DNA of 37,761 bases. It comes from an uncultured Prevotellaceae bacterium. Its GTDB lineage: Bacteria; Bacteroidota; Bacteroidia; Bacteroidales; Bacteroidaceae. Under the pieces are notes generated by a model. It made no database searches. It was not told the DNA's origin and was given only the letters and a program-made list of their open reading frames with translations. The position numbers were made by a program, and so were the translations under genes. This document shows, piece by piece, positions 1 through 37,761 of this stretch; positions within the stretch are counted from its first letter, which is position 1, and each line of letters opens with the position of its first letter. Location of the stretch: the NCBI GenBank assembly GCA_946185225.1, contig CAMHIM010000008.1, positions 1 through 37,761 on the forward strand, written 5' to 3'.

Positions 1-2
1 TG

Positions 3-323
3 CAGTGCGAGTACTTCGCGCTGGAAGGCATCTCCAAGCTGCTGAACACCATCAAAATCATCAAGTCCAAACTGAACCCGAAACTGGAAATCGAGGGATT
101 CCTGCTCACCATGTACGACTCCCGCCTCCGTCTGGCCAACCAAATCTACGACGAGGTAAAGAGGCACTTCCAGGAACTGGTGTTCAAGACCGTCATCCAG
201 CGTAACGTCAAACTCTCGGAAAGTCCCTCGCACGGACTCCCCGTCATCCTGTACGACGCTGACTCCACCGGGTCCAAGAACCACCTGGCACTGGCCAAGG
301 AAATCATCAACAAAAACAAATAA
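3..323 (+). CDS. parA: ParA/Soj-family chromosome-partitioning ATPase, C-terminal part (5' truncated by window)
   Basis: Frame 3 is open from the window edge: ...[56 protein letters not shown]...[29 protein letters not shown]. This is typical ParA C-terminus and is followed directly by parB. Confidence 0.93.
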
Positions 324-335
324 GACTGAAAAGCA

Positions 336-1259
336 ATGGCTGTAAGAAAGAAGTACGCAAGCAGCGTCTTGGGACGCGGACTGGACGACATCGGCAGTGG
401 CCGGGGGCTGGACGCCCTGATTGACACCAGGGAGGTGAGGACGCAAGGCTCCTCCAACCTGAACGAGATACCCGTCAGCCAGATAGAGCCGAACCCCGAC
501 CAGCCGCGACGGGAGTTCGACGAGACGGCACTCGAGGAACTGGCGGCCAGCATCCGCGAGATGGGCATCATCTCGCCCATCACCGTCCGGCAGGTCAACG
601 ACAACCACTACCAGATTATTGCCGGAGAACGCCGCTGGAGAGCATCGCAGCGGGCTGGACTGACCACTATCCCTGCCTACATACGCACCGTCGAGGACGA
701 GAACGTCATGGAACTGGCACTGGTGGAAAACATACAGCGTGAGGACCTGAACGCCATCGAGATAGCACTGGCCTACGAACACCTGGCCGAGACTACGGGC
801 ATGACGCAGGAGAAAATATCGGAACGTGTGGGCAAGAGCCGCACAGCCGTCACCAACTACATGAGACTGCTGAAACTGCCGGCACAGATACAGATGGCCC
901 TCAAGGAGAAGCACATCGACATGGGACACGCACGCGCCCTGCTGTCGCTGGACAGCCCTACCCTGCAGATAAAGCTGTTCCGTGAGATACAGAAACAGGG
1001 ATACTCCGTCCGAAAGGTAGAGGAGCTGGTGCAGATGCTGAAGGCCGGAGACACCGTACAGGCCGCCAACAAGAAAATCTCCACCAAGTCACCACTGCCA
1101 CAGGAGTACAACATCCTGAAGGACAAGCTCTCAGGACTCTTCCAGGCAAAGGTGCAGATGACCTGTTCGCCCAAGGGCAAGGGAAAAATCAGCATCCACT
1201 TTGACAACGAAGAGGATCTGGAGCGCATCATGAAAGCCATTGACAAACTGAAAGGATAA
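336..1259 (+). CDS. parB: ParB/Spo0J-family partition protein
   Basis: IPVSQIEPNPDQPRREFDETALEELAASIREMGIISPITVR, IIAGERRWRASQRAGL and VENIQREDLNAIEIALAY motifs; adjacent to parA. Confidence 0.96.
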   Translation: MAVRKKYASSVLGRGLDDIGSGRGLDALIDTREVRTQGSSNLNEIPVSQIEPNPDQPRREFDETALEELAASIREMGIISPITVRQVNDNHYQIIAGERRWRASQRAGLTTIPAYIRTVEDENVMELALVENIQREDLNAIEIALAYEHLAETTGMTQEKISERVGKSRTAVTNYMRLLKLPAQIQMALKEKHIDMGHARALLSLDSPTLQIKLFREIQKQGYSVRKVEELVQMLKAGDTVQAANKKISTKSPLPQEYNILKDKLSGLFQAKVQMTCSPKGKGKISIHFDNEEDLERIMKAIDKLKG

Positions 1260-1298
1260 ACGTTGAGAAGAGGCTGGCCGACACGGATACTGACAACG

Positions 1299-1970
1299 AT
1301 GAAACTGCTTGCCACTGCGATGCTGCTGACTGTCGGACAGGAAGCATGCGCACAGCAGGAGACAATGACAGCAGCAGACTCGGCCGTCGCGGCGAAGACC
1401 GACTCCATCGGCATCGCCGCCGACAAGGCTGCCAAGACCGCCGCGCCCAAGCGCGACTGGGCAACATGGCGGCCGGACCCGAAGAGGGCCCTGTGGCTGG
1501 CACTCGTCATCCCCGGAGGCGGACAGATATACAACCGCAAGTACTGGAAACTGCCCATCGTCTACGGAGGATTCATGGGATGTGCCTACGCCATGAACTG
1601 GAACAACATGATGTACAAGGACTATGCACAGGCCTATCTGGACATCATGGACAACGACCCGGGGACGGCAAGCTACAACAAATTCCTGCATCTGGGAAAG
1701 ACCATCGACTCCACCAACGAGTCATGGTACAAGACCATCTTCAAGAAGCGCAAGGACAAGTTCCGCCGCTACAGGGACCTGAGCTTCTTCTGTCTGCTGG
1801 GAGTCTATGCCATCTCGGTCATTGACGCCTATGTTGATGCCGAGCTGTCGGAGTTCGACATCTCCAAGGACCTCAGTCTGAGGGTAGAGCCTACCGTCAT
1901 GAGCCAGAAGGGAACGGGGCATTCACAACGGACGACCTCACTGGGAGTCCAGTGCAGTCTCTGCTTCTAA
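1299..1970 (+). CDS. DUF5683-like membrane protein (start probably ATG 1299; ORF track starts at 1263)
   Basis: Signal peptide-like N-terminus; PDPKRALWLALVIPGGGQIYNRKYWKLPIVYGGFMGCAYA motif; conserved position downstream of parB in Bacteroidetes. Confidence 0.75.
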   Translation: MKLLATAMLLTVGQEACAQQETMTAADSAVAAKTDSIGIAADKAAKTAAPKRDWATWRPDPKRALWLALVIPGGGQIYNRKYWKLPIVYGGFMGCAYAMNWNNMMYKDYAQAYLDIMDNDPGTASYNKFLHLGKTIDSTNESWYKTIFKKRKDKFRRYRDLSFFCLLGVYAISVIDAYVDAELSEFDISKDLSLRVEPTVMSQKGTGHSQRTTSLGVQCSLCF

Positions 1971-1987
1971 GAACAAACAAGAAAAGA

Positions 1988-3352
1988 ATGATGAAGAAAA
2001 TACTATTGATAGCCGCACTCTTCTTCGCCGGGCACTGCGCCATGCAGGGCCAGGTCGTCGTTGACGAGGACGTGGAAGAGGAAGACGAGGAGGTCGTCAT
2101 GGACGACGAGGAAGGAGAAGAAGAGGAGGAAGAGGACGTCAAGGGAACCGGCGAGGACGACGAATTCCCTGAAGACATGACAGCCGGTCTGGACAGCCTG
2201 CTGAACATGTATATGTCGAAGCACTACCTGAGCATCGACGAGGACTGCCGCATGAAGGACGAGAACCCGCAATATCCCGTGGAGGTATTCATTGAGCGGC
2301 TGGGACGCATGCCCACCGTCATGGAGATGGCCTACAACGACATCGTCAGGAAGCACATTGACCGATACTGCGAGAAGTTGCGCCGCCAGGTGGCCTTCAT
2401 GCTGGGAGCGTCCAACTTCTACATGCCGCTCTTCGAGGAAGCCCTTGAAGCCTACGGCATCCCCCTTGAGCTGAAGTTCCTGCCTATCATCGAGTCGGCA
2501 CTCAAGCCGACAGCAGTGTCGCATGCAGGTGCTGCCGGACTGTGGCAGTTCATGATAGGCACAGGAAAACTGTATGGACTGAAAGTCAACTCGCTGGTGG
2601 ACGAGCGCCGCGACCCACAGAAAGCATCCTATGCCGCCGCACACTACCTGAGCGACCTCTACAAGGTGTTCGGCGACTGGAACCTGGTAATCGCTGCCTA
2701 CAACTGCGGACCGGGCAACGTCACAAAAGCCATACAGCGAGCCGGAGGCGCACGCGACTACTGGACCATCTACCCCTACCTGCCACGGGAGACGAGAGGC
2801 TACGTGCCGGCATTCATTGCCGCCAACTACGTCATGAACTACTACTGCGAGCACAACATCTGTCCGATGAAGACGCAGCTGCCGGAACAGTCAGACACCG
2901 TCATGGTGAACCGTAACGTACACCTGCAGCAGATTGCCGACGTCTGCAGCATCGACATCGACCTGCTCCGCACACTCAACCCGGCCTACCGCAGGGATGT
3001 CGTACCGGGAGCCAACACGCCCTCTGCCATCCGCCTGCCGCAGGAAGGCATCAGCAAGTTCCTGGAGATGGAGGACTCCGTCTACAACTACAACACGGAG
3101 ACACTACTGCCGAACCGGGCCGTCGTGGAAGTACCTGACGTACCCGTCGTGACAAAGCGCAAGACCTCCGTCAGAAGCAAGGGACGCAGGAGCACGCGCA
3201 AGGGCCGCGGAGGCAGCAGCATCACCATACGCAAGGGACAGACACTGTCGGAGATTGCACGACGCAACGGCACCACCGTGGCTAAACTGAAGAGGCTGAA
3301 CGGCATCAGGGGCAACAACATACGTGCCGGCAAGAAATTAAGAGTAAGATAA
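1988..3352 (+). CDS. Lytic transglycosylase (MltD-like, SLT domain) with C-terminal LysM and a polyacidic N-terminal segment
   Basis: ESALKPTAVSHAGAAGLWQFMIGTGKLYGL...AAYNCGPGNVTKAI (SLT family 1); C-terminal ITIRKGQTLSEIARRNGTTVAKLKRLNGIRGNNIRAGKKLRV (LysM). MMKKILLIAALFFAGHCAMQ signal at 1988. Confidence 0.93.
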   Translation: MMKKILLIAALFFAGHCAMQGQVVVDEDVEEEDEEVVMDDEEGEEEEEEDVKGTGEDDEFPEDMTAGLDSLLNMYMSKHYLSIDEDCRMKDENPQYPVEVFIERLGRMPTVMEMAYNDIVRKHIDRYCEKLRRQVAFMLGASNFYMPLFEEALEAYGIPLELKFLPIIESALKPTAVSHAGAAGLWQFMIGTGKLYGLKVNSLVDERRDPQKASYAAAHYLSDLYKVFGDWNLVIAAYNCGPGNVTKAIQRAGGARDYWTIYPYLPRETRGYVPAFIAANYVMNYYCEHNICPMKTQLPEQSDTVMVNRNVHLQQIADVCSIDIDLLRTLNPAYRRDVVPGANTPSAIRLPQEGISKFLEMEDSVYNYNTETLLPNRAVVEVPDVPVVTKRKTSVRSKGRRSTRKGRGGSSITIRKGQTLSEIARRNGTTVAKLKRLNGIRGNNIRAGKKLRVR

Positions 3353-3384
3353 GTACACCTTATTATATAATAGGAGGGCTGAGT

Positions 3385-5649
3385 ATGGACGAAGACATCA
3401 TCAAGAGAGAGGAAGCTGACGACAAGATGATTAACGAGGCGTTCCAGCAACTGCTGGACGACTATCTGGCGTCGCGCCACCGGAAGAAGGTGGATCTTAT
3501 CACAAAAGCGTTCAACTTCGCCCGCCAGGCCCACAAAGGAGTGCGGCGCCTGTCTGGAGAGCCGTACATCATGCATCCCATCGCCGTGGCACAGATTGTA
3601 TGCTCGGAGATAGGGCTCGGCTCTACCAGCATCTGCTCGGCCCTGCTGCACGACGTCGTGGAGGACACCGACTATACGGTAGAGGACATCGCCAACATCT
3701 TCGGACCGAAGATTGCACAGATTGTCGACGGCCTGACGAAAATCAGCGGAGGCATCTTCGGCGAACAGGCCTCGGCACAGGCAGAAAACTTCAAGAAGCT
3801 GCTGCTCACCATGAGCGACGACATACGCGTCATCCTCATCAAGATAGCCGACCGGCTGCACAACATGCGAACGCTGGAGTCGCAACCGGCCAACAAGCAG
3901 TACAAGATTGCCGGCGAGACACTCTACATCTACGCCCCGCTGGCCCACCGGCTCGGACTGTACAAAATCAAGTCGGAGCTGGAGAACCTGAGCTTCAGAT
4001 TCGACCATCCGGATGAGTACCGCGCCATAGAGCAGAAGCTGGCCCTCACCCAGGCCTCCCGACACGAGCTGTTCGACAGCTTCACGGCACCCATTGAGGA
4101 GAAACTGCAGAAGATGGGCATCGAGTACACCATCAAGGAACGGGTAAAGTCGCCCTTTTCCATCTGGAACAAGATGCAGAACAAGCACGTGACGTTCGAG
4201 GAGATATACGACATCCTCGCCGTGCGCATCATTTTCAAGCCGAAGAACCGTGAAGAGGAGGCCAACGAATGCTTCAACATCTACCTGGCCTGCTCGAAGA
4301 TATACAAATCACACCCCGACCGTCTGCGCGACTGGGTGAGCCACCCTAAAGCCAATGGCTACCAGGCACTGCACGTCACCCTGATGTCGAAACAGGGAAG
4401 ATGGATAGAGGTACAGATACGGTCCGACCGCATGGACGAGATAGCAGAGCAGGGACTGGCAGCACACTGGAAGTACAAGGAGGGAGAAGAGTACTCAGAA
4501 GACGAGAACGAGCTGAACGAGTGGCTGGGAACCATCAAGGAAATCCTGGACGACCCGCAGCCGGACGCCATGGATTTCCTCGACTCCATCAAGCTCAACC
4601 TGTTCTCCACGGAAATCATGGTATTTACCCCAAAGGGCGAGATACGCACCATGCCTGCCGGAGCCACCGCGCTGGACTTCGCCTTCTCCATCCACACCTT
4701 CCTGGGAAGCCACTGCATCGGAGCCAAGGTCAACCACAAGCTGGTACCATTGAGCCACAAACTGAGCGGCGGCGACCAGGTAGAAATCATCACCTCCAAG
4801 TCACAGCACGTACAGCCTTCCTGGATAAACTTCGTGTCCACGGCAAAGGCAAAGGCAAAGATACAGTCCATCCTGCGCCGCGACAACCGCGAGACCCAGA
4901 AGGCCGGCGAGGAACTGCTGCAGGAATGGCTGAAGAAGAACGGCTTCGAGCCCTCCCTTCCCAACATCGACCAGCTGGCCGAGTTCCACGACATCCGCCG
5001 GCGCGAAGAGTTCTACCTTGCACTGGGCGAGAAGAACATCATCCTCGGCGAGAAAGACCTGGACGAGCTGAAAGGCAAGAACAAGAAGAAAGACAACGGC
5101 GGAAGCGGATGGCGTAAGTACGTGCCCTTCGTCAAGTCCAAGAAGAACGAACAGGAAAAGCCAAAGCAGGAACTGTTCATCGTACCGGAGAACTTCAACA
5201 AGAAGAAGCCCATCTACATCTCCGAGGACACCATCCATCAATACCGCTTCCGCAACTGCTGTCACCCCATCCCAGGCGACGACATCATGGGATACATTGA
5301 CAACCGCAACCGCATAGAGATACACAAGCGAGCCTGTCCGATAGCCGCCAAGCTCAAGACCAGCTACGGAAACCGCATCCTGGACGCCAAGTGGGACATG
5401 CACAAGAAGATGTACTTCATCGCCGTCATCCATCTCAGCGGCATCGACCGCATCGGACTACTGAACGAGATTACACAAATCATCTCCTCCCAGATGAACG
5501 TGAACATCCGGAACATCAACATCACCTGCGACGACGGACTGTTCGATGCCAGCATCGAACTGAAGGTGCATGACCGCGAAGACTCCAAGAACATCATTGA
5601 CAACCTGAAAAAGCTGGAAGACCTGAAGGAAATATCAGAAATCATATAA
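3385..5649 (+). CDS. RelA/SpoT-family (p)ppGpp synthetase/hydrolase
   Basis: HD domain HPIAVAQIV...LLHDVVEDT; synthetase region; TGS (MVFTPKGEIRTMPAGATALDFAFSIHTFLG); C-terminal ACT (FIAVIHLSGIDRIGLLNEITQIIS). Confidence 0.97.
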   Translation: MDEDIIKREEADDKMINEAFQQLLDDYLASRHRKKVDLITKAFNFARQAHKGVRRLSGEPYIMHPIAVAQIVCSEIGLGSTSICSALLHDVVEDTDYTVEDIANIFGPKIAQIVDGLTKISGGIFGEQASAQAENFKKLLLTMSDDIRVILIKIADRLHNMRTLESQPANKQYKIAGETLYIYAPLAHRLGLYKIKSELENLSFRFDHPDEYRAIEQKLALTQASRHELFDSFTAPIEEKLQKMGIEYTIKERVKSPFSIWNKMQNKHVTFEEIYDILAVRIIFKPKNREEEANECFNIYLACSKIYKSHPDRLRDWVSHPKANGYQALHVTLMSKQGRWIEVQIRSDRMDEIAEQGLAAHWKYKEGEEYSEDENELNEWLGTIKEILDDPQPDAMDFLDSIKLNLFSTEIMVFTPKGEIRTMPAGATALDFAFSIHTFLGSHCIGAKVNHKLVPLSHKLSGGDQVEIITSKSQHVQPSWINFVSTAKAKAKIQSILRRDNRETQKAGEELLQEWLKKNGFEPSLPNIDQLAEFHDIRRREEFYLALGEKNIILGEKDLDELKGKNKKKDNGGSGWRKYVPFVKSKKNEQEKPKQELFIVPENFNKKKPIYISEDTIHQYRFRNCCHPIPGDDIMGYIDNRNRIEIHKRACPIAAKLKTSYGNRILDAKWDMHKKMYFIAVIHLSGIDRIGLLNEITQIISSQMNVNIRNINITCDDGLFDASIELKVHDREDSKNIIDNLKKLEDLKEISEII

Positions 5650-5656
5650 ACAAATC

Positions 5657-6676
5657 ATGAACAAACTACTCAGCCTAACAACCCTGCTGCTAATGGCCCT
5701 CAGCGTCCAGGCAGCCAAGAGCTACGACAACCCAGATACCATCGTCGTTGCCCGTGACGGCACGGGAGAGTTCCGGAACGTCAGCGAAGCCCTGGAAGTG
5801 TGTCGCGCCTTCATGGACTACCATAAGGTCATTTACGTCAAGAAAGGCATCTACAAGGAAAAAATCATCGTGCCCCAGTGGCTGCAGAACATCGAGATAT
5901 GCGGTGAGGACCGCGACGAGACCGTCATCACCTATGACGACCATGCCAACATCCCCATGGAGCCCCGATTCTGGTCGCCTGAACTGAGCAGCCAACTGCT
6001 GGCCATGGGCACGCGCCCCAACCTCGGCACCTTCCGTTCCTTCACCGTCAGAGTAGAAGGCAACGACATCACTTTCCGAAACATCACTATCGAGAACAAC
6101 GCTCCGCGACTCGGCCAGGCCGTAGCCCTCATGACGCAGGGCGACCGGTTGCTGTTCGTCAATTGCAGGTTCCTGGGCAACCAGGACACTGTTTATACCG
6201 GTATGCCCAACACACGGATGCTGTTCAAGGACTGCTACATCGAAGGAACCACCGACTTTATCTTCGGCGCATCAACAGCGTGGTTTGAGAACTGCGACAT
6301 CTTCTGCAAGATCAACTCCTACATCACCGCCGCCTCCACCCCGCAGGATCAGGCTTACGGCTACATCTTCAACAACTGCCGTATCACCACCGCCCCCAGT
6401 GTCAACAAGATGTACCTCGGGCGTCCGTGGCGCGACTACGCCTACACGCTCTTCATGAACTGCGACCTGCCTAGCACCATCTGTCCCGAGGGGTGGCACC
6501 ACTGGCAGGTGGAACGTGAGAAGACCGCCCGTTACCTGGAGTATAACAACCATGGAAAGGGTGCCGACATCAGCCGGCGCGTCGGATGGAGCCGACAGCT
6601 CACCAGGAAGGAGGCCCAGCAGATAACCCTACAGAATGTCTTCCAGCGGCAGGACAAATGGATACCCGCTGAATAG
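5657..6676 (+). CDS. Pectinesterase (CE8), secreted
   Basis: GIYKEKI, QAVALMTQGDRLLFVNCRFLGNQDTVY, TTDFIFGAS, MYLGRPWRDYAYT motifs; N-terminal signal peptide. Confidence 0.95.
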   Translation: MNKLLSLTTLLLMALSVQAAKSYDNPDTIVVARDGTGEFRNVSEALEVCRAFMDYHKVIYVKKGIYKEKIIVPQWLQNIEICGEDRDETVITYDDHANIPMEPRFWSPELSSQLLAMGTRPNLGTFRSFTVRVEGNDITFRNITIENNAPRLGQAVALMTQGDRLLFVNCRFLGNQDTVYTGMPNTRMLFKDCYIEGTTDFIFGASTAWFENCDIFCKINSYITAASTPQDQAYGYIFNNCRITTAPSVNKMYLGRPWRDYAYTLFMNCDLPSTICPEGWHHWQVEREKTARYLEYNNHGKGADISRRVGWSRQLTRKEAQQITLQNVFQRQDKWIPAE

Positions 6677-6701
6677 AAGTTTTTTGTTCGAAATTTCGTC
6701 T

Positions 6702-6738
6702 CCCTTGACACATTTTACGTGTCAAGGGATTTTTTTTT
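6702..6738 (+). terminator. Intrinsic terminator after pectinesterase
   Basis: Stem CCCTTGACAC / loop ATTTTAC / GTGTCAAGGG followed by an A and a T-tract. Confidence 0.9.
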
Positions 6739-6746
6739 ACTTTTTT

Positions 6747-6777
6747 TTTGCCACTTTAAGTATTTTAACTACCTTTG
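6747..6777 (+). promoter_or_regulatory. Bacteroidetes-type promoter for susC 1 (-33 TTTG, 19-nt spacer, -7 TACCTTTG)
   Basis: TTTG at 6747-6750 and TACCTTTG at 6770-6777, 19 nt apart, upstream of ATG 6847. Confidence 0.8.
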
Positions 6778-6846
6778 CATTGCAAACTACTGGAATGCGA
6801 CTAATAATATCAAAACAAACCTTTTTAATAACTAAAACAAGTTTCT

Positions 6847-9800
6847 ATGAACCTACTAATCAAGAGAGCCTCAGTGGCTTTACTTATGTCCATGGTGTGC
6901 TTCTTTGCCTATGCACAGAAGAACGTCACGGGAACAGTGAAGGATGCAAACGGCGAACCCATGATTGGCGTAAGCGTTGTTGTCGACGGTACCTCCATCG
7001 GAGGTGTCACAGACATCAACGGTAACTTCACCATTCAGAAAGTACCTGCCAATGCTGTCCTGAAAGTATCTTACGTCGGCTACAAGGAGCAGAAAGTCTC
7101 CGTGGGTAGCAAGAACAGCGTTAGCATCACCATGCAGGAAGATGCCATGGGCCTTGACGAGGTCGTGGTCATCGGTTACGGTGTTGTCAAGAAGCGCGAC
7201 CTCACCGGTTCCGTGGCTTCTGTCAAGTCAGAAGACATCAAGAATGTTGCCGGCGCCAATGCCATGCAAGCCATGCAGGCGAAGATTCCTGGAATTGACA
7301 TTCAGCAGAGTTCTGGTGAGGCCAGTGCCGGTGTAAGCATCAACCTCCGCGGCGCACGTTCCATGCTGGCCAGCAACGACCCGCTTATCCTCGTTGACGG
7401 TGTGGCCTATGGCTCGACGCTGGACATTAACCCGTCGGACATTGAGTCCATGGAGGTCCTGAAGGACGCATCATCAACAGCCATCTATGGTACACGCGGT
7501 GCTAACGGTGTCATCATCATCACCACCAAGCGCGGCAAGGCCGGAAAAACGCACGTCAACTTCAACTTCTACAACTCCTTCAACAGCCCCACATCGCCCG
7601 CCAAGGCCATGTATGGTGACAAGGAAGTGCAGCGTCTTATTGACAAGGCCGAGTACGCAGCCAACTATGCTACCTACAAGAACAACTACGGCACCGACAA
7701 TGCCGGATGGGGTACAGCAACCGTTACTCCTGAAGACGTACTGACCCTCCAGCTGGCAGACGGAACATCTGTTCTGGACATCTATAAAGACAAGTCATAC
7801 ACCGACTGGTCCGACTATATTCTTCAGAATTCCTCTTCACAGAACTATGAGATATCTGTGACCGGCGGTAACGACAAGACAAACTTCAACATGTCGCTGG
7901 GCATGATGAATGCCAATGGTCTGATGAAGAATGACGTATTCCACCGCTACAACGGCAAGATTAACCTGGACCACAAAATCAACAACTATTTCAAGGTTGG
8001 TTCCAGTATCCTCTATACCTACAGAAACAACGACCGTCGCAACTCCGGCGTTTATGGCCAGTCACTGAAGATGACGACCATCACCCACGCCTATCTGGAG
8101 GACGGAAACATCAACCTGCAGCCGAACCCATGGTATGCTGCTCACGTATCGCCGCTGGCTGACGACGAGCCGAACGCCTACAAGAACAACACAGAAGGCA
8201 CACGTTTCTTCGGCAATGCCTACGTAGAGGCAACCCCCATCAAGGGTCTCATTCTTCGTTCCCAGTTCGCTTTGGACAGCAAGAACAGCCGCGAGGGTCT
8301 CTATCAGGACATGTACAGCCAGCAGCGTTTCCAAAACGGAACGACAAGTACCATCCGTCAGTACAAGACTAACACCAATGCTATTACTTGGGATAACACT
8401 GCCAACTACATGACCTCCTTCGGCAAGCACGACATGACATTCCTGCTGGGTCATGAGTTGTCGCAGAGCGTTACCGAGTCGTCCACCGTCAGCGGTGATG
8501 CCGGAGCCGTTCACCTGGACAAGAGTCAGTTCTACGACCTTTCCAAGGCCGTCTCGCTGGTAGGAACCAACACCTACGTGAAGACCTCTATGCTCTCCTT
8601 TTTCGGACGCGTGAACTACAGTTACGCAGAGAAATACCTCTTCCAGGCCTCTCTACGTGCCGACGGTTCGTCAACCCTCGCCGATGGTCACAAGTGGGGC
8701 TACTTCCCCTCAGTCAGTGCCGGTTGGCGTATCACCGAGGAGTCCTTCATGGAAAGCACAAAGTCGTGGCTGAGCAACCTGAAGCTTCGTCTCAGCTGGG
8801 GCTTGTCAGGTAATGCAGCCATCGGTGCCTACTCTACACTGGCATCGCTCAGTGCCCTGAACTACTATTATTACCTTGGCGGCAATGACGTTGCAGGAAA
8901 GGTTCCCAGCAATATGGCCAACAACAACCTGACCTGGGAGAAGACTTCGTCCTTCGACCTCGGTTTGGACTACGGTTTCCTGAACGGTCGTCTGCAGGGC
9001 AGTATTGACCTTTACTGGAACAAGACCTACGACCTGCTGTTCTACAAGACCGCTCCCGCTGCCGGTGGCTTCCCCACCGTCATCGACAACATCGGCAAGA
9101 CAAAGGGCATGGGTATTGAATTCTCGCTGATGGCCGACATCATCCGGACCAAGGACTTCGACTGGACAGCCAACCTCTCCTACACTCACTTCAAGGATGA
9201 AATCACGGAGCTGACCGGCGGCGTTGACAAGTACATCAGTGGTACAACAGCCCTGTTCGTCGGTGAGCGCGTACACGCATACTACGACTACAAGCCCATT
9301 GGCAACTGGGGTATCGACGAATACGACCAGGTACGCAATGCCTGGAACGAGGCTCACCCCGACAAGCCCATGGCAGCCTGGGACAAGAAGAACGATGGTT
9401 ACGGAACTCCCGGTTCGCCCAAATACCTCGATGTCAATCAAGACGGAGCAATTACCGATGAGGATCGCGTCATCTACAATCAGGACCCCGACCACGTCAT
9501 CGGCTTCAACAACACCTTCACCTATCGTGACTTCTCCCTGAGCATCCAGGCCATGGCCCGTCTCGGCGGATACATTGCCTACAACATGAACGACCAGCTG
9601 AACTACGAGAGTGCTAACTGGGGTAATGACATTGACTACTGGACTCCCGAGAACCAGAACGCCAAGTTCCCCAGCCCTGGTCTGACTTCTAACGGTGCCA
9701 AGAACTGGTCAAGCAAGAGGTCATCCTTCCTCTACGAGAAGGCCGACTACTTCAAGATTAAGGACATTACTCTCTCGTACAACCTTCCGAAGAGTCTCTT

Positions 9801-9951
9801 TAAGAACTTCCTGAGCAGTTGTCGCGTCTATGCCTCCATGAAGAACTTCTTCACCTGGAGCAAGATTGACAATTACGACCCCGAGCGTGGCGGTGCTATT
9901 ACATTCCCCATGATGAAGCAGGTCGTTCTCGGTTTGAACGTTGAATTCTAA
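6847..9951 (+). CDS. SusC/RagA-family TonB-dependent outer-membrane transporter
   Basis: Carboxypeptidase-regulatory-like NTD (VTGTVKDANGEPMIGVSVVVDGTSIGGVTDINGNF), LDEVVVIGYG, plug LVDGVAYGSTLDINPSDIESMEVLKDASSTAIYGTRGANGVIIITTKRGK; C-terminal F. Confidence 0.97.
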   Translation: MNLLIKRASVALLMSMVCFFAYAQKNVTGTVKDANGEPMIGVSVVVDGTSIGGVTDINGNFTIQKVPANAVLKVSYVGYKEQKVSVGSKNSVSITMQEDAMGLDEVVVIGYGVVKKRDLTGSVASVKSEDIKNVAGANAMQAMQAKIPGIDIQQSSGEASAGVSINLRGARSMLASNDPLILVDGVAYGSTLDINPSDIESMEVLKDASSTAIYGTRGANGVIIITTKRGKAGKTHVNFNFYNSFNSPTSPAKAMYGDKEVQRLIDKAEYAANYATYKNNYGTDNAGWGTATVTPEDVLTLQLADGTSVLDIYKDKSYTDWSDYILQNSSSQNYEISVTGGNDKTNFNMSLGMMNANGLMKNDVFHRYNGKINLDHKINNYFKVGSSILYTYRNNDRRNSGVYGQSLKMTTITHAYLEDGNINLQPNPWYAAHVSPLADDEPNAYKNNTEGTRFFGNAYVEATPIKGLILRSQFALDSKNSREGLYQDMYSQQRFQNGTTSTIRQYKTNTNAITWDNTANYMTSFGKHDMTFLLGHELSQSVTESSTVSGDAGAVHLDKSQFYDLSKAVSLVGTNTYVKTSMLSFFGRVNYSYAEKYLFQASLRADGSSTLADGHKWGYFPSVSAGWRITEESFMESTKSWLSNLKLRLSWGLSGNAAIGAYSTLASLSALNYYYYLGGNDVAGKVPSNMANNNLTWEKTSSFDLGLDYGFLNGRLQGSIDLYWNKTYDLLFYKTAPAAGGFPTVIDNIGKTKGMGIEFSLMADIIRTKDFDWTANLSYTHFKDEITELTGGVDKYISGTTALFVGERVHAYYDYKPIGNWGIDEYDQVRNAWNEAHPDKPMAAWDKKNDGYGTPGSPKYLDVNQDGAITDEDRVIYNQDPDHVIGFNNTFTYRDFSLSIQAMARLGGYIAYNMNDQLNYESANWGNDIDYWTPENQNAKFPSPGLTSNGAKNWSSKRSSFLYEKADYFKIKDITLSYNLPKSLFKNFLSSCRVYASMKNFFTWSKIDNYDPERGGAITFPMMKQVVLGLNVEF

Positions 9952-9962
9952 AACAGCAAACA

Positions 9963-12050
9963 ATGACGATTATGAAAACAAAGATTTTTTTCACTATAGC
10001 CGCATCGGCAGTGATGTTCGGCATGACCTCCTGCTCCGACTTCCTGACGGAAGACAACAAGGTAGGTGAGACCGCTGAACTGTCATACAGTACCCCCAAT
10101 GGTCTGGAAGGCCTGGTTGCCGATTGCTACACGTTCGCCCGCGGATGGTACGGCAAGGAAGCCGGCCTGGGTCTGAGCGAGATGGGTACCGACCTCTTCT
10201 ATTATGGTTACGACAACAAGCAGAAGTCCCTCTGCAGCTATACATTCACATCGGCATCACTGGGCAATGGCAACACGGCTGACAACCCCTGCCTGGATGA
10301 CTATTGGGAGTTGTTCTACTGCGCTACGGACGTATGTAACAATGCTATCAAGTATGTTAGCGACGCTACCTTCCTGAGTGCAACGACGAAGAACCAGTAT
10401 TTGGGCGAGACCCACTTCCTGCGTGCTTTCTACTACTTCCACCTGGTCAACATATGGGGCGACGTTCCCTACTTCGACACTCCGACCACTGCTCAGGTCT
10501 TCAAACCTGTGCGCATGGCAGAGAACAAGGTGTATGGCAAGATTCTGGAAGATATCGACAAGTCCATTGCCTACTTCGACGAGGCCGGCTACAAGACCAA
10601 GGAAGACGGACGTGCCAACTACTGGGCAGCCCGTGCTCTGAAGGCTCGTGTCCTGCTTTATGCCGCATCATGGATTTCCGAGCAGTTGGGTCTGCAGATT
10701 GAAGGCAATGACGAGTACGCCTCCATGAGCACTGCACAGCTCTATGCTGCTGCCAAGACCGAGGCCGAGGCAGTCATCGGTGCCAGCGATTACGCATCGT
10801 TCTACACGAACTATGCCGACGTATGGTCGATGAAAAACGAGAGCTACAACACCAATAAGGAGGCTCTCTTCGGAATCACCTACTCACAGGACCTGAAGAC
10901 TACCGTAAACTGTCTGCCCAAGCGTTATCGCCTGAGCGGTGGTTCTCCCATGGACTACAACTCGCTGATTACGCGTACGGGCTACAGCCGTGGCGGTTCG
11001 GCTATGCTGCTGATGTTCGTGCCGATGTGGAACAACGGTGCTGACGACTTTGGCGGTTCAGGAACCGGTCATGACAAGAACGGCAACATCACTGAGAAAG
11101 ACAAGACCCGCATCTTTATCCGTTCACTGGCTGACGCCACCAGTTACCTGCCCAGCTCGGAAACTGGCGAGGACATCTTTGTTGCAGACAAGTACTCTCC
11201 CTACGGCCGTGGTTTCACCCGCTACCTGCCCTCACTCCGTCTGTGGCAGTTGCTGGACAGCCGCAAGGCTACGGACCAGCGCTACGAGGCTACGCTGCTG
11301 ACCCACTACGATGTTGCAAGCCCGAAACTCTACAAGAACGCCAAGAACTATCCTGAGATGCAGCAGGACACAGCCATCTTCTATGCCATGGTTGACGGAA
11401 ACTCTGCTGAAGGCGAGGCCATGCAGGCATGGGCCAAGAACAAGTACCGCATCCAGTTTGCCGCTGGCGGCGACATCCCCGTCTACACATCCATGGATCC
11501 TGCTACAGCACTTCCCACCGAGAAGGCCAAGAACCCATCTGACGTCTATGGTGACAAGCGCTACAACAGCTACAAGATTGGCGGATGGTGCTCTTTCCCC
11601 GGTATCAAGAAGTTCCTGGACAACGTTTACGACCCTACCTATCGCACTCATGACATCTCCAGCCGCGACGCCATCGTCATGCGCCTTCCCGAGATGTACC
11701 TGATTAAGGCTGAGGCAGAACTGAAGACTGGTGGCGATGCACTGTCTACCATCAATGAACTCCGCAGCAAGCGCGCCATCAGCGGTCAGGATAATACAAC
11801 CAACGAGGCTGCAAGCATTGACCTCATTCTTGAGGAGCGTGCCATTGAGTTCTGCGGAGAGCAGATGCGCTGGTTCGACCTGAAGCGTACAGGCAAGCTG
11901 TACGAATACATCAACAAGTACAACGCCCAGGCTTCTGGTGCCATCAGTGGCGATGCTACAGGAAAGAAGTTCCTGTACCGTCCTATCCCGCAGAGCGAGA
12001 TGGATGCCATACAGAATCCTGGTGAGTTCAAGCAGAACCCCGGCTGGTAG
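9963..12050 (+). CDS. RagB/SusD-family nutrient-binding lipoprotein
   Basis: MKTKIFFTIAASAVMFGMTSCSDF lipoprotein signal; SusD C-terminus (RLPEMYLIKAEAELKTG...LILEERAIEFCGEQMRWFDLKRTGKL...PIPQSEMDAIQNPGEFKQNPGW); paired with SusC. Confidence 0.96.
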   Translation: MTIMKTKIFFTIAASAVMFGMTSCSDFLTEDNKVGETAELSYSTPNGLEGLVADCYTFARGWYGKEAGLGLSEMGTDLFYYGYDNKQKSLCSYTFTSASLGNGNTADNPCLDDYWELFYCATDVCNNAIKYVSDATFLSATTKNQYLGETHFLRAFYYFHLVNIWGDVPYFDTPTTAQVFKPVRMAENKVYGKILEDIDKSIAYFDEAGYKTKEDGRANYWAARALKARVLLYAASWISEQLGLQIEGNDEYASMSTAQLYAAAKTEAEAVIGASDYASFYTNYADVWSMKNESYNTNKEALFGITYSQDLKTTVNCLPKRYRLSGGSPMDYNSLITRTGYSRGGSAMLLMFVPMWNNGADDFGGSGTGHDKNGNITEKDKTRIFIRSLADATSYLPSSETGEDIFVADKYSPYGRGFTRYLPSLRLWQLLDSRKATDQRYEATLLTHYDVASPKLYKNAKNYPEMQQDTAIFYAMVDGNSAEGEAMQAWAKNKYRIQFAAGGDIPVYTSMDPATALPTEKAKNPSDVYGDKRYNSYKIGGWCSFPGIKKFLDNVYDPTYRTHDISSRDAIVMRLPEMYLIKAEAELKTGGDALSTINELRSKRAISGQDNTTNEAASIDLILEERAIEFCGEQMRWFDLKRTGKLYEYINKYNAQASGAISGDATGKKFLYRPIPQSEMDAIQNPGEFKQNPGW

Positions 12051-12078
12051 GCAACCGCCGACAGCGCGTAACACAGCT

Positions 12079-12116
12079 GAGGCGGGGGAAGGGCACTGAG
12101 GCCCTTCCCCCGCCTC
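12079..12116. terminator. Strong GC-rich hairpin downstream of susD 1 (terminator-like, no U-tract)
   Basis: 16-bp perfect stem GAGGCGGGGGAAGGGC / ACTGAG / GCCCTTCCCCCGCCTC. Confidence 0.75.
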
Positions 12117-12178
12117 TCACATTGTCCAGGGAGTGGCATGCCGCCCGTCGCGGCCGTACATACCGTCCTGCCGGACAC

Positions 12179-12323
12179 AAAAGCCGACTTTCAAGGACAC
12201 AAAAGCCGACTTTCAAGGACGCAAAAGCCGACTTTCAAGGGCGCAAAAGCCGACTTTCAAGGGCGCAAAAGCCGACTTTCAAGGGCGCAAAAGCCGACTT
12301 TCAAGGGCGCAATGTCGGCTTTT
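12179..12323. repeat. 22-bp tandem array A: 6 direct units AAAAGCCGACTTTCAAGGRCRC plus terminal inverted copy GTCGGCTTTT
   Basis: Units start at 12179, 12201, 12223, 12245, 12267 and 12289; inverted core at 12314-12323 abuts the stop codon of the minus-strand gene. Confidence 0.97.
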
Positions 12324-13480
12324 CATTTCAGACGGGCCTCAAGGAAACTAAGGATGCGCTCCTGTGCACGCAGCGGACAGCTGTGGGGCATGTCCCACAG
12401 CTCCGTCTCCAGCCGGTCGGCGGCACCCTGGCTCTGCCAGGTGTCACGCATGATACGGAACGCCTTCTCAACGCCGGGCACAGGGAAGAGTTTGTCCTGC
12501 GTGCCGTTGATGAAGAGCATCGCCTTCGGACAGGCCATCGAGGCCACATGGGGATAGTCCATCCAGCGGCGCAGTCCGGGGAAGCAGTTGGCGAACCCTC
12601 CATTCTCCGTCCGCGGGTATTTGAAGGACATCTGCTCATCCGTCGTCACCATCCAGCAGACGGCAGCACCCGCCTTGATGCGGTCGGACAGGGCAGAAAG
12701 CATCCATGCCCGGTAGGCCCCCATGGAGCAGCCGGCACAGCCGATGCGTGAGGCATCGACCTCAGGCATGGTGGCGAGGAACTCCGTCCCACTGATGTCG
12801 TCGTAGGTCATATAGGCTGACAGGTCGATGCCATACATCATCATGTTGCCGGCTATCATGTCATAGCGGTCGCGGCGCGGTCCCTCCTTCTGTCCCCGCT
12901 CACCCCACATCGGGGCATCAGCCGAGAAGACGACGTATCCGTGACGTGCCAGGTAGTCGCCAAGGAACTGTCCCCCGTAGAGCTGGCCGGCCCACTGCTG
13001 CGCATCGGCGCGTACCAGCGAGTCCTCACAGGCCAGCGGCTGAATCATCTTCTCCTTCCCGATAAACAAGTGGGCACCGTGGTCGTGCAGCAGATTGACG
13101 GCAGGAAACGGCCCCTTGCCGTCGGGAATGAGCACATAGGCGGGCACGGTGTAGTAACGGCTCAGTCGTACCTCTATCTTTCTCGCCTTATAGCCGTCAC
13201 GCTGCTCCTCGCACAGCACCCTCACATCACAGTTGCCGGCCGGCGGCGGGGGTGTCAGCATGCAGTCGAAGACCTTCTGTCGGGCCACACGGCGCCACAC
13301 GCCAAAGTCGGCAATATCGCTCTGGCCCCACGCCATCGGGTACGTCAGGTCCTTCAGCAGCGAGTCAGCATAGACGGGGAGGTTACGCTCGAACTCCCAC
13401 TTCTGGCGTTTCTGCGCGCAAACGCCAACAACCTGTGCCGTTACCAGCACAAGCAGCAAGGAACGAAAAAGATACGGCAT
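12323..13480 (-). CDS. Secreted alpha/beta hydrolase (dienelactone hydrolase / acetyl-xylan-esterase-like)
   Basis: Signal peptide; VPAYVLIPDGKGPFPAVNLLHDHGAH; nucleophile-elbow-like GCAGCSMGAYRAW; PKAMLFINGTQDKLFPVPGVEKAF (acid); DMPHSCP (His). Confidence 0.8.
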   Translation of the reverse strand: MPYLFRSLLLVLVTAQVVGVCAQKRQKWEFERNLPVYADSLLKDLTYPMAWGQSDIADFGVWRRVARQKVFDCMLTPPPPAGNCDVRVLCEEQRDGYKARKIEVRLSRYYTVPAYVLIPDGKGPFPAVNLLHDHGAHLFIGKEKMIQPLACEDSLVRADAQQWAGQLYGGQFLGDYLARHGYVVFSADAPMWGERGQKEGPRRDRYDMIAGNMMMYGIDLSAYMTYDDISGTEFLATMPEVDASRIGCAGCSMGAYRAWMLSALSDRIKAGAAVCWMVTTDEQMSFKYPRTENGGFANCFPGLRRWMDYPHVASMACPKAMLFINGTQDKLFPVPGVEKAFRIMRDTWQSQGAADRLETELWDMPHSCPLRAQERILSFLEARLK

Positions 13481-13484
13481 AAGT

Positions 13485-13835
13485 TTATTGTATGTAGTCC
13501 AGTTGTTTCTTCAGGTGCTGCAAGTTGTCACGGATAGAGATAAGACGGCTGAGAACCTCCGTCTTCTGCTCGGCCACGCCCCTGTTCTGGTTCAGGATTT
13601 TCTTTGCGGCAGCCAGCTTGAAGCCGCGCACCTTCACCATGTTGTGAATCAGGCGAATCTGCTCAATGTCCTTCTCCTGGTACTGGCGCACCTTGCTCGG
13701 TCCGGCGGTCTTCGGCTTCAAGCTGGGGAACTCCGTCTCCCAGTAACGCAGCGTGCTTTCATTCAGGTCAAACATCTCTGCCACCTCCTTGATGGAGTAG
13801 TACAACTTCAGGTTCTTGTTCAGATTCAGTGCCAT
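13485..13835 (-). CDS. MerR-family transcriptional regulator
   Basis: KLYYSIKEVAEMFDLNESTLRYWETEFPSLKPKTAGPSKVRQYQEKDIEQIRLIHNMV, a MerR winged helix. Confidence 0.9.
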   Translation of the reverse strand: MALNLNKNLKLYYSIKEVAEMFDLNESTLRYWETEFPSLKPKTAGPSKVRQYQEKDIEQIRLIHNMVKVRGFKLAAAKKILNQNRGVAEQKTEVLSRLISIRDNLQHLKKQLDYIQ

Positions 13836-13854
13836 AACTCATGTAATTTGTTGG

Positions 13855-13862
13855 CAAAGATA
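13855..13862 (-). promoter_or_regulatory. -7 element (TATCTTTG on the minus strand) for the MerR-family gene
   Basis: CAAAGATA on the plus strand, about 20 nt upstream of the minus-strand start codon; no clear -33. Confidence 0.5.
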
Positions 13863-13904
13863 CAAAAAAAAAGAATAAGCCACCAATAGTTAAGAGTTTT
13901 TTCG

Positions 13905-13912
13905 TACCTTTG
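13905..13912 (+). promoter_or_regulatory. -7 element TACCTTTG upstream of alaS
   Basis: GTTAAGAGTTTTTTCGTACCTTTGCAG, 37 nt upstream of ATG 13949; no clear -33 TTTG. Confidence 0.6.
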
Positions 13913-13948
13913 CAGCCAAAATATCTAATCGCAAACCGTAAAGCAACA

Positions 13949-16603
13949 ATGATGACTGCCAAAGAGATTCGCGACTCATTCAAGAAGTTCTTCGAGTCGA
14001 AGCAACACGCCATTGTGCCCTCCGCACCGATGGTTATCAAGGACGACCCCACGCTGATGTTCACCAACGCGGGCATGAACCAGTGGAAAGACATTATCCT
14101 GGGGACACGCGACCCGGAGCCGCGCCGACGGGCCGACACACAGAAATGTCTGCGTGTGAGCGGCAAACACAACGACTTGGAGGAAGTAGGCCACGACACC
14201 TACCACCACACCATGTTCGAGATGCTCGGCAACTGGTCGTTCGGCGATTACTTCAAGGAGGGAGCCATCGACATGGCATGGGAATACCTCGTGGACGTAC
14301 TGAAGCTCAACCCCGAGGACTTGTACGTCACCGTCTTCGAGGGCGACCCGAAGGAAGGGCTGGAACGTGACGACGAGGCTGCAGGCTACTGGCTGAAACA
14401 CGTACCCGAGGACCACATCATCAACGGCAACAAGCACGACAACTTCTGGGAAATGGGCGACACGGGCCCCTGCGGTCCCTGTTCGGAAATCCATGTCGAC
14501 AGCCGTACACCTGAACAGAAAGCCGCTTCAGGAAAGACAGGCCGCGAACTGGTGAACCAGGACGACCCGCAGGTCATCGAAATATGGAACCTGGTGTTCA
14601 TGCAGTACAACCGCAAGGCCGACGGCTCCCTGGAGAAGCTCTCCATGAACGTCATCGACACCGGCATGGGATTCGAGCGCCTCGTCCGCATGATGCAGGG
14701 CAAGCACTCCAACTATGACACCGACGTCTTCCAGCCCATCATCAAGGCCGAGGAACAGATTACGGGACTGAAGTACACCACCTTCGAGGAAGGCGAGGTG
14801 GGCAAGGAACAGGACGACATCAACATTGCCATGCGCGTCTGCGCAGACCACCTGCGTGCCGTAGCCTTCTCCATTGCCGACGGCCAGCTGCCCTCCAACG
14901 CCAAGGCCGGCTACGTCATCCGCCGCATCCTGCGCCGTGCCGTCCGCTACGCATACACCTTCCTGGGACAGAAAGAATCCTTCCTCTACAAGCTACTGCC
15001 CACCCTCGTGGAGGAGATGGGCGACGCCTTCCCCGAACTGAAGGCCCAGCAGCAGCTTATTGCCAAAGTGATGAAAGAGGAGGAGGATGCCTTCCTGCGC
15101 ACCTTGGACAAGGGCATCTCCATGCTCGACAAGGCCATGGAGCAACTCAAGGCAGAGGGAAAGAAGGAACTTGACGGCGTTCAGGCCTTCCGCCTTTTCG
15201 ACACCTACGGATTCCCCCTCGACCTGACAGAGCTCATCTGCCGTGAAAACGGATACACCGTTAATGAGGAGCAGTTCCAGACAGAGATGCAGAAACAGAA
15301 GGAGCGTGCCCGCAATGCCGCTGCCGTCGAGAATAGTGACTGGACAGAACTCGCCGCTGGCGAGCAGCAGTTCGTGGGCTACGACTATACTGAATACTCC
15401 TGCCACATCCTGCGCTACCGCAAAGTGACACAGAAGAAGAACGAGTTCTACGAGCTGGTGCTTGACTACACTCCCTTCTATGGAGAGATGGGCGGCCAGG
15501 TAGGCGACTGCGGCGTACTGGTCTCCGAAAACGAGACCATCGACATCATCGATGCCAAGCGTGAGAACAACCAGACCGTTCACATCACGAAAAAGTTGCC
15601 CAAGGAGCCTACGGCCGAGTTCATGGCCTGTGTCGATACCGACAAGCGTAACGCCTCTGCAGCCAACCACACCGCCACCCACCTGCTGGACTATGCGCTG
15701 AAGCAGGTCCTCGGCGACCATGTGGAGCAGAAAGGTTCATTTGTGTCACCTGACACGCTGCGCTTCGACTTCTCGCACTTCGAGAAGGTCAGCGACGAAC
15801 AGCTGCGCCAGGTGGAGCGCATGGTCAATGACATGATACGTCAGAACATCCCCCTCGACGAACACCGCGACATGCCCTTCGACGAAGCCAAGAAGCTGGG
15901 CGCCATTGCCCTCTTCGGTGAGAAATACGGCGACAAGGTACGCGTAGTACGCTTCGGACCTTCCTGCGAGTTCTGCGGCGGCATCCATGCCAGCGCGACA
16001 GGAAACATCGGATTCTTCAAGATTATCAGCGAGAGCAGCGTTGCCGCCGGCATCCGCCGCATTGAGGCCAAGACAGGCCGTGAGTGCGAGGACCTGATGT
16101 ACGTCATGGAGGACCACCTAAAAGCCATGAGAGCACTCTTTAACAACGCCAAGGATCTGGAGGCTGTTGTACGGAAGTACATGGAGGAACATGAGCAGAT
16201 GAGAAAGGAGATAGAGTCGTTCCAGGCCCAAGCCGTGGAGCGCATCAAGAACTATCTGCTTACCGAAGTACAGGCAACCAATGGTGTCAACGTCATCACA
16301 CGCGTTATGGAGATGCAGCCGGCCTCCGTCAAGGACCTTGTCTTCCAGCTGCGTGCCGCCGTTGAACCGCCGTTCCTCTGCGTCATCGGTTCTCATTCAC
16401 AGGGCAAGCCTCAGCTCACCGTCATGATGAGCGACGACATGGTCAAGGACCACGGGCTGAATGCCGGCCAGATGGTCCGCGAGGCCGCCAAGCTCATTCA
16501 GGGCGGCGGCGGCGGACAGCCTCACTATGCACAGGCCGGCGGCAAGAGCACCGAAGGTCTGACGGCTGCCGTTGACAAAGTCATCGAATTGGCAAACCTG
16601 TAA
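13949..16603 (+). CDS. alaS: Alanine--tRNA ligase
   Basis: [29 protein letters not shown]...[17 protein letters not shown]-terminal [18 protein letters not shown] track start 13910, likely true start 13949/13952. Confidence 0.98.
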
Positions 16604-16622
16604 CATGATACATACAAAAGCA

Positions 16623-16658
16623 GCAAGAAGGGCTGACCGCACGGTCAGCCCTTCTTGC
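16623..16658. terminator. Bidirectional terminator-like palindrome between convergent alaS and BASS transporter genes
   Basis: GCAAGAAGGGCTGACCG / CA / CGGTCAGCCCTTCTTGC, 17-bp perfect arms. Confidence 0.85.
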
Positions 16659-17595
16659 GATATTGCCACAACTCCAGGGAGTTGATAATGTTCTGCCACA
16701 GGACATAACAGCCTGCACCGACGGAAGCTACAGGGTTCAGGTACATGTAGGCCACCCAGATGCTCAGGGCCGTATTCTTCTGGAACAACGCCTGGCCGGC
16801 ATTCACCTCCTCACCCTTCAGGCGCCCCACTCCCCTGCCAATGACGAACTGCACGAAGCAGAGCACCAGCGTGGCAACCGCTATCCCTGCCAGCAGCCCA
16901 ATGCCGGCATTGCTGTGGACGATGTTCTTCACGGTAATGCCGGACGTGATACTCAGCGAGACGGACCAGCAGTAGAAACTCAGGTTGGGCATGGCAACGA
17001 TGCGACGCTGAAGGGGCTTTGCGTAATGCTGCACCAGCCAGCCCAGCACCAGCGGCAACAGCAACACCAGCGCCACCTTATTTAATATCATCAGGAATGC
17101 CGACCAAAACGCCACATCCGCCGTAGGCTCCAACATTGGGAACACCAGCGGGATGAGCAGAGCGGAAACCAGCGAGGAAATCAGCACGTAGGTGGTCATT
17201 GTCGAGATGTTGCCCCCCAGTTTTCCCACAACCACGGGAGCCGCCGAGGCTGCCGGACCGATGATGCACGTCAGCATAGCCTCCCACAGAAGTTTCTGCT
17301 CCCTGTCGGCCTCCACCCAGAAGATGACGGCAACGTTCAATGCCACCAGCAGCAGCTGCGCCACCAGTACGCCAACGTGCCAGCGGTGCGGCCGCATCTG
17401 GTGAAAGTCTACCTTGCAGAACGTCACCAACAGTGTAAGAAATACGAAGACGGGGAAGATGACATCGAACACCGGGCGCAAGCAATCGCCCGCCGCGTCA
17501 AGGGCCGGTACATAGTTGAACAACAGATAGGCCGACGAGCCTACACCGATAGCTACAGGCAGCGTCCAGTCCTTCAGAAAACGCATTACATCCAT
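16645..17595 (-). CDS. Bile acid:sodium symporter (BASS)-like membrane transporter
   Basis: Multiple TM helices; TCIIGPAASAAPVVVGKLGGNISTMTTYVLISSLVSALLIPLVFP and ITVKNIVHSNAGIGLLAGIAVATLVLCFVQFVIGR. Confidence 0.8.
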   Translation of the reverse strand: MDVMRFLKDWTLPVAIGVGSSAYLLFNYVPALDAAGDCLRPVFDVIFPVFVFLTLLVTFCKVDFHQMRPHRWHVGVLVAQLLLVALNVAVIFWVEADREQKLLWEAMLTCIIGPAASAAPVVVGKLGGNISTMTTYVLISSLVSALLIPLVFPMLEPTADVAFWSAFLMILNKVALVLLLPLVLGWLVQHYAKPLQRRIVAMPNLSFYCWSVSLSITSGITVKNIVHSNAGIGLLAGIAVATLVLCFVQFVIGRGVGRLKGEEVNAGQALFQKNTALSIWVAYMYLNPVASVGAGCYVLWQNIINSLELWQYRKKG

Positions 17596-17667
17596 GCCAC
17601 TTCTATGATTTTGGGGGCGAAGTTACTAATTATTCTTAATTTATGAACACCATTCGCGTTATTTTCT

Positions 17668-17675
17668 TATTTTTG
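17668..17675 (+). promoter_or_regulatory. -7-like element TATTTTTG upstream of the DUF4332-like gene
   Basis: Matches TAnnTTTG, 45 nt upstream of ATG 17721; no convincing -33. Confidence 0.4.
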
Positions 17676-17720
17676 TAAGCGGAAATCAACTTACATCAAC
17701 CCCTAAAACTCAAAACAACT

Positions 17721-18128
17721 ATGGATTACAAAGTTATCGACATCGAAGGTGTTGGCGAAGTGTATGCAGAAAAACTGGTTGCCGCCGGCATCAACAAGGT
17801 TAGCGAACTGCTGGAGAAATGCGCCGCCCCCAAGGGCCGCAAGGAACTGGCTGAACAGACAGGAATCCCGGAGAAGCTTATTCTGAAGTGGACCAACCAC
17901 GCCGACCTCTTCCGTATCAACGGCGTAGGCCCACAGTTCGCCGAGTTGCTTGAGGCTGCCGGCGTCGACACTGTCAAGGAGTTCCGCCACCGCGTGGCAG
18001 AGAACCTGCAGCCAAAGCTGGCCGAGGTCAATGAACAGAAGAACATCTGCAACCGTGTCCCTGCCATCAGCGAAGTGCAGAAGATGATTGACCAGGCCAA
18101 AGAACTGGAACCGAAGATGACCTACTAA
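17721..18128 (+). CDS. DUF4332-like helix-hairpin-helix protein
   Basis: IEGVGEVYAEKLVAAGINKVSELLEKCAAPKGRKELAEQTGIPEKLILKWTNHADLFRINGVGPQFAELLEAAGVDTVKEF. Confidence 0.85.
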   Translation: MDYKVIDIEGVGEVYAEKLVAAGINKVSELLEKCAAPKGRKELAEQTGIPEKLILKWTNHADLFRINGVGPQFAELLEAAGVDTVKEFRHRVAENLQPKLAEVNEQKNICNRVPAISEVQKMIDQAKELEPKMTY

Positions 18129-18140
18129 ACTCACTTAAAC

Positions 18141-18168
18141 GGTCCGCTCATATCGGCGGACCATTTTT
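18141..18168 (+). terminator. Intrinsic terminator after the DUF4332-like gene
   Basis: GGTCCGC / TCATATCG / GCGGACC followed by ATTTTT. Confidence 0.85.
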
Positions 18169-18185
18169 CTCAAACAAGCATATCA

Positions 18186-19883
18186 ATGAAACGACTACTA
18201 CTGACTATCGTCACTACTATCACTACCATTACCATAACCTTGGCCCAAGGCTTTGACAACTTGCCCGACCCCATCGAGGACGTGAACAAAGTGGTGGACA
18301 ACACACCAGACTCCATTGCCAAGGCCCTCATGTCACGCCCAGCCCCCGGCAGCACACGCCGCGGCACAAACCCCGTCCTGTTCCTCATCGGGAACTCCAC
18401 CATGCGCAACGGTACCCGAGGCGACGGTTCCAACGGACAGTGGGGATGGGGATTTTATGCCAGCAAATACTTCAACGACAACAGAATTACGGTGGAGAAC
18501 CAGGCCCTCGGAGGCATGTCCACCCGTACTTTCTATACCGACCTGTGGCCCGCCGTACGTCAGGCCCTGAAACCCGGCGACTGGGTCATCGTCTCCATCG
18601 GCCATAACGACAACGGCGAGTTTTTTGACCAGAAACGTGCCCGTGCCGTCATCCCCGGCGTAGACCCCGACACGTGCTACGTAGGGTTCAACCAGCGCAC
18701 CGGCCGGCAGGACACTGTCTATAGCTACGGCACCTACCTGCGCCGTTACATCAGCGAGATACGCGCCAAGGGAGCAAATCCTGTACTCATGTCGCTCACA
18801 CCACGTGACGCCTATGACGAGAAGACGGGCAAATCCATCCGCAAGCCCCAGACAGAGTGGGCCGCCTACATCGCAGCGGTGGAAGGAGTACCCTTTGTCG
18901 ACCTGAACGAACGTTCGGGCCAGAAGCTTGACACTTACAGCAGGTGGAAAAAGAGCTACCACTTCCTGGGCGACAAGATTCACACATCGAAGTACGGCGC
19001 TGAGATGAACGCCCGCTCGGCTGCCGAGGGACTATGGGAAAGCAGCAACCCGCTGCTGCGCCCGCTACAGGCCATGATGCAGCACGTTCCGCTGGTGACA
19101 AAGCCTGTCAAGCGTGAGGACGGCAAGCCGGTAGTATTCTTTACAGGCGACTCCACCGTAAAGAATGCCGACAAAGAAGACGACGGTATGTGGGGATGGG
19201 CCTCTCAGGCACAGACAGTGTTCGACGAGTCAAAGATAACCCTTTTCAACGCTGCCCGCGCCGGCCGTTCCACACGTTCCTTTATCAGAGAGGGACTCTG
19301 GGAGGAGGTCTACAACTCCCTGCAGCCGGGCGACTTCGTGACCATCCAGTTCGGGCACAACGACATATGCCCCATCACCGACAAGAAGGCACGTGGCGTC
19401 ATACCCGGTGCCAAGGACACGCTGCACGTCTACCGGCTGGATGACGGCACGTACGAAGTAGTCTACTCCTTCGGGTGGTACCTGAAGAAGATGATTGACG
19501 ACGTGCGCGAGAAAGGTGCCACACCCATCCTCGTATCGCTGACCCCGCGCAACGAATGGCCTGACGGAAAGATAGAACGGCGTGACAACTCGTACGGCAA
19601 GTGGTACCGGGAAGTCGTGCGGGAGACGGGCGTCGAGTTTGTCGACCTGCATAACATCTCAGCCGACTTCCTCGACAAGAAGTTCTCCGTGAAGAAGCTC
19701 TCTGCAGACAAGGAGAAGGCTAAGGCACAGGTAGCAGCCATCAAGGAGAAAGCCGGTGCCAAGTACTTCAAGAAAGACCACACCCACACTTCGAAACTCG
19801 GGGCACAGATGAACGCACAGTCCATGGCTAAGGGACTGCGCTCCATCAACAGCCCGCTGGCAGTCTTCCTGAAGGGAAAATAA
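18186..19883 (+). CDS. Rhamnogalacturonan acetylesterase-like protein with two tandem SGNH (CE12-like) domains
   Basis: Domain 1 LFLIGNSTMRNGT...SIGHNDNGEF...GDKIHTSKYGAEMNA; domain 2 VFFTGDSTVKNADKEDDGMWGW...QFGHNDICP...DHTHTSKLGAQMNA. Confidence 0.9.
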   Translation: MKRLLLTIVTTITTITITLAQGFDNLPDPIEDVNKVVDNTPDSIAKALMSRPAPGSTRRGTNPVLFLIGNSTMRNGTRGDGSNGQWGWGFYASKYFNDNRITVENQALGGMSTRTFYTDLWPAVRQALKPGDWVIVSIGHNDNGEFFDQKRARAVIPGVDPDTCYVGFNQRTGRQDTVYSYGTYLRRYISEIRAKGANPVLMSLTPRDAYDEKTGKSIRKPQTEWAAYIAAVEGVPFVDLNERSGQKLDTYSRWKKSYHFLGDKIHTSKYGAEMNARSAAEGLWESSNPLLRPLQAMMQHVPLVTKPVKREDGKPVVFFTGDSTVKNADKEDDGMWGWASQAQTVFDESKITLFNAARAGRSTRSFIREGLWEEVYNSLQPGDFVTIQFGHNDICPITDKKARGVIPGAKDTLHVYRLDDGTYEVVYSFGWYLKKMIDDVREKGATPILVSLTPRNEWPDGKIERRDNSYGKWYREVVRETGVEFVDLHNISADFLDKKFSVKKLSADKEKAKAQVAAIKEKAGAKYFKKDHTHTSKLGAQMNAQSMAKGLRSINSPLAVFLKGK

Positions 19884-19925
19884 ATCTAGACAGGTTAGAC
19901 AGGCTAGAACAACAAAAAAGAAAGA

Positions 19926-21860
19926 ATGATAGACCAGGCGACCAAAGACAAGATTCTTGACGCGGCACAGATTGTTGACGTGGTAGGAGAGTTCGTGACG
20001 CTCCGTAAGAGCGGTGTGAACTACAAGGGTCTTTGTCCCTTCCATGACGACCGCAACCCGTCGTTCATGGTGTCGCCGTCGAAGAACATCTGCCACTGCT
20101 TTGTGTGCGGGAAGGGCGGCACGCCGGTGTCGTTCCTCATGGAGCACGAGCAGATTACCTACCCCGAAGCCCTGCGCTGGCTGGCCCGCAAGTACAACAT
20201 AGAGATTGTTGAGAAGGAGATGACCGACGCGGAACGGCAGGAACAGAGCGAACGAGAGTCCATGTTCATTGTCAACGAGTGGGCCCGCGACTACTTTCAC
20301 AACATTCTGAAGACCGACACCGAGGGCATCGCCATCGGACGGCAGTACTTCCGCAGTCGCGGCATCCGTGACGACATCATCGAGAAGTTCCAGTTGGGCT
20401 ACGCCCTCCAGAAGCGAGACGCCCTGGTGACAGAAGCCCGTCGCAAAGGATATCAGGACGAGTTCCTGGAGAAGACCGGGCTCTGCATCCGTAACGAGCG
20501 TGGCACGTACGACCGGTACACAGGACGTGCCATCTTCCCCTGGCTGAACGTTTCCGGAAAGGTGGTAGCCTTCGGAGGACGCGTGCTCGACAGCCGCACA
20601 AAGGGCGTCGCCCAAAAGTACGTCAATTCCCCCGACTCCGACATCTACCACAAGGAGCGTGAGCTCTATGGCATCTACCAAGCCAAGAAAGCCATTGTCA
20701 AGGAAGACCGTGTCTTCATGGTCGAGGGCTATACCGATGTCATCGCCATGCACCAGGCAGGTGTCGAGAATGTCGTTGCCAACTCCGGCACGGCGCTGTC
20801 AGGCTACCAGATACGACTGCTGCACCGCTTCACCCAGAACATCACCCTCCTGTACGACGGTGACGAGGCTGGCATCCATGCGGCCCTGCGCGGTACCGAC
20901 ATGCTATTGCAGGAGGGCATGAACGTCAAGGTTCTGCTGCTCCCCGATGGCGACGACCCCGACTCCTTTGCCCGCAAGCACTCCTCCGAGGAGCTGAAGG
21001 CCTATATTGACAAGCACCAGACAGACTTCATTGAGTTCAAGACCAACCTGATGCTCAAGGGAGTCGAGGATCCCGTGAAGCGGTCGGAAGCCATCAGCAG
21101 CATCGTCCGCAGCATCTCCGTCATCCCACAACAGATAGTACGTGACTCCTACCTCACGCGGTGTGCCCAGCAGCTACAGCTGAACGAGCAGACACTGGTC
21201 AACACCATGAACAAGTACATCGCCCGCGACAGGGAGGAACGGCAGAAGGAACGTGAGCGTACCGAGAACAGGGCGACGTCCGCCACCGACACCCCGGCTG
21301 AGGAGCAGAAGGACGTCATCATCCCCATCGGCCTCCACTCCCTTGACGAGCAGTCGGCCCAGATAGAGCAGCTGCTGATACAGAACATCATCCGTCACGG
21401 CGACAAGGTCATCTTCGAGAATGTGGAGACAGACGACGGCCAGACCGTCAGTCTCACCCTGGCGCAGTACGTCGACCTGGACCTCTCTCAAGACGGGCTG
21501 CAGTTCAGCAAGCCCATCTACAACCAGGTGCTGGCAGACGCCGTAGCTCATGCCGGTGAGGAAGGATTCCGCTGTGAGACTTATTTCACCAACTCCCAAG
21601 ACCTGGAAGTGAGCCGGTTGGCTTCTAACATGGCGGTTGACCGGCATCAGCTGGGGGGACGCTTCAAGATGGAGGTCAGCAAGGAGATGCTCCGCCAGAA
21701 CATTCTGCATCTTGTCCGCGACTTCCGCTACTATATTCTGGAGGCCAGGCTGAAGGACCTCAAGAGCCGGCTGAACAGCGACCCTTCGCTGCTGAAGGAA
21801 TACATGGAACTCAGCGAACTATTCAGAACGCTGGCCAAGAAAATCGGACGAAACCAGTAA
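19926..21860 (+). CDS. dnaG: DNA primase
   Basis: Zn-binding CPFHDDRNPSFMVSPSKNICHCFVCGKGGTPVSFLM; FSGRAIFPW-like GRAIFPWLNVSGKVVAFGGRVL; Toprim VEGYTDVIAMHQAGVENVVANSGTALS. Confidence 0.97.
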   Translation: MIDQATKDKILDAAQIVDVVGEFVTLRKSGVNYKGLCPFHDDRNPSFMVSPSKNICHCFVCGKGGTPVSFLMEHEQITYPEALRWLARKYNIEIVEKEMTDAERQEQSERESMFIVNEWARDYFHNILKTDTEGIAIGRQYFRSRGIRDDIIEKFQLGYALQKRDALVTEARRKGYQDEFLEKTGLCIRNERGTYDRYTGRAIFPWLNVSGKVVAFGGRVLDSRTKGVAQKYVNSPDSDIYHKERELYGIYQAKKAIVKEDRVFMVEGYTDVIAMHQAGVENVVANSGTALSGYQIRLLHRFTQNITLLYDGDEAGIHAALRGTDMLLQEGMNVKVLLLPDGDDPDSFARKHSSEELKAYIDKHQTDFIEFKTNLMLKGVEDPVKRSEAISSIVRSISVIPQQIVRDSYLTRCAQQLQLNEQTLVNTMNKYIARDREERQKERERTENRATSATDTPAEEQKDVIIPIGLHSLDEQSAQIEQLLIQNIIRHGDKVIFENVETDDGQTVSLTLAQYVDLDLSQDGLQFSKPIYNQVLADAVAHAGEEGFRCETYFTNSQDLEVSRLASNMAVDRHQLGGRFKMEVSKEMLRQNILHLVRDFRYYILEARLKDLKSRLNSDPSLLKEYMELSELFRTLAKKIGRNQ

Positions 21861-21866
21861 CGCCCT

Positions 21867-23288
21867 ATGCATGGACTCTACCTGATTCTGGTTGCCCTCT
21901 ATTGGCTGACGGTCGTCCTGGCCATTGTCCACGTCGTGATGGACAATCGTCAACCAGCCAAGACAACGGCATGGGCACTCATCATCTGGTCAATCCCCGT
22001 GGCAGGCATCATTGCCTACCTGTTCTTCGGCATCAACACCCGCCGCCAGCGGCTGGTTAGTCGCCGGCAGATGGACGACCTCACGAAGCGCTCCATGCTC
22101 GGCTTCGTCAACCAGCAGGACCTGCAAATTCCAGAGCAGCACAAGACACTGATAGACCTTTTCATCAACCAGAACCTGTCCCTGCCCTTCCAAGGCAACA
22201 CCGTAAGCATCCTCACCGACGGCTACCAGTTTGTCCATGCATTGCTGGCTGCTATCGGAGAAGCCCACAGCCATATCCACGTAGACATGTACATCTTCGA
22301 GGACGACCCGCTGGGGTATCTCGTCAGCGACGCCCTGATAGCCAAGGCACAGGAAGGCGTGGAGGTACGCGTCATCTACGACGATGTCGGCTGCTGGAGT
22401 GTGAAGCAGCGGTTCTTCGAGCGGATGAAGGAGGCCGGCATTGAGGTGATGCCCTTCCTGCCCGTACGCTTCCCTTCGTTCACGAGTAAGGTGAACTACC
22501 GCAACCACCGGAAACTGATTGTCATTGACGGTCTGACGGGCTTTGTCGGAGGCATGAATCTTGCCCTGCGCTATGTCAAGGGCACCGGATGTCAGGCATG
22601 GCGCGACACAATGGTGCAGGTCAGCGGCCCAGGCGTCTACGCCCTGCAGCGGGCATTTCTCGTCGACTGGTATTTCGTTGACGGCACCCTGTTCAGCGAC
22701 CGCAAGTACTATCCCTCCCCTGAGCCGCAGCCGGCACAGAACCTGCTACAACTTGTTACCAGCGGACCGGCAGACCCCTACCCCGACATCATGCAAGGCT
22801 TCGTGCATATACTCCAGGCGGCACGTCACTATGTCTACATCGAGACGCCCTACTTCCTTCCCACCGAGCCAGTGCTCTTTGCCCTGAAGACAGCCGCCAT
22901 CGCCGGTGTCGACGTACGTGTCATCGTACCCCGCTACAGTGATGCACGGCTGACGGAACTGGCCAGCCGCAGCTATCTGCGCGAAGTGACGGAGGCCGGG
23001 GTACAGGTATTCTACTATACGGCAGGGTTCATGCACTCCAAGCTGCTGGTGTGCGATGACGACATCTGCACCTGCGGTTCCACGAACGTGGACTTCCGTT
23101 CGTTCGAGAACAATTTCGAGTCGAACGTCTTCTTCTACGGCCAGCCGATGGCCCTGAGGATGCGCGACGTGTTTATGTACGACCTTCAGGCGTCCGTCGC
23201 CTTCGACGACGTGCCTGGCCGGCAGCATCCCAAGTTCCTGAAACGGTTGTTGGAAAGTGTCCTGCGCCTTTTCTCCCCCTTAATGTGA
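21867..23288 (+). CDS. cls: Cardiolipin synthase (two PLD/HKD motifs)
   Basis: NYRNHRKLIVIDGLTGFVGGMNL and GFMHSKLLVCDDDICTCGSTNVDFRSFENNFE; N-terminal TM helices. Confidence 0.95.
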   Translation: MHGLYLILVALYWLTVVLAIVHVVMDNRQPAKTTAWALIIWSIPVAGIIAYLFFGINTRRQRLVSRRQMDDLTKRSMLGFVNQQDLQIPEQHKTLIDLFINQNLSLPFQGNTVSILTDGYQFVHALLAAIGEAHSHIHVDMYIFEDDPLGYLVSDALIAKAQEGVEVRVIYDDVGCWSVKQRFFERMKEAGIEVMPFLPVRFPSFTSKVNYRNHRKLIVIDGLTGFVGGMNLALRYVKGTGCQAWRDTMVQVSGPGVYALQRAFLVDWYFVDGTLFSDRKYYPSPEPQPAQNLLQLVTSGPADPYPDIMQGFVHILQAARHYVYIETPYFLPTEPVLFALKTAAIAGVDVRVIVPRYSDARLTELASRSYLREVTEAGVQVFYYTAGFMHSKLLVCDDDICTCGSTNVDFRSFENNFESNVFFYGQPMALRMRDVFMYDLQASVAFDDVPGRQHPKFLKRLLESVLRLFSPLM

Positions 23289-23834
23289 TTACCGGAAAAT
23301 AGAGAAGTTCACACTTCCGTAGCTACGATGCTCCACGAAGTGCGGATGGTTTGTGAACTGGTGATCCTTGCCGTGTTCGAAAACAAATACTCCGTCCTCC
23401 TTCAGCAACTGGTGTTCAAAGATGAGGTCAGGTATCTGCGGCAGTTCCTTCAAAGCATAGGGCGGGTCGGCAAAGATAAAGTCGAACGTTTGCCGGCAAC
23501 CCTTGATGAAGCGGAAGGCATCAGCACGCAGAGGCAGCACGTGGGCAAGCTCCTTCCCTGTGCCATCCAGCTTCTTCAGGCATTCGCAGATGAAACGGTG
23601 ATGGTCACGGTCCTGCTCGACACTCACCACCTGACAGCATCCCCGTGAGAGCAGTTCGAGCGTGATGCTTCCCGTTCCAGAGAAGAGGTCGAGTGCCACA
23701 GCCCCCTCAAAGTCCATATAGCCGACAAGCACATTAAAGATGTTCTCCTTAGCAAAGTCCGTGGTAGGTCTTGCCTTGAAGGATCGCGGAATGTCGAAGT
23801 GCCGTCCCCTGTACTTTCCCGTAATGACTCTCAT
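23289..23834 (-). CDS. rsmD: 16S rRNA (guanine966-N2)-methyltransferase RsmD
   Basis: MRVITGKYRGRHFDIP...RPTTDFAKENIFNVL...ALDLFSGTGSITLELLSRG...FIFADPPYAL. Confidence 0.95.
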   Translation of the reverse strand: MRVITGKYRGRHFDIPRSFKARPTTDFAKENIFNVLVGYMDFEGAVALDLFSGTGSITLELLSRGCCQVVSVEQDRDHHRFICECLKKLDGTGKELAHVLPLRADAFRFIKGCRQTFDFIFADPPYALKELPQIPDLIFEHQLLKEDGVFVFEHGKDHQFTNHPHFVEHRSYGSVNFSIFR

Positions 23835-24649
23835 CTTCCCTTCGTGTAGTAGGTCATCAGGTCGTAAGGCATGCCCTTTATCAGGGTAGCCGGTGCTCGG
23901 TTGAAGTCAGCCGTGGGGTTGATGACATATGCTTTCTGCAGATATTTGCGCAGTTCTGCGACGAGCCGTTCCTGCTCCGGGATGTCGCCGACGATGTGCA
24001 GTTCGTCATGCTCGTTGCTGAGCGAGAGTTGTTTCCACACATAGAGCAGGAAGTACAAGGCATCATGAGTATGCTTGGCATCGAAGGAGTTACAGAACTT
24101 GAAGCGATTCTTCTGATAGGAGAATATCTCCAGGCGCTGCTCATGGAAGTAGCCGTAGAGCTTGGCACGCGGACCAGTATAGCTGCGCTGATGCAGGTAG
24201 CGCCAGACGGGAGCCATGGCGCAGACAAAGCGCACGTCCTGAAAGTGGTCGGTCAGCACAAGCCGCAGGTCCTTATTGATAGAGAAAACGGCCACCGCGT
24301 TCAGGTCCGGAAGGACGTTGTAGAGCACGGGGTGCCCCTCCTGTCCCGGAAAGGCGTGCTGGTACATTTCCGTCATGGAGGTTTCCTCAAACACTTCGAT
24401 AGGAACCATCAGCACGGGAGAGTCGATGAGTGCAGTGGCCCGTAGTGCCGGCGTTGCCAACAGGGCGGCCTTCTTGAAAGCCTCGCGGAGGTTGGCGGCC
24501 ACAGAGACGCCGCTGCGGACGACGTAGGGTTCGTAGGTGATGGGCTGCTCAGTATCGTCCATATTGACAATGGAGAACGACAGCGTGTTACGGCCGACGC
24601 GGATGGTCAGCCGCTGCTTGCTCAGGTTGTTATTCCCAGTTTCCTGCAT
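23831..24649 (-). CDS. DUF3822-like protein
   Basis: About 270-aa ASKHA-like hypothetical overlapping rsmD by 4 nt; conserved Bacteroidetes context upstream of rsmD. Confidence 0.7.
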   Translation of the reverse strand: MQETGNNNLSKQRLTIRVGRNTLSFSIVNMDDTEQPITYEPYVVRSGVSVAANLREAFKKAALLATPALRATALIDSPVLMVPIEVFEETSMTEMYQHAFPGQEGHPVLYNVLPDLNAVAVFSINKDLRLVLTDHFQDVRFVCAMAPVWRYLHQRSYTGPRAKLYGYFHEQRLEIFSYQKNRFKFCNSFDAKHTHDALYFLLYVWKQLSLSNEHDELHIVGDIPEQERLVAELRKYLQKAYVINPTADFNRAPATLIKGMPYDLMTYYTKGR

Positions 24650-25106
24650 GGTTGTTCGGTATGTTTATGTCTCCTATTCTCAGTCCGGGGTAGCGCCCTT
24701 CGGCAGCCGCCTCTTCATTCAGGTATTCTATTTCACGGGCGTTGAGTCCCTCCAGATAGTCCTCATAGACGGCTCCACACTCCATGACGGGCACGTCGCG
24801 TCCGTCGCGGTTCTTCTTCATGCCGGTACGCAGCACAAACTGAAAGCCGCCGCTGCTGTAGGGTATCTCCTTCACGCTGTCAGGCACATCGAGCGAGTCG
24901 AGCGATGCTGCATAGTGGCCGTGGCGGGCCAGGAAGCGGGTCTGTGCCTGCCCAATAGCCAGGAGACGCTGCTTCACTACCCTCTCGCGCTCACTGCGCT
25001 GCTGCTGGAAGCTGATGGGCTGCCACACACTGAGAACACAGATGCACAGCAGTCCGGCGACGAGAGCAGCCAGCAGCATATTTAAGGAGATAAAAGGACG
25101 TCTCAT
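24630..25106 (-). CDS. Small membrane-anchored hypothetical protein (pseudopilin-like layout)
   Basis: Single N-terminal TM followed by QQQRSERERVVKQRLLAIGQAQTRFLARHGHYAASLDSLD; overlaps the DUF3822-like ORF. Confidence 0.6.
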   Translation of the reverse strand: MRRPFISLNMLLAALVAGLLCICVLSVWQPISFQQQRSERERVVKQRLLAIGQAQTRFLARHGHYAASLDSLDVPDSVKEIPYSSGGFQFVLRTGMKKNRDGRDVPVMECGAVYEDYLEGLNAREIEYLNEEAAAEGRYPGLRIGDINIPNNHAGNWE

Positions 25107-25120
25107 TCAGAAATTCTTTA

Positions 25121-25128
25121 TATCTTTG
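25121..25128 (+). promoter_or_regulatory. -7-like element TATCTTTG (rightward, helicase gene)
   Basis: Matches TAnnTTTG; about 85 nt upstream of ATG 25214. Confidence 0.5.
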
Positions 25129-25134
25129 CACTTG

Positions 25135-25142
25135 CAAAGGTA
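25135..25142 (-). promoter_or_regulatory. -7 element TACCTTTG on the minus strand (leftward, for the 25106 gene)
   Basis: CAAAGGTA on the plus strand, 29 nt upstream of the minus-strand start at 25106. Confidence 0.55.
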
Positions 25143-25166
25143 CGAAGAAGTTGGGAAAGACAATAC

Positions 25167-25198
25167 GTTAAGAAGTCAAGAAGTTAAGAAGTTAAGAG
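25167..25198. repeat. 8-bp tandem repeat GTTAAGAA x4
   Basis: GTTAAGAA GTCAAGAA GTTAAGAA GTTAAGAG followed by TTTTTT. Confidence 0.9.
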
Positions 25199-25213
25199 TT
25201 TTTTGCATTTTAT

Positions 25214-26656
25214 ATGGTCTGCGAGGAGATAAAATACCGCATCATACAGCTTTTCGGCTTTCCGCCGACCGTCGAGCAGCAGCACGCCATTGACGTGCTG
25301 TCACGTTTCATGACCGACCGCGACGAGCAGGCGGTCATGGTGCTGCGCGGGTCGGCGGGCACAGGAAAAACCACTCTGGCCGCTGCCGTGGTGCGTGCCC
25401 TGACGGCCCTTGGCCAAAAGCTGGTGCTGCTGGCACCGACGGGACGGGCAGCAAAGGTGTTGTCGCTCTACGCCAGCCATCCGGCATCCACCATACACCG
25501 TCGCATCTACCGGAAGAAGACGTTCGAAAGCACCGGTCCGGGAGCCTTCAGCCTGAACTACAACAACATGCAGGACACCTTGTTTATCGTCGACGAAGCC
25601 TCAATGGTCAGCAACCAGACAGCAGGCGACCTCTTCTCCGGACAGGCTTCACTGCTGGACGACCTCATACGCTTCGTTTACAACCAGCGCAACTGCCGTC
25701 TGATGATTATCGGTGACCCCGCGCAGTTGCCCCCGGTGGGCGAGACGCGAAGCCCCGCCCTACAGCCCCGCGTTCTCGGCAGCTACGGGTTGCGCGTCTA
25801 CGAGGCTACCCTCAACGAGGTCCTGCGTCAAAGCCTGGACTCGGGCATTCTCCTCAACGCCACACACATACGCAACATCGTTCCTCCTGAGAACGGCGGA
25901 CAGGTAGTGCTGCCGCAGATATGCTTCAACGGGTTTCCCGACATCCGTCGCGTGCCGGGCGACGAGCTTATCGAGACCCTGGCGGGCAGTTACAGTCATG
26001 CGGGAGTGGACGATACCATCGTCATCACCCGTTCCAACAAGCGGGCCAACATCTACAACCAGGGCATCCGCAACACGGTGCTCGGCCGTGAAGAAGAGCT
26101 CTGCCGCGGCGACCTGCTGATGATTGTGAAGAACAACTACAGCATCCCCCTGCCCCACTCCAGCGAGGAGGAAGGCCTGACCTTCCTGGCCAACGGCGAC
26201 CGTGCCGTGGTACAGCGCGTGCGCCACATCCACGAACTGTACGGTTTTCGCTTTGCTGATGTCACCATGACCCTTCCGGACTACGGCGACTACGAGCTGA
26301 CTGCCACCGTACTGCTGGACACACTGACGTCCGAGGCCCCGGCACTGACGCGACAGCAGCAGGAACAGCTGTTCCTCGGGGTCATGGCCGACTACAGCGA
26401 CATCCCGCGTAAGGCCGACCGGCTGAAAAAGGTGAAGGAGGATCCTCACTACAACGCGCTGCAAGTGAAATTTGCCTATGCTGTCACCTGCCACAAGGCA
26501 CAGGGAGGACAGTGGGCACACGTCTACGTGGACCAAGGGTACATGACTGACGACATGCTGACCACCGACTACCTGCACTGGCTGTACACCGCCCTGACAC
26601 GCGCCACGGAACGGCTGTTCCTGGTCAACTGGCCCAAAGAGCTGACGGAGAGATAG
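25214..26656 (+). CDS. RecD/UvrD-like ATP-dependent DNA helicase
   Basis: Walker A VLRGSAGTGKTTLAAAVV; Walker B LFIVDEASMVS; IIGDPAQLPPVGE; C-terminal VTCHKAQGGQWAHVYVD...LYTALTRATERLFLVNW. Confidence 0.93.
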   Translation: MVCEEIKYRIIQLFGFPPTVEQQHAIDVLSRFMTDRDEQAVMVLRGSAGTGKTTLAAAVVRALTALGQKLVLLAPTGRAAKVLSLYASHPASTIHRRIYRKKTFESTGPGAFSLNYNNMQDTLFIVDEASMVSNQTAGDLFSGQASLLDDLIRFVYNQRNCRLMIIGDPAQLPPVGETRSPALQPRVLGSYGLRVYEATLNEVLRQSLDSGILLNATHIRNIVPPENGGQVVLPQICFNGFPDIRRVPGDELIETLAGSYSHAGVDDTIVITRSNKRANIYNQGIRNTVLGREEELCRGDLLMIVKNNYSIPLPHSSEEEGLTFLANGDRAVVQRVRHIHELYGFRFADVTMTLPDYGDYELTATVLLDTLTSEAPALTRQQQEQLFLGVMADYSDIPRKADRLKKVKEDPHYNALQVKFAYAVTCHKAQGGQWAHVYVDQGYMTDDMLTTDYLHWLYTALTRATERLFLVNWPKELTER

Positions 26657-26660
26657 TTAC

Positions 26661-26726
26661 GAAGGTCCGACACATTCAACGCGAAAGTCCGGCACTTTCG
26701 GGGTAAAAGTCCGGCAGTTTCCCCAG
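26661..26726. repeat. 22-bp tandem array C: three diverged units
   Basis: GAAGGTCCGACACATTCAACGC / GAAAGTCCGGCACTTTCGGGGT / AAAAGTCCGGCAGTTTCCCCAG, starting at 26661, 26683 and 26705; 4 nt after stop TAG 26654-26656. Confidence 0.8.
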
Positions 26727-26744
26727 AAAGACATTTTTTGACGA

Positions 26745-26768
26745 GAAACGAATGCCGTTTCGTTTTTT
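26745..26768 (+). terminator. Short intrinsic terminator-like hairpin after the helicase gene
   Basis: GAAACG / AATGC / CGTTTC followed by GTTTTTT. Confidence 0.6.
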
Positions 26769-26773
26769 CTTCG

Positions 26774-26781
26774 TACCTTTG
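26774..26781 (+). promoter_or_regulatory. -7 element TACCTTTG directly upstream of the S8-S9 peptidase gene
   Basis: TTCGTACCTTTGTCGGCTATG; 6 nt from ATG 26788. Confidence 0.55.
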
Positions 26782-26787
26782 TCGGCT

Positions 26788-29700
26788 ATGAGAGAGATTT
26801 TCTGTAAAATACGAAAAGCACTACTGTTTCTAACACCATTTTGCTACGCTGCAACAGTATCCCTGCCGGCATCCGGCCAGGAATGCGTTGCCGGATGGCA
26901 CAAAGGATACACCCCTACCCTTCAAGGAGCCAACATCGAGGCTGCCCTGCAGTTGCTGCGTGACAGCGGGCGCAAGCCTACAGGTCCCGTAGTAGTAGGC
27001 ATTATTGACTCCGGCATCGACACGACAGCCGTCACTCTGCAGCAAAGCCTATGGACCAATCCCGGCGAACGCCTTGACGGCCGCGACACCGACGGCAACG
27101 GCTATGCCGACGACCTGCACGGCTGGAACTTTCTGGGCACCCGCGACGGCAAGTTCAACATGACGAGTGCCGGCACCGAGGAATACCGCCAGTTCAAGCG
27201 GCTCTACCCCAAGTACAAGAACGTCAAGGAACGCTCAGAGGCAAAGGACAAGAAGGAGTATGACTTCTACCTCAGGATGCGCCACGAGGCCAAGATTGAC
27301 AGCTACCTGCGTTTCTACGAGCTGGCCTGTGAGTCACGGGAGACCATGAACGCCTCGTCGCTGAAGCGGCTGGAGGAAATGGAGAAGAACATCTACAGCA
27401 TAGAACATAGCCAGGACAAGCGGCTGCTCATAGGCGACAACATGGAGGATGCCCGTGACCGCTACTATGGCAACCCGACACTGACCATCGAAGGCTGTGA
27501 GCACGGCACGTTCGTCGCCGGCATCATCGGCGGACAGACGGTTGCCGACTCCCGCTACCAGGGCATTGCTCCCGACATAGCCCGTCTCATGATAGTACGT
27601 GCCAGCCCCGACGGCGACGAGTACGACAAAGACGTGGCCTCGGCCATCCGCTATGCCGTCGACAACGGCGCCCGCGTCATCAACATCAGCCTGGGCAAGT
27701 ACTACTCACCGCAGGAGCGCATGGTGAACGACGCCATCCGCTACGCACAGAGCCATGATGTCGTCATCGTCCATGCTGCCGGCAACAACAGCAAGGACCT
27801 GGACACCATCGCTGTCTACCCCTCGGGAACCAACCGTGCGGGACACTTCTTCGACAACTTCATCCGCGTAGGAGCCACTGACGAACAGGGGCACGTGGCA
27901 GACTTCTCGAACTACGGAGCCTCCAGGGTACACCTTTTCGCACCCGGCACCGACATCGCCTCCGTCTTCCCCGGCAACCAGTACAAGCTGTCACAGGGCA
28001 CCAGTTTATCGGCACCCGTCGTGACAGGCATCATTGCCCTGCTGCGCAGCTACTTCCCCGAACTGAAGGCCCCGCAGATACGTCAGTTGCTGATGGAGAC
28101 GGTGCGGCCCATGGACGGTAAGACAAGCATCAGCGGCGGCACCGTCGACATGCTGGCAGCCGTCCACCGGCTGACTGACGGCCCCGTCAACTGGTATGGC
28201 GCCGAGTCCGTCAGCGAGAAGAACGTCTCCTCACTGGTCAGCAACCTGAACATTTTACCCTCCTTCATCAGCGGGACCCCCTTCGTCAAGTGGGAGAAAG
28301 ACGACAAGCAGTTCATGGTCGATGCCCGTACGGGCAAGGTAACCCCCCTGAACCAGGACGTCATCGACGCCTACAAGCGCCGTCACCCGAAGGAGCAGGA
28401 GGAAGACCGCTTCGGGTTCCACTTCGGCAAATCGACACAGACCCGCGACTCACTCTACACCATGCTGGGCGACCGCTACAACCTGCATGTACGCGACAAC
28501 CGCACGGGCGACATCCGCCAGCTGACCACCGACGGCCGCGCCTTCGCCTCCTACTGTTCCCAGGGTGCGAAGGACACACTGAGCGAGAAGCATCCCATTG
28601 GATTCTGGCGCGGACACGTGTACCTGTGCATGGTCTACGACGACACCAAGGTAGGCTACCTGAACATCGTACACAGCACAGTCACCCCCCCCAGTCTGGA
28701 GCAGAAGAAGATGCCCCTGCCCGGAGGCAATGCCATCCGTCACTACCGGCTCTACTGGTATAACGCCGACACCGGCGAAGGCCGGCTGCTGCCCGTCTCG
28801 CCCCGTCCTGACGACTTCATCCAGCTGGACTACGGCAAGGAGGACGATCACATTTTCCTGCTGCGCCGCAACCGCAGCGTCGACACGCTGGAGCTGTGCC
28901 GCATCGACATACCCACAGGTGAGATACGTACCGTCATCTCTGAGCCATGCCTACCCCACGTGAACGTCAATATGTTCCACTACCACGTGCTCAACCACGG
29001 CCGTGAGATACTCTGGTGGAGTGAGCGTACAGGACGCGGCAACTACTACCTTTACGACGGCCGCACAGGACAGCTGAAGAACCGTGTCACCCTGGGCGAC
29101 GGACTGGTGGCAGGACGCATTGAACACATCGATACACTCGGCCGTAGCATCGTCTTCCTCGGCTACGGACAGGAGCAGGGCGTCGACCCCAACTACACCT
29201 ATTATTATAAGGCAAGTCTTGACGGCCGCCGGCAGCAATTGCTGACCTACGGCAACGGCGAACACCAGCTGCAGTTGAGCCACAACGGGCGATGGGCCAT
29301 TGACACCTACTCACGCATGGACCTGCCACCTGTCTACAATGTCGTCAGTCTCGACAACCCCAAGAAGCACTTTGAGTTCTACCGCACCAGCGAGGAAGAC
29401 TGTCTGAAAGCTGGGTGGGTAAAGCCTACGCTGGTCAAGGTGAAGGCCGCCGACAACGAGACCGACCTCTACGGCGTCATGTACCTGCCGCGTGAAGCAC
29501 GCGAGAACCCCGCCACTACGAAGAAGTTCCCCGTCATCTCCAACGTCTACCCCGGTCCGCAGGACGACCAGATACCCCGTAGGTTCACCGTCGACGAGAA
29601 CGGCAACCAGTCGCTGGCCGAGCTGGGCTTCGTCGTCGTCAACGTCCAGCCCCGCGGCTCGTCGCCCCTGCGCGGACGCGACTTCTACTGCTACGGCTAC

Positions 29701-30213
29701 GGCAACCTGCGCGACTACCCCGTGGCCGACGACCGCCACACCATTGAGACGCTGGCCGCCAAATACCCCTTCATCGACCTCGACCGCGTGGGTATCTACG
29801 GCCACAGCGGTGGAGGCTTCGAGACGGTAGCCGCCATGCTCAACAATCCGGACTTCTACAAGGTCGGCGTGGCCGCCTCCGGCAACCACGACAACAACGC
29901 CTACATCCAGTGGTGGGCCGAGACCTACCACGGCTACGGCCGGCCCATCCCCACCAACATGGAGCTGGCCTCACGCCTGAAGGGACGGCTCCTGCTCATG
30001 ACGGGCGAGGTGGACGAGAACGTCCCCGTCACCAGCACCTACCGCATGGCCGACGCCCTGATGAAGGCCGGCAAGCGCTTCGATATGTTCGTACTGCCCG
30101 AACAGGGCCACGGACTGGCGGGCGACTACTACCAGAACCTCATCCGCTACTACTTCCTGGAGCACCTCGTGAGTCCGGAGAAGACAGACATAGACATTGT
30201 TAACCACAAATAA
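26788..30213 (+). CDS. Secreted dual peptidase: N-terminal subtilase (S8) + beta-propeller + C-terminal prolyl oligopeptidase/DPPIV-like (S9) domain
   Basis: S8 triad motifs VVVGIIDSGID, CEHGTFVAGIIGG, QGTSLSAPVVTG; S9 triad motifs VGIYGHSGGGFETVAAML, MTGEVDENVPVTSTYRMADALMKAGK, LPEQGHGL. Signal peptide MREIFCKIRKALLFLTPFCYAATVSLPASGQ from ATG 26788 (ORF track starts at 26752). Confidence 0.9.
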   Translation: MREIFCKIRKALLFLTPFCYAATVSLPASGQECVAGWHKGYTPTLQGANIEAALQLLRDSGRKPTGPVVVGIIDSGIDTTAVTLQQSLWTNPGERLDGRDTDGNGYADDLHGWNFLGTRDGKFNMTSAGTEEYRQFKRLYPKYKNVKERSEAKDKKEYDFYLRMRHEAKIDSYLRFYELACESRETMNASSLKRLEEMEKNIYSIEHSQDKRLLIGDNMEDARDRYYGNPTLTIEGCEHGTFVAGIIGGQTVADSRYQGIAPDIARLMIVRASPDGDEYDKDVASAIRYAVDNGARVINISLGKYYSPQERMVNDAIRYAQSHDVVIVHAAGNNSKDLDTIAVYPSGTNRAGHFFDNFIRVGATDEQGHVADFSNYGASRVHLFAPGTDIASVFPGNQYKLSQGTSLSAPVVTGIIALLRSYFPELKAPQIRQLLMETVRPMDGKTSISGGTVDMLAAVHRLTDGPVNWYGAESVSEKNVSSLVSNLNILPSFISGTPFVKWEKDDKQFMVDARTGKVTPLNQDVIDAYKRRHPKEQEEDRFGFHFGKSTQTRDSLYTMLGDRYNLHVRDNRTGDIRQLTTDGRAFASYCSQGAKDTLSEKHPIGFWRGHVYLCMVYDDTKVGYLNIVHSTVTPPSLEQKKMPLPGGNAIRHYRLYWYNADTGEGRLLPVSPRPDDFIQLDYGKEDDHIFLLRRNRSVDTLELCRIDIPTGEIRTVISEPCLPHVNVNMFHYHVLNHGREILWWSERTGRGNYYLYDGRTGQLKNRVTLGDGLVAGRIEHIDTLGRSIVFLGYGQEQGVDPNYTYYYKASLDGRRQQLLTYGNGEHQLQLSHNGRWAIDTYSRMDLPPVYNVVSLDNPKKHFEFYRTSEEDCLKAGWVKPTLVKVKAADNETDLYGVMYLPREARENPATTKKFPVISNVYPGPQDDQIPRRFTVDENGNQSLAELGFVVVNVQPRGSSPLRGRDFYCYGYGNLRDYPVADDRHTIETLAAKYPFIDLDRVGIYGHSGGGFETVAAMLNNPDFYKVGVAASGNHDNNAYIQWWAETYHGYGRPIPTNMELASRLKGRLLLMTGEVDENVPVTSTYRMADALMKAGKRFDMFVLPEQGHGLAGDYYQNLIRYYFLEHLVSPEKTDIDIVNHK

Positions 30214-30223
30214 CTGGACAGAC

Positions 30224-33200
30224 ATGAAGAGAATCCTCCTGTTTCTAATGCTACTACCACTGGCGGCCCTGGCACAGACCAGGGACGGCGGCGTACAGGT
30301 CAAAGTCGACATCACCGTTGTTGACGAGAACGGCGACATTCTGCCAGGAGCCTCTGTCAAGACCTCTGACAGGAACCTCGGCGTCGTCAGCGACATCAAG
30401 GGCCACGCCAGCCTGTGGGCTTCCAAAGGCTCCACGCTCACCATCACCTACATCGGCATGAAGCCACGCACCATCAAGGTAGGCACCAAGGCCATCACGG
30501 GCAACATCGTCCTGGAGAACGAGGCTACCTCGCTCGACCAGGTGGTGGTGACAGGCTACTCGCAGACGGACATCCGCAAGTCTACCGGCTCCGTAGGCAT
30601 CCTCACCGAGAAGGAGCTGAAGGACCAGCCGCTGGCTAATGTCGACATGCTCATGCAGGGAAAGCTGGTGGGCGTCAACGTCCAGGCCGTCAGCGGACGC
30701 CCCGGTGAGAGTGCCAAGATACGCATCCGCGGTACCGCCTCCATCACCGGCAACAACGAGCCGCTGTGGGTGGTCGACGGCGTTCCCCTGCAGAAGAACA
30801 TCCCGGCGATGGGCAACTCGTACATCCGCTCCGGCGACTTCTCCACCCTCTATGCCAACGGCGTGGCGGGTATTGCACCACAGAACATTGAGAGCATCAC
30901 CGTGCTGAAGGACGCTGCCGCTGCCGCCATCTACGGCACCCAGGCCCAGGCAGGCGTCATCGTCATCACCACGAAGAAGGGCAAGGCGGGTACTATCCAC
31001 GTCAACTACAGCGGCAACGTGTCCATACAGACCTCTCCCTCACGTGACGCAAACCTGATGAACAGCGAGGAGAAACTGGCCTACGAGCAGAGCATCTGGG
31101 ACGAGTTCTCGGCCAACGGCTACGCCAACGGCACGTGGTTCCCCCGTATCGGCATCATTGGCCAGATACGCTCCGGCTACGGCAAGTTCGCCGGCATGAC
31201 GACCGAGGAACAGGACGCCTACATCGACGAGCTGAAGCAGACGAACACCGACTGGTTCAAGGTGCTGTTCCGCAACACCGTCAGCACGAGCCATGACATC
31301 AGCCTCTCTGGCGGCAGTGACAAACTGACCTACTACGTCAGCGGAGGCATGTCGACGAACAAGGGTATCGTCAAGAAGACCGCCTCGGACGGCGCACACT
31401 TCATGTCGAAAATCTCTGCCAACCCCTCAAAAGCCGTCTCGCTGAACTTCGACGTCTCCTATAGCTATCTGAAGAGCCTGTCAGCCAGCAACTCGTTCAA
31501 CATGTTCACCTATGCCTACTTCGCCAACCCCTACGAAAGTCCATATAATGACGATGGGTCCTACAAGGGTGACGACACCTACTTCTCCCTGGCCCGCGTC
31601 AACGGTGACCTGTTGCACATTCTGCCTGACAACGGCGTGAACGTGCTGCGCGAGATTGACGGCACCAAGATGGTGGCTACCAGTTCCTCCATGACCCTGC
31701 GCGGCGACATCACCTACCGGCTGAACGACCACTTCCGGCTCTACGGACTGGCCTCCTACAGTTATAGCACGGACAACTCAGACAACGAAGTCAACCAGGA
31801 CACCTATGCAGCATGGCAGGACCGTCCTTTCGAAGGCTCGAACCTGTTCTCCAAGCGCATCTACGGCAACATGACACAGACGGCCAACAACAACCGCAAC
31901 TGGCAGTTGCGTGCCCAGCTGAACTACAGCCAGACATTCGGCGACATCCACCGCGTCACAGCCCTGGCGGGTTCTGAGGTAAGCAACAACTACGCCAAGA
32001 GCATCTTCCGCAAGGTCTACGGCTATGACCCCGTGACAGGCAACCACTCGCTGCCGCTGCTGGTGGCCGGCGCATCGGGAACCTTCGAAGAGTCGGACAT
32101 GCAGACGTACCAGACCATAGCCAACAGCCTGTCAGGCCAAAGCCGCGTAGAGAATGCCATGGCCTCGTTCTACGGAGCTGCCGACTATGTACTGATGGAC
32201 CGCTACGTGGCCAACGCCACCATCCGTTCCGACGGCTCCAACAACTTCGGTGCCAAGGAGCAGTTCAACCTTACCTGGAGTGCCGGTCTGGCATGGAACA
32301 TAGATGAGGAGTCGTGGATGACCCGCATCAAGCACATCATCAGCCACGCCACCATCCGCCTGTCCACAGGTGTCACCGGCGGCATCAACAAGAGTGTGTA
32401 TCCCGTGCTCATCATGAACTACCAGAACAGTTTCCGTAACAGCGACACACAAGCCTACCGCATGGGTAGCATCGGAAATGCACCGAACGCCCACCTGCGC
32501 TGGGAACGCACGCACGACTGGAACGGAAGCATCGACGTGGGATTCCTGAAGAACCGCCTGAACATGAACCTCTCGTTCTACCACCGCAAGGGCTATGACC
32601 TGGTGACATCGGTACGTGTAGTCTCCACGACAGGATTCACTACCCAAAGCTACAACACCTCCGAGCAGGTAAACCAGGGCGTAGAGCTGATGCTTAACGC
32701 CTCTCCCATCAAGACGAAGGACTGGAGTTGGAGCCTCAGCGGCAACATTGCCTACAACCAGAACGTGCTGACAAAGTACGAGTCACCGCGCGGCAGCATC
32801 TACGGCGACATCTACGTTGACTACCCCCTTGGAAAAATCTTCAGCAGCAAGCCGGCCGGCATTGACCCGGAGACAGGTCTCTACACGTTTGAGAAGCGCA
32901 GCGACTACGATGAGACGGACCCGTACAACTTTGCCAACTACCTCTTCTACATCGGAACGAGCAATTACCCTTGGACGGGCGGTCTTTCTACCCACCTGTC
33001 TTGGAAGAACCTGTCAGTCAGCGTAAGCACATCGTTCTCACTGGGAGCCAAGATAGCCAACTACATCACGCCACGCAGTTCGTACAGCGACGTCAGCCGC
33101 GGCACGAACAACTACATCTACAACACTCGCTACGACGTATATCAGGCACACAACAACATGGTAAAAGAGGCTGCCCACCGCTGGACACCTGACAACCCCG

Positions 33201-33517
33201 TCACCGACGGCTACCCCCGTCTGATTGACGCCCACGGTGATGCGCTGAACCTGAACCAGCAGCAGATACTCTCCTCCATGATTCAGCAGGGCGTGTTCTA
33301 CGAGAACGGCTCCTACTGGAAGATTGGTTCCATGACGCTGACCTACAGCTTCCCGGAACAGATTACCCGTAAGATAGCAGCCTCCAGCCTGGGCATGAGC
33401 TTCACGGCCAACAACCTCTGGATTATCACCAACTACAAGGGTATGAACCCGGAGACGCCGGGAGCCGTGTACCCCATGAGCCGCAGTTTCAGTTTTGGAC
33501 TTAACATTGGATTCTAA
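30224..33517 (+). CDS. SusC/RagA-family TonB-dependent transporter (pair 2)
   Basis: VDENGDILPGASVKTSDRNLGVVSDIKGHASL, SLDQVVVTGYSQTD, LWVVDGVPLQ...IESITVLKDAAAAAIYGTQAQAGVIVITTKKGKAG; C-terminal SFSFGLNIGF. Likely start MKRILLFLMLLPLAALAQ at 30224. Confidence 0.96.
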   Translation: MKRILLFLMLLPLAALAQTRDGGVQVKVDITVVDENGDILPGASVKTSDRNLGVVSDIKGHASLWASKGSTLTITYIGMKPRTIKVGTKAITGNIVLENEATSLDQVVVTGYSQTDIRKSTGSVGILTEKELKDQPLANVDMLMQGKLVGVNVQAVSGRPGESAKIRIRGTASITGNNEPLWVVDGVPLQKNIPAMGNSYIRSGDFSTLYANGVAGIAPQNIESITVLKDAAAAAIYGTQAQAGVIVITTKKGKAGTIHVNYSGNVSIQTSPSRDANLMNSEEKLAYEQSIWDEFSANGYANGTWFPRIGIIGQIRSGYGKFAGMTTEEQDAYIDELKQTNTDWFKVLFRNTVSTSHDISLSGGSDKLTYYVSGGMSTNKGIVKKTASDGAHFMSKISANPSKAVSLNFDVSYSYLKSLSASNSFNMFTYAYFANPYESPYNDDGSYKGDDTYFSLARVNGDLLHILPDNGVNVLREIDGTKMVATSSSMTLRGDITYRLNDHFRLYGLASYSYSTDNSDNEVNQDTYAAWQDRPFEGSNLFSKRIYGNMTQTANNNRNWQLRAQLNYSQTFGDIHRVTALAGSEVSNNYAKSIFRKVYGYDPVTGNHSLPLLVAGASGTFEESDMQTYQTIANSLSGQSRVENAMASFYGAADYVLMDRYVANATIRSDGSNNFGAKEQFNLTWSAGLAWNIDEESWMTRIKHIISHATIRLSTGVTGGINKSVYPVLIMNYQNSFRNSDTQAYRMGSIGNAPNAHLRWERTHDWNGSIDVGFLKNRLNMNLSFYHRKGYDLVTSVRVVSTTGFTTQSYNTSEQVNQGVELMLNASPIKTKDWSWSLSGNIAYNQNVLTKYESPRGSIYGDIYVDYPLGKIFSSKPAGIDPETGLYTFEKRSDYDETDPYNFANYLFYIGTSNYPWTGGLSTHLSWKNLSVSVSTSFSLGAKIANYITPRSSYSDVSRGTNNYIYNTRYDVYQAHNNMVKEAAHRWTPDNPVTDGYPRLIDAHGDALNLNQQQILSSMIQQGVFYENGSYWKIGSMTLTYSFPEQITRKIAASSLGMSFTANNLWIITNYKGMNPETPGAVYPMSRSFSFGLNIGF

Positions 33518-33528
33518 GCGGGCTGCGC

Positions 33529-33549
33529 AAATGATAAATGACAAATGAC
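33529..33549. repeat. 7-bp microrepeat AAATGAY x3 between susC 2 and susD 2
   Basis: AAATGAT AAATGAC AAATGAC. Confidence 0.8.
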
Positions 33550-33552
33550 ATT

Positions 33553-34941
33553 ATGAAACGACATATCATCACCATCATGGCAGCCCTGGTGCTGACGGGC
33601 TGCACGGAATACCTGGACATCAAGCCTTACGGAAAGACCATTCCCAAGACGACGGAGGAGTTTGCTGCCCTTGTCGATCAGATGTGCGATGCCATTGACA
33701 AAGGCTCCGTTCTGGGAGGCGACATAGTGGGCAGCTACGGCAATACGGTTGACCTGGAGTCTGTCAGCGACAACCTGGCCACCAACCTCACAGGCGGCTC
33801 GGACCGGCTACGGACGTACATCGGACAGGACCTGTCGGCTAAACAGTCTGTTTACTTACACCTCTATGAGCAGATTCGCAACTGCAACATCATCCTGGGC
33901 GAGTATCAGGACGGCCGCGACACGCGTGCCGGCAAGGACATCATCGGCACCTGCTACGCCATCCGCGGTGTGTGCTACTATCAGCTGTTGCGCATGTTCT
34001 GCGCTCCGCCGCTGGCCGACGACGCGAAGTTAGGCGTCCCCATCGTCACCTCGTTCGACATGGAGGCCATGCCCATCCGTTCCACCATTCAGGAGACCAT
34101 CGCCCAGGCCGAGAGCGACTTCAAGACAACCATTGAATATGACATCCAGAACGAGATGTACCGCTTCAACAACGATGTGATGCACGGCTACCTGGCACGC
34201 CTGTACCACTGGTGCGGCCGCTGGAAGGAAGCGCGCAGCGAGGCACTGACCGTACTGGAGAACCACCCGCTGCTGTCAGGCGACGACTATACCAGCATGA
34301 TGTCCACACAGTACGGGCTGAAGGGTAACCGTCTGCTCATGGGAAACCTTATCTCTGACAGTCCGCTGGGCATGAGTGCCACCATGTCCTCCCTGGAGGA
34401 GCGACCACTGAGTGCCAGTCTGGCCACGCTCTTCAAGGAGGGAACCAACGACATACGCCGCAAGGGAAACCTCTTCTTCAACCGGAAGCGCAAGAACCGT
34501 AAGCTCATCTTCTCCGGGCTGCGTTCTGCAGAGATGGCGCTTATCGCCATGGAGTGCGCCTACCACCTGAATGAGCAGGAGACGGCACTGACGGAGTTGA
34601 ACGACTTCCGCAGCAAGCGCATCCTGACAGCCGACTACGCCTACACCATGGAAACGCTTCCTGCCGTCAACACAGAGGCGCTGGTGCAGCAGGACGCTAC
34701 GGGGAAACCCCTGACGCCCCTGCTCCAGGCCATCCTGAACGAGCGCCGCAAGGAGCTCTACCTGGAGAACGGCGACCGCTGGTTCGAGCTGAAGCGCAAC
34801 GGCCGTCCCGAGTGGTGGGTAGGCGTCGGCGGCAAGAAGTACTGGACACGCAAGTACATGTACACGTGGCCCATTCCCCTGAGCGACATTCAGCAACAGC
34901 CCGCTCTCATTCAGAACCCCGGCTATGAAGAAACCTATTAA
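33553..34941 (+). CDS. RagB/SusD-family lipoprotein (pair 2, about 460 aa)
   Basis: MKRHIITIMAALVLTGCTEYLDIKPYGKTIPKTTEEFAALVD; AEMALIAMECAYHLNEQETALTELNDFRSKR; ILNERRKELYLENGDRWFELKRNGRP; PIPLSDIQQQPALIQNPGY. Confidence 0.94.
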   Translation: MKRHIITIMAALVLTGCTEYLDIKPYGKTIPKTTEEFAALVDQMCDAIDKGSVLGGDIVGSYGNTVDLESVSDNLATNLTGGSDRLRTYIGQDLSAKQSVYLHLYEQIRNCNIILGEYQDGRDTRAGKDIIGTCYAIRGVCYYQLLRMFCAPPLADDAKLGVPIVTSFDMEAMPIRSTIQETIAQAESDFKTTIEYDIQNEMYRFNNDVMHGYLARLYHWCGRWKEARSEALTVLENHPLLSGDDYTSMMSTQYGLKGNRLLMGNLISDSPLGMSATMSSLEERPLSASLATLFKEGTNDIRRKGNLFFNRKRKNRKLIFSGLRSAEMALIAMECAYHLNEQETALTELNDFRSKRILTADYAYTMETLPAVNTEALVQQDATGKPLTPLLQAILNERRKELYLENGDRWFELKRNGRPEWWVGVGGKKYWTRKYMYTWPIPLSDIQQQPALIQNPGYEETY

Positions 34942-34954
34942 ACCCAAGAACGCC

Positions 34955-35152
34955 ATGAAGTACTTTATATATACTATCCTTACTGCTGCGCTCACCCTGG
35001 GAACTGCATCCTGCAAGCACCTGGAGGAAGAGCCGGAAGTGAACCTCGGCTATGACCAGAACTACGCGGTGCCTGACGCAGAAGACCTGACGCCAGAGGA
35101 CTATGCGGCCATCGCTGCCGAAAAGACAGAGTATAACACAAACGCGAAATAA
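34955..35152 (+). CDS. Small lipoprotein (about 65 aa), SusD-associated
   Basis: MKYFIYTILTAALTLGTASCKHLEEEPEVNLGYDQNYAVPDAEDLTPEDYAAIAAEKTEYNTNAK; lipobox-like GTASC; 13 nt after susD 2. Confidence 0.75.
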   Translation: MKYFIYTILTAALTLGTASCKHLEEEPEVNLGYDQNYAVPDAEDLTPEDYAAIAAEKTEYNTNAK

Positions 35153-35186
35153 CAACTTATTTATTAACCCTATTAAACAAAACTCT

Positions 35187-35660
35187 ATGAAGCAAAAACT
35201 TTACTTAGTACTGCTATTGCTGAGTCTGACACTCTCAGGCAATGCAGAAGAGAAGTGGTGCCTCGTCGTGGAGAACGCCAGTGGTGTAAAAACAGCCATC
35301 GCCATTGATCAGGAGCCAGTCATCACGCCGTCGGCTGATGGCTATTCCCTGGCCTACGGAGCGGTTACCACACAATTCACGTGGAGCGAGTCGGTAACGA
35401 TGACGATTGAGCAGACAGAGCCAACGCCGACAGGCATCAAAGAAGTGAAAGGCACATCCTTCCAACTGGCTCCCGGCGAGGTTGCCATGAAGAACGCCAC
35501 CCCTGGTTCCATGGCTCAGATTGTCACCATCGGCGGACGCCAGGTGAAAGCCGTCCGCGTTGCTGACGACGGCACAGTAATCCTCTCTACAGCAGGTCTG
35601 CCCGCTGGCATTTACATCATCAAAACCAACAAGTCATCCTTTAAATTTATCAAGAAATGA
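35187..35660 (+). CDS. Short secreted protein with a T9SS type A sorting-domain-like C-terminus
   Basis: MKQKLYLVLLLLSLTLSGNAEEKWC signal; C-terminal MAQIVTIGGRQVKAVRVADDGTVILSTAGLPAGIYIIKTNKSSFKFIKK resembles Por_Secre_tail. Confidence 0.75.
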   Translation: MKQKLYLVLLLLSLTLSGNAEEKWCLVVENASGVKTAIAIDQEPVITPSADGYSLAYGAVTTQFTWSESVTMTIEQTEPTPTGIKEVKGTSFQLAPGEVAMKNATPGSMAQIVTIGGRQVKAVRVADDGTVILSTAGLPAGIYIIKTNKSSFKFIKK

Positions 35661-36364
35661 AAAAGCTTATACTTTCCTGCATAGCCATCATGGCTGCTTT
35701 CGTTTGTGCATCAACCGTCAACGCACAAGGTTTCAGAGTTCACACCAAGCAGATGGGTTCCACCGGTTGGGTGAGACTCTTCCCCCGCACCAGTGTGAAC
35801 TTTGTGGACACCTACGACAATAACACGTCTGAGCCCACCATCACGGGAACCTGGAAAATCAAGGAACTGAAGAGCACTGCCCAAGCCATGTCTGACGCAA
35901 ACTACGGCATGGTGACCTTCGGTGATGCATATCCTTCCTTCAATGCTGAGGACAAGATTACCTTTGCTGCAGACGGCACCTTCACACCTAACTTCAAGTC
36001 GAACCTGAAGAATTTCTTCAAGGGGGCAGGAACGTACGTTGCTGCCGACGAGTACGACTTCCATCCCGATGCGATGTCCGGCAGCGTTACAACAGTGAAG
36101 ATGGTCAAGCTCAAGGGGGTCAACCGTAACTTTGACGCTACCAGCACCAGCGAGGACGACGAGGCCTACATCGGCTACCGCATGGTAGAGGACGAAGACG
36201 CCGACGAGGCAGGGGTCTACTTCATGGAAGTTTACTTGCTGGACTACAAGTCAACCTCTTTCGCACCGGAATTCGAAAGTTATTATTTATATAGTGACGA
36301 GAAGCCCACGGCAGCCATGTCAGGCATGGCCATCCTGTTCACCATGACCAAGGAATTGGAGTAA
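35657..36364 (+). CDS. Secreted lipocalin-like hypothetical protein
   Basis: Signal MKKLILSCIAIMAAFVCASTVNAQ; TITGTWKIKELKST opening strand; ATGA overlap with the previous gene. Confidence 0.7.
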   Translation: MKKLILSCIAIMAAFVCASTVNAQGFRVHTKQMGSTGWVRLFPRTSVNFVDTYDNNTSEPTITGTWKIKELKSTAQAMSDANYGMVTFGDAYPSFNAEDKITFAADGTFTPNFKSNLKNFFKGAGTYVAADEYDFHPDAMSGSVTTVKMVKLKGVNRNFDATSTSEDDEAYIGYRMVEDEDADEAGVYFMEVYLLDYKSTSFAPEFESYYLYSDEKPTAAMSGMAILFTMTKELE

Positions 36365-36388
36365 CAAAAGAAAGTCGGCTTTTGCGGG
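36362..36388. repeat. Solo copy D of the AAAG(T/C)CG(G/A)CTTT element, starting in the stop codon
   Basis: TAACAAAAGAAAGTCGGCTTTTGCGGG; shares TAACAAAAGAAAG with the left end of array B. Confidence 0.8.
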
Positions 36389-36401
36389 TTGCTACGCATG
36401 G

Positions 36402-36443
36402 ATGAGCGGTTGCTACATCCAGTTCACCATGAGTCAGAAGTAA
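36402..36443 (+). pseudogene. Remnant resembling the C-terminal tail of the upstream lipocalin-like gene (other frame)
   Basis: MSGCYIQFTMSQK* compared with upstream MSGMAILFTMTKELE*; DNA CATCCAGTTCACCATGA vs CATCCTGTTCACCATGA. Confidence 0.5.
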
Positions 36444-36470
36444 GCCCTTATCATTGCTTTACTTAATCTG

Positions 36471-36508
36471 CTGCGCTTCCGTTCAACACGGAAGCGCAGT
36501 TTTTTTTT
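36471..36508 (+). terminator. Intrinsic terminator closing the peptidase/SusCD operon
   Basis: CTGCGCTTCCG / TTCAACA / CGGAAGCGCAG + T-tract. Confidence 0.93.
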
Positions 36509-36514
36509 CATTTC

Positions 36515-36546
36515 CTTGGTCGTTTCAGAGGAAACGACTATCTTTG
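36515..36546 (+). promoter_or_regulatory. mntA-hepT promoter with inverted-repeat operator candidate in the spacer
   Basis: CTTG (-33-like) 36515-36518, IR GTCGTTTC-AGAG-GAAACGAC 36519-36538, TATCTTTG (-7) 36539-36546. Confidence 0.6.
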
Positions 36547-36571
36547 CGGCATACATAAGGATTTGTAATAT

Positions 36572-36865
36572 ATGCTAGCACTCCAGGATTGTATCAAAAC
36601 ATTGTCTGCTTTCAAGCAAAAGTTTGGCAGACAATATGGCATCACTAAACTGGGTATCTATGGGTCCGTAGCCCGACAAGAGAACACCGAGGAGAGTGAT
36701 ATAGACATTATTGTGGAGTTAAACAAACCTACGCTGTCTTTGATGTATGAACTCCATGAACGGTTGAAATCACTTTTCAACTGCGAAGTGGACCTTGTTC
36801 GTTACCGTAGTAGCCTTCGTCCTCTCTTCAAATCAAACATTCTTAACGATGTAGTCTATGTATAA
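36572..36865 (+). CDS. mntA: MntA-family minimal nucleotidyltransferase antitoxin
   Basis: GSVARQENTEESDIDIIVEL matches GSX10DXD; overlaps the hepT-like gene. Confidence 0.9.
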   Translation: MLALQDCIKTLSAFKQKFGRQYGITKLGIYGSVARQENTEESDIDIIVELNKPTLSLMYELHERLKSLFNCEVDLVRYRSSLRPLFKSNILNDVVYV

Positions 36866-37235
36866 CAAAAGTGCAGAAACACTAGACAGGTTACAAGAAA
36901 TCCTTGAATCCATCGAACTAATACAAGAATGGAGCAAAGGGATGACTAAACTTCACGACTTTATGGTTAGTCCCCATCGCGTTATGGCTTTCAACGCATG
37001 CGTCATGAGATTACAAGTCATAGGTGAACTCGTAGGTAAACTGCTAAAAGAAGAAAGAGAGTCTCTATCAGAATATCCACACATTCCATGGCAGGCTATA
37101 TATGGCATGCGCAATATTATCTCTCATGAATACGCCAACATTGATGAAGAAGTCGTCATCTCTGTGATAAACGATGACTTGCAGCCTCTTAAAACTGCAA
37201 CCAAAGAACTCATATCTAAATACTCTAATAAGTAA
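36858..37235 (+). CDS. hepT: HepT-like (DUF86) ribonuclease toxin
   Basis: MRNIISHEYANID contains RX4HXY; small alpha-helical DUF86 protein paired with mntA. Confidence 0.9.
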   Translation: MYNKSAETLDRLQEILESIELIQEWSKGMTKLHDFMVSPHRVMAFNACVMRLQVIGELVGKLLKEERESLSEYPHIPWQAIYGMRNIISHEYANIDEEVVISVINDDLQPLKTATKELISKYSNK

Positions 37236-37240
37236 CAAAA

Positions 37241-37319
37241 GAAAGCCGACTTTGAAGCATTGAAAAGCCGACTTTGAGGCATTGAAAAGCCGACTTTGCG
37301 GACCGCAAAGTCGGCTTTT
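37241..37319. repeat. 22-bp tandem array B: 3 direct units plus terminal inverted unit forming a near-perfect palindrome
   Basis: (G/A)AAAGCCGAC cores at 37241, 37263 and 37285; palindrome AAAAGCCGACTTTGCGG-A-CCGCAAAGTCGGCTTTT 37285-37319. Confidence 0.95.
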
Positions 37320-37328
37320 GTTATGGTC

Positions 37329-37761
37329 TTATAGCCGGATGAGGGTGGAGCCGGAGGGGAAGGAGCCGTCTGTCTGCACGGCATAGATGCCGGCGGGCAG
37401 CGACGGGAGCTCGATGGTATAAACGGCAGACGACGGCCGTTGGGCGTCGGACGACGGGCAGCGGACATCGGGTGACGGGAGGCTGCGGTCAAGGACCTGA
37501 CGGCCCGACAGCGAGAAGAGGCGGACGCGCAGGGGCTGGCCAAGGGGTGCCGGGGCGGTCAGCGTCAGCCGGCGACCGGCACAGCGGACCTCGAGCGGCG
37601 TGTGACGTGAGGAGATGTCGCGGATGCCGTCAAGGCCCAGCAGGTAGAGAAGACCACGATAGGCGTCTATCTCACCGTAGCCCTCGTAGTTGTTGGGACA
37701 AGGCAGCGTCGTGTCGTAGGGACGGCTGGTCTGACGTATCACCTCCATGGCCTCCTGCGGA
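37329..37761 (-). CDS. C-terminal part of a probable secreted S8 peptidase with a T9SS sorting-domain-like tail (5' truncated by window)
   Basis: ...EAMEVIRQTSRPYDTTLPCPNNYEGYGEIDAYRGLLYLLGLDGI resembles subtilase C-terminal helices; PLRVRLFSLSGRQVLDRSL...LPSLPAGIYAVQTDGSFPSGSTLIRL resembles a T9SS CTD. Catalytic residues lie outside the window. Confidence 0.65.
   Translation of the reverse strand, partial: PQEAMEVIRQTSRPYDTTLPCPNNYEGYGEIDAYRGLLYLLGLDGIRDISSRHTPLEVRCAGRRLTLTAPAPLGQPLRVRLFSLSGRQVLDRSLPSPDVRCPSSDAQRPSSAVYTIELPSLPAGIYAVQTDGSFPSGSTLIRL

Follow-up and report, generated by a model that had tools for sequence, protein, structure and literature searches.

The fused gene and its neighbors

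The window considered here, the whole 37,761-nucleotide stretch of DNA that was analyzed, is one whole contig of its source genome. On its forward strand lies a gene that joins two serine peptidases of unrelated families, and directly behind it lie a SusC/SusD pair and two small secreted open reading frames. The features, in window coordinates, are as follows.

26774–26781, + strand: TACCTTTG box, read from the sequence, ending 6 bases upstream of the ATG at 26788
26788–30213, + strand: fused S8-S9 peptidase gene, 1141 aa (single open frame, Pfam, and the same frame in genomes G408, G125 and G284)
26788–26877, + strand: predicted type I signal peptide, aa 1–30, read from the sequence
26989–28104, + strand: Peptidase_S8 domain, aa 68–439 (Pfam PF00082, 159.4 bits against a cut-off of 21.8)
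27007, 27502, 28003, + strand: S8 triad D74, H239 and S406, plus oxyanion N333
27007, 27502, 27997, + strand: starts of the S8 motifs DSG, HGTFVAG and GTSLSAP, by motif reading
28171–28197, + strand: fusion junction, ~aa 462–470, from alignment to the unfused S8 and S9 orthologues
28477–29331, + strand: DPPIV_N beta-propeller region, aa 564–848 (Pfam PF00930, 52.1 bits, above cut-off)
28576–28581, + strand: T597-L598 at the double-Glu position, by PDB alignments
29608–30138, + strand: Peptidase_S9 hydrolase, aa 941–1117 (Pfam PF00326, 115.6 bits, above cut-off)
29806, 30013, 30109, + strand: S9 triad S1007, D1076 and H1108, by alignment
29800, 30004, 30103, + strand: starts of the S9 motifs GHSGGG, GEVDENVP and QGHGL, by motif reading
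30224–33517, + strand: SusC/RagA-type TonB-dependent outer-membrane transporter (Pfam Plug, CarbopepD_reg_2)
33553–34941, + strand: SusD/RagB-type lipoprotein (Pfam SusD-like_3, SusD_RagB)
35187–35660, + strand: small secreted protein, h185 ORF (orthologues in loci L059–L061 and L063)
35657–36364, + strand: secreted protein, h235 ORF, by locus comparison

The frame at 26788–30213 stays open for 1141 codons with no internal stop, as an earlier sequence-only reading of this DNA had stated, and a further in-frame ATG lies upstream at 26752. From N to C terminus the protein comprises a predicted signal peptide, then a full S8 subtilase, a propeller region of the DPPIV type and, last, a full S9 hydrolase. 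Peptidase_S8, DPPIV_N and Peptidase_S9 are all found by Pfam, each beyond its curated cut-off, and in a search of solved structures subtilisins match the first half and enzymes of the DPP IV/PTP-A type match the second. The S8 and S9 motifs described in that reading are indeed complete, at positions that it gave accurately to within 9 bases, and its central claim, that two unrelated serine peptidase families share one chain, stands: the catalytic residues of both are complete and both are under purifying selection. An AlphaFold2 model of the fused protein, made with one relative (L021) as input, has a pLDDT of 34 and a pTM of 0.26, values too low for judging the active sites.

An assembly join or frameshift artefact is ruled out because three further, independent genomes (G408, G125 and G284, from a sample of 398 genomes of the genus) share the same uninterrupted S8-S9 frame; the G284 locus is the public contig JAFPVW010000168.1, from a Prevotella sp. 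of goat abomasum. In G139 the fused gene is split over two contigs, both contig ends lying inside the gene, and in G091 the S8-S9 junction is fused and one later frame break, apparently a one-base difference, lies within S9; this break may be either a genuine change or an error. The fusion of S8 and S9 genes within this conserved operon of peptidases and SusCD is thus real.

The two peptidase halves

The predicted signal peptide has a basic N-terminal end and a hydrophobic core, and cleavage is expected after PASG, before Gln31. This places Gln at +1, in agreement with the Q-rule of the Bacteroidetes (PMC5837995). No lipobox was seen in the N-terminal sequence, and Pfam gave no Por_Secre_tail match, that is, no T9SS C-terminal sorting domain, in the fused protein.

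By its sequence the first half belongs to peptidase family S8, a family of endopeptidases, and endopeptidase activity is predicted for it. D74, H239, S406 and N333 are identical in 15/15 aligned rows, and PF00082 is matched by 10/10 members of a set of S8 homologs (set A3). Compared with the separate S8 proteins, some 70 residues of the insertion between Asp and His are gone from the fused protein, an approximate figure from alignment of a variable region. A relationship to anti-phage subtilases (IetS, the PADLOC subtilase) was considered and rejected, as the likeness is at the level of the domain only, inside the S8 region, and the operon context is SusC/SusD. The germination protease CspBA (NCBIfam NF040809, a weak match) is a comparable case, with two subtilase-type units on one chain, although there both units are S8, one is a pseudoprotease, the role is in germination and no S9 domain is present.

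In the second half, S1007, D1076 and H1108 are conserved in every relative that covers them, and the oxyanion Tyr is present as Y921 (Tyr547 of human DPP IV, Tyr527 of PmDAP IV), conserved wherever covered. The bacterial DPP IV enzymes (PmDAP IV, 5yp1; 4q1v; btDPP4) share with this half the propeller and alpha/beta hydrolase, the Ser-Asp-His triad and that oxyanion Tyr, but they also have a double-Glu motif and an equivalent of Asp646/Asp663, and here there is neither. In PmDAP IV, Glu208-Glu209 hold the N terminus of the substrate and are essential for exopeptidase activity, and Asp646, which corresponds to human Asp663 and to Ala657 in FAP, has been linked to the lack of endopeptidase activity (PMC5807507). 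In an alignment to 5yp1 the Glu208-Glu209 positions are taken by T597 and L598, the register is the same when a profile of 11 family members is set against 5yp1 (Thr-Leu at the Glu positions), and Glu-Glu is absent at this position from every aligned relative of the S9 half. Likewise, the equivalent of Asp663/Asp646 is absent: the residue here is I1040, and it is Ile or Met in all rows covering the position. The best PDB matches of the S9 half are the 2z3w and 2d5l chains, which we take to be PTP-A (their PDB name is dipeptidyl aminopeptidase IV), and in the same 11-member profile the Thr column aligns with a Glu of these chains. In PTP-A, Glu205 of the propeller and Glu636 of the hydrolase presumably hold the N terminus of a tripeptide; the aligned positions here are Thr and Ile.

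These comparisons go against the earlier description of the S9 half as a DPPIV-like exopeptidase, which fails on two features, the double-Glu (T597-L598) and Asp663 (Ile1040). As both are missing, an oligo- or endopeptidase is the better guess, and the half is more likely to have oligopeptidase or relaxed endo/exo activity than to be a strict dipeptidyl peptidase. The idea of endo- followed by exo-cleavage on one chain therefore survives in part: both triads are complete, but the S9 half is without the anchor residues of a strict dipeptidyl peptidase. It is also worth considering that, relative to the separate S9 proteins, some 50 residues are missing in front of the propeller core (again approximate, from alignment of a variable region), a loss that could impair this half.

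Origin and distribution

The sampled 398 genomes of the genus contain 6 fused and 9 separate cases. In the separate loci an S8 ORF of ~480–525 aa lies immediately before an S9 ORF of the same strand, and SusC and SusD come next; eight genomes show this order (G012, G029, G415, G171, G137, G255, G307 and G192), and in the ninth (G411) the contig ends within S9, the remainder and SusC/SusD lying on another contig. Genomes G717, G656 and G563, which belong to further families of the order, have the four genes in the same arrangement. The fused gene occupies the place of the separate pair, just before SusC/SusD, and the separate operons (G012, G029, G255, G717, G656, G563 and others) resemble the fused locus in peptidase families (~42–65% identity), gene order, strand and type of SusC/SusD. 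They differ in that they encode two proteins that normally each have a signal peptide (mostly type I-like, often with Gln at +1), and in their longer S8 insertion and longer S9 N terminus. We located no published description of such separate operons, and a literature search of open-licence papers yielded no report of S8, S9 and SusC together in Prevotella.

Alignment with these orthologues shows that the S8 stop codon, the S9 start and the S9 signal peptide are all gone in the fused gene, and that the end of S8 runs straight into the mature N terminus of S9 with almost no linker. A single fusion event is likely because the fused rows form one clade in both trees, with support of 100/100 for S9 and 89/100 for S8. 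Estimates of dN/dS between fused proteins (NG86, a crude method, with synonymous changes near saturation in distant pairs) are ~0.12–0.26 for the S8 region, 0.09–0.36 for the propeller region and 0.12–0.31 for the S9 hydrolase. Both halves are under purifying selection, so neither resembles a decaying passenger, and the fusion is functionally constrained and probably of single origin.

The sequence-only reading had named orthologues always encoded as two genes as evidence against its claim; in the sister lineages they are indeed two genes, but four genomes of one clade carry the uninterrupted frame. Its remark that it knew of no such standard architecture is borne out by wider searches, which were samples at strict thresholds rather than a census and in which the architecture was not found elsewhere. 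With the S9 half as query (E up to 1e-80), 393 genomes of the order, from 206 genera, held no other S8-containing frame of fusion size. With the S8 half as query (E up to 1e-30), there were matches in 136 of 396 genomes of the phylum, and every listed frame besides that of the window was shorter than 900 aa. The component families are known, and their arrangement appears to be unreported and specific to this lineage.

Long open frames in G012, G029, G307 and G192 had the look of further fusions and on inspection proved to be separate adjacent ORFs. Similarly, a 1058-aa frame in G687 consists of a thioredoxin-like domain and S9, with no S8. That gene (locus L090, 6760–9933), in which the thioredoxin-like domain is N-terminal, sits in another, SusD-containing cluster and represents a second type of S9 fusion in SusCD-linked clusters, independent of the first; in G603 (L091) the two parts are encoded apart, as a thioredoxin-like ORF and an S9 gene. 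In two of the separate loci (L065 of G415, ~9850–10440, and L066 of G171, ~9600–10020) the first ~130 S9 codons are out of frame with the rest, and this stretch is the same poorly conserved part that is missing from the fused proteins.

Two other genomes, G043 (L049) and G724 (L086), have an S9-SusC-SusD unit without an S8 gene, and tblastn detected no S8 remnant at either locus. S8 is therefore not indispensable, and from these loci S9 is the steadier partner of this type of SusC/SusD.

The SusC/SusD pair and the genes that follow

The SusC start lies 10 bases 3′ of the peptidase stop codon, an operon context that the sequence-only reading had overlooked, and by their Pfam matches the adjacent genes encode a SusC/RagA barrel and its SusD/RagB lid. 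Among solved chains SusC is closest to 8ypu_C (367 bits, as against 174 bits for RagA), and the solved-structure search with SusD found no RagB chain; for this reason the substrate of the pair could be something other than peptides. We found no paper on 8YPT/8YPU.

In G091 (locus L062, 3747–12038) the SusC beside the fused gene comes from a different clade than the SusC of the other fused loci. Because two SusC lineages accompany the fused peptidase, a broad cargo is favored over a tightly matched one, although the same pattern would result if the gene had been transferred to another locus. The surroundings of the G091 locus also differ, with no RecD-like helicase gene upstream.

The region after SusD (window 35103–36364) holds two small secreted ORFs. 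The h185 ORF, whose start codon was set by comparison with L021, follows SusD in genomes with the fused gene and has a weak Por_Secre_tail match, below cut-off. The h235 domain recurs in the same place in other genomes as the C terminus of proteins of ~320–430 aa, several of them lipoprotein-like with DUF4843, and it is duplicated within one 414-aa protein in L061/L021.

A proposed role and its alternatives

We consider it rather probable that the product is a two-headed peptidase of the periplasm, which breaks down peptides brought in by the neighboring SusC/SusD. The gene is the single-chain form of a two-peptidase unit, an S8 subtilase plus a DPPIV-like S9 hydrolase, belonging to an operon conserved in Bacteroidales (S8, S9, SusC, SusD, often followed by a secreted protein or lipoprotein gene). 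In one Prevotella-like lineage, loss of the S8 stop and the S9 signal peptide has left one protein with one signal peptide. As there is only this one, both activities must serve a single compartment, and the periplasm behind a peptide-importing SusC/SusD is the simplest reading of its location. In such a scheme, SusC/SusD would bring in oligopeptides or unfolded polypeptide, the S8 head would make internal cuts in the imported chains, and the S9 head, with its site under the propeller, would cleave the resulting short fragments in the manner of an oligopeptidase or a relaxed endo/exopeptidase, the products going on to inner-membrane uptake.

There is a parallel in the scheme proposed for Porphyromonas gingivalis, in which RagAB takes up oligopeptides that are then trimmed by exopeptidases carrying signal sequences and assigned to the periplasm; there too a SusC/D-type importer is combined with periplasm-assigned S9-family peptidases (DPP4/5/7/11, PTP-A and AOP), although the peptidases are separate and the first cut is made by gingipains rather than by an S8 enzyme (PMC8048996). 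The S9 half described here differs from those S9 peptidases in that it is without the Glu residues that anchor the N terminus. Likewise, the mucin locus BT4240-50 of Bacteroides thetaiotaomicron encodes an M60-like peptidase, BT4244, with a SusC/D pair, but BT4244 is a surface metallopeptidase acting on glycoprotein, the locus contains glycoside hydrolases and it has no S8 or S9 fusion (PMC11992087).

Several features of the locus invite other explanations. It is found in few genomes of the genus, as a housekeeping nutrient system would not be, small secreted ORFs are conserved after SusD, and the S8 half distantly resembles the maturation proteases mycosin and PatA in NCBIfam; the fused protein might then mature or destroy a specific peptide or protein, such as a secreted signal or an operon product like h185 or h235, with SusC/SusD moving that cargo rather than feeding the cell. 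We regard this as unlikely, given that the NCBIfam matches lie far under their cut-offs, that the downstream ORFs differ among genomes, from secreted proteins of ~200 aa to lipoproteins of up to ~430 aa, and that no RiPP or precursor gene was recognized within the window. It seems similarly improbable that the protein is a surface-exposed machine, docked on SusC/SusD and cutting proteins outside the cell before import in the manner of glycan utilisome enzymes. For glycans, stable SusCD utilisomes that include enzymes at the surface are known, a proposal has been made for equivalents with peptidases in the case of RagAB (PMC11817032), and the S8 half does come from an endopeptidase family; nonetheless, the fused protein has neither a lipobox nor a T9SS C-terminal domain, and relatives with solved structures, PmDAP IV for example, reside in the periplasm (PMC5807507).

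The residues lost from each half bear on a further alternative, in which one head alone is active as a peptidase and the other has a binding or structural role. The S9 half is without the canonical DPP anchor residues and the ~50 residues before its propeller core, and the S8 half is short of ~70 residues of its Asp-His insertion; however, in every relative that covers them the six triad residues, N333 and the oxyanion Tyr921 are retained, and purifying selection acts on both halves, so that we judge this very doubtful.

Returning to the two-headed periplasmic peptidase, a fusion of neighboring genes is natural evidence for shared work in one place, and this one links an S8 with an S9 peptidase, and both of them with a SusC/SusD importer. 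SusC/SusD importers are usually discussed for glycans. The fusion would offer a testable assignment for peptide processing by some gut and rumen Bacteroidales, and its S9 half a subfamily of S9 without the dipeptidyl anchor. More tentatively, one may speculate that operons of the S8-S9-SusC-SusD-lipoprotein type make up a class of peptide utilization locus that has not been described, present in several Bacteroidales families, and that the fused enzyme acts as a true two-step relay, its S9 head being an endo/oligopeptidase that can now do without a free N terminus. If true, such an operon would be the protein counterpart of a polysaccharide utilization locus.

Upstream elements and repeats

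The TACCTTTG box just upstream of the fused gene resembles TAnnTTTG, which we take to be the consensus of the Bacteroidetes −7 promoter element; if it acts as such, the transcript would be nearly leaderless. Farther 5′ of the fused gene, two close copies of AAAGTCCGGCA (window 26683–26716) occur above chance in the window, and the pair is possibly regulatory. Elsewhere in the window there are two 22-base tandem repeats, one of 6 copies of CAAAAGCCGACTTTCAAGGGCG at 12178–12312 and one of 2.6 copies of AAAGCCGACTTTGAAGCATTGA at 37242–37298, the unit of the latter being related to that of the former.

Follow-up and report, generated by a model that had tools for sequence, protein, structure and literature searches.

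With moderate confidence, we read array B, a run of four repeat units between two convergent genes of an uncultured Prevotellaceae bacterium, as a member of an intergenic repeat family that is specific to this species and dispersed through its genome, and in which units would be copied between loci and hairpins kept as two-way 3'-end structures. The family unit is 22 bp long and consists of a 13-bp near-palindromic core and a loosely conserved 9-bp linker. Across the bacterial family to which this genome belongs, the 22-bp ruler is conserved, and the core sequence is not.

Structure and surroundings of array B

Array B occupies positions 37241-37319 of the window (the whole 37,761-nt stretch of DNA that was analysed). 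It has four 13-bp cores, three direct and the last inverted, whose starts are spaced 22 bp from one to the next. Its parts and neighbours, together with two further repeat sites in the window, are as follows.

12179-12323, + strand: array A, six direct units and one inverted unit (one mismatch) on a 22-bp lattice
About 36360-36383, no strand assigned: lone inverted unit after the ORF at 35657-36364, containing the AGTAACAAAAGAAAG of array B's left edge
36858-37235, + strand: HepT-like gene, upstream of array B (PF01934, E = 1.9e-20)
37233-37240, + strand: left edge TAACAAAA, including the hepT stop codon TAA (37233-37235)
37241-37253, + strand: unit 1 core GAAAGCCGACTTT, one mismatch to the consensus, at the first base
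37254-37262, + strand: linker 1 GAAGCATTG, which recurs in an array on contig C62 (L052)
37263-37275, + strand: unit 2 core AAAAGCCGACTTT, 22 bp past unit 1
37276-37284, + strand: linker 2 GAGGCATTG, which recurs in an array on contig C6 (L034)
37285-37297, + strand: unit 3 core AAAAGCCGACTTT, also the 5' arm of the hairpin
37285-37319, no strand assigned: perfect inverted repeat (35-nt hairpin), with four A at its start and four T at its end
37307-37319, - strand: unit 4, the inverted core, on the 22-bp lattice despite the flip
37329-37748, - strand: convergent ORF without a Pfam match, its stop codon (37329-37331) 9 bp beyond array B

An earlier, sequence-only reading had proposed that arrays A and B share their 22-bp spacing and core and differ in their linkers. 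Both the coordinates and Tandem Repeats Finder, which finds a period of 22 in each array, bear this out; array A has the linker CAAGGRCRC, unlike the GAAGCATTG and GAGGCATTG of array B. Within the window, CCGACTTTG occurs five times (0.38 expected) and AAAGTCGGCTTTT, allowing at most two mismatches, 13 times (0.55 expected). These counts far exceed expectation, indicating that the core in array B is not a product of chance.

The 17-bp perfect palindrome said to close the array is also present. Its arms (37285-37301 and 37303-37319) are 17 bp each, 100% complementary and separated by a 1-bp spacer. The RNA fold of 37233-37323 has a z-score of -4.0, and none of 200 shuffled sequences was equally stable. 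The outer edges had been described as inverted copies of each other, which holds only when a 4-bp AAAG insertion on the left, already marked in that description, is ignored.

By Pfam, the gene pair upstream of array B encodes an MNT-like nucleotidyltransferase and a HepT-like protein. The hepT ORF ends in the TAA at the left edge, as had been claimed, and the 93-bp convergent gap from this stop codon to that of the next gene is filled entirely by array B. The array had no match in phage records.

In array A, the final base falls within the stop codon of a convergent hydrolase gene. Its unit is resembled by 22-bp repeats, GGGACAAAAACCCAACTTTCAA, that accompany the rep gene on Rep_3 plasmids of Bacteroides and Phocaeicola (L219:31662-32060). 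Near array B, AGTAACAAAAGAAAG is identical at 36360 and 37231, most plausibly because one edge was duplicated locally. The MNT-HepT pair is bracketed (36360-37253) by unit copies with a common AGTAACAAAAGAAAG, and part of the upstream ORF's 3' end occurs twice, at 36331 and 36416. The bracketing looks like either a local duplication or a cassette insertion.

Copies throughout the genome

The genome assembly is 67% complete. It contains 133 copies of the core AAAAGCCGACTTT at no more than one mismatch, against a single copy for the reversed-pattern control, and at least 98 sites among the matches listed are perfect. In the regions fetched, the copies fall into approximately 33 clusters, or approximately 31 arrays once apparent contig halves are merged. 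These arrays hold the exact 22-bp lattice in both orientations, flipped units included, and the variant cores GCCGGTTTT and GCCGACATT sit at the same lattice positions.

The linkers, 9 bp long, conform loosely to a consensus in which position 1 is G or C and position 4 is mostly G. The earlier suggestion that linkers change between arrays is correct for A and B, but the change is not free: six linkers, including both of array B's, are common to different loci (0.5 expected; maximum of five in 1000 column shuffles). Linkers differ at 3.7 of 9 positions within loci and at 5.1 of 9 between loci. Being semi-conserved, and recurring both within and between arrays, these 9-bp linkers are not the unique spacers of a CRISPR array.

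The edges of the arrays are less regular. We compared the 8 bp flanking each of 40 outward array edges and found no fixed edge tag there, GTAG and CGTC included; the only strong bias is at position -1, towards C. The sequence-only reading had taken TAACAAAAG as the defining terminus of the element, but TAAC abuts the core at only 3 of these 40 edges genome-wide. With most of the edges lacking TAAC, we rejected TAACAAAAG as a universal terminus. The idea that the hepT stop codon belongs to a terminal repeat is likewise unsupported; its overlap with the array edge is local, and most arrays have no TAACAAAAG edge. What stands of the proposed element family is the common 22-bp core architecture, the changing linkers and the two-way hairpin, but not a boundary of inverted TAACAAAAG ends. 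Nor did the arrays examined show fixed terminal inverted repeats, as would be expected of a MITE; their edges vary, and no bounded unit was seen. A comparison with Rfam gave no family matches.

Several contigs of the genome end inside arrays (L033, L050/L057, L059/L061), and two pairs of contig ends resemble halves of one array. The repeats probably break the assembly at these points.

Arrays and hairpins at gene 3' ends

None of the arrays in this genome lies inside a gene, as predicted by a simple codon-score finder. Their locations are convergent in 10 cases and divergent in 2, and the median distance from an array is 31 bp to a 3' end vs 143 bp to a 5' end. Among testable arrays, all 14 with a hairpin lie within 40 bp of a gene 3' end, compared to 4 of 14 without one (Fisher p = 1.5e-4, using a 40-bp cut-off picked after the distances had been seen).

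Each inverted junction gives a 35-nt hairpin of the form A4-stem-U4. Fourteen such hairpins, whose loops differ, have a mean energy of -21.4 kcal/mol on one strand and -21.3 kcal/mol on the other. The hairpin of array B has an energy of approximately -24 kcal/mol on either strand, and its U-tract of four pairs with the A-tract. Because the U-tract is so short and pairs in this way, array B missed the criterion of our terminator scan, which found no other terminator-like site in the convergent gap. Given the short U-tract and the absence of a call, "two-way 3'-end RNA structure" is a safer description than "terminator", and the likely local role of array B is that of a shared 3'-end hairpin. 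Bidirectional intrinsic terminators similarly place an A-tract, stem and U-tract hairpin between convergent genes; however, the four U of array B are all pairable, and repeated direct units on a lattice form no part of a terminator. Approximately 100 bp past the ORF at 35657-36364 and beyond the lone unit, at 36470-36500, there is an intrinsic terminator of the canonical type with a long T run. The genome thus also has ordinary terminators, which counts against the hairpin reading.

The linkers common to different loci, and their greater likeness within loci than between them, suggest how the arrays may have arisen. Whole units would be copied between loci, and tandem duplication in 22-bp steps would then multiply them locally, some being flipped without leaving the register. 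Where an inverted unit creates the A4-stem-U4 hairpin, the array would be kept at gene 3' ends and may serve the RNA of both strands, either by weakly terminating transcription in the two directions or as an exonuclease barrier.

Distribution of the core among relatives

The exact double core occurs in this genome alone among 301 genomes of its family. With one mismatch allowed, the double core did not occur in any of 118 further genomes from the phylum, and a looser form did not occur in 147 other genomes of the order. With two mismatches allowed, matches appear in 3 of 398 further genomes from the genus, which have AAAAGCCGTCTTT or a close variant at equal spacing. One genome (G206) carries a looser AAA-N7-TTT lattice with peaks at 22, 44 and 66, and another (G374) has tandem clusters like it. 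In G206, G374 and G568, some 22-bp lattices adjoin a TTGATNATCAA-like palindrome (L104, L107, L108).

The hepT loci of relatives in 11 genomes are without any core, so we rejected a link between the array and hepT. Orthologues of array A's hydrolase in five relatives have no array after the stop codon. The other flank is not conserved in those five, and we therefore describe this as a lineage-specific gain rather than a clean empty site; the comparison turned up no empty site conserved on both sides.

A 22-bp ruler across the bacterial family

The nearest relatives by alaS (80-84% identity) did not show the AAA-N7-TTT lattice, and for this reason we turned to a test free of any motif, which counts, for each lag, the places where a 14-mer is repeated at that distance with no more than one mismatch, simple repeats being excluded. 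In 1.92 Mb of same-family DNA, this gave 61 clusters at lag 22, the dominant lag among those that are not multiples of 3. Other lags from 14 to 60 (multiples of three and 44 left out) had a mean of 2.6 clusters and a maximum of 9, and lag 23 had none. Lag 22 was found in 19 of 45 sampled genomes, while every other such lag tested was found in 6 at most. One genome alone (G010) had 19 lag-22 clusters in 180 kb. The outgroup samples, which were small, gave two lag-22 clusters in 272 kb from other families of the phylum and none in 150 kb of E. coli.

The cores are unlike one another between genomes, as seen in GGCAGCGGCCGCTGCC (G246), GGAGGTGCCGCCTCC (G332), GAGCGGCGTGCTC (G561) and GGAGCGTGCTCC (G010). 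A few lag-22 matches are 7-bp or 11-bp repeats; we dropped five clear 11-bp cases, leaving 56 clusters for tests of placement and inversion. Only 2 of these 56 are inside predicted genes, while 87% of the DNA is coding. An inverted copy is nearby for 19 of the 56, compared to 1 of 54 controls. Palindromic cores are weakly enriched in other species (7/56 at p ≤ 0.05 vs 1/107 controls, an earlier statistic having been null), and since the enrichment is weak, we do not claim a palindromic core as a general rule there. Some arrays of G010 have a period of 11 bp, which is half of 22 (L202:187, L202:5179, L202:5341, L203:473).

Alternative explanations

The arrays could instead be neutral minisatellites, products of functionless replication slippage. 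The 3' bias would then reflect only tolerance, and the common 22-bp period would stem from structural preferences of the slippage process or of supercoiled DNA. In favour of this, the arrays of the family sample are mostly intergenic, their cores vary by species, and linkers are closer within a locus than between loci. It would, however, predict a spread of unit lengths, and lag 23 yielded none. Slippage alone also leaves unexplained the occurrence of one core at approximately 31 loci, the linkers common to these loci, the in-register flips and the confinement of hairpins to 3' ends, and we consider it a rather unlikely account of the arrays. Among known systems, BrickBuilt is a MITE of Porphyromonas gingivalis that includes a tandem minisatellite of 23-nt units (PMC4596501). 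Both are intergenic Bacteroidales repeats, but BrickBuilt is a longer element with a leader and a tail, whereas the present elements consist of nothing but the array, with 22-bp units and neither leader nor tail in evidence.

The arrays could also be iteron-like binding lattices. Each core would then be bound by a dimeric protein, of the winged-helix initiator type or another, and neighbouring units would be separated by two helical turns. Direct copies might bind monomers and an inverted pair a dimer, and the chromosomal copies might titrate plasmid initiators. In a blastn search, array A matched a single plasmid, pBACSA01 of Phocaeicola salanitronis (E = 3e-10). The match is to a tandem array of 22-bp units immediately beyond the 3' end of the Rep_3 gene, where 16 of the first 18 positions of the unit agree (AAAACCCAACTTTCAAGGGACA against AAAAGCCGACTTTCAAGGRCRC); the E-value is inflated by repetition, though, and an A/T-rich 18-mer with two mismatches is weak evidence. 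Comparable arrays are found at rep genes of 33 plasmids in all, nearly all from Bacteroides or Phocaeicola, and the Rep_3 loci of G452 and G561 also have 22-bp repeats. Array B has no plasmid match, and densities of lag-22 clusters such as that in G010 (19 in 180 kb) are high for decoys. Furthermore, Rep_3 (PF01051) was not found in this 67% complete genome (G000). Of 15 other related genomes, the majority of them array-bearing, 13 likewise gave no Rep_3 gene. The Rep_3 iterons of pBACSA01 and related Bacteroides plasmids have 22-bp direct repeats in common with our arrays, but are located at one locus beside the rep gene, whereas the present arrays are dispersed and a rep gene was not found. 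An initiator of the genome's own was rejected, as PF01051 is absent from the 67% of the genome assembled. We keep the likeness to pBACSA01 as a lead only, and think the iteron-like lattice quite unlikely. REP and BIME elements, mobilised by a RAYT (Y1/HUH) transposase, resemble the arrays most in copy number, placement and alternating orientation. Published REPs and BIMEs are high-copy extragenic near-palindromes that are clustered, species-specific and enriched at convergent or 3' sites (PMC2817692, PMC3733652), and the 133 copies here are high-copy and extragenic as well, with inverted units present in many arrays. Nevertheless, the segments between REPs vary substantially in length in Stenotrophomonas, while the lattice here keeps a rigid 22 bp through flips; direct tandem units predominate, and the edges have no fixed tag, GTAG and CGTC included. 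The RAYT domain PF01797 had no match in this 67% complete genome or in G561 and G636, which are near-complete and array-bearing. We accordingly rejected a RAYT/Y1 transposase as the driver, and regard mobilised REP/BIME elements as a very unlikely explanation.

Implications of the 22-bp ruler

Our preferred reading remains that of a dispersed, REP/BIME-like family with units copied between loci and hairpins kept at gene 3' ends. A broader and more tentative possibility is that the arrays belong to an undescribed chromosomal repeat class defined by its 22-bp ruler, in which an enzyme or nucleoprotein lattice of fast-changing specificity, perhaps a relative of iteron-type initiators, may build arrays and spread them to the ends of genes. 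We found no description of 22-bp arrays in this bacterial group in the literature. Should the ruler prove real throughout the family, it would speak for a mechanism that measures 22 bp, or two helical turns, whatever the sequence. It would also explain the assembly breaks at arrays, and would mean that gene 3' ends are shaped in this way throughout a major group of gut bacteria.
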